A program made the translations under genes and the position numbers. Shown piece by piece: positions 1 to 64,000 of a stretch of 64,000 nucleotides of DNA (positions are counted from its first letter, which is position 1; every line of letters begins with the position of its first letter). The notes under the pieces were generated by a model. It worked only from the letters and a program-made list of their open reading frames with translations. It did not search any database and was not told the origin of the DNA. Source of the DNA: Pempheris klunzingeri (lineage: Eukaryota > Chordata > Actinopteri > Acropomatiformes > Pempheridae); the NCBI RefSeq assembly GCF_042242105.1, contig NC_092013.1, positions 46,001-110,000 on the forward strand, in the 5' to 3' direction.

Positions 1-690
1 ATCATCAGTCCATAAATCCATCAACAGTCCACAAATCCATCATCAGTCCACAATAAATCCATCAACAGTCCACAAATCCATCATCAGTCCACAATAAATC
101 CATCAACAGTCCACAAATCCATCATCAGTCCACAATAAATCCATCATCAGTCCACAATAAATCCATCATCAGTCCGCAAATCCGTCATCATTCCGCAAAT
201 CCGTCATCAGTCCACAATAAATCCATCATCAGTCCACAATAAATCCATCATCAGTCCACAAATCCATCATCAGTCCACAATAAATCCATCATCAGTCCAC
301 AATAAATCCATCAACAGTCCACAAATCCATCATCAGTCCACAATAAATCCATCATCAGTCCACAATAAATCCATCAACAGTCCACAAATCCATCAACAGT
401 CCACAAATCCATCATCTGTCCACAATAAATCCATCATCTGTCCACAATAAATCCATCATCAGTCCACAATAAATCCATCATCAGTCCACAAATCCATCAT
501 CAGTCCACAATAAATCCATCATCAGTCCACAATAAATCCATCATCAGTCCACAAATCCATCATCTGTCCACAATAAATCCATCATCAGTCCACAATAAAT
601 CCATCATCAGTCCACAAATCCATCATCTGTCCACAATAAATCCATCATCAGTCCACAATAAATCCATCATCAGTCCACAAATATAATATA
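1..690. repeat. Minisatellite, ATCCATCATCAGTCCACAA family
   Basis: Tandem array of roughly 18-22 bp units such as ATCCATCATCAGTCCACAA, with or without an extra TAA, running from the window edge to about 690. Units differ by CATCATC/CATCAAC and CAGTCC/CTGTCC. It lies downstream of the last stk4 exon seen, so it may be stk4 intron or 3' flank. Confidence 0.9.
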
Positions 691-699
691 ATATGTCCA

Positions 700-1850
700 C
701 GTAATATTGCTAAAATCAGACCCATTCTGTCTATAGATGATGCAGAATAATTAGTCCATGCATTTTTCACTTCTAGGTTGGACTATTGCAACTCCTTATT
801 ATCAGGCTGCCCCAATAAGTCCTTAAAGACTCTCCAGCTGGTCCAGAACACTGCTGCTCCTGTTCTGACCAGAACTAAGAGAAGAGACCATCTTTCTCCT
901 GTACTGGCTTCTCTTCACTGGCTTCCAGCAAAATCTAGAATAGAGTTTAAAATCCTTCTCCTCACCTCCAAAGCTCTTAATGTTCAGGCTCCATCATCTC
1001 TTAAAGAGCTCATAGTACCGTACTACCCCACTAGAGCACTGTGCTCCCAGACTGCAGGCCTACTGGTGGTTCCTAAAGTCTCCAAAAGTAGTGATGGAGC
1101 CAGAGCTTTCGGCTATCAGACTCCTCTCCTGTGGAATCTCCTTCCAGACTTAGACTGCCGGGGGACTCCTATGATGCACTGGGCTCCTCTCTATTCTCTC
1201 TCCTCCTCTTCCTCTCCATCATTATGTCTCATGTCTGCTTAATGTCTGCCTCTAACTTGGTATCTTCCCCGGAGCCTTTCTGTGCTTTTCTCATCTCTCA
1301 GGTTCCTGTAGATCCTGGTCCTGGTCCTGCTGATGTGGTTCTCTGGCTTCATGGACCACTGCTGTGGATCGTCGTCCACTTGTCATGTTTTTCAACATTA
1401 CCATATTGCTAATGCAAATTTTTTAGTCACACTCCTATTGTTAATGCTATAGTCGCTGTTAGTATGTTGGTTGCGGTTTGTGTTGTCTCTCTCTCTCTCT
1501 GTCTCTCTCTCTCTGTCTCTCCGTCTCTCTCTCTCTGTCTCTCTCTCTCTGTCCAACCTCCATCCAACACGGACTCTGACAGAAGCCGCCCACATTGATC
1601 CTGGGTCTGTTCGAGGTTTCTTCCCATTAAAGCGGAGTTCTTCCTCCACTGTTGCTCAATATAATCTCTGATGCTGCGGGATTCATGTGGGGACTCTTGA
1701 ATCCTTAATTTTGAATTCCTCAATCGTTGGGTCTCTCTCTAATTAAAGAGTTTGGTCTAGACCTGCTCTTTATGTAAAGCGTCCTGAGATAACGCTGTTA
1801 TGAATTGCCACTCTATAAATAAAGATTGATTTATTGATTGATTAATGTCT
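700..1850 (+). mobile_element. L2/Maui-type LINE, 3' part
   Basis: Plus-strand reading at 778-1170 gives the C-terminal part of an L2-type reverse transcriptase ([20 protein letters not shown], then [18 protein letters not shown], then GLLVVPKV), interrupted by frame changes. The 3' UTR contains a CT-rich stretch (1485-1550) and ends with TTATGAATTGCCACTCTATAAATAAAGATTGA and TTGATTGA repeats at about 1800-1845, the usual tail of teleost L2 copies. It is 5'-truncated and inactive. Confidence 0.85.
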
Positions 1851-2868
1851 GACGTGTCTAATGTGTCTATAACGGGTCTCACATGTCTAACGTGTCAACC
1901 AGAAGCCATTTCCGCACTGCTGCCTACAACACGGGACTCGCCACTGGAAACATAGAACCGTCTGCAGAGCCGTGAGGGAGGCCAAGCAGAGGTACAGGAA
2001 GAAGCTGGAGTCACAGCTACAGCAGAGTGACTATATAACGTGTCTAACATGTCTAATGTGTCTATAACATGTCTAACATGTCTAATGTGTCTATAACATG
2101 GCTAATGTGTTTATAACATGTCTAACATGTCTAATGTGTTTATAACATGTCTAACATGTCTAATGTGTTTATAACATGTCTAACATGTCTAATGTGTCTA
2201 TAACATGTCTAACATGTCTAATGTGTCTATAACATGTCTAACATGTCTAATGTGTCTATAACATGGCTAACATGTCTAATGTGTTTATAACATGTCTAAC
2301 ATGTCTAATGTGTCTATAACATGGCTAACATGTCTAATGTGTCTATAACATGGCTAATGTGTCTAACATGTCTAATGTGTCTATAACATGGCTAATGTGT
2401 CTAACATGGCTAATGTGTCTATAACATGGCTAATGTGTCTATAACATGTCTAATGTGTCTATAACATGTCTAATGTGTCTATAACATGGCTAATGTGTCT
2501 ATAACATGTCTAATGTGTCTATAACATGGCTAATGTGTCTAACATGGCTAATGTGTCTATAACATGGCTAATGTGTCTATAACATGGCTAATGTGTCTAT
2601 AACATGGCTAATGTGTCTAACATGGCTAATGTGTCTAACATGGCTAATGTGTCTATAACATGTCTAATGTGTCTATAACATGGCTAATGTGTCTAACATG
2701 TCTAATGTGTCTATAACATGGCTAATGTGTCTAACATGGCTAATGTGTCTATAACATGGCTAATGTGTCTATAACATGGCTAATGTGTCTAACATGGCTA
2801 ATGTGTCTATAACATGGCTAATGTGTCTATAATATGGCTAATGTGTCTATAATATGGCGATCCAATGT
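1838..2868. repeat. Minisatellite, AATGTGTCTATAACATGGCT family, with LINE scrap
   Basis: About 1 kb of 11- and 20-bp units built from AATGTGTCTATAACATG followed by GCT or TCT. Near its start (about 1895-2030) sits non-repeat DNA whose plus-strand frame reads AVREAKQRYRKKLESQLQQS, resembling the linker before the reverse transcriptase of fish LINEs. The array therefore seems to have grown around an old LINE fragment. Confidence 0.85.
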
Positions 2869-4536
2869 GCCATGTTGTCTGTCAGAGGCGTGGTGGGAAC
2901 TCACGGTGAAGCCTCTGACTGCTGGACGAGGAACATGCTGGGCCCACGAGCCTTCAGCCCTCTGAGGACACACCTCTAACATGATGAGGTCATGATCACA
3001 GAGCCTGGAAAAACTATACACCCCACAGCAGACGAGTAGCAGAGTGCAACACCTACAGGTCCTCTAGCCTCTGGAAGCTCTGGAAAACTCGCTCCCAGCT
3101 GTTTACACAGGACATCTACTGCCTCATGGTCCATGTAGGATACAGTACCATCACACACACACTCACAGTGGTCCAGCTGTTCTCAGGGAGCCTGGCTCTG
3201 CGTGACGGACCCACTGCACCCTCTAGTGTTCAAACCCAGTCTAGACTATGACACTCGGCTCTTTGTGTATTTAACCCTTTACAGGGCACTCATTGAAATA
3301 CTTAGAAATTCAAAATTTCAAGCCTAGACCATTACTGGTGGTCATTACAAGACTTTTTTTCTTTGGGGCATTTTGAACTCCCACTTAAGTTACGAAATAT
3401 GGTCCCTTGCCCGATAAAGGATTAAAGGTAAGTCAGTGGATAAACAGAGTCCAGGTCATGTAAACCAGGTACTCATTGGCTGTCGGTGGACAGCAGGGCT
3501 CACATGTCACTTGTCTGGGAAAGAATCAGGTTCAATCCTCAGACCTTTCAGAGATTTGAAGCATTTCAACTGTACAAGGAGGAGCACATAGCCTGTGTGC
3601 TTCATCCTCAGCTGCTTCCTCCTTACCTTCGTCAGACATGCTGATCTGTATGTGGTATGAGGGTGTATGAGGGTTTATACTTAACCGTGTCTGAAAATGA
3701 CAATTCAAGAGGGTGCTACTGGATTTACTCTGTTTTACAACACATAAGGGCAGAAATCCAGAGGAGAAAGGCAGTTTTCCACAAAGCTCCTAAAAATGCT
3801 CTTTTCCAGCAAAACATCATATGATGTAACAAAAGGGAGTTGCTGTCCTCAGCTCTGCTGGGGCTCAGTGTGCAGTAGTAGGAGCTGGTGAGTTAATGTT
3901 TTTTCAGTAGGTTTTAAAAAACAATATAATGGAATGTAGCTGTGGAGTTATATCACACACTGCAGGACATGATACAAGCTGGTACTTGTGCCTTACTTTC
4001 TGTTATGGCTAAGTATCAACACTCCTGGCCGGTATAAGACAACAGATGCTAATTTTGTATAGCCTGACACATGATAGCAAACTTCACAATGCTGTGATGT
4101 GAACACAGTGTTAGCTATAATACATGATATGAATGCATAGACATGTAGCATTATCAATCTATAAGTTAATGCTGATCACTCACCCAGACACCTGCCCAGT
4201 TCTCCTCTGGTTTTCCTTACGCCACAGCTCCATTCCTCCTCTCTGACTGTTATTCCTTCCAACCCTCATCTCTTCCTGATCTCTTGGACCTCTAACAGGC
4301 TCATAATTATACAGCTGTGGTCCATCAAAGTTGTATGAATGAACATTTACAACCTCCTCAGTATGAAAATTTGATTCAGATCCATTAATTTCAATTGTGT
4401 CTACCTCTATCTACTGCCCTTATATTACATCACTTCCGGTTTGGCTTCTTCCGGAAAATCTAGTTCCTAAACCATTTTCCTAGACATTGATTGGATGGAG
4501 TCTCCAACCTGCAAGTTGCTCTTTAATGGCTCTTAC
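2869..4536. other. Stretch without recognised gene, downstream of stk4 exon 9
   Basis: Apart from the TTAA-flanked MITE at 3271-3425, no feature was recognised. The minus strand was searched by eye for the missing stk4 C-terminal exons (SARAH helix pair) and none was seen. Short open frames at 2827-3158 have no family resemblance I can name. Confidence 0.5.
3271..3425. mobile_element. MITE with piggyBac-like ends (TTAA target site)
   Basis: A 155-bp block bounded on both sides by TTAA. Just inside are inverted ends: CCCTTTACAGGGCA at 3275-3288 and, on the reverse strand from 3421, TCCTTTATCGGGCA (11 of 14 identical). TTAA duplication with ends starting CCCTTT is typical of piggyBac-type transposons. 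It has no coding capacity. Assignment rests on ends and target site only. Confidence 0.6.
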
Positions 4537-13088
<8,552 letters not shown>

Positions 13089-13489
13089 ATTGTCTCTTCG
13101 CTTCACTCGGAGCTTCTTCAGCCGTCTGTGCTCCACGGAGCTCGTTTCAAACTGCACACTCGACGCTAATAGCAGCACACGGCTAGCAGACCGTTAGCAG
13201 CTAGCCGTTAGCAGCTAGCCGTTAGCCCGCTCTGTTACAGCAGCGTCCCCGCTGATGCTGCTCTGTTCATCGTTTTGTGAAACCAGGTTCGCGCAGTTTA
13301 CAGACTTCACACAGCTGCCGTATCCGCGCCGGTAACTTCATCCTCCTCCTACTCCAGACAGCTCTGGACCCGTTTGACAAACCGCCTGTCAGTCGCCGAA
13401 ACATCCAGTGAGAAAATCCAGGAAGTGGAGAGCGGACAGGGGGCAGGACAAAGGGGGCAGCACCGCGGCCCGCCAGCAGGGGGCGGCGG
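13089..13489 (-). promoter_or_regulatory. stk4: stk4 5' UTR and probable promoter
   Basis: GC-rich, CpG-containing DNA upstream of the stk4 ATG. It has no TATA box on the minus strand and contains short TAGCCGTTAGCAGC repeats at about 13180-13225. The transcription start cannot be fixed from sequence alone. A short open frame here ([10 protein letters not shown]...) is considered chance. Confidence 0.4.
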
Positions 13490-13800
13490 CACACACACAC
13501 ACACACACAGTGTAGACTGACTGACAGACGCACACACACACTGTAGACTGACTGACAAACACACATCCACACTGTAGACTGACTGACAAACAAACACACA
13601 CACACACACACACACACACTGTAGACTGACTGACAGACACACACACACTGTAGACTGACTAACACACACACACACACACACACACACACTGTAGACTGAC
13701 TAACACACACACACACACACACACACACACTGTAGACTGACAAACACACACACACTGTAGACTGACTGACAAACACACACACACACATACTGTAGACTGA
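13490..13800. repeat. CA microsatellite with CTGTAGACTGACTGAC units
   Basis: About ten units combine a variable (CA)n run with ACTGTAGACTGACTGACA, just upstream of the stk4 promoter region. Confidence 0.92.
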
Positions 13801-14145
13801 CAGTGAAACAAACAGACAGACAGGTCCCATCAGACCACGTCAAACTTAATTTAAAAAAAAGACAAACAATCTCAGGTAACAAATGAATACAGAATATTGA
13901 ATATAGAACACATTTTTGAAGGGCTAGGACATTTATTTTGAAAATCAGTTTTGCCACCTACGGACAACATCATCAGTTTAAGTGGACACTGTATTTAATC
14001 CTGTGTTCTGACATAAAATTACTGTTTTTGTGAATGGAGTCTGGTGAGTTTGAAGAGAGTGATATAACAGGCTATATAGTGGATCAATAGTTACTCATCA
14101 GTTCTGACTGACACACACAAAAGAGGCTTTACATTAATAGAATAT

Positions 14146-14151
14146 TTTATT
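14146..14151 (-). terminator. cox6c: Poly(A) signal, probable for cox6c
   Basis: TTTATT on the plus strand is AATAAA on the cox6c strand, about 500 bp past the cox6c stop codon. The 3' UTR so defined would include the 14320-14585 minisatellite. Confidence 0.4.
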
Positions 14152-14319
14152 TAGAGGAACCAAACAGCACAGAGATGATCACATCTGAATCAGGAAATAA
14201 CATCAATGGGGCAACTGGGAACCTCTTCCTCAGACCAGGAGGCACAACGAGGAAGAGGAGCCTGAGGAAGAAACAACACATTAGAGACAGAGAGACTGCA
14301 TTAGATAGGGACCAGACTG

Positions 14320-14585
14320 GGTACAGTCAGTCTACATTAGATACAATCAGACCTGATTCAGTCAGTCTACATTAGATACAATCAGACCTGATTCAGTCTG
14401 TCTACATTAGATACAGATGAAACTGGGTTCAGTCAAACCAGATGCAGTCAGTCTAAATTAGATACGGATCAAACCGGATTCAGTCACTCTACATTAGATA
14501 CGGATCAAACGGTCAGTCTAAATTAGATACGGATCAAACCGGATTCAGTCCGTCTACATTAGATAAGGATCAAACCGGATTCAGT
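14320..14585. repeat. Minisatellite, TCTACATTAGATACGGATCA family
   Basis: Eight or nine diverged units of about 30 bp (TCAGTCTACATTAGATACGG plus ATCAAACCGGAT), directly downstream of cox6c and probably within its 3' UTR. Confidence 0.85.
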
Positions 14586-14652
14586 GGGGATGTCTGGTCA
14601 GGGTTCTCGTTTGCAGTCTGTTAGTCGTCCCCTCATTAAGACTCACAGCGGT

Positions 14653-15071
<419 letters not shown>

Positions 15072-15214
15072 TCACCGGACACACCTTAAGGGCCACGGTT
15101 ATATCCCCATAACCGTCCAACACAAACCCACAGTCAGCCTTAGCTCCTCCTGGACCAGTCCTCCTCCATCACAGAGAGACGGAGGACTGAGAGGACGACA
15201 GCTTGTTGTCCTCT

Positions 15215-15662
15215 ACTGGCGCTTTTCCATTATAGTTTTAGCACTACTCGACTCTACTCGGTTTCAGTAGTTTTCCATTGCAATCGAGTACCACCTCAAC
15301 ATAGCAAGGCGGCCTGAAACTCCAGTGACGTCATTTGTGTGCGACACAACACAACTAAGGACATCGAGGCTATGGTATACCTGCTGCTCGGTCTGTGGCT
15401 TTTTGTCAGACTCAAGGTACTATGCACGCCAGGTAGTGTGCACGGTCACTGTTGCCAGGTTTTAAAAATGGCGGGTTTGATTCTTGTGAACGAGTCGCTC
15501 TCATGCCTCATCCAGTGATGTCACTCTCTGGCCAACTTGACTCAGCTCGCTTGGAACCCCGGCCGAGTAGTACTAAAAAAGTACCTGGTACCAGGTACTA
15601 TCGCCTAGTGGAAAACCCTAAAAACCGAGTAGAGTTGAGTAGGTGCTAGTGGAAAAGCCTCA
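15215..15662. mobile_element. Non-autonomous DNA transposon with long inverted ends
   Basis: The left end GCGCTTTTCCATTATAG with CTCGACTCTACTCGGTTT is mirrored at the right end, whose reverse strand begins GGCTTTTCCACTAGCACC and continues ACTCAACTCTACTCGGTTT. A second pair of TTTTCCA...GTACC blocks lies further in. About 445 bp without a credible coding frame, in the cox6c 5' intron. Superfamily not assigned. Confidence 0.65.
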
Positions 15663-16655
15663 TAATATGAAACATCTGTCAGACATCAGGACAACTGTGA
15701 ATGACATCATCTATGTGACCCTGTAACATGTTAATGTGATGCTGATTCACTCAGCGGCTCACTAGGTGTGTGTCCAATTCGTCATGTCCATCCTGAAGGA
15801 AGACAGCGCTCGTCCCCGAAGGGTGGACGACGTTGCATTAAAGACACCTTGTTTCCTAGACACACGTTCAGTTACCTGTAACATTCACGACTCCACACAC
15901 ACTCCAGCAACCGTGGGCCAGTGTCCTCTGGTTCACCATTAAATCCACACACACACACACATAGTAATGAAGAATTTAAGATGACCTTCGTTCTGGTTGA
16001 CCTTCTTTTAGCTCTTTTAGCTGTGTGAGTGTCTGATGCTGACTATGACATTACTGGACAAAAGGTCACTTCTCTTTCTAATTTAACTCCATAATGAGGA
16101 CTCCGCTCCGGCAGAGAGTGGATACTGACAGGTTGGAAGTGAGACTGGACTCGTAACTTCACCTGGAGCAGCGGGAACAGGTGTGCTGAGTCACACAGAA
16201 CACGTTACCTGTACAAACGCCGCGAAGGACCCTCAGTTGATGATAATAGGGACGTCACTGTGGCGGCTAACAGTAGCGGCTAACTAGCGGCTAACTAGCG
16301 GCTAACAGTAGCGGCTAACAGGGTCAAAGCAGCTTAACGCCACAAAGTATCGGCAGTAAAAACGCCCTCTCTCCGCCTTATAGTGTTTCTTTTCTTCGGT
16401 GACATGACGGGCACTATGCATCGAGCATTTTCATCATGTTCATTTCCAGTTACCTTTCGGTTAGCATTTAGCTAAGTCCGAATAACACGCATAATGGGCT
16501 GACGCTAGCTAACTGCTAACAGTTGACGGCGGTGACAGCCACGAGTTAGTATTCCTTTGAACAATCAAACCGTTGTCATGTGAACCGATGCGTACACTTA
16601 AACAGTTCAGTTTTTACAGAAATGCCGTTTTAGTTGTAAATACAGTTATACTCAC

Positions 16656-16726
16656 TGGCTGGGCTCTCGACCTTCACGGGACGCGTTCACACCGCTTCTG
16701 TACCGGAAGAACTTCTACCGGAAACG
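16656..16726 (-). promoter_or_regulatory. cox6c: cox6c promoter and untranslated exon 1 with ETS motifs
   Basis: On the minus strand a donor (CCAGCCA|GTGAGT) at 16656 closes a short putative untranslated exon. Just upstream are two ETS/GABP-type motifs, CCGGAAG at 16703-16709 and CCGGAAA at 16718-16724. GABP (NRF-2) sites are common in promoters of nuclear respiratory genes. The transcription start is inferred. Confidence 0.55.
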
Positions 16727-17214
16727 TGGAGGGACAAACTTAATCCCTGGGAAAGCGAACTCGGGGCAGCTGAGGTCACAAAAACTAAAGACTGAAATCT
16801 ATCAAACGTGTTGTCCTGCGTTTAAAATAACTCTGGGGCCTCCAGAGAAAGATTGCATGTGCAGAATATGACCATATTTACATGTGTGTGTTCATGGGTT
16901 TGGTTTAGTCCTGATCCAGGACCAGCATGTGAGTGGCCTGAGGGTCAGGGTCTGGAGGGCGCTGACACACCATAGATTACAAACGTGCTGTGCAAACACA
17001 CACACAGATATTTATAGTAGTAACACAGTCTGACCAGCAGAGAAAGGCAGAGTGCCACTGACCTGAGTCTGACTGTTCTTTATAGAGTTCTTAATAAAGG
17101 TTTATAAACTTTATTGTATGTCATTTGCACATGTTTTGTATGATGTAACATTTTAAATGCTGACTGTGTGTAATGTGGTTTTAATGGAGTTCAGATCTTA
17201 AACAGAATAAACAG

Positions 17215-17826
17215 ACTCAGATCAGAATCCTTTTATTGACATTGTACAAAGAATGCACAACGAAACTGAAATGGAAATAGCAGCTCTCATAGGCAGTGCA
17301 AAACAACAGGAAAGTACAGTTCACGGGGGGGGGCAGGGGTATTTACACTACGAAAGAGATGAAGAATAAAAATAATCTAAAAAATATAGATATAGATGAA
17401 ATAAACAGAAATTATTAAAACAGAACACAACACAATAAACAGAATTATTTCTATTTCACATTGTTCAGGGTTTGGTTGTATTGTTCAGAGCAACGACAGC
17501 TCTTGGGTAAAAACTGTTCTTTAGTCTGTTTGTTCTAGACTTTATTGATCTGAAAGGCCTCCCTGAGGGTAGGAGTTGGAAGAGGTGGTGTCCGGGGTGT
17601 GAGGAGTCCCTGATGATGATGCGGGCTCTCCTGAGGCAGCGGGTGCTGTAGATCTCCCCCAGAGATGGAAGAGGGCAGCCAGTCAGTCTCTGGGCGGTGA
17701 CCCTCTGGAGCTGCTTCCTCTCTGCCGCAGTGCAGCTGGAGAACCACAGCGAGATGCCGTAGCTCAGCACCGACTCCACCGAGCAGCGGTAGAAGGACAC
17801 CAAGAGTTCAGTTCTTAAGTTGTTCT
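17215..17826 (-). mobile_element. Non-LTR retrotransposon 3' end (Rex/CR1-like), truncated
   Basis: Minus-strand frame 17830-17465 reads LLVSFYRCSVESVLSYGISL, then CLRRARIIIRDSSHP and SRTNRLKNSFYPRAV, the C-terminal region typical of fish non-LTR reverse transcriptases. It is followed by a 3' UTR ending near GTACAATGTCAATAAAAGG. The 5' part is missing. It lies between cox6c and cand2. Confidence 0.7.
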
Positions 17827-18890
17827 TCAATTCAATTCAATTTCAATTAAATTTTATTTGTATAGCCCAATATCACAACAGAGTGTCTCACAGTGCTTTA
17901 CAAAGTTCACTGAAATAAACAGGAAGTGTAAGCGAACAAACAATCTAAGTCCAGCAGTCGATGAGGCCAATGGATCAGTCCAGTGGATCAGTCCGAGGCA
18001 TCACCTGCCCTTTATGACCCTCCTTCTTCGGGAAGGAAAAACTCAAAAAACCCAGTGGGAAAAGAGAAACCTCCGGGAGCACCACAGTGAAGGAGAGATC
18101 CAGCTCCCAAGGACGGACAGGCTGTAGCCTCGGACAGACGTACATCCATTGGCTGATAGAGAACCACATCAGCGGGACCAGGACCAGGATCCATAGGAAC
18201 CAGGGAACCACATCAGCGGGACCAGGACCAGGACCCACAGGAATCAGAGAACCACATCAGCAGGGCCAGGACCAGGATCCACAGGATCAACAGGAACCTG
18301 AGAGATGAGAAAGCACAGAAAGGCTCCGGGGAAGATAGGGGAAGATACCTAACCCTAACCCTAACCCTAACCCAGTGCATCATGGGAGTCCCCCGGCAGT
18401 CTGAGCCTATAGCAGCATAACTAGGGGCTGGTCCAAGGCCTTATCCAGCCCTGACTTTGGCTGACATGAGACATAACGATGGAGAGGAAGAGGAGGATAG
18501 AGAATAGAGAGGAGCTCAGTGCACCATAGGAGTCCCCCGGGAGTCTGAGCCTATAGCCAGCGTCTCACCAGTGTCTCTGTGCTGTGGTTCGCTCTAAAAC
18601 CTGACTGAAGATCCTCTAATAGACTATTAGAGTTTAGAAAGTCACACAGCTGGTTGGCTGCTGCTTTCTCCAGGATCTTGGAGAGAAAGGGAAGGTTGGA
18701 TGAAGGTCTATAGTTGGCTGATACACCTGAATCCAGAGTGGGCTTTTTCAGGAGAGGTTTAATTACTGCTACTTTGACTGAGGTACATAGCCTGTTAGTA
18801 AAGACTGATTGATCATATCCAGTAAGGACGTGTTAATTAAGGGCAGGACTTCCTTAAGTAGTCCAGTAGGAATTGGGTTGTTACAAAAAT
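17826..18890 (-). mobile_element. L2-type LINE fragments, minus strand
   Basis: From the 3' end (TTTATTTGTATAGCCCAATA at about 17850) through a 3' UTR containing repeated GGATCCTGGTCCTGG blocks (18170-18300) to a reverse-transcriptase part. The minus strand of 18540-18880 reads KPTLDSGVSANYRPSSNLPF, then LSKILEKAAANQLCDFLNS and QSGFRANHSTET, the L2 RT core. The stretch around CAGTGCATCATGGGAGTCCC occurs twice (18374 and 18520), so at least two copies or a partial duplication are joined. Confidence 0.8.
18348..18373. repeat. Interstitial telomeric repeat, (CCCTAA)4
   Basis: Four exact copies of the vertebrate telomere hexamer, CCTAACCCTAACCCTAACCC and onward, lie inside the L2 3' UTR. They replace about 65-70 bp that other L2 copies in this window have at the same place. 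Confidence 0.9.
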
Positions 18891-19494
18891 CAGTGGGTCA
18901 GCTGTCTAAAAAAAGATAACAAAAATGGCTTGAGTTGCAAAAGTTATTGAGGTGCTTTTATTTACAAAAACAGTGAGGAAAACATAAAGTTGGACGTCCA
19001 CAGCAAAAACAGAAAGACCAAAAGAAATACCTGTCACCTGTCTGGTTTACAGCCGGCCTCACACTGACTCCTCCTGAGCTTTGGTGGCCAGAGGCTTATA
19101 AATGTTAAGCCCCTCCCCCTGGACCAACCAGCCGCTGATCAATCAATTATCTTCCCTTTAAACAATCAGCTTCACTGCCAGTTCTTACATGAATCAAAAA
19201 TATCACACAAATATCATTACTTATAGGCATCACCACATCCCAGTCAAAGGCCTTAAATAAACCCCAACGCTTTGACACACAACTTCATCAGTTAGGTAAC
19301 ATATCTATATAAGCCAGCACTAGGCATCGGCTCTGTTTCAGACCCTGAAACGTGCCGTCCACAATCAGTGACAGAGTCTTCGTCACAGGGGTAAAGGAGA
19401 CATGTTGATGGTTTGGATGAGGAAATAGTTGAAGCCTATTCAGGAAGATCAATTGGAGAAAAACAGTCCAAAAGCACATTAAGCCCAACAGCTG
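18891..19494. other. Spacer with possible LTR-like remnant
   Basis: AT-rich DNA without a gene. The stretch 18940-19200 (GGTGCTTTTATTTACAAAAA and on) resembles the end of a fish retroelement, but no inverted TG..CA ends or partner copy were seen in the window. Confidence 0.3.
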
Positions 19495-20012
19495 TTTCTA
19501 TGATTCCTGAGTTGGAGGTTGAATCAGACCCTGTTGAGGGCAGGAGGCGATGAATTTAGTCTCTAATAGTTAGAATTTTATCGTTAAAGAAGCTCATTAA
19601 GTCGTTGCTACTGAGCTCTAAAGGAACACATGGATCAAAACTAAAGTTATTCTGCTGTAAACACCTCAGAGACACCTTTTCTACCAACATAACTGCTCTG
19701 GATAGCATCACTCTGGCCTCCAGCTCCACTGGGAGGAATCTGGGAGTCTGATTGATCAGGATTTGTCCTTTAACTCCCACATTAAACAGATTTCTAGAAC
19801 TGCCTTTTTTCATCTATGTAATATTGCTATAATCAGGTCCATCCTGTCTGTAGATGATGCAGAAACACTAGTCCATGCATTTGTCACTTCTAGGTTGGAC
19901 TATTGTAACTCCTTATTATCAGGCTGCCCCAATAAGTCCTTAAAGACTCTCCAGCTGGTCCAGAACGCTGCTGCTCCTGTTCTGACCAGAACTAAGAGAA
20001 GAGACCATCTTT
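19495..20012. mobile_element. Two L2 fragments in opposite orientation
   Basis: The minus strand of 19690-19560 reads LSSNDLMSFFNDKILTIRD, an L2 segment before the RT core. From about 19695 the plus strand is an L2 RT end ([39 protein letters not shown]) that stops abruptly at about 20012 and runs into TG-rich DNA. Head-to-head joined fragments. Confidence 0.75.
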
Positions 20013-20319
20013 CTTGTTTGTACTGTGTATGTGTACTCTGTGTGTGTGTGCGTGTGTGTATGTACTCTGCGTGTTGTCCTCACGTCCTGACACTGACCAC
20101 GTTAATGTGTGTGTGTCCTGGAGGCGTCTCCTGGGAAGCGGTGGTATGTTTTATGCAGTCTATGGTCAGAGTTCAGTTCTGACAGTTCAGTTTTGACCTC
20201 CTGGAAGTAGACCTGCTGCCCCACAGCATCATGTCGTCATGGAGACGGATGGTGATGTCTGAGCTGACATCTGATTCCCATGCTGACTGGACAGAGATGT
20301 CACATGATGATGATTTCAG

Positions 20320-20460
20320 CAGAGAGAGAGACAGGCAGAGAGAGGGAGACAGGAAGAGAGAGAGAGAGAGAGACAGGCAGACAGAAAGAAAGACAGGAAG
20401 AGAGAGGGAGACAGACGGAGAGAGACAGACAGACAGGCAGAGGGAGTGAGACAGGCAGAG
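20320..20460. repeat. GAGA/GACAG purine-rich tract
   Basis: About 140 bp of AGAGAG, GACAG and GGAGACAG units just beyond the cand2 poly(A) signal. Confidence 0.85.
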
Positions 20461-20478
20461 GTCAGACAGCTGCTCCAC

Positions 20479-20489
20479 TTTATTTTATT
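20479..20489 (-). terminator. cand2: Poly(A) signals of cand2
   Basis: Two overlapping AATAAA hexamers on the minus strand, about 205-210 bp past the cand2 stop codon. The intervening 3' UTR contains C-runs on the sense strand, including 20 consecutive C (20576-20595). Confidence 0.65.
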
Positions 20490-20691
20490 TAATGACAGTA
20501 AAACCCAAAAATCTTCAAGAGGACAACAACAAGTTTGGGGGGGGGCAGAGGAAGACGCACAGACTGTCACAGACTGGGGGGGGGGGGGGGGGGGGTCCTA
20601 AAGTCACGGGTTATCCAGGAGCCCCCCACCCAATGGACTGAGGAGCTCAGGTGAGCCGTTACCTCGTTACCTGTCTGTGCCCCCCCCCAGT

Positions 20692-23600
20692 TTAACTCAG
20701 GTCCATGCTCTCTGTGGCCCCCACCGCCTCCCCCCCCTGGACGCTCTGGTAGATGGACGCCATGTCGGCATTGGTTCTGATCTGGTGGGCAAAGTCAGCC
20801 ATGCTGGGGCTCCTCTCCACCTCAGGCACCGCCAGCAGGGCGGCGACGGCGCGCATCGCAGAGCGCCGCAGCTCCTCCTGCTTCTCAAACTCCTGCTTCA
20901 CCGAGCCCGCCTTCACCTGGGGGGGCAGGGTAGGGTTAGCCTTAGTGGGGGTGATTCACCTTACAACAACAATACACAGCGGGGGGGGGGGCACAGTAGG
21001 GTTAGCCTTAGGATTACTGGGGTGGGGGCATACCTTATTGGGGACTGTACGTTATTGGGGGGTGTACCTTGGTGGTGCAGGTGGCTCTCAGAGGTTCTAT
21101 GAGTCGGTCCAGTCTATGAAGAACAGCAGCAGGACACAGAGAGACCAGACGGGCCAACATCAGGAAGGTCAGCATCTACACACACACACACCAGGTGAGT
21201 GTGAGCAGGTGTGAGCAGGTCTGAACAGGTGTGAGCAGGTCTGAACAGGTGTGAACAGGTCTGAACAGGTGTAAACAGGTCTTAATAGGTGTGAGCAGGT
21301 GTGAGCAGGTCTGAACAGGTCTGAACAGGTCTTAAAGGTGTGAGCAGGTGTGAACAGGTGTGAGCAGGTCTGAACAGGTGTGAACAGGTCTGAACAGGTG
21401 CAAACAGGTCTTAATAGGTGTGAGCAGGTGTGAGCAGGTGTGAGCAGGTCTGAACAGGTCTTAAAGGTGTGAGCAGGTGTGAACAGGTCTGAACAGGTGT
21501 GAACAGGTCTTAAAAGGTGTGAGCAGGTGTGAACAGCTGTGAGCAGGTGTGAGCAGGTGTGAGCAGGTCTGAATAGGTCTGAACAGGTGTGAGCAGGTCT
21601 GAACAGGTATGAACAGGTCTTAAGGTGTGAGCAGGTGTGAGCAGGTGTGAGCAGGTCTGAACAGGTCTTAAAGGTGTGAGCAGGTGTGAACAGGTGTGAG
21701 CAGGTGTGAGCAGGTCTGAACAGATGTGAGCAGGTCTGAACAGGTGTGAACAGGTCTTAAAAGGTGTGAGCAGGTGTGAACAGGTGTGAGCAGGTTTGAA
21801 CAGGTCTGAACAGGTCTTAAAGGTGTGAGCAGGTGTGAACAGGTGTGAGCAGTGAACACTAAGTGCATGGAAAACCCAGCAGCGGTTAAACGGGCGAATG
21901 AGCTAGTGGCCTGACACATTAACGGGTTAACAGGCTAACAGGTTATCAAGCTAATGGGCTAAAAGGCTAATAGGTTAACGGACTAACAAGTTATCAGGCT
22001 AACAGGCTAATGGTGGGACCAGGAGGACAGAAGTCTCTTCCACTCTGCGGGGGGTGTCGTGGTATAAACCTCATAGGTAAGGTCTGAGTGAAAGTAGGTG
22101 ATTCCACAGTGGGATGCTGCTGGTCTCCACCTACCCTGATGTCGTAGTGGTCTTTGAGCCCCTCCTCCACGTGGTCCAGGAACTGGAGGACGTCCAGCCC
22201 GTCCAGGCAGCTGTCCAGCAGCGTGTACATACACTCGAACGCCGCTTTACGCACATCCAGCCCATCATCTACCGTGTGTTTGAAGGGTCCCATCTCCACC
22301 TGCAGCTCACAGACACACCTGTCAGCACAGAGCATAGCAAACCCCCCCCCCACACACACACACACACACAGACACACAGACACACAGACACCCACCTCTC
22401 TAATCAGATCCTTCCTAATCTGGGTCTCCCTGTACAGGTGAGGCAGCACTGTTGCTAGGAGACCGCGAATAAGAGATGGCTTGTTGTGAGCCACAGAGTT
22501 AAACATTACCAGCGCTACACGGCGCACATTGATGTCCTCATCCTGCAGCGTCCTCAGGAAGTCACCTGACAGAGGGAGACAGGACACCACTGCTGGTTGT
22601 GTGTGTGAGAGAGACAGCTGTTATTTCGCTCTCTTCAAAGCCACCAGACTCCATTCACAAGAACACTAATTTTGTACATTTGGTGTTTTAAAGAGTTAGT
22701 TTGGATCCAACACAATGTTTGTGTAACACATAATAACATAAAGTACCTGATGGAGGCAGCAGCAGAGCAGCAGCTCTAAAATCCCTGTTTTAGTGAATGT
22801 AGTCTGGTGTGTGTGCTGTTTGTGGTTAAACCAAAAGGATCTTCCAGGTCTCTCTCTGTAGGGATCCTTTCAATGATGCTGTCACACACTTAGAATAACA
22901 CTCTGAGCCTGTCAGTGGATCAAACAAGCTCTTTTAGTGGACCTACTGTGATCAGGTGCAGTTGTCCCAAAGGATCACGTTGCTGAGGTGATCTACTGGA
23001 CCAGTTCCAACACTTTTACTACCTACCAGTCATTTACACACCAGGATGTGGACAGAGAGGACCCAGGGTTAGGCTGGTTTGGTGCCTACCTATGCAGTCC
23101 CTCAGCAGTGGGTCTATGGGAGCAGGCTGGTCCACTATGGTGAACTTGACAGCCGTCACCACGGTGCTGCGAGCCAGAGGAGAAGCTGTGAGGAGGCAGG
23201 ACATCAGATTTATTTTAATTTGGTGTTTCTTTATTAAACTGACCTTCAATAGAACAATGGAAGAAGGAAAAACTCTCCATCATCATCATCATGCTCTCTG
23301 CTGACAGTGGTCCAGTGGAACTGAGGACTCACTCAAGTCAATTAATCAATTAGTTGATTTGGTCAATAAAGTAATAATAAATATTTGATGTCAAACGTGT
23401 TCTCGTCCTCAGTGACACGAAACCCAATCAGTCTGGGCTGTGACTCTGATCAGCAGGCTGATCCTGATCAGCAGGTTGAGTCTGATCCTGATCAGCTGGC
23501 TGATCCTGATCAGCAGTGGAGGATGTCTGCCCCCCCCCGTCATACCGGCATCCAGCTGCTGTCTCAGGCGGGGTAACAGCTGGGCGGGGCTCACCAGCGT

Positions 23601-26231
23601 CAGTTTACCCAAACACTCAGCCACCAGGTTCCTGGTCCCCTCCTCCTCACCCTCACAGTGCTGCACCAGCAGGGACCAGATGGACTCCACATGGACCCTC
23701 AGACCACAGAGAGGACCAGCACTGGAGGACAGGAGGAGGAGGAGGAGAGAAGGAGAATGGCTTAACCAATGGTATAAGAGTTGTGGGGAGGTCTGTGGGT
23801 GTGTCCCTGTTTAAAGGAGCAGTCTGAATTTCTGCTGATCTGTGTCTCATTAAAACAACAGATGTGAGTGATAATGTAGTTGTAGTCTTCATTATGGACG
23901 ACTGGTGACATCCCTGAGGACTCACCTGAGGACATCTCTGAGGGAGTTGAGCAGCAGGTACTGTCGGCGGGGCTGGGACAAGATCTCTTTCATCAGGAAG
24001 GGCAGGTAGTCGTCCAGGCTGCCCACCGCCATACTGCCCAGAGCGCAGGATGCCGCCGTCTTCACCTGGAACCACAGATCAGTCACAGAGGAAGAGGACA
24101 GTAATGACCTGCTCTTCCTCTCTATCTAATAACGTGTCGTCTGGTTACTAAGGTGTTGGCTGGTCACTAACGTGTCGTCAGTTTATTAACATGTCGTCAG
24201 GTAACTAACGTGTCCTCTGGTCACTAATGTGTTTTCTGGTCACTAACGTGTTTTCTGGTCACTAACGTGTCGTCAGTTTATTAACGTGTCTTCTGGTCAC
24301 TAACATGTCGTCTGGTCACTAACGTGTCGTCAGTTTATTAACATGTCGTCAGGTAACTAACGTGTCCTCTGGTCACTAATGTGTTTTCTGGTCACTAACG
24401 TGTTTTCTGGTCACTAACGTGTCGTCAGTTTATTAACGTGTCTTCTGGTCACTAACATGTCGTCTGGTCACTAACGTGTCGTCAGTTTATTAACGTGTCT
24501 TCTGGTCACTAACATGTCGTCTGGTCACTAACGTGTCGTCAGTTTATTAACGTGTCTTGTGGTCACTAACATGTCGTCTGGTCACTAACGTGTCGTCAGT
24601 TTACTAACGTGTCTTCTGGTCACTAACGTGTCGTCAGTTTATTAACGTGTCGTCTGGTCACTAACATGTCTTCTGGTCACTAACAAGTCGTCTGGTCACT
24701 AACAAGTCGTCAGTTTATTAACGTGTCTTCTGGTCACTAACGTGTCGTCAGTTTATTAACGTGTCTTCTGGTCACTAACGTGTCGTCAGTTTATTAACGT
24801 GTCGTCTGGTCACTAACGTGTCTTCTGGTCACTAACGTGTCCTCTGGTCACTAATGTGTCGTCAGTTTATTAACGTGTCTTCTGGTCATTAACGTGTCCT
24901 CTGGTCACTAACGTGTCGTCAGTTTATTAACGTGTCGTCTGGTCACTAACGTGTCTTCTGGTCACTAACGTGTCCTCTGGTCACTAACGTGTCGTCAGTT
25001 TATTAACGTGTCTTCTGGTCACTAACGTGTCTTCTGGTCACTAACGTGTCCTCTGGTCACTAACGTGTCGTCAGTTTATTAACGTGTCTTCTGGTCACTA
25101 ACGTGTCGTCAGTTTATTAATATGTCTTCTGGTCACTAACGTGTCGTCAGTTTATTAACGTGTCTTCTGGTCACTAACGTGTCCTCTGGTCACTAACATG
25201 TCTTCTGGTCACTAACGTGTCGTCAGTTTATTAACGTGTCTTCTGGTCACTAACGTGTCCTCTGGTCACTAACATGTCTTCTGGTCATTAACGTGTCGTC
25301 AGTTTATTAACGTGTCTTCTGGTCATTAACGTGTCGTCAGTTTATTAATGTGTCTTCTGGTCACTAACGTGTCGTCAGTTTATTAACGTGTCTTCTGGTC
25401 ACTAACGTGTCCTCTGGTCACTAACATGTCTTCTGGTCACTAACGTGTCGTCAGTTTATTAACGTGTCTTCTGGTCACTAACGTGTCCTCTGGTCACTAA
25501 CATGTCTTCTGGTCATTAACGTGTCGTCAGTTTATTAACGTGTCTTCTGGTCATTAACGTGTCGTCAGTTTATTAACGTGTCGTCTGGTCACTAACGTGT
25601 CGTCTGGTCACTAACATGTCTTCTGGTCATTAACGTGTCGTCAGTTTATTAACGTGTCTTCTGGTCATTAACGTGTCGTCAGTTTATTAACGTGTCGTCT
25701 GGTCACTAACGTGTCGTCTGGTCACTAACGTGTCTTCTGGTCACTAACGTGTCCTCTGGTCACTAACGTGTCGTCAGTTTATTAACGTGTCTTCTGGTCA
25801 CTAACGTGTCTTCTGGTCACTAACGTGTCCTCTGGTCACTAACGTGTCGTCAGTTTATTAACGTGTCTTCTGGTCACTAACGTGTCGTCAGTTTATTAAC
25901 GTGTCTTCTGGTCACTAACGTGTCGTCAGTTTATTAACGTGTCTTCTGGTCACTAACGTGTCCTCTGGTCACTAACATGTCTTCTGGTCATTAACGTGTC
26001 GTCAGTTTATTAACGTGTCTTCTGGTCACTAACGTGTCGTCAGTTTAATAACGTGTCTTCTGGTCACTAACGTGTCGTCAGGTTACTAACGTGTCGCCTG
26101 GTTATTAACGCGTCTCCTGGTTTTTAGTATCGACATGTGAGCAGGTCTCCTGTGCTGAGGAAGGCAGTGGGATACGGCTGAAAGGTCTGGATTGTGTGTC
26201 TTGGTTCTGGTTGCTCAGTATGGCTTTTGCT

Positions 26232-26275
<44 letters not shown>

Positions 26276-27636
26276 CACCTCACCTCCTCGTTGGTGGAGG
26301 AGATGGCCTCCAGGATGACTCCCTGCACCTCCTTACTCCCTCCAAGACTGCCACTGCGCCCCACTTCCCCCAGACTGAGCAGAGCGAGGACCCGAGCGGA
26401 CTCTGGAGATCCAGGACTCTTCACCTGGGGATGGAGGGGGGGCACAGTGAGACTGGAGGAGACAGACACAGTTACCTGTAGACAGGTGAGCGCAGACCTG
26501 TTGGATGAGGCCGGCCACCGTGTTCGGAGCCTCTTTGGGACACGAGGAGCACAGCGTGGCCACGCAGCGGGCCACCGACTGGTACGACTGCCTGTGGAGG
26601 ACGGCGCCGTCTGCTGGGGGCCGACCGCCGAGGAAGGGCTCTGTCAGGGACCTCAGCAACTGGCTGGAGGGGGGGTGGCAAAAACAAATAACTTTATTTG
26701 TCAGAAACACCACATGAGACTCAAAAGAATTTGAGCCTAATCAGCAGTCAAACGGCACAAACACACACACTGTTCCCAGCAGAACACACACACACTGGGG
26801 ACATCCAGGCCTGAACACACCCGTCTCACCTGTAGCTCAGGTTACTGCTTCTGGACTGAACCAGAGCCTGCAGGAAGTCCAGTATGGCTGCCAGTGCCCC
26901 CCCCTGAAGCAGGGGGGAGTGGACGAGCGCAAAGACCCCCGGCAGCAGGGAGGAGCTGATCTTAGTCAGAGACGATGGGCAGGCTCCGGCCATGCAGGTC
27001 AGCAGGGAGATGGAGACCTGAGCAGAGACACGGGACAGGAGTTACCTCCTGATGGCGCCGACACACAATTGATCACCTGTGTGGTAAAACAGTACCTGTG
27101 AAACATGCATGTCGCTGTCGTCCACCAGAGCAGGAAGCTCACTGAGAACAGGCTCCAGGGCCGCCACTTTGATGCTGGCGCCATGATGTGTGACCATCGC
27201 AGTCAGACACGCCAACGTGGCGAGCTTCAGAGCCCGCTGGTTCTTCCTCAGGAAGGACGCCAGCAGAGACAGAGCCTCGGTCAGGACGGACGCCAGGCTG
27301 ATCTGGAGACGAGAGGCAGAGGAGAGACGTCCTTCATCAGCCTGGAGGCAGGTGTCCTGCTCCCAGTCTGATGGAGAGTCCCTCACCTTTCCAGGACTCT
27401 CCAGAGGGCAATTAAGGGGTCTTTGGATCGCTAACGTTAGCGTGGAGCTGAGGAGGAGGAAGGCTAACATTTCATGGAACAGACCAATCACATCGCACCA
27501 CCGCAAGCAGGACCTGCTCCTGTAATTTAGTAAATTCCCTGACTTTCCCTGTCTGGAATAGACTTCTCACAATTCCAGGACTTCCACGACCTGTGGGTAC
27601 ATGAAAAGGTGAATCTATGATGGTGTTGTCTCTCTC

Positions 27637-27695
<59 letters not shown>

Positions 27696-30600
27696 GTCTG
27701 TCTCTCTCTCTCTGTCCAACCTCCACCCAACACGGACCCCTGCAGAAGCCGCCCACATTGATCCTGGGTCTGTTCCAGGTTTCTTCCCGTTAAAGGGGAG
27801 TTCTTCCTCCACTGTGTCCTAATATAATATCTGATGCTGCTCTGTGGGAATTCTTGAATCCTTAATGTTGAATTCCTGAATCGTTGGTCTCTCTAATTAA
27901 ACAGTTTGGTCTAGACCTGCTCTTTATGGAAAGCGTCTTGAGATAACGCTGTTATGAATTGGCGCTATATAAATAAAGATTGATTGATTGAGTGATGCTG
28001 TTGTCATGGTGACGGTGGGACTGAACCTTCAGCGGGGAGGCAGAGATGAGCGTCAGCATCCGGACCGCTGTCAGTCGGGTGATCTCATTCTTCAGCCTCT
28101 CCAGGAAGATTGCCAGAATGCCTGGCAGCTCCGCCCCTAGGTGGTCACCAAGGTGACACACCATGTGACCCATACAGGAAATAGCCCTCTCCTTCACTTC
28201 CTGGTCAATGTCTGTCGCTTTCAGCTTCTTCAGGGTCACAGAAAACACCTGGAAAACACAGACACCTGTTCACACACCTGTTCACACACCTGCCCTCACA
28301 CACCTGTCTACACGCACCTGTTCACATGCCTGTTCACTGGCTGGTTAACTAACTCTGAACGCTGTTAGGACACCCACCTGTCCTGGTCCTGATAAATTGA
28401 TAAACGGTGAGGACAGAGGGCACGGCAGCCCCCTCATGCCTCACCATCGTACCTCTCCAACAAACGGTTTGGGGTCGAAGCCTCCCATCGCCGTCTGTCC
28501 CTGCGGCCTCATCACTTTGACCAGCTGCTGGACAACCAGCAGAGCTTCCGAGCTGATCTTATAGAAAGAGTCGTCCACACAGGCCGCCACCGGGGGCAGC
28601 AGCGCCTACAGGGACACGGGACAGGGGCCAACACACCCAACCAGACTCCATTTAAAAAACAGTCATTTTAACTCACACAACTTTGCAAGTGTTTTAGAGG
28701 AGGTTCAGAGGAGGATCAGAGGAGGATCAGAGGAGGTTTAGAGGAGGTTTAGAGGAGGTTCAGGGGAGGATCAGAGGAGGTTTAGAGGAAGTTCAGAGGA
28801 GGATCAGAGGAGGTTTAGAGGAGGTTCAGAGGAGGTTTAGAGGAGGTTCAGGGGAGGATCAGAGGAGGATCAGAGGAGGTTTAGAGGAAGTTCAGGGGAG
28901 GATCAGAGGAAGTTTAGAGGAGGTTCAGAGGAGGATCAGAGGAGGTTCAGAGGAGGATCAGAGGAGGTTTAGAGGAGGTTCAGAGGAGGTTTAGAGGAGG
29001 TTCAGGGGAGGATCAGAGGAAGTTTAGAGGAGGTTCAGAGGAGGATCAGAGGAGGTTCAGAGGAGGATCAGAGGAGGTTTAGAGGAGGTTCAGAGGAGGT
29101 TTAGAGGAGGTTCAGGGGAGGATCAGAGGAGGTTTAGAGGAGGTTCAGAGGAGGTTCAGAGGAGGATCAGAGGAGGTTCAGAGGAGGATCAGAGGAGGTT
29201 TAGAGGAGGTTCAGAGGAGGATCAGAGGAGGTTCAGAGGAGGAACCTGTATGTGAGGCTGAAAGGCGTGAGGAGGGAGGGAGCGGAGGAGGACGTGGATG
29301 AAGGACAGAGCATCGATCCTCATGGTGGACGAGGTCGACCTGTCGGACAGTGAGAAGATGACACCTGGGGGGGTGAAGGAGGAGAGAGAGGAGGGGGAGG
29401 TGAAGAAAAAAACTGAGATGACTTCTGATGCAAAGGAATGAAAATGTGTACCTGGTATGAGGACAGGTGTGTGTGGCTCCAGTTCTCCAGGTACAGTGTG
29501 AACCAGCTCAGTGAGCAGACTGAAGCAGCCCTGACGAGACCTGACGCTCCTCTCTCTCAGCTGCCTGTGGAGAGTCCTCACGATCACACACACCTGGACA
29601 CACACACACACACACACACAGACAGGAGGCGTTAGTCACACCTGTCCTATCATCCTGTCCTTTCGCTGACCACCGTGTCCTTCTCTCCTCCTGACCTTTA
29701 ATCTTCGTCTACCTGTTTCTTCAGCACACCAACTGCCGGCTCCTCCTCGCCAGCGCTCGTCCCAGCCGCCATGAGGCCGCGGTGACTCGTGCCCGCCCGG
29801 GTCTGCCTCAGCAGGGCGGAGAAGGCGCCGAAGACATCGGCCCTGACGTTCTCCTCGCGCTCCTTGAAGCGGGCTAGCAGGGCGGGACCGATGGAGGCGT
29901 AGAAGGAGACCAAGAGGTCGCGGCGGGTGCTGATCAGCGCCTCCAGACACCTGACAGAGGAGCGCCGCACCTTCCAGCTCAGGTCGTCATCGTCGCTGTA
30001 CTCATCATCAGACTCTGGGAGGAACACAGAGGTCTTTCTCCTCACCTTCAGCCACTGCACACATGAGCTTAATGTCCTCATCTGTCTGTGTCATACATGA
30101 CACTCTGCTCACCTGAACACGCTAAAGACACGCTACAGACACGACACCCTGTCGTGATAACTATGAAACTCTACTTCAGCCAGCAGCTACAACTAGTTTA
30201 AAAATTCACACTCATTATTCTAACCCTGACCCTCCGACTGAGTGATTGACATGGAAACATGTTAACCCCATGAAAACAGGCCCCACCACAGGGCGTGTTC
30301 TTAGCGTGTTCCTGTCTAGACTGCTCTAGAATAAAAACAAACAGAGGATTCATTCCTCCTGCAGCAGGAATCTCAGACTTCAGTCTGGACGCTGTGCTGC
30401 AGGCCGATGACGTCACTAAATTACATTATGAGCAAAACAAACACAGACTTTAAGAGTCTGTAGTGTCTCCAGAGTAAAGGTGTGTGATGGTGAACCAGCC
30501 CCCCCCCTCAGCATCCATTGGTACCAACCACATCAGCCAGCTGGTCACCAAGGGGTTAAATAACGCTCCAGAGTCAGGCTGCATGTTGGGGAGGGAAAAA

Positions 30601-31335
30601 CTAGCAGAGCCATTTTCAAAGGGGTCCGTTGACCTCTGAACTCCAGATCCTCAGTGTGTAGAGTAACAAAGTTAGTGGTGGTCTATAGTGTGTGTGCGTG
30701 TGTGTGTGTGTGTGTGCTAGTTAGTCAGTGTGTTAGTGTGTAGTGGAGGAGGTCTATAGTGTGTGTGTGCTAGTTAGTCAGTGTGTTAGTGTGTAGTGGA
30801 GGAGGTCTATAGTGTGTGTGTGCTAGTTAGTCAGTGTGTTAGTGTGTAGTGGAGGTCTATAGTGTGTGTGTGTGCTAGTTAGTCAGTGTGTTAGTGTGTA
30901 GTGGAGGTCTATAGTGTGTGTGTGTGCTAGTTAGTCAGTGTGTTAGTGTGTAGTGGAGGTCTACAGTGTGTGTGTGCTAGTTAGTCAGTGTGTTAGTGTG
31001 TAGTGGAGGAGGTCTATAGTGTGTGTGTGCTAGTTAGTCAGTGTGTTAGTGTGTAGTGGAGGTCTATAGTGTGTGTGTGCTAGTTAGTCAGTGTGTCAGT
31101 GTGTAGTGGAGGTCTATAGTGTGTGTGTGCTAGTTAGTCAGTGTGTTAGTGTGTAGTGGAGGTCTATAGTGTGTGTGTGCTAGTTAGTCAGTGTGGTAGT
31201 GTGTAGTGGAGGTCTATAGTGTGTGTGTGTTAGTTAGTCAGTGTGTTAGTGTGTAGTGGAGGTCTATAGTGTGTGTGTGTGTGTGTGTGTGTGCTAGTTA
31301 GTCAGTGTGTTAGTGTGTAGTGGAGGTCTATAGTG

Positions 31336-31375
<40 letters not shown>

Positions 31376-32742
31376 AGTTAGTCAGTGTGTTAGTGTGTAG
31401 TGGAGGTCTATAGTGTGTGTGTGTGTGTGTGTGTGTGCTAGTTAGTCAGTGTGTTAGTGTGTAGTGGAGGTCTATAGTGTGTGTGTGTTAGTTAGTCAGT
31501 GTGTTAGTGTGTAGTGGAGGTCTATAGTGTGTGTGTGTGTGTGTGTGTGTGTGCTAGTTAGTCAGTGTGTTAGTGTGTAGTGGAGGTCTATAGTGTGTGT
31601 GTGCTAGTTAGTCAGTGTGTTAGTGTGTAGTGGAGGTCTATAGTGTGTGTGTGCTAGTTAGTCAGTGTGTTAGTGTGTAGTGGAGGTCTATAGTGTGTGT
31701 GTGTGTGCTAGTTAGTCAGTGTGTTAGTGTGTAGTGGAGGTCTATAGTGTGTGTGTGCTAGTTAGTCAGTGTGTTAGTGTATAGTGGAGGTCTATAGTGT
31801 GTGTGTGCTAGTTAGTCAGTGTGTTAGTGTGTAGTGGAGGTCTATAGTGTGTGTGTGCTAGTTAGTCAGTGTGTTAGTGTGTAGTGGAGGTCTATAGTGT
31901 GTGTGTGTGCTAGTTAGTCAGTGTGTTAGTGTGTAGTGGAGGTCTATAGTGTGTGTGTGTGCTAGTTAGTCAGTGTGTTAGTGTGTAGTGGAGGTCTATG
32001 GAGCCACAATGAGGACAATAAGCAGAAACACCAATGGAGGCTCTGGGGAAATCTTTCTGTTCTATCAAATCTCTGTCGCTCTCTGCTCATAAAAATGAGC
32101 CTCGCTCAGAAACTAAAACATGAAACAGTTCAGATCTCTGCTGGAGGGTTCACAGATCTTTAGTTTCTGTTTCTACATCCACTGTTGATCTGGATCAACA
32201 TGTTCTCTGTCTCTCTTTAGTCTCATCTGATGGAACAACATGTCTGATTCCTGGATTTTCTCCATGTTTCTCCAGTCTGAAGTCTTTTCTCACTCATTCT
32301 GCTTTAGTGACTTCTGGAACCTTTTAGCTGAGGTTGGACACATTTTAGGGACATGAAGAAGAAGAAGATCCTCCAAGAAATGATGTCACTAGAAGAAGAA
32401 ACTGCAGCGAGGACGCAGACGCAGCGTTTAGAAAGCAGAGGGTTAAAGAAGAAGACACACAGACCTTCATCAAGCCCGTCCTCTGTTTCCATGCTGTCCT
32501 CTTCATCCTCCTCCTCATCATAGTTGTAGTTAGGGTCAAAGGTCATGAACTTAAGACAGAGTTGTGTCACCATGGCAACGTGGGGGGACATCTCCTTCGG
32601 ACACCTGTCAATCAACGGACGCCACGTGACTAGAGAGATGAGTGTGTGTGTGTGTGTGTGTGTCGTTGTATTACACACCTCTTAATTAGTCCAGAGAACA
32701 GGAGAACCCCCCCGTGTGGGGCCCTCTGTGTTCTGTGTGTGT

Positions 32743-32802
<60 letters not shown>

Positions 32803-35800
32803 CTGCGTATAAAAGCTTCAAAGGCCTGGAAACAGTACTCTCTGAGCTCGTCATCCTCCACGCTGGTGAACTTCACCACCATCGGGATCAGCTTGTCTAA
32901 ATGTTCACCTGAACACACACACATACACACGTTGCTATGGAAAGCATCTTACATCATTTCCTGTTTGTCTTCTGAGTACTGTGCTGTCGGTGGCGTCTTG
33001 GCATTTCTAGGTTAACTGAATCTGTTTCATGCTTCATTGCTACGCCTAATCACCTGCTGTACATTTAATCCTAAGGTAGCACTCTTAGCTCACACTTCCT
33101 TTCAGCGATTGTCCCGCCACTTCTACAGTAGTCTATCCTGTCAGCTATCTTAAACAGCTAACAGTCGGCGATGGCTTCTCTCTCTCCCTCTCAGTGTCCT
33201 GCTCTGCATGTCACATGTTCAGTTCGTCCTCTGTCTCCTTTAGTGAAAGTGGTGCCTGTAATAAATGTAGTTTATTTACTGTGCTGGAGGCTTAGCGAGT
33301 TGGAAACGCGGCTCCGCACCATGGAAAACAAATCAGTAGCCACTGTAGTTAGCCTGCCCCCAGTAGCCACTGTAGTTAGCCTGCCCCCAGTAGCCACTGT
33401 AGTTAGCCAGCCCCCAGTAGCCACTGTAGTTAGCCTGTGTAGCCGCATGTCATCATTTAACCGCTGGCTGTGGAGGTGGTGCCCAGCAAACAATGTGGGC
33501 TTCATAGAGAACTGGCAGTCTTTCTGGGGAAGACCTAGTCTGATTAGAAGAGACGGCATCCGTCCCACTTTGGAAGGAGCTGCTTTCTAGAAATCTGGCT
33601 GAGTTTATTAGTCCAAAAACTGAAGAGCAGAGACCAGGAGGCAGTGCTGAGACCAGGAGGCAGGGCCGAGACCAGGAGGCAGAGCTGCAGTCCTCCAGGC
33701 TTCTCTGCTCCTCCATTAGAACAGTCACCCTCCAACATCCCATAGAGACTGTGTCGTCCCCCTCAGATCAGTTAGATCTATAAAGTCTAACAGGAGACGA
33801 GTTCTGCAGAAACATCTCATCAAAGTTAATACCATCACTGGCGAAGTCCAACAGGACAGGAGAGTTAAATGTGGACTTTTAAACATCAGATCTCTGCCAT
33901 CCAAAGCTGTTTCAGTAAATTATCTGATATCAGATCACCATATTGATTTATTGATCTGACTGAAACCTGCTGCACCATGAAGAGTATGTTAGCCTTAATG
34001 AAGCCACTCCTCCAGTCATACTAATACTCATATTCCTCCAGACTCTGGACGAGGAGGTGGACCTGCAGCCATCTTTAACTCTAGTTTAATAGTTCAACCT
34101 AGACCTAAAGTCAACTATAACTCCTTTGGAAGCCTTGTTCTTAGCTTCTCTCTTCCAACCTGGAAAACACTAAAATCAGTCTTAGTTGTCACAGTGTACC
34201 GCCCTCCTGGTCCAGACTCTGAATTCTTAACTGAGTTCTCAGAGTTTTTATCAGATTTAGTCCTCAGTGCAGATAAAGTAATTATAGTAGGTGACTCTAC
34301 TATTCATGTGGACAATGATAATGACGGTCTGACCTCTGCTTTCATCTCACTGTTGGACTCAGTTGGCTTCTCCCAGAGTGTAGATGAACCCACTCACTGT
34401 TTTACCCCTCGACCTTCTTCTGGCTTATGGTGTTGAAACTGAACAGTTAACAGTTTTCCCCCAAAACTCTGTTCTATCGGACCATCACCTGATAACTGCT
34501 GATTTCTTCTTACTGGACTATGAACCATATGACAGAAAGGTAAAAGGAACCACATTAAGCTGGTTTAAGTCATACATCATAAGTTAGACATGGAGTTCCA
34601 CAAGGTTCAGTGCTTGGACCAATACTATTTACCTTATATATGCTTCCTCTGGGTAATATTATCAGGAAGCACTCCATTAATTTCCACTGTTATGCAGATG
34701 ATACCCATTTATACTTATCTGTTTGTCCATGTTTCATTATTTCTTGTTTTATTTTGGTTTCTTACCCTTTCCTCTCGTTTCAGGTATATTCACTTCCTCC
34801 CATTGTGTTTTCCCGCCTCTACTGATCGCGTCTCCACCCCTTCCACCTGTGTCTCGTTACCTGCCTGCCCCAGTGTATTTAGTCTGTGTCCTCCCTCTCT
34901 GTGCCAGTTCGTCTTCGTTCCTGTGACAAGCATTCCAGCAGTTTCCTCGTGTTTCATGTTCCTGGTTTTTGATTCCTTTTTTTGCTTTGACTCTGCCTCT
35001 GGATTTGTTTGCCTTTACTCTGACTGCCTACCTGTGTACTGAACTGCAAGTAAAGACTTTTACTTTAACTGCCTATTGTCTGGAGTCGTGCTTTTAAGTC
35101 CTCCCGCTTGTGGATTCCCAGAGCTTTCAGCTATCAGGCTCCTCTCCTGTGGAACCTCCTTCCAGTCTGGGTTCGGGGGGCAGACACCCTCTCTACATTT
35201 CAGAGTGGACTAAAAACCTTCCTTAGTGATGAAGCCTATAGTTCAGGGCTGGATCAGGCCTTGGACCAGCCCCTAGTTATGCTGCTATAGGCTCAGACTG
35301 CCGGGGGACTCCCATGATGCACTGGGCTCCTCTCTCCTCCTCTTCCTCTCCATCCTGATGCTTCATGTCTCTTTAATGTCTGTTACTAACTTGGTATCTT
35401 CCCCGGAGCCTTTCTGTGCTTTTCTCATCTCTCAGGTTCCTGTGGATCCTGGTCCTGGTTCTCCTGCTGTGGTTCTCTGGTTCTTAGCCTAGCCTCTTGG
35501 CCTAGGCTCTTAGCTTACCTCTTAGCCTTCTTCTTAGCCTAGTCCAGGGTCCCTGGACCCAGACCTGCTCACTGTAACCGCCACCACCTTTAGGGAACAC
35601 ATGTCCACTGTGGGAACCTGTCAGATACCTGTGGAGTGTTTTACAGAACCAGGACTCTCACCAACTCGATGGCCACCCTGGCGGCTGACGGTCGCCAGAC
35701 ACTGCACGTACGTCCTGGTCATTGAGGTGGGCGGGGCCTTCGCCAGCTCCGTCAACAGGTGTTCAGTCAGCTGGGAGAAGAGGGCGGGGCTACAGCAGGG

Positions 35801-38422
35801 CACCAGGTGACCCAGAGCCAAGATGGAGCGCTTCCTGACCGCCATCCGGGGGCTGGTCAACTGATTGGGGGGGGGAGAGATGAACTATAAATAAAATCAA
35901 AGAACAGCAGGTCACACTGATTGATTAATAGACTGGTTAGTGGACTGATTGATAGACTGACTGATTGATAAGTGCATTGATTGATTAGTGGACTGACTGA
36001 TCAGTGGACTCTGCAGACTTTTGAAGTGAACAGCTTGTTTGACAAACTCTCCATGTGTTTGGAGTCAGAATGTGAAGCTGTCAGATAAACACAGAGCAGG
36101 AAACAGGACGGGTTTAAATACTGCAGTACAACGAGGTACCTCAGATATGGACTGCAGTAAATGTACATGGCAATATTCCACCACAGGTCATTAGGAATTA
36201 ATACCAGAGGGAAATGTTCACATACTGACAATCAGAAACAGCAACAGACATACAAACAATAATCAACACACAATAATACCATTAGTGACCACAGTAACTA
36301 CACACATGCACTGTTTAATCAGCATGTTAGGGCTGCAGACCCCACTGTTACAAACATAACCATTCACCCACACCAGGGCTGGTTACCTGAGGCAGGAGGC
36401 TGGACAGCAGAGGGCTGTGGAAACTCACCAGGGCACCACTCAGCCTGCAGAGTACACAATAACACACACATGAAGGAACATAAAATAACATGTGATAAAA
36501 GGGAACAAAACAAAATGAAATTAGATAGAATTAAATGAAATAAAATTAAATGAAATAACGATCATCCCAGCTACGGTGACCTCTGCCGCCTCTCAGTGCC
36601 TGGATACGTTAAAATGTGTTTAATATTTAATTTGCTTGACCTGGTGAAGAAGTTTCTCAGTCACTGTTAGCATCCACTCAGATTCAACACTATGCCAGGC
36701 TAACATTAGCATGCTAACATGCTCACAGTGCTAACATGCTGTTCCTCATCTTAACTTAGCATGTTACCATGCTAACATGAGCTAATCCTCAGTAAATGGA
36801 GTCCAGCTGAGGCTGATGATCTTCAGTGTTGGACATGTGAACAGAGGAAACATCAGAGGATCAATAGTGACAACAGTTCGTCCTGAGCATGAACATACAT
36901 ACAAAGTTTCACTGAAATTGATCCAATGGTTGTTTAAATTCATCAAGCTCATAGTGGCAACAGAAGAAAAGCTGAGGGATCACTGCAGAGTTTAGGATTC
37001 AACCTTTGGTGACCCAGAACATTTCACTCTGACCCCCACAGCCATGAGCGTCGGTGTGTCACCACAGCCATCCCACAGCTGGTGACCTAGTCTGACCAAC
37101 GTGGAGGACCAGGTGACCGACCCAGAGCCGCAGCGCCAGCATGTCTAACAACGTTTGCTATTACCTTCCCAACATGTCCGACAGGATGTCCAAGGCCTCT
37201 AACTGGACCGACACGTCCTCCTGTTTCCCCATAGCACCGATCAGCTGGGACGTGATCTTCTTACAAACGCTGGCTGTCAGAGTCAGACCTGAAACCGGAC
37301 AGACACCAGATACAGAAGCAGAACCCGGAGGGAGGAAACATCAGACACAGGGAGCTCCTGGCTGGTTCTGATCCAGTCTGAGTCTCTTCAATGCTGTGGA
37401 ATAACCCACATTCATTTCATTGTGAAAACACCCACATGAAACCCACGGACACTATCTCTGCTCTGACCTGGAGAGCTGACACCGGACACTGGTCGGAACG
37501 ATGATAATGATTAGTTTCATAGTCGAGTACCTTAAGCTCTAACCAGACCAGCTCAGTGCTCACCTGATGAGGACAGCGGCAGCTCGGCGATCACGGTCTT
37601 CAGGCCCATGCTGGAAATGTCTCTGAGCGCCTCCTTATCTGATGTCATGTTTGAACACAGCGTGTCCACCATCGTCTCCACCTGAGGCTCCTTCACTTTA
37701 CTCACCAGAGGCGCCAGGCTGGAAATCAAATGTACCCACAGAACACTTCAGACATTTAGTATATCACAGAGGTGAACTGTAAATGGTAACTCCCCTGTCT
37801 CTCCCCCTGGTCCTCTGTGTCCACATCCTGGTGTGTGAGTGACTGGTAGGTAGTAAAAGTGTTGGAACTGGTCCAGTAGATCACCTCAGCCAGCAGCCAC
37901 CAAACGGGCTGCAATGGCTGCAACGTGATCCTTTGGGACAACTGCACCTGATCACAGTAGGTCCACTAAAAGAGCTTGTTTGATCCACTGACAGGCTCAG
38001 AGTGTTATTCTAAGTGTGTGACAGCATCATGGAAAGGATCCCTACAGAGAGAGACCTGGAAGATCCTTTTGGTTTAACCACAAACAGCACACACACCAGA
38101 CTACATTCACTAAAACAGGGATTTTAGAGCTGCTGCCTCCATCAGTCAGTGTGTCTGTGTTACTGTGTGAATTTAAAGGGTCAGTTCAGATAAACACAAC
38201 AACACAACAACACAACACTACTGTAACACACACTAACACAAACTGACTGATGGCAGCAGCCCCTGTGTCCTACACACTTCTGTAGAGGACACACCATCAC
38301 ACACAAGGACTGTAACACACAAAATAATACATTTGCACACCCTGACATGTGTGTGCATGTTTCTGTCTGTGTGTGATTATGTGTGTGTGTGTGTGTGATT
38401 CTGTGTGTGTGTGTTTGTGTGA

Positions 38423-38458
<36 letters not shown>

Positions 38459-38506
38459 TTCTGTGTGATTCTGTGTGTGTGTGTGTGTGTGTGTGATTCT
38501 GTGTGA

Positions 38507-38542
<36 letters not shown>

Positions 38543-38840
38543 TTCTGTGTGATTCTGTGTGATTCTGTGTGTGTGTGTGTGTGTGTGTTACCATTTGACT
38601 GCCAGGTTCTGGACCTCTCCGTTCTTGTCCTCCAGCAGTGTGAGCAGCATGCTCACCACCCTCCTCTCACTGTCCTCGTCCAGCTTGATGCTGTCCTTCT
38701 GCAGCTCCAGCATCAGGTCACTGGTGGCCATGAACCTGGAGAGGGGGGGCAGGGAGAGAGAGAGACAGAGAGACAGACAGAGAGAGAGACAGAGAGACGG
38801 ATAGAGAGAGAGAGAGAGAGAGACAGAGAGAGAGAGAGAC

Positions 38841-38879
<39 letters not shown>

Positions 38880-38950
38880 CGGATAGAGAGAGAGAGAGAG
38901 ACAGAGAGACAGATAGAGAGAGAGAGACAGAGAGAGACAGAGAGACAGAT

Positions 38951-38983
<33 letters not shown>

Positions 38984-39008
38984 GAGAGAGAGAGACACAG
39001 AGACGGAC

Positions 39009-39041
<33 letters not shown>

Positions 39042-39070
39042 GAGAGAGACAGACAGACAGAGAGAGACAG

Positions 39071-39102
<32 letters not shown>

Positions 39103-39110
39103 GGAGACAA

Positions 39111-39143
<33 letters not shown>

Positions 39144-39172
39144 GAGACAGACAGACAGACAGAGAGAGACAA

Positions 39173-39241
<69 letters not shown>

Positions 39242-39250
39242 GAGAGACAA

Positions 39251-39283
<33 letters not shown>

Positions 39284-39503
39284 GAGAGAGAGACAGTCAC
39301 ATTGACTTTATTAAAAGTGACAGTGAACCTTTATTTGGATTATTTTGAACTAAAAGTCAAACACAGTCAGACACCTGTCCCTCACTACTGGTTAGTTAGT
39401 TAGTTAGTTAGTTAGTTAGCTGGTTGGTTTCTCACCTGAAGTCTTTGTCAGTTGAAGTCATTTTCTCCAGCAGGTTGGAGATGTGGAAAGACACATTCGC
39501 CAT
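20692..39503 (-). CDS. cand2: Cullin-associated NEDD8-dissociated protein 2 (TIP120B)
   Basis: Twenty-four exons: 39503-39436, 38735-38592, 37718-37564, 37288-37165, 36444-36387, 35860-35662, 32908-32803, 32604-32465, 30014-29713, 29593-29452, 29364-29246, 28605-28453, 28248-28027, 27302-27096, 27017-26830, 26663-26498, 26424-26284, 24065-23926, 23721-23546, 23185-23090, 22565-22396, 22299-22135, 21175-21068, 20916-20692. They total 3714 nt, that is 1237 residues plus TAA, against 1236 for human CAND2. CAND proteins are HEAT-repeat solenoids that bind unneddylated cullin-RBX1 and exchange SCF substrate receptors; CAND2 is linked to muscle. The start [20 protein letters not shown], the acidic insert [47 protein letters not shown] and the end ATESMDLS are family signatures. 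[13 protein letters not shown] and the SMDLS end favour CAND2 over CAND1. All introns have GT-AG ends. The exon-11 donor (GTTCCT) is weak. Confidence 0.96.
21190..21855. repeat. Minisatellite, GGTGTGAGCAGGTCTGAACA family
   Basis: About 60 units of roughly 11 bp (GTGTGAGCAG, GTCTGAACAG, GTCTTAAAG) in cand2 intron 22, with a higher-order pattern in which GTCTTAAAGGTGTGAGCAG recurs every 100-150 bp. Confidence 0.93.
22640..23030 (-). repeat. Dispersed repeat A, copy 1
   Basis: Cand2 intron 20 holds, in reverse orientation, the element also found at 37850-38190 and 57515-57960. Shared blocks include CTGGTCCAGTAGATCACCTC, GTGATCCTTTGGGACAACTG, GACCTGGAAGATCCTTTTGG and CATTCACTAAAACAGGGATT. Probably a MITE or SINE-like element; no coding capacity. 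Confidence 0.75.
24118..26125. repeat. 2-kb minisatellite in cand2 intron 17
   Basis: About 105 units of 18-20 bp alternating TGGTCACTAACGTGTCGTC and AGTTTATTAACGTGTCTTC, grouped in higher-order blocks of two to five units. AACGTG alternates with AACATG, consistent with CpG decay. It fills almost the entire intron. Confidence 0.95.
27550..27995 (+). mobile_element. L2 LINE 3' UTR and tail
   Basis: Cand2 intron 13 contains a CT-rich tract (27627-27715), GATCCTGGGTCTGTTCCAGG, and an end reading GTTATGAATTGGCGCTATAT, AAATAAAGATTGATTGATTG. It is nearly identical in order to the L2 3' UTR at 1480-1845 and antisense to cand2. Confidence 0.85.
28695..29246. repeat. AGAGGAGGTTCAGAGGAGGATC minisatellite at cand2 exon-11 donor
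   Basis: About 50 units of 11 bp (AGAGGAGGTTT, AGAGGAGGTTC, AGAGGAGGATC) fill cand2 intron 11 and run right up to the exon-11 donor at 29245. Purine-rich on the plus strand, pyrimidine-rich in the transcript. Confidence 0.95.
30685..31998. repeat. ~50-bp minisatellite with nested TG microsatellite, cand2 intron 8
   Basis: About 26 units of GCTAGTTAGTCAGTGTGTTA plus GTGTGTAGTGGAGGTCTATA and a GTGTGTGTGT run. The flanking unit is highly conserved while the internal (TG)n varies from about 5 to about 20 repeats. It occupies half of a 2.4-kb intron. Confidence 0.95.
33100..35490 (+). mobile_element. Degenerate long L2 LINE in cand2 intron 6
   Basis: This is the most complete L2 copy here and is antisense to cand2. 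In order: an ORF1/esterase-like end (33478-33590, [20 protein letters not shown]), an APE-type endonuclease fragment (34190-34500: [39 protein letters not shown]), a short RT piece with [19 protein letters not shown] and the catalytic YADD (34600-34720), a foreign segment (34736-35104), then the L2 C-terminus ([19 protein letters not shown]) and 3' UTR. Frames are broken and it cannot be active. Confidence 0.8.
34736..35104 (+). mobile_element. LTR-like insertion replacing part of the L2
   Basis: Pyrimidine-rich DNA ending GTAAAGACTTTTACTTTAAC and CTGGAGTCGTGCTTTTAAGT resembles solo LTRs common in fish (gypsy type). L2 sequence stops before it and resumes after it, but about 600 bp of the expected RT is missing. 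No clear target duplication was seen. Confidence 0.4.
36590..36960. repeat. Dispersed repeat with ATGCTAACATGCT palindromic core
   Basis: Cand2 intron 4 carries TTAGCATGCTAACATGCTCA, CTAACATGCTGTTCC and AGCATGTTACCATGCTAACA, followed by ACAAAGTTTCACTGAAATTG. This arrangement is familiar from fish introns, but I cannot name the family. Confidence 0.45.
37850..38190 (+). repeat. Dispersed repeat A, copy 2
   Basis: Cand2 intron 2. Nearly identical over about 330 bp to the copy at 57515-57960 and to the reverse of 22640-23030, starting GTGTTGGAACTGGTCCAGTA and ending in the CATCAGTCAGTGTGTCTGTG region. Confidence 0.8.
38340..38590. repeat. (GT)n with GATTCTGT interruptions at cand2 exon-2 donor
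   Basis: Alternating (GT)n runs and GATTCTGTGTGATTCTGT blocks lie directly after the exon-2 donor, which on the minus strand reads ATG|GTAACACACAC. Confidence 0.9.
38745..39297. repeat. GA/GACA purine microsatellite, cand2 intron 1
   Basis: About 550 bp of AGAGAG, GACAGACAG and GACGGATAGAGAG, ending about 10 bp from the exon-2 acceptor. On the transcribed strand it is a very long polypyrimidine (TC) tract upstream of the 3' splice site. Confidence 0.95.
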
Positions 39504-40225
39504 CTTGGCTCTCTGTCGATAGTCGAAGTTCTTCAGCCCGACAACATGGTGGGTCCAGGGGGGGGAGCGGGGGGGAACCCGACCCCCGGTTCTCCGGTAA
39601 AAATAGACATAACGACAGAGGGACAGGGACGGGGACTGGGGGGGGGGTCCACCGCGTGGACACACCGAGTCTCAGCACTCTGTATCAGTTAGTCACCCGT
39701 CATTAAAAAGCTTTAATTTATTTTGTCCGTTAATCTTAGCTTTAACCGTCTTCTCCTGAGATAGAAAGTTATATTTATTCATTTTATTCAGGCACTATTT
39801 TTCTTTTGTGTTTTAAAAATTGTAAAAGTGTAATTAGTTTCTTTATTTTGTAATTTCATCTAATACTAAGTGAACTGTTTGAGTCCGCAGGCCGGCAGGT
39901 TCCAGGTTTGAACCTTTGAACCTTCCTGTGGAGTTCTCCTCCTGTTCTCCTCCTGTTCTCCTCCTGGCTCTCTCTGGTTCTCTCTGTTTCTCCAGCTTCC
40001 CACAGTCACACACCTGCAGGTTACCTGGAGACAACGGATGGACAAAGTGAGCTCTGACATGCGGAACCTTTGGTGTCAGTATTTGTTTCCGCCGGCGGAA
40101 GCTGTGGTCGGACTTTGATGAGGAAGCGGACTTGTTGCCACGTCGGAGTGTTTGTTGAAGCTGGTTGATTCAGGTTGAAGGGAAGAGGGTGATTCTGTGA
40201 GGGCTTCTGCTGTCATATCGAAGTC
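39504..40225. promoter_or_regulatory. Shared divergent promoter region of cand2 and sec13
   Basis: The start codons of cand2 (minus) and sec13 (plus) are 722 bp apart and point away from each other. The sec13 side has GC-rich DNA around 40080-40225. No TATA box was identified for either gene. Confidence 0.45.
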
Positions 40226-43921
<3,696 letters not shown>

Positions 43922-44393
43922 CCCCTGCCCCGTCAGATGACCTCAGCAGTGACCTTTGACCACAGGAACCATGGAGACTCAGACAGAGCTGCAGCTGACA
44001 CCACCTCCCATGATCCTCTGCTCCTGACACATTCCTCCTCCAAACTCATTCATCACCCCGATGACTGCACCCCCTCCAGGTGATCCAGCACCAATCAAGC
44101 ATCCGAAACCCCCCCCAAATTATAAAGCAGTGTTCTTCATCACAAGGACTCCTCCTCCTCTCCCAGAGACAGGTGTGAGGTTCTCCACACATTAAATGAT
44201 GGGAGGAGGAGATTCACTGATTAGGACGGCCCTTCATCAGGTATTTCATCAACCAGCCTCTAAGCTGCTATGGCAACCAGGAGTAAATCAATCAATGTGT
44301 TGCCAGGCAACCATGAAGTTGGCATCATTGTGAACAGCTTGTTTTCAGAGTTCACTTCAGACCAGAAACCATGGATGTTTTCATTATTAATGT

Positions 44394-44399
44394 AATAAA
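44394..44399 (+). terminator. sec13: Poly(A) signal of sec13
   Basis: AATAAA in TGTAATAAATACATG, about 475 bp past the sec13 stop codon. The microsatellite-like array beginning at 44415 follows it. Confidence 0.7.
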
Positions 44400-44414
44400 T
44401 ACATGAAATGTTCA

Positions 44415-44850
44415 CACCGAGTCCCGTGTCTGTTCCTGTGTCTGTTTCTGTACCTGTTCTCCATGTCTGTTCCTGTCTGTGCCCGTTCCTGTGTCTGCTT
44501 CTGTTCCTTTGTCTGTTCTCCATGTCTGCTTCCGTGTCCGTTCCTGTTCCCTTGTCTGTTTCCGTTCCCATCTGTTCCTCTCTGTTTCCGTTCCTGTGTC
44601 TGTTCCTGTTTCTGTTCCCGTGTCTGCTTCTGTACCTGTTCTCCCGTGTCTGTGCCCGTTCCTCTGTCCATTCCTGTGTCTGTGTCTGTGTCTGTTCTCT
44701 TGTCTGTTCCTATTCCCTTGTCTGCTCCTGTTGTCCGTGTCTGTTCCTGTATCTGCTTCTGTTTTTGTGTCAGTTTCTGTTCCTGTTCTTGTTCCCTTGT
44801 CTGTGTCTGTTCCTGTGTTTGTTCCTCTGTCTGCTTCTGTCCTGCAGACT
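44415..44850. repeat. TGTCTGTTCCTGTGTCTGCT minisatellite
   Basis: About 35 degenerate 12-bp units (TGTCTGTTCCTG, TGTCTGCTTCTG) directly after sec13. Open frames on both strands here are products of the period. Confidence 0.9.
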
Positions 44851-45948
44851 GAGAGCATCTGATTCTTGCAGCCACTCAGAGAAACGAGTTACTGTGGAGC
44901 ATAAAGTCCAGATTAGAGACGGAGCTGAAACACACACACACACACAGTTGACCTCAGTCAGAGATAAATCAGCTGGTTATCCTCTGGTAATCAGCTGGTT
45001 ATCCTCTGGTTATCACCAGGTTATTAATTGCTTAATGGTTATCCGCTGGTTCTGTCAGTCGTTCTGTTCTGACCTTCGTCGTCCTGTCAGTGTGACGATG
45101 ATCTGCTGCCCAGAGGGCGGAGCTTTTAACGGGTAAGATAAACTCTGTACACAACCTGGGCAGACCAGGTGAAGTTTGCAGCATCAGTTACCATGGTGAT
45201 ATAGCCTTTAGGCTCAACATACCTGTCTAACCCCCCCCCAGGCTGCAGTAATGTACAGGTGTACGACACTGTGACATCACTGCTGGGTGTGGTCAGACAA
45301 ACAGTCCGCCTCAGCCTGGAGTTCACTTTCTGTTTGGACATGAAGGTGTGATGTGATAAAAAAAAAAAGGAAACCAGCTGGTTTATTATTTTGACCTCAG
45401 TGTGACTCCTCATGTTGGTCAGTGAGCTTCACAGCAGCTGCTCTCTGCCTACCAGTCCTCATGCTAAGCTAAGCTAACACCATCCAGACTGCAGACTGAC
45501 ATCTTCTCATCTCACTCTCAGGAAGGAGGCAAGGAGGATGTTCTCTTAAATAATTTCTTTATGAAGCAGCAGATTTGAATGTTGATGACATCAGACCAGA
45601 CTCCATTTAAAAAACAGTATTTTTACCTCACAGAGCACCAGAAAGGCTGCTGCCTCCCCAGTGAGTCTGTGTTGATCTGAACCCTTTAAGGGACGTGTCA
45701 GGTAACCAGGTAACGACATGAATTTAAAGCTACATTTAGAAATTAGAAAAATAGAAATGAATAAAGTCCACAATAAGTGGTGGGGGGGTAAGGTTTCCTC
45801 CCTAGTGAACCGTAGAGACAAATCCTCAGAGGTTGTTTGTGTGAAGCTACAGAAGAAGAACAGTGTGTTACTGACACGGCCCCCGACGGTCTGAGGGACC
45901 AGACATGTGACACCACAGTTCTCTGGACTCCGCCCCCCCCAGCTGAGC
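44851..45948. other. Spacer between sec13 and keratin
   Basis: No gene seen. It contains a CTGGTTATCCTCTGGTTATC repeat at about 44960-45050. At 45590-45690 (CCAGACTCCATTTAAAAAAC) there is a block also present at 28640-28675, apparently another short dispersed repeat. Confidence 0.5.
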
Positions 45949-45956
45949 TTTAAAAG
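45949..45956 (+). promoter_or_regulatory. TATA-like box of the keratin gene
   Basis: TTTAAAAG, 113-120 bp before the ATG, within CTGAGCTTTAAAAGTCACC. Keratin promoters usually have a TATA box, and the spacing fits a short 5' UTR. Confidence 0.5.
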
Positions 45957-46068
45957 TCACCTGAGTCACCTGCCTGTGGTCACACACTCACAGTGCTGGT
46001 TCTCATCTTGGGGTCGTTGCTTTCTGCAGCTCTTCTCCTTCTTCTCCTCTCCGTGCCCCCCCTCCATC

Positions 46069-48275
46069 ATGAGTCTCAGTCGTACCAAGCGGATCAGCTC
46101 CAGTAACTCGGTCCGGAGCAGCGGGGGCTCCAGGAGGCTGAGCGGCTTCGGTTCGGGTCTGGGGGGGTTCAGCGGTGTCTCCCTGAGCAGCAGCTCCCTG
46201 TATGCAGGCACCAACGGCCACCCCCCCGGCCTGGGCTCCCCGCTGGCGACTCTGTCGGTCAACAAGAGCCTGCTGGCCCCCCTGAACCTGGAGATCGACC
46301 CCACCCTGTCCATGAGCCGAGCCCACGAGAAGGAGCAGATCAAGAGCCTGAACAACCGCTTCGCTTCCTTCATAGACAAGGTACACATGGGGGGGGGGGG
46401 TCTAAAAGTCTAAAATGTTTTTGCTGATCAGTCAAACCTTCAGTGAGGAAATGATGACGTCATGTTGATCAATGAGGGTAAAACTCACAGGATGAATGAA
46501 TGAAGTGACTCCACCCTGATGAACACATGAATGGTCATATGGTCACATCTAAATACCAATAGATGCCTGATGATGACAGAAATAAGTGAAATCAATCCTG
46601 TGCTTCTGGGAGGATTCGCTGCTTTTCTCTGTCGAACCGTCACAGATTTGGATTAGAGCTCTGAGAGCGCCGTCTGTTTCCTGAGCTACAGGCTCTCATC
46701 CCGCCGTCACGTCATCAACAATAAATGCTACACACGGTGATACTTTCAGACTAGAAGCTTGTTGAGAAACGTGTCAGGTGACGCTCACAGTTTGGCCCCC
46801 CACCCCCACAGACTGCATTCACCTGTGTCGTTACTGTGAAACATGGATCGGAGCGGCGTTGTGAGGCCTCAGAGGTCACAGCGCCGACACAGTTTGACTT
46901 TGTCCCGTAGAGTCTTTAGCGTGGGGTGGACGCCATGTTTGGCTGCTGAACATGTTCCCACAGAGGGAGGGGGGCTGCTCTGAGATAACGTCCGACATCG
47001 ATACCTGACCCAGGAAACATCTCCGCTTTCTCACGGCGTCGCTGACACACTCACAATGGAGCCTTTGTTTGACATGAGCGGAGATGCTGTTCATGCCCCC
47101 CCCCCGCAGTCTAAGGAGGACATTCACATGTGAGACAAAAGAAAACCAGAGAAATAAATAGATGAATCAGAGACACACATGAAGCAACATGACATGACCC
47201 TGTATCAACAACATACATGTGCAAATATCGCTGTGACAGAGGTCGAGCCAGTAAAGTGTCCATGAGTTCAGGAATATAAACGCAGTGCACAGAAATAATA
47301 CGACACAGTGACGGTGGGGGTCAGGACATCGGTGATAATACGACACAGTGACGGTGGGGGTCAGGACATCGGTGATAATACGACACAGTGACGGTGGGGG
47401 TCAGGACATCGGTGATAATACGACACAGTGACGGTGGGGGTCAGGACATCGGTGATAATACGACACAGTGACGGTGGGGGTCAGGGCATCGGTGATAATA
47501 CGACACAGTGACGGTGGGGGTCAGGACATCGGTGATAATACAACACAGTGGCGGTGGGGGTCAGGGCATCGGTGATAATACGACATACTGCCAGCATTGG
47601 TACCAATGAGCTCCAATAATTAAATTTAAATTTTAATTTAAATTAAAACTCAAGTCCATCATGGACAACCCCTCTCACCCCCTGCATGAGACTGTGGGGG
47701 CCCTCAGCAGCTCCTTCAGCAGCAGGCTGAGGCCCCCACCCTGCAAGAAGGAACGCTACTGCAGGTCATTCCTCCATCAGCCATCAGACTCTTTAACAGC
47801 AGCATCACTGGCTGATGTTAACACCCTGAGAAACAGTCCACAGTCACTCCATGGTAGCTGATCGGCACTGTTCTTTTCATCTCTGTACTGTGCAGTTATG
47901 TTCATAGTGTAAATATTTATTTATTCTCATTACAATTTATATTTATTTACTATTGCTTATTTTTCTACTGTTGTTTATTTTATTTCTTTTCTCTCTATTA
48001 CTGCTTATCTCTGCTGCTGCTGTAATATGTAAATTTCCCCCTATGGAGGATCAATAAAGTCTATCTAATCTAATCTAATCTAATCAATAGAGCACCACAG
48101 TGTCAGCAGCTGCACCACTGAGAAAATACTAGTAAATACTAGAACTATACTAGATAATAATACTAATACTAGAAAACATAGATTTGACCTCATTTCACAG
48201 CCTCTTTGTCTGAACACAAACCAGATTTACTGTCCAACCTTCGTTTTGCCTTCATTGTTTTTTCACTGTTACCAT

Positions 48276-48323
<48 letters not shown>

Positions 48324-50606
48324 GCATATTGATGGTTATTATTTTAGTTGCTGTTTGTTTGTGCACCCCCCCCCCCCCCCCGATGCTCCTCATTCAGGCT
48401 CAGACACCACAAAACTGCTAAAAGTAACAACAGTAACAGACAGAGAACAGTAACTGACAGGAAACAGTAACAGACAGAGAACAGTAACTGACAGGAAACA
48501 GTAACAGACAGGAAACAGTAACTGACAGGAAACAGTAACAGACAGGAAACAGTAACAGACAGAGAACAGTAACAGACAGGAAACAGTAACAGACAGGAAA
48601 CAGTAACTGACAGAGAACAGTAACAGACAGGAAACAATAACTGACAGAGAACAGTAACTGACAGAGAACAGTAACAGACAGAAAACAGTAACAAACAGAG
48701 AACAGTAACTGACAGAGAACAGTAACAGACAGGAAACAGTAACTGACAGAGAACAGTAACAGACAGGAAACAATAACTGACAGAGAACAGTAACTGACAG
48801 AGGACAGTAACAGACAGAAAACAGTAACAAACAGAGAACAGTAACTGACAGAGAACAGTAACAGACAGGAAACTAACTGACAGGAAATAGTAACTGACAG
48901 AGAACAGTAACAGACAGGAAACAGTAACAAACAGAGAACAGTAACAGACAGGAAACAGTAACAGACAGGAAAGACTAGCAGGGAGCTTTCCTCCTATCGA
49001 GGAGGAATCATCATGAGGGAGGAAACATCATGATGGGGGAGGACCAGCTCCTCAGGGGGGGGCATTTAAATGGGAAACGTTTTTAGTGGCGCTGCAGAGA
49101 AAACGGAGACTTTAGGCCTTAAAGAGAGCCAAAAACTCAGTGAATGCAGGAGGGATTTAAAGTGGCCCTTAAACGCTGAATCGGTGGTTCCACTGGATAT
49201 TTGAGCTACCTGTCCCATTTCGGTGCCATTGAGCTGGCTGTAACCTGATAAAGCGGGTCGCCGCGGTGGCCTGGTTGTGTGGGGTTACTGTGAACGGCGG
49301 CTTTGTGCCGACCGGAGGAGGATAATAGGAGGTGGATACGCCTGGCTGCAGGCAGGAAACACGAGCCGAGCTGATACTCAGCGATGCTGTCTCTTTAACC
49401 TCTGACTGTCCGGACATTATTATCCAGGGATGATGTAAAACGGAAAGTTCCACAACTTTTCCAGGACTTTCTAGGCCTAAAATGTTGAATTTTCATGAGC
49501 TGTCGCTGTAGCCTGACAGACTTTAGGTCTTACCTGGTCCGTTAGTCGACGTTGTATCAGTTTTTCATTGATTCAATGGACAGAAGGCCGCTAACGTTAG
49601 AGCGGAGCAGAGAAGGAGGAGGGATGCTAACATTTCATGTCACTGACCAATCAGAACGCACAACAAACAGGAAACAACCTGAAGAAGAAAATAAATAACG
49701 TTAGAGAACATATTTGTTTGGTGGAAAAGCACATTTTAATTTTTTGACAATAAACCTGAATTTCCGGGACCCGCTCCAATCATTTATTATATTCCCTGAC
49801 TTTCCTTGCCTGGAATAGACTTTTCTTCATGACTTTCCAGGAATTTCATCACCAGCCTGTTAATAAATGCTATAAAATATATTTTTTAAAATGTCAGAAA
49901 ATTGTTGAGGTGACACCTTGTATGTTCAACGAAGATATTTTATTCAGGAGTACTTCTTAAAACGTTGAGCATCACTGACGCCAACATGGACTCCTCTGTA
50001 GTCGCTCTCTCCATCTTTCCCGATTAATTCTTCGGAGTCATCAGATCGGTCCGCTGTCCAGTTTCAGAGGTAGAATAAATAAAACAGACTAACAGCATGA
50101 AATGGGTCCAGTTTCAGAAGCGGAACACACTTTATATTTTGGATCAGATTGATATGAAGGTCTCACACTGAAACAGGAGCTGGAGGTCGGATTCTGTTAG
50201 CATGATAAGGTGTGTTAACTGGTGCCAAACATTCAGCTTCCACTGACGTCTGTAAGAAAACTTCTGTAATAAGTTTTACAGGAACAGTCAACGGTGAACA
50301 AAGAGATGCATTATGGGATCTGTTCTGTTCAGGTGCGTTTCCTGGAGCAGCAGAACAAGATGCTGGAGACCAAACTGGAGCTGCTGCAGGGCCAGGGGGT
50401 GGGCCGGTCCAACGTGGAGCCCCTGTTCGAGGCCTACATGGCGGGCCTGCGGCGCCAGATGGACCTGGTCAACAACGACAAGACCAAACTGGACGGGGAG
50501 CTGAGGAACATGCAGAGCCTGGTGGAGGACTACAAGCACAAGTAAGGCCACCAGGGTAGGCAGTGACATCACCGGGGTGGTCAGTGACATCACAGGGTGG
50601 TTAGTG

Positions 50607-50666
<60 letters not shown>

Positions 50667-53600
50667 CACAGATATGAGGATGAGATAAACAAGAGGAACA
50701 ACCTGGAGAATGACTTTGTCATCCTGAAGAAGGTCAGCACACACACACACATACAGAAACACAAAAACACACACACAGAAACACAAAAACACACACACAC
50801 ACACACAGAAACACAAAAACAAACACACACACAGAAACACAAACACACACACACACACAGAAACACAAAAACAAACACACACACAGAAACACAAACACAC
50901 ACACACAGAAACACAAAAACAAACACACACACAGAAACACAAACACACACACACAGAAACACAAACAAACACACACAGAAACACAAACACACACACAGAA
51001 ACACAAACACACACACAGAAACATAAAAACAAACACACACAGAAACATAAAAACAAACACACACAGAAACACAAAAACAAACACACACAGAAACACAAAA
51101 ACAAACGCACACAGAAACATAAAAACAAACACACACAGAAACACAAAAACAAACACACACAGAAACACAAAAACAAACGCACACAGAAACATAAAAACAA
51201 ACACACAGAAACATAAAAACAAACACACAGAAACATAAAAACAAACACACACAGAAACATAAAAACAAACACACACAGAAACATAAAAACAAACACACAG
51301 AAACATAAAAACAAACACACAGAAACACAAAAACAAACACACAGAAACACGAAAATAACACACGAAACACATGCGTGCTGTCAGCCTGAGCTGCAGTTTG
51401 TGGTTGAGAATCACGTGTCATGTGACTGTGCTAACATGCTAACAGACATGTAGCTCAGAGACCGTCATGGCTGCTGACTGTTGAACCTCCTTGCCCCCCC
51501 CCCCCCCCCCCGTCAGGACGTGGACTCGGCCTACCTGGTGAAGGCCGACCTGGAGGATAAGGTCGGCGCCCTGACTGATGAAATCAACTTCCTGCGTAAC
51601 ATCTATGAGGAGGTCAGAAACCTTTTCCTTTGTTGCTGTTCAGACTCAGACAGGACGATGTTTCCCACTGGGACTCTGCACGGACACTTTACCAGTCAAC
51701 AGACACCAGTGGTTTCACCTCTGTTTTCTGTCTGTGGTCAAATTCTATTAACACGTTTAACCCTCTGGTGTTTGTTTGTAACAGTGAGTGTTTTCTAGGT
51801 GATGAGGGTTCTTCGTCGGTCTCTATGTGGATGTGTGTTGTTGGTCTGTGTTAGTCAAACATTTGCCTGACTGGAGCTGCAGTGATTCCATCCTCAGAAA
51901 ACTGATCACAGATTAATCATTCAGTCGTTTTTCAAGAAAAAATGTCCAAACATTCAATGGTTCCAGTAAACTGAATCTAAAAGTGTTGAACGTTTGAAGG
52001 ATCAGAAGACGAAGTGACTTTGAGCTGTCGGACATCCTGATCATCAGATCAGTGAGAGCACCAGAGTAGGTTCAATACTGACCAGGATTAAAACCATTAA
52101 AAACACAAAATACTTCTGCCGGTAAAATGATCTTCAGCAGCTCAGCAAAGAACTGACGAGGTTCTTCAACCAATGGAAGTTAAGTTAAAGACAAACCTAT
52201 GAAAACATTTAATAGTATTTTTGTCTCTTCATTAAATAACGTGGCTCCTACAGAGCTACACACAATGTTAAAAGTCTCATTATAACGTCGTATTCAGCTC
52301 AGCTCTGTTCAGTTTGAGGTCTGATCTGGTCCAGTCTGGTCTGATCTGGTCCAGTCCAGTCTGGTCTGGTCTGGTCTGATCCAGTCCAGTCTGGTCCGGT
52401 CCAGTCTGGTCTGGTCTGATCTGGTCCGGTCTGGTCCGGTCCGGTCCGGTCCGGTCTGGTCCAATCTGGTCTGGTCTGGTCTGGTCCGGTCCGGTCTGGT
52501 CTGATCCGGTCTGGTCTGGTCGTGTCTGGTCTGGTCTGGTCCGGTCCAGTCTGGGGGGTTACTTCATGGCGGTGACTTGGCGTCCCCTCTGTCTCCGGCT
52601 CCAGGAGCTGCGGGAGCTGCAGGCCAGCATCAAAGACACTTCGGTGGTGGTGCAGATGGACAACAGTCGCAGCCTGAACATGGAGCAGATCGTGGCCGAG
52701 GTCAAAGCCCAGTACGAGGAGATCGCAGCCCGCAGCCGCGAGGAGGCTGAGGCCTGGTACAAGAGCAAAGTAAGAACGGGTTAACAGACCTGGGTGAACA
52801 TGTCTGGTCTGGCCCATTATGATCCATCATGACACATTAGGATCCAACGTGATCCATCAAACTATTATGATCTATTATGATCCATCACAATCCATTATGA
52901 TCTATTATAAACCTTTCTGATCCATTACGATCCATTATAAACCATTATGATCCATTATAAACAAATTTGATACATAATGACGCATAATGTATGATCCATT
53001 CTGATCCATTCTGATCCACTGTGATCCACTGTGATCCATCACATCAGCCTACACTCAGAGACGTTACACTGAACTCACGTCTGGGCTGTTATAGACGATC
53101 AGGAAGGACTCGGATTGTTAACGACTGGAGGAAGCAGAGAGTTTGTTGTACTGCCATCATGTCCTGCCGAGTACTTTGACCTGTAATAAACATGTTAGAA
53201 ACTGGACACACCCCCTGTTTGTAAAATCCTAACATGAAAAGTGAAAAGTGACTTGCAGTTCAGGAGGAAGTCTGAATCAGTAAAAGGTACCACATGTCCC
53301 TCTGGGGTGGAGTGGAGTAACGGCTAGAGTTACATTCAAGTAGCTCAAACTAGCTCTGAACCATCACCAACTGTGATTTTTGTCTTGTTTAGCACATTTA
53401 AATGGTCCGTCCCCACAGACATGGTGTGTTTTATATCAGCCAGACAGTAGAGTTCGGTAGAGTCCGCTGGAGCACAGCTCAGTGACCGCTGGATAAGTTC
53501 CGGTCCGTCGCTGAGGTTTCTGTGGTCCTCATAATGAGCTCTCTGAGAACAGTACATCCTCCGTCTGTCTGCAGTTCGACCAGATGTCGGTGCAGGCCAG

Positions 53601-55498
53601 CCAGTTTGGAGACGAGCTCCGCGTGGTGAAGGCCGAGGTGGCCGAGGTCAACCGTCTGATCAGCCGCCTGCAGAGCGAGATAGAAGCCGTCAAAGCACAG
53701 GTAGGACACCTCCGGCCTGCGGTTTTCCAGGTGATTCATACCCAGCGTGACACCTTGTTTGCCCCCCCTGCCCCACAGCGAGGCGGTCTGGAGAACCAGC
53801 TGGCCGAGGCAGAGGAGCGAGGAGAGCTGGCTGTGAAAGAGGCCAAAGCTCGAACCAGAGACCTGGAGGACGCTCTGCAGAGGGCCAAACAGGACATGGC
53901 CAGACAGCTCCGGGAGTACCAGGTAAGTCTGGGACAGGTGAGGGTCTTAGACAGGTGAGGGTCTGAGACAGGTGAGTGTGAGACAGGTGAGTGTGGGACA
54001 GGTGAGGGTCTGTGACAAGTGAGTGTGAGACAGGTGAGTGTGGGACAGGTGAGTCAGGAACAAACTTCCTCTAGTAAAACTATGTGTTGGCCCAGCGTAG
54101 CGGAGGCAGGAGGAAATCTAAACTGTATTACAGCAGAGATGTACAGGTACAGTAGGTACAGGTGTACAGGTATGTGTGCACCCCATTCATTCAGTGGAGG
54201 AGGCGCTCAGACATCCCTCATAAAATGCTCTTGATAAAATACATGATATAACCAGGAAGTAGAGGTAACGGTATGTTTTCACTCTGCTGAGAGGACGGTT
54301 TTCCAGTTGTAGTTCATATGTCATGTGACCATGGTGTAGGTCATATCACATTAACATTTTACTTCTGCTGACTGATTTATACTTCAAACATCATAACCCT
54401 AGTGGGTCCACAGAATCACAGCATCCCTGCAGTGCTCTGATCTAAACACCCTGAGCATCGTTTCATTGTTCCCCCGCAGGACCTGATGAACCTGAAACTG
54501 GCTCTGGACATTGAGATCGCCACCTACAGGAAGCTGCTGGAAGGAGAGGAGGACAGGTGAGGAGGAAGAGGAGGTGGAGAAATGGTGGTTGTGTCTCCCT
54601 CAGCTATCTGTGTCTCACTGTGTCTTTTCTTCTTCTGCAGACTGGGACAGCAGTCCATCCTCAACATCCAAGCCGCCTCCAGCTACAGTAAGTAACACTT
54701 GGAGGGAGGACATACCTGTCCTACCTGCTCTGAGGAGGACACACCTGTCCATTAACCCAACACCTCTATAAATCATCTAAATGATCTCTTTTGGTACCAA
54801 TAGTTGTAGACAGTCCTCCTGTAACACTAACAGTCCTCCTGTAACACTAACAGACCTCCTGTAACGGTAACAGTCCTCCTGTAACAGTAACAGTCCTCCT
54901 GTAACGGTAACAGACCTCCTGTAACACTAACAGTCCTCCTGTAACACTAACAGACCTCCTGTAACGGTAACAGTCCTCCTGTAACAGTAACAGTCCTCCT
55001 GTAACGGTAACAGACCTCCTGTAACACTAACAGACCTCCTGTAACACTAACAGTCCTCCTGTAACACTAACACACCTCCTGTAACACTAACAGTCCTCCT
55101 GTAACAGTAACAGACCTCCTGTAACGGTAACAGTCCTCCTGTAACACTAACAGACCTCCTGTAACACTAACAGTCCTCCTGTAACACTAACAGACCTCCT
55201 GTAACACTAACAGTCCTCCTGTAACACTAACAGACCTCCTGTAACACTAACAGTCCTCCTGTAACAGTAACACATCTCCTGTAACACTAACACACCTCCT
55301 GTAACACTAACAGTCCTCCTCATCTTTGACCTTCTAAATCAGTTCTAGTCTCTTTGCTCTGACCTGAATGATCTCTCTCTCTCTGCAGGTAGTCGCAGCA
55401 CTAACGGGTTCCCCTCCAACAGCAGCTCCTCTCCTGCTCCAAAACTACTGATCAAGACCACGGAGACCAGAGACACACACAGATACACCACTCACTGA
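46069..55498 (+). CDS. krt8-like: Type II keratin, krt8-like, with one extra intron
   Basis: Ten exons: 46069-46380, 50333-50541, 50672-50732, 51517-51612, 52605-52769, 53575-53700, 53779-53922, 54480-54556, 54641-54687 and 55389-55498, total 1347 nt, 448 residues plus TGA. Exon sizes 209, 61, 96, 165 and 126 are those of vertebrate type II keratins. The usual 221-nt exon is split here into 144 plus 77 nt. The protein pairs with type I keratins to form epithelial filaments. It has a Ser/Gly-rich head (1-90), the rod start [19 protein letters not shown] with [12 protein letters not shown], and the rod end [27 protein letters not shown] before the rod is simple-epithelial type II (K8-like). The tail is short: after [11 protein letters not shown] it reads THRYTTH and stops, lacking the usual DGxVVSES ending. 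The stop lies in the first unit of a minisatellite. Confidence 0.92.
46381..47283. other. Keratin intron 1, 5' part without features
   Basis: First 900 bp of the 3.95-kb keratin intron 1. G-run after the donor (46389-46399); nothing else recognised. Confidence 0.5.
47296..47590. repeat. 40-bp minisatellite, ATAATACGACACAGTGACGG
   Basis: About 7.3 nearly identical 40-bp units (ATAATACGACACAGTGACGG plus TGGGGGTCAGGACATCGGTG) in keratin intron 1. High identity suggests recent expansion. Confidence 0.97.
47640..48085 (+). mobile_element. Non-LTR retrotransposon 3' end (Rex/RTE-like)
   Basis: The plus-strand frame reads [20 protein letters not shown], then [15 protein letters not shown], the degenerate C-terminus common in fish LINEs. 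The 3' UTR ends GGAGGATCAATAAAGTCTAT with a CTAAT pentamer tail at 48061-48085. 5'-truncated. Confidence 0.7.
48275..48323. repeat. (AATC)n microsatellite
   Basis: About 12 uninterrupted AATC units in keratin intron 1. Confidence 0.95.
48425..48975. repeat. AACAGTAACAGACAGGAA minisatellite
   Basis: About 30 units of 17-18 bp (AACAGTAACAGACAGGA, AACAGTAACTGACAGAG) in keratin intron 1. Open frames on the minus strand are artefacts. Confidence 0.95.
48976..50332. other. Keratin intron 1, 3' part without recognised features
   Basis: About 1.35 kb of non-repetitive intron. A CACTGACCAATCAGAACGCA segment at about 49640 resembles part of cand2 intron 13 (about 27480), hinting at an old dispersed repeat. 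No coding signal. Confidence 0.4.
50607..50662. repeat. (GT)28 near keratin exon-3 acceptor
   Basis: The GT run occupies nearly half of the 130-nt keratin intron 2 and ends ten bases before the exon-3 acceptor. Confidence 0.95.
50735..51362. repeat. ACACACAGAAACACAAAAAC minisatellite
   Basis: About 27 units of 20-24 bp (ACACACAGAAACACAAAAAC with AAAC) in keratin intron 3, starting two bases after the exon-3 donor. C-poor on the plus strand. Confidence 0.95.
51613..52309. other. Keratin intron 4, first 700 bp
   Basis: Unique intron sequence. No feature seen. Confidence 0.5.
52310..52556. repeat. Pentamer/decamer repeat GGTCTGGTCC
   Basis: About 48 pentamers of the GGTCY type (GGTCT, GGTCC, with AGTCT and GATCT variants), ending about 45 bp before the keratin exon-5 acceptor. 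Confidence 0.93.
52815..53045. repeat. GATCCATTATGATCC repeat
   Basis: Degenerate 10-bp units (GATCCATTAT, GATCCACTGT, AAACCATTAT) in keratin intron 5. Confidence 0.85.
53931..54055 (+). repeat. 16-bp repeat of splice-donor-like units
   Basis: Eight units of GACAGGTGAGTGTG or GACAGGTGAGGGTCT follow the genuine exon-7 donor (CAG|GTAAGT at 53920-53928) with a 16-bp period. Seven keep CAGGTGAG and one has CAAGTGAG. Four read CAGGTGAGT, a perfect donor consensus. Confidence 0.93.
54811..55320. repeat. 20-bp minisatellite, CAGTCCTCCTGTAACACTAA
   Basis: About 25 units of exactly 20 bp in the last keratin intron, with CAGTCC/CAGACC/CACACC and AACACT/AACGGT/AACAGT variants. The strict period suggests recent homogenisation. 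Confidence 0.97.
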
Positions 55499-56900
55499 GA
55501 AACACATGAGACACACACACTCACTGAGAAACACATGAGACACACACACTCACTGAGACACACATGAGACACACACACTGAGACACACACACTCACTGAG
55601 ACACACTCACTGAGACACACATGAGACACACACACTGAGACACACACACTGAGACACACACACTCACTGAGACACACTCACTGAGACACACTCACTGAGA
55701 CACACACACTCACTGAGACACACTCACTGAGACACACTCACTGAGACACACACACTGAGACACACTCACTGAGACACACTCACTGAGAGACACACACTCA
55801 CTGAGACACACACACTCACTGAGACACACACACTGAGACACACACACTCACTGAGACACACTCACTGAGACACACACACTGAGAGACACACACTCACTGA
55901 GACACACACACTGAGACACACACACTCACTGAGACACACTCACTGAGACACACACACTGAGACACACACACTGAGACACACACACTGAGACACACACACT
56001 CACTGAGACACACACACTCACTGAGACACACACACTGAGACACACACACTGAGACACACACACTCACTGAGACACACACACTCACTGAGACACACACACT
56101 GAGACACACACACTGAGACACACACACTGAGACACACACACTCACTGAGACACACACACTCACTGAGACACACACACTGAGACACACACACTCACTGAGA
56201 CACACACACTGAGACACACACACTCACTGAGACACACACACTGAGACACACACACTGAGACACACTCACTGAGACACACACACTCACTGAGACACACACA
56301 CTGAGACACACACACTGAGACACACACACTGAGACACACTCACTGAGACACACACACTGAGACACACACACTCACTGAGACACACACACTGAGACACACA
56401 CACTCACTGAGACACACACACTGAGACACACTCACTGAGACACACACATTGAGACACACACACTGAGACACACACACACACTGAGACACACACACTCACT
56501 GAGACACACACACTGAGACACACACACACACTGAGACACACTCACTGAGACACACTCACTGAGACACACACACTGAGACACACACACTGAGACACACTCA
56601 CTGAGACACACACACTGAGACACACACACTCACTGAGACACACACACTCACTGAGACACACACACTCACTGAGACACACACACTGAGACACACACACTGA
56701 GACACACACACTGAGACACACACACTCACTGAGACACACACACTGAGACACACACACTGAGACACACACACTGAGACACACTCACTGAGACACACACACT
56801 GAGACACACACACTCACTGAGACACACACACTGAGACACACACACTCACTGAGACACACACACACACTGAGACACACTCACTGAGACACACACACAGATT
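55485..56900. repeat. 1.4-kb ACACACTGAG / ACTCACTGAG array in keratin 3' UTR
   Basis: More than 100 units of GACACACACACT, with or without CACT before GAGACAC, beginning at the keratin stop codon. The TGA of CACTGAGA is itself part of the unit. With the poly(A) signal at 57353 the array would form most of the 3' UTR. Confidence 0.95.
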
Positions 56901-57352
56901 TTCTAATGGGTATTTCTGAATGTGTGAGGGGACATTTACTAACTAATTGTAGGATGATGGGGATAAAGGCATGCTGGGAAGTGTAGTTTGATGTGACTGA
57001 CAGTACAGACTACGGTGTGTTGACTGTGGGATGATGGGGATAAAGGCATGCTGGGAAGTGTAGTTTGATGTGACTGACAGTACAGACTACGATGTGTTGA
57101 CTGTAGATGTTAGCTGTAGCAGCAGCCTGGTGGAAGTAGACCAATGTGATACCAAGGAGCCTCAGTTAATCAGGTGGGGGGGTTACATACTGATATAGTC
57201 GTGTTAAATGATGATTTGGGGATATCCTGTTAGAGGTGAACCTTTGTTTCTTTACCTGAGACCAACCAGCTCAGTCTGTTACTCTGAAGGTTAACATGTT
57301 CTGTCGTTATCAGATTAAGTCTCTTCTTCACTTTTCTGTTCTTGTTTTCATA

Positions 57353-57358
57353 AATAAA
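57353..57358 (+). terminator. Poly(A) signal of the keratin gene
   Basis: AATAAA in TTTCATAAATAAAGAGAAC, 1.86 kb past the stop codon. No earlier AATAAA was noticed in the repeat array. Confidence 0.6.
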
Positions 57359-57514
57359 GAGAACATGAACAAAGAAACTGGAGGGTTTTTCTTTCCTGCT
57401 TCCTTCAGACCTTTTAGACAGATGTCCACAGAGATCAGCTGCTGTTCAACCTGCTCAAGTGGATTTTAAGATTTAAATATGAAAAATTATGAAATATACA
57501 ATTTGTCTTTGTAA

Positions 57515-57960
57515 AAGTGTTGGAACTGGTCCAGTAGATCACCTCAGCCAGAACTGGTCCAGTAGATCACCTCAGCCAGCAGCCACCAAACGGGCTGCAA
57601 TGGCTGCAACGTGATCCTTTGGGACAACTGCACCTGATCACAGTAGGTCCACTAGAAGAGCTTGTTTGATCCACTGACAGGCTCAGAGTGTTATTCTAAG
57701 TGTGTGACAGCATCATGGAAAGGATCCCTACAGAGAGAGACCTGGAAGATCCTTTTGGTTTAACCACAAACAGCACACACACCAGACTACATTCACTAAA
57801 ACAGGGATTTTAGCTCACAGCACACAGGAGCTGCTGCTCTGCTGCTGCCTCCATCAGTCAGTGTGTTTGTGTTACTGTGTGAATTTGGTGTTTTAAATGG
57901 TCAGTTTGGATCCAAATGATTAGCTGAGGTGATCTAGGTACTTTTAGTACTGACCGGACA
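57515..57960 (+). repeat. Dispersed repeat A, copy 3
   Basis: Intergenic copy between the keratin and rbl1, with a 28-bp tandem duplication of GAACTGGTCCAGTAGATCAC CTCAGCCA near its start (57525-57580). It includes an extra block (AGCTCACAGCACACAGGAGC) lacking in copy 2, so it is the most complete copy. Confidence 0.8.
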
Positions 57961-58597
57961 GCAGCATTAAAAACATGGGAGTTACCCTTTAACTATGAAG
58001 GTAATAAAATGAATTCCATTAGTTTTGAATACTCTATTCTGATTGGTCAATTACGGCATCCTACAGTCTGTTATTTCTGTATAACAGACTGTTGCCATGG
58101 ACGCAGTTCTGATAGCAGAAGCCATACAATCAATTAAATCAATTAGATTGTTTAAAAGTCAATATTATGTGTCAAACTGTTGGTTTCTTTAGTTCGAAGC
58201 TGTGTAATAAGCTGGATAATGTACAGCGAGCAGTGTCGTTATCACCTGGTCAGGGTTCGTTTAGTGATAATGACCGGCTCACATACGTTATCCCTCACAG
58301 TTACTGTTTACCTGCTGTATTTTTCCCACGATTAACATTTGCTTTTCAACGTGTTAGAAAACTGTAATTCTGAACTAATGAAAAAAATGCCAAAATTAAA
58401 CTTATGTAACATAATCTGTCTCATAATAATGTCATGATGATAGAGGGGGCACCTTGTATAACTGCTCTGCTGCAGCTCCAGTGAGGTTAATAAGTTCATG
58501 TGGATCAGCTCTGCCCTCTGCTGGTTAACCTGTCTGTGATGTACAACCACACCTGGACACCTTCAGGCTTCACCTCACCACAGCAGCCGCTGGAGGG
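57961..58597. other. Spacer with possible MITE
   Basis: No gene. The stretch CGTTATCACCTGGTCAGGGT ... GTGATAATGACCGGCTC (58238-58280) contains short inverted matches as in fish MITEs, but no complete ends were found. Confidence 0.35.
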
Positions 58598-60110
58598 TTT
58601 AATAACAACGTCCTTAAAGACTCTCCAGCTGGTCCAGAACGCTGCTGCTCCTGTTCTGACCAGAACTAAGAGAAGAGACCATCTTTCTCCTGTACTGGCT
58701 TCTCTTCATTGGCTTCCAGTAAAATCTAGAATAGAGTTTAAAATCCTTCTCCTCACCTCCAAAGCTCTTAATGTTCAGGCTCCATCATCTCTTAAAGAGC
58801 TCATAGTACCGTACTACCCCACTAGAGCACTGTGCTCCCAGACTGCAGGTCTACTGGTGGTTCCTAAAGTCCTCTAAAGTAGTGATGGAGCCAGAGCTTT
58901 CAGCTATCAGGCTCCTCTCCCGTGGAACCTCCTTCCAGTCTGGGTTCAGGGGGGCAGACACCCTCTCTACATTTCAGAGTGGACTAAAAACCTTCCTTAG
59001 TGATGAAGCCTATAGTTCAGGACTGGATCAGGTCTTGGACCAGCCCCTAGTTATGCTGCTATAGGCTCAGACTGCCGGGGGACTCCCATGATGCACTGGG
59101 CTCCTCTCTCCTCCTCTTCCTCTCCATCCTGATGCTTCATGTCTCTTTAATGTCTGTTACTAACTTGGTATCTTCCCCGAAGCCTTTCTGTGCTTTTCTC
59201 CTCTCTCAGGTTCCTGATCCTGGTCCTGGTTCTCCTGCTGTGGTTCTCTGGTTCCTGTGGATCCTGGTCCTGGTCCTCCTGCTGTGGTTTTCTGGTTCCT
59301 GTGGATCCTGGTCCTGGTTCTCCTAATGTGTTTCTCTGGTTCCTGTGGATCCTGGTCCTGGTCCTGGTGCTGTGGTTCTCTGGTTCCTGTGGATCCTGGT
59401 CCTGGTTCTCCTGCTGTGGATCGTCAGCCACCAACACTTTTTACTGATATCAGTCCTGTTATTATTATTCACATATTAACTATTGTCATGTTTTTACCTG
59501 CTACCATATTGATCAGTATCAGTCACACTGATCTGTATCAGTCATATTGATCAGTATCAGTCACATTGATCAGTATCAGTCATATTGATCAGTATCAGTC
59601 ACATTGATCAGTATCAGTCATATTTATCAGTATCAGTCACATTGATCAGTATCAGTCATATTTATCAGTATCAGTCACATTGATCTGTATCAGTCATATT
59701 GATCAGTATCAGTCACACTGATCTGTATCAGTCACATTGATCAGTATCAGTCATATTGATCAGTATCAGTCACATTGATCTGTATCAGTCACATTGATCT
59801 GTATCAGTCACATTGATCAGTATCAGTCACATTGATCTGTATCAGTCACATTGATCAGTATCAGTCACATTGATCTGTATCAGTCACATTGATCAGTATC
59901 AGTCACATTGTCAGTACTATAGTCCCCCCCCCCCCCCGAGCCTGGTTCTGTTCCAGGTTTCTTCCTCTTAACGGGGAGTTTTTCTTGCTCATGTTGGATT
60001 CCTGAATCTTTGGTCTCTGAATCAAAGAGTTTGTTCTGAGCTGCTCTTTCTGGAAACACAGTTATGAATTGGCGCTATATGAATAAAGATTGATTGATTG
60101 ATTGATTGGT
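58598..60110 (+). mobile_element. L2 LINE 3' part with expanded 3' UTR
   Basis: RT C-terminus (58610-59064: [53 protein letters not shown]), then a 3' UTR. The UTR holds four units of a ~43-bp repeat (GGTTCCTGTGGATCCTGGTC, 59214-59410), a 20-bp minisatellite, and a typical end TTATGAATTGGCGCTATATG with (ATTG)n at 60063-60108. Confidence 0.9.
59500..59912. repeat. 20-bp minisatellite, ATCAGTATCAGTCACATTG
   Basis: About 20 units of TGATCAGTATCAGTCACATT / TGATCTGTATCAGTCATATT inside the L2 3' UTR. Confidence 0.95.
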
Positions 60111-60263
60111 TGGTTGACATATACATTATACATTATCTGCTGGGAGGTTTAATCTGTTTATTCATGCTGAGGATGATGAGAAGGTGAAGCTGAACCTTGG
60201 TTTTAATGTCTTCTGACCTCAGACATACGTCACATTCACAGGCTGTACCTAGAGATACACCTG

Positions 60264-60605
60264 TGACTTCACTCTTCCTCCTTCTCTTCTTCTTGCTCCT
60301 CCTCTTCTTCTTCCTCCTTCTCTTCTTTTTCTTCCTCCTCCTCTACTTCTTGCTCCTCCTCCTCTTCTTCCTCCTCATCTTGTTCTTCCTCTTCATCTTT
60401 CTCTTCCTTCTCCTCTTCTTCCTCCTCCTCCTCTTCTTCCTCTTCATCTTTCTCTTCCTTCTCCTCTTCTTCCTCCTCCTCCTCCTCCTCCTCTTCTTCT
60501 TCTTCTTGTTCCTCCTCCTCGTTCTCTTCTTCCTCATCCTCCTCTTCGTCTTTCTCCTCCTTCTCTTCTTCTTCCACCTCCTCCTCTTCGTCTTCTTCTT
60601 CGGTG
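60264..60605. repeat. Polypyrimidine (CTCCTCCTCTTCTTC) tract upstream of rbl1
   Basis: About 340 bp almost purely C and T on the plus strand, with only scattered G or A, ending about 295 bp before the rbl1 ATG. The Glu-rich open frame on the opposite strand is a by-product. Confidence 0.95.
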
Positions 60606-60713
60606 GTGTTAGAGCGCAAAACGGTTGCTTAGTAACGGCCCGCTGGCTGGTAGGAGCGCTTGAGGAAGGGGGTTGGGCCAACTGCGCTCGGGACCGACGC
60701 TCCCCTCACCTCT

Positions 60714-60743
60714 GATTGGTCGCTGCCCAGTAGTTTTCGCGCC
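60714..60743 (+). promoter_or_regulatory. rbl1: rbl1 promoter: CCAAT box and E2F site
   Basis: GATTGGT (reverse CCAAT) at 60714-60720 is followed by TTTTCGCGCC at 60734-60743, a match to the E2F consensus TTTSSCGC. They lie 155-185 bp before the ATG in GC-rich DNA. E2F control of RBL1/p107 is established in mammals; the site itself is seen, its use is inferred. Confidence 0.7.
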
Positions 60744-60898
60744 AACGCGCTGCATTGTGGGAATGGTAGCGGAAGTGCGCCGGTCGCAGGGAAGCTGTTG
60801 TTGTGAGAGATCGGGCGGAGGGAATTGTCGTTCGGGTGTTTCGGGTCAAAGTGTGCGGGGATAAACTCGGCTGAAACCGGCACCGAGAGTCCGCGGGG

Positions 60899-61409
60899 AT
60901 GCGGGGCGAAGAGTCGTCGGATTCCGAGTGCGGCAGGATGGAGGAGAGCTCCGTCCGCCGGAGTCTGGAGGCTCTGTGCCAGGAGCTGAACATGGACGAG
61001 CAGACGGCCACGGAGGCCATGGAGAACTTTACGGCCATCTGGAACACCTACACCCTGGAGGTAGCCGCCCTCAACTAACCTGTAACTAACCTCTAACTAA
61101 CCCCTCTCCACGGCCATCTGGAACACCTACACCCTGGAGGGAACTGCCCTCAACTAACCTGTAACTAAACTATAACTGACGTCCTCTGAACTGACTGACT
61201 GACGTCCTCTGACTGACTGACTGACGTCCTCTGACTGACTGACTGACGTCCTCTGACTGACTGACTGACTGACGTCCTCTGACTGACTGACTTACTGACG
61301 TCCTCTGACTGACTGACTGACTGACGTCCTCTGACTGACTGACTGACTGACTGACGTCCTCTGACTGACTGACTGACGTCCTCTGAACTGACTGACTGAC
61401 GTCCTCTGA

Positions 61410-61440
<31 letters not shown>

Positions 61441-61519
61441 TCCTCTGACTGACTGACTGACTGACGTCCTCTGACTGACTGACTGACGTCCTCTGAACTG
61501 ACTGACTGACGTCCTCTGA

Positions 61520-61550
<31 letters not shown>

Positions 61551-61886
61551 TCCTCTGACTGCCTGACTGACTGACGGAAGTCCTCTGACTGACTGACTGA
61601 CTGACTGATGTCCTCTGACTGACTGACTGACTGATGTCCTCTGACTGACTGACTGACGTCCTCTGAACTGACTGACTGACTGACGTCCTCTGACTGACTG
61701 ACTGACTGACTGGCTGTGCGGTTGTCAGCGTTAACAGTGAAATAAAGGTTAGACCCTGTTTGAATGGTGGTGACTGTCCCACACGCTGTGACTGTAAAGT
61801 GTTAGTTTGGTGAGAAGCCGCTCGCTGATGAAGGAAAACAGCTCTAAACACTTCACACTGGGTCAACCAGCCCCGTCACAAGCTCT

Positions 61887-61969
<83 letters not shown>

Positions 61970-62229
61970 ACAGCTGTAAGCAGTCCATCTTCATCGCCAT
62001 CATCTTCAGTGATAAGCATGGGGGTCACAGTGGTCCCTCCCCCTGTAGGACGTGTCTATTTCCTGTATCACAGTGATCAGTGCCACCCATCACACACGTC
62101 TGTTGCTGTGTAATTCATGAAGTGTCAGCCTCTGATTGGTCAGATTCATGTGAGGTCACTTCCTGTCTGCTGATTGTTTGATCCATGATACCAGATGTGA
62201 TAGATTATTGATCCACCCAACAGGCTGAC

Positions 62230-62260
<31 letters not shown>

Positions 62261-62778
62261 GTGTGTTCAGGGGGAGGTGGTCCACTGGCTGGCGTGCTCT
62301 CTGTATGCAGCCTGTAGGAAGAGCTCCACCCCGACGGTGGGGAGAGGCGTGATGGAGGGAAACTGTGTCTCCCTCACCAGGATCCTCCGCACCTCCAAAC
62401 TCAGGTCAGTCCCTCCACCTGACTACGACCCCCCAAACACCTGACTACTACTATTAGATTGCATTGTATTGTATTGCTGTCAGTGAGGAGGGAGGATTAG
62501 CTGGGTTTTCTGGAAGTGTGTTTGTGTGTGGTTCTGGTCCTCACCCGTCCATCCCCCATCTCTCCCCCAGTCTGATCCAGTTCTTCTCTAAGATGAGGAA
62601 GTGGGCCGACATGTCTGGCCTCCCCCACCACTTCAGGCAGCGGATGCAGCGGCTGGAGCGCAACTTCGAGGTTTCCACCGTCATCTTCCGCAAGTTTGAG
62701 CCCATCTTCATGGACCTGTTCCAGGACCCTCAGGGGGGGGGGGCGCCACGGCAACCACGCAGCAGGAAGCACAGGCAT

Positions 62779-62868
<90 letters not shown>

Positions 62869-62890
62869 TCCCAGTGTAACACAGAGTGTG

Positions 62891-62974
<84 letters not shown>

Positions 62975-63881
62975 TCTCAGCAGGCGGCTGCCCTGTCACA
63001 TCAGTGATGTGTTCAAGTTCTGCTGGACTCTGTTCGTCTACACCAAAGGTACCAAGAACCAGGCTCACAGGGAGGGGTTGTTTAGGACTAGTAACCAAAC
63101 AGGCCTACTAACTAACCAGACCAGTGACTGAATAGTGGACCGGTGATTAGAGTTAGGCAGCAGGTTAGCGAATGTGCCATGTGGGTGACACACCTGTCTG
63201 TGCAGGTAACTTCCGCATGATCGGTGACGACCTGGTGAACTCGTACCACCTGCTGCTCTGCTGTCTGGACCTGGTGTTTGGAAACGCTCTGCTGTGTGGC
63301 CACAGGAAGGACCTGATCAACCCCGCCTTCAGAGGTCAGCGGGGGGGGGGGGACACTTCTTTATACAGACTGATACAACCATGTATGTTATCTGTGTGTC
63401 TCTGATGCGTCTCTGGAGTGTGTGTGTGTCTCTCTGATGTGTGTGTGTCTCTGGTGTGTTTGTGTGTAGGTCTTCCTGCTCCATACTGTGCTGACAGCCA
63501 TGTCTCTGAGGATGATCCTCCCCCGTGTGTGTTGGAGAGGTTGTGTGAGCTGCATGATGGGCTGGTGGTGGAGGCCAAAGGCATCAAACAACACTACTTC
63601 AGACCCTACATACACAAGCTGTTCCACACTCAGGTACACACACACACAGGTACACAGGAACACACACAGGTAAACACACACACAGGTAAACACACACACA
63701 GGTACTCACACACAGGTACACTCATACGCAGGTACTTACACACACACAAGTACCGACATGTCTCCTGTCACCTGGGCTGAGATAAACTCCTGTTCTTTGC
63801 TCCTCTCTGTTGTCAGATCCTGAAAGGCAACGAGGACCATTTGACTGAACTGTTGGATCCTCAGAACTTCATCGATAACAA
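60899..63881 (+). CDS. rbl1: Retinoblastoma-like protein 1 (p107), N-terminal part
   Basis: Exons 60899-61060, 62271-62404, 62571-62774, 62984-63048, 63206-63334, 63470-63633 and 63817-63881 give 307 codons plus two bases, then the gene leaves the window. RBL1 is a pocket protein that with E2F4/5 and the DREAM complex represses cell-cycle genes. This part is the cyclin-fold N-terminal domain: ALCQELNMDEQTATEAMENF, HWLACSLYAACRKSS, GRGVMEGNCVSLTRILR, SLIQFFSKMRKWADMS, RLERNFEVSTVIFRKFEPIF, NFRMIGDDLVNSYHLLLCC, LCELHDGLVVEAKGIKQHYF. VMEGNCVSLTRIL and FEVSTVIF fit p107 better than p130. A second in-frame ATG (codon 14, GGATGG) has a better Kozak context. Intron 3 appears to be GC-AG, and its acceptor is CAGCAG. 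Exon 3 contains eleven consecutive G (62733-62743). The pocket domain lies beyond the window. Confidence 0.93.
61031..61169 (+). repeat. Tandem duplication of rbl1 exon-1 end and donor
   Basis: The block ACGGCCATCTGGAACACCTA CACCCTGGAG plus the following GCCCTCAACTAACCTG begins at 61031 and again at 61110 (79-bp period). The first copy has the donor GAG|GTAGCC. In the second the bases are GAGGGAACT, so the GT is lost. Confidence 0.95.
61180..61718. repeat. (CTGA)n / TGACGTCCTCTGA minisatellite, rbl1 intron 1
   Basis: About 20 units of variable (CTGA)n followed by CTGACGTCCT. Each unit carries TGACGTC, seven of eight bases of the cAMP response element. Confidence 0.95.
61889..61966. repeat. 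(AC)39 microsatellite, rbl1 intron 1
   Basis: 78 bp of perfect AC repeat. Confidence 0.98.
62780..62973. repeat. (AC)43 - 27 nt - (TG)40 inverted repeat filling rbl1 intron 3
   Basis: AC run 62780-62865, spacer 62866-62892, TG run 62893-62973. The two runs are complementary, so the RNA of this 209-nt intron can fold into one long hairpin between its donor (62775) and acceptor (62983). Confidence 0.97.
63352..63382. repeat. Single unit of the stk4 intron-2 minisatellite in rbl1 intron 5
   Basis: GGACACTTCTTTATACAGAC TGATACAACCA matches the stk4 array variant at 11956-11988 except for one missing base. It is followed by unrelated TG-rich DNA. Confidence 0.8.
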
Positions 63882-63900
63882 GTGAGCCAATCAGAAGCAA

Positions 63901-64000
63901 GGGGTCGGAGGTCAGGTAGGGGGAGGAGTCAGAGGTCAGGTGGGAGGAGGAGTCAAAGGTCAGGTAGGAGGAGGGGTCAGAGGTCCAGTAGGAGGAGGGG
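63901..64000. repeat. GGTCAGGTAGGAGGAGGGGT repeat, rbl1 intron 7
   Basis: Units of about 25 bp (GGAGTCAGAGGTCAGGTGGG, AGGTCAGGTAGGAGGAGGGG) start about 20 bp after the exon-7 donor and run off the window edge. Confidence 0.85.

Follow-up and report, generated by a model that had tools for sequence, protein, structure and literature searches.

Was the intron, unexpected by comparison with mammals, that splits the rod-end exon of a type II keratin gene, probably a fish one, created by tandem duplication of an AGGT-containing segment, or did a repeat grow on the donor of an intron that was already in place? The question is raised by the ladder of splice-donor copies with which this intron begins, and it was addressed on a window of 64,000 nucleotides, i.e., the whole stretch of DNA analysed here.

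A type II keratin gene with a split rod-end exon

The window harbors a complete, K8-like keratin gene. Its exons, and the intron under study, are the following:
46069-55498, plus strand: complete type II keratin gene, K8-like, 10 coding exons, 448 aa
46069-46380, 50333-50541, 50672-50732, 51517-51612 and 52605-52769, plus strand: keratin exons 1-5, spliced open frame
53575-53700, 53779-53922, 54480-54556, 54641-54687 and 55389-55498, plus strand: later keratin exons, spliced open frame
53779-53922, plus strand: exon 7a, the first 144 nt of the rod-end exon, ending in REYQ
53923-54479, plus strand: intron 7, 557 nt, phase 0, GTAAGT...CCCCGCAG
54061-54479, plus strand: non-repeat remainder of intron 7, compared with the window by blastn
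54480-54556, plus strand: exon 7b, 77 nt, second part of the rod-end exon

All nine introns are of the GT...AG form. The Pfam search retrieved Keratin_2_head in exon 1 (E 5.9e-7, above the family cut-off) and, on exon 1 alone, Filament (E 6.8e-6, below the whole-protein cut-off). Over the whole rod, the protein is best matched in the PDB by vimentin, with 209.3 bits across 295 aa (E 8.1e-61); keratin 5 (128 aa of the rod, 150.6 bits, E 6.5e-43) and keratin 1 (120 aa, 128.2 bits) are matched over shorter chains, with more bits per residue than vimentin. This, together with the keratin head match, led us to take the gene as a type II one. The Pfam search covered 30 hand-picked ORFs out of the 203 listed; thus, genes in the window may have been missed. 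The ORF at 62458-63108 (plus strand) matched DUF3452 (E 1.4e-18), a family that occurs in retinoblastoma-like proteins. Directly 3' of the keratin stop codon lies a CACTGAGACACA-type repeat of about 1.4 kb (55500-56890), probably within the 3' UTR.

Exons 3, 5 and 6 of type II keratin genes usually measure 61, 165 and 126 nt, respectively. From exon 3 onward the lengths in this gene are 61, 96, 165 and 126 nt, followed by 144 and 77 nt; hence, the first four members of the type II pattern (61, 96, 165, 126, 221) are present and the 221-nt exon is split, in spite of which the protein features of the type II family are found. In the accessible part of PMC5573215, exon 7 of equine KRT85 is given as 221 bp and a type II exon 4 as 96 bp; apart from KRT8, KRT76, and KRT74, the type II genes of human, dog, and horse are described as conserving the lengths of exons 3-7. 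The first-pass annotation had named 221 nt as the usual length of the rod-end exon, which is borne out for mammalian type II keratins by that source. The KRT8 exception matters, because the type II keratins of zebrafish are described as closest to mouse KRT8 (PMC8733776, seen in part). The division into 144 and 77 nt after REYQ, at a CAG|G proto-splice site, was likewise read correctly, since 53779-53922 and 54480-54556 join in frame.

With the donor CAG|GTAAGT at 53923 and the acceptor cccccgcag (last base 54479), keratin intron 7 is, as judged from its sequence, a working spliceosomal intron. Probing the window with 54061-54479 by blastn retrieved nothing below E 0.076 except the segment itself, and intron 7 as a copy of another sequence of the window was rejected on these grounds. 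The Rfam search of the whole window gave no match at the gathering score, so that no intron-hosted RNA was found. The search for orthologues with the exon 7 protein gave 28 pattern matches in viral contigs and 324 in genome contigs, and that with the keratin rod 13 in viral contigs, none of them a relative; these are non-animal collections, and therefore silent on the age of the intron. Among the literature matches listed, in a coverage outside which most subscription papers fall, no paper on intron positions in fish type II keratins was evident by its title or the start of its abstract.

A tandem array anchored on the splice donor

The 5' part of intron 7 is organized as follows:
53920-54060, plus strand: donor-anchored tandem array, the donor unit and eight copies (TRF interval 53920-54062)
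53920-53934, plus strand: unit 0, the last three exon bases and the donor CAG|GTAAGT, predicted to be in use
53935-53951, plus strand: unit 1, decoy donor at 53938
53952-54045, plus strand: units 2-4 (a 47-bp block) and their copy, units 5-7, 45/47 identical
53955, 53972, 53987, 54002, 54019 and 54034, plus strand: decoy donors of units 2-7
54046-54060, plus strand: unit 8, with a degenerate tail and a decoy donor at 54049

Downstream of the donor stand eight copies, of which seven carry CAGGTGAG and four CAGGTGAGT, exactly as had been proposed. The unit size of 16 bp given at the same time has to be corrected: five copies measure 15 bp and three 17 bp, so that 16 bp is only an average. The donor itself represents a ninth unit of 15 nt, and the lengths from 53920 are 15, 17, 17, 15, 15, 17, 15, 15, and 15 nt (for the last unit, whose end is indistinct, 15 was assumed). 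According to TRF, the array has a period of 15, 8.7 copies and 82% matches; it starts 3 nt inside exon 7a and represents about 25% of intron 7, its 5' part only. Minisatellites are tandem repeats with units of about 10-100 bp, and the copies detected by TRF in intron 7 are arranged head to tail as in such repeats. The array is not due to chance: its 141 nt contain eight CAGGTRAG, including the donor, whereas 2000 dinucleotide shuffles averaged 0.13 and never exceeded 2.

The donor unit is two edits away from units 4 and 7. When 15-mers with at most two mismatches from unit 4 were searched for on both strands of the whole window, the donor unit, four array units, and a single further site, at 21192, were found. 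This site is the start of another CAGGTG-type repeat. Moreover, unit 0 differs from every other unit at intron position +3.

Tandem arrays and donors across the window

Tandem repeats make up 33% of the window, and eight out of nine keratin introns contain or touch an array (in the case of intron 8, the repeat is weak and short, and most of it belongs to the exon). The proximity of arrays to donors was evaluated post hoc, on this one window, for 28 of the 29 annotated introns: nine of the keratin gene, 13 of CAND (21176-29451, minus strand), and six out of seven of SEC13 (40453-43810, plus strand), the SEC13 intron at 42367-42495, which has no TRF array, being left out. The exon ends of CAND and SEC13 were set by eye from alignments. 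The assignment of the latter to THOC3, suggested by its first WD40 match, was rejected, as the gene proved to be SEC13.

Arrays starting within 10 nt of the donor were found in 8 of the 28 introns, versus 2.05 expected under random placement (TRF score 40, P 0.0001); the corresponding values are 6 versus 1.79 at a score of 60 (P 0.0006) and 3 versus 0.64 at a score of 100 (P 0.019). Near acceptors, there are 3, 3, and 2 of 28 at scores 40, 60, and 100, respectively (3 versus 2.05 expected), which is not significant. With a looser limit of 30 nt, a score of 100 and the 22 introns remaining without SEC13, which contributes nothing to the donor-adjacent count, P is 0.20. The donor falls within the TRF interval in four of the eight donor-adjacent arrays (offsets -3, 0, -15, and -18); in two of the eight (donors 23925 and 54557), the repeat is weak and short and spans the exon end. 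According to the 28-intron test, the keratin array shares its start at a donor with several others. It is only in keratin intron 7 that the following units are strong donors in number, the other seven cases having at most one decoy scoring at least 9. If arrays flush with donors should prove to be a genome-wide feature, this would link the birth of repeats to the position of splice sites, and would be a warning against taking such arrays as traces of intron birth.

Other repeats of the window were observed in the CAND region. At 28696-29245 (minus strand), within a CAND intron with donor GTTCCT, a minisatellite with an 11-bp unit begins at about the fourth base of the intron and covers 547 of its 640 nt. 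At 28257-28337 (minus strand), a CAGGTGTG ladder, similar to the keratin array (76% over 75 nt), ends 8 nt before the acceptor at 28249; in the first 150 nt of the intron harboring it, four sites outscore the intron's own donor. A 10-bp unit, GTGTGAACAG, is repeated about 66 times at 21192-21852 (plus strand), forming a CAGGTGTGA ladder opposite the last annotated CAND intron. Lastly, the short repeat at 23907-23943 (minus strand) straddles the CAND donor 23925: 12 nt from the end of the exon reappear, with one change, just within the intron.

Predicted splicing consequences of the ladder

The first donor matches the consensus CAGGTAAGT at 9/9 positions and the decoys at 7-8/9, four of them being CAGGTGAGT and three CAGGTGAGG. 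By a donor score table, no decoy ranks above the first donor. Decoys scoring at least 9 in the first 150 nt of the 28 introns number eight in keratin intron 7, four in the CAND intron at 28452, and one in that at 22395, with none in the other 25. The duplex energies with the U1 5' end, computed for unmodified RNA, are -14.1 kcal/mol for three decoys and -12.2 for one, versus -12.1 for the first donor. Since four of the eight decoys pair with U1 at or below -12.1, the strength of the donors alone does not settle the choice among them, and the passivity of decoys that are not weak in U1 pairing is an assumption. As for accessibility, the folding estimate of the probability of being unpaired ranges from 0.001 to 0.089 over the nine units, with the lowest value, 0.001, at the first donor and a region median of 0.007; this modelled accessibility does not favour the reading of the copies as passive, and it is too crude to be weighed.

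In translation, the frame stays open with the decoy at 53938 only, at the price of an added VSLGQ; use of any of the seven others would lead to a premature stop, and so would the retention of intron 7. The exon-proximal perfect donor at 53923 is probably the one in use. Nine donor-grade sites spaced 15 or 17 nt apart offer a natural experiment on the choice made by the spliceosome among rival donors, set in a gene whose product would be lost through most of the wrong choices.

Possible scenarios for the origin of the array and of the intron

In the AGGT model of Rogers, as described in the accessible text of PMC4974935 and PMC3443670, both splice sites sit in copies of one exonic AGGT segment. 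The first-pass annotation had seen in the array an intron either created or lengthened by the duplication of such a segment. Lengthening agrees with our data, in that the donor lies within the array and a block of 47 bp was copied at 45/47; creation does not. Indeed, the acceptor at 54479 is located about 420 nt beyond the end of the array (54060-54062), in non-repeat sequence; the spliced junction is AG|GA and not AG|GT; no AGGT was found in the 221 nt of exon 7; and the 30-nt flanks of the two intron 7 junctions are identical at 6/30 and 11/30 positions, with CAG|G alone in common. By eye, the repeat unit and the exon end have only CAG in common. Furthermore, the first residue past the junction is acidic in the three aligned chains (E in keratins 1 and 5, D in vimentin), which makes a GT at the junction unlikely at any time. 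The position of the acceptor, the AG|GA junction, the lack of an exonic AGGT and the mismatch of the flanks thus imply that the features defining the model are missing here. What speaks for it is the presence, at the start of intron 7, of a tandemly copied unit containing AGGT, the existence of a vertebrate case tested in vivo (PMC4974935, PMC3443670, in the parts available), and the CAG|G at the intron site, a proto-splice sequence that is weak evidence because exon 7 harbors nine MAG|R sites. The creation of intron 7 by tandem duplication of an AGGT-containing segment is, in our opinion, highly improbable, and the array is not proof of how the intron arose.

We consider it probable, instead, that intron 7 was already in place and that its donor seeded a minisatellite, whose copies would be mainly passive. 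This scenario is supported by the confinement of the array to 53920-54062, by the abundance of repeats in the window and by the donor-adjacent arrays of 8/28 introns. Replication slippage or unequal exchange would have copied a 15-nt stretch from the donor of the existing intron; a variant of the unit two nt longer (17 bp) would have arisen, and blocks would then have been duplicated again. The 47-bp block copied at 45/47 points, in our reading, to such a stepwise minisatellite growth and not to a single founding event. The exon side cannot expand, since the conserved rod end is encoded there. Splicing would occur at the perfect first donor, 53923, the copies being mainly passive by-products with donor-grade sequence; were the first copy used now and then, VSLGQ would be inserted, and any later copy would lead to a premature stop. 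On internal evidence, the order of events would be intron first, array second. Counting against passive copies is the CAGGTGAG core, which has fewer changes than the unit tails and could hint at constraint (window-corrected simulation, P ~0.10, on 12 changes counted by hand).

In another scenario, the copies would act as alternative donors yielding variant or unproductive keratin mRNA, as in human IFI6, where two downstream repeat units are used as donors (PMC4526556, in its accessible part). The decoys, CAGGTGAGT in four cases and CAGGTGAGG in three, would be suitable for this role, half of the eight forming with U1 a duplex no less stable than that of the first donor; moreover, the first decoy is the sole one keeping the frame, so that a poison switch is possible. 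Such a functional ladder is nevertheless unlikely, given that a perfect 9/9 donor stands first, that 7/8 decoys lead to a premature stop and that the first one adds five residues to the conserved rod end. Alternatively, the array might have preceded the intron: a CAGGTG-type minisatellite would have entered exon 7 with its flanking DNA, being spliced out from the start by a donor recruited from the repeat. Similar CAGGTGTG repeats do exist elsewhere: one at 28257-28321 on the minus strand, which matches the array with E 4e-6 (75 nt, 76% identical), and one starting at 21192 on the plus strand. Against this scenario stand the acceptor side, which has no repeat, the rest of intron 7, which has no clear relative in the window, and the divergence of unit 0 from all the others at intron position +3, though the latter could be explained by selection on the donor. 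We regard this order of events as quite unlikely. A bolder scenario, rather unlikely in our view, would have minisatellites preferentially born at, or growing up to, 5' splice sites throughout the genome, with the keratin donor becoming a repeat unit; in that case, either the intron would have been recruited from a donor-bearing repeat, or a polymorphic nine-donor ladder, with a copy number varying between individuals, would tune splicing. To return to the minisatellite seeded on an existing donor, in all likelihood the array of intron 7 represents a commonplace expansion of a repeat, for which a human gene offers a precedent.

Comparison with known systems

That gene is IFI6 (6-16), whose minisatellite provides multiple splice donor sites according to the title of a paper present among the reference entries of PMC3618361, PMC2572611, and PMC4526556; in the accessible part of the last one, the use of two downstream repeat units as donors is said to result in three mRNAs. 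As in IFI6, the units of the keratin array carry splice-donor sequence. The IFI6 array presumably also includes the exon's own donor. The two genes are unrelated, though, and the use of repeat donors is reported in IFI6, whereas that of the keratin decoys is hypothetical; a further difference is that 7/8 keratin decoys would truncate the protein. A donor-providing minisatellite is therefore already on record, and by analogy the keratin array would join that kind.

With the introns attributed to AGGT duplication, including that of the potato RdRp gene, the keratin intron shares a splice-signal segment in tandem beside an intron boundary. In contrast to the model, where both splice sites derive from the duplicated segment (PMC4974935, PMC3443670, as far as available), the keratin repeats are found on the donor side only.

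Lastly, intron gains are known in ray-finned fish from serpins, melanocortin receptors, and slc26a1/a2, in medaka, stickleback, pufferfishes, and other Eurypterygii (PMC2746811, PMC12357937, PMC3151243, in the parts available), and most gains in serpins and melanocortin receptors are described as lying at MAG proto-splice sites (PMC2746811, PMC3151243, likewise). Keratin intron 7 resembles them in interrupting a conserved gene at a CAG|G proto-splice site; it differs from them in that the serpin, melanocortin receptor, and slc26a1/a2 gains have been dated by means of orthologues.
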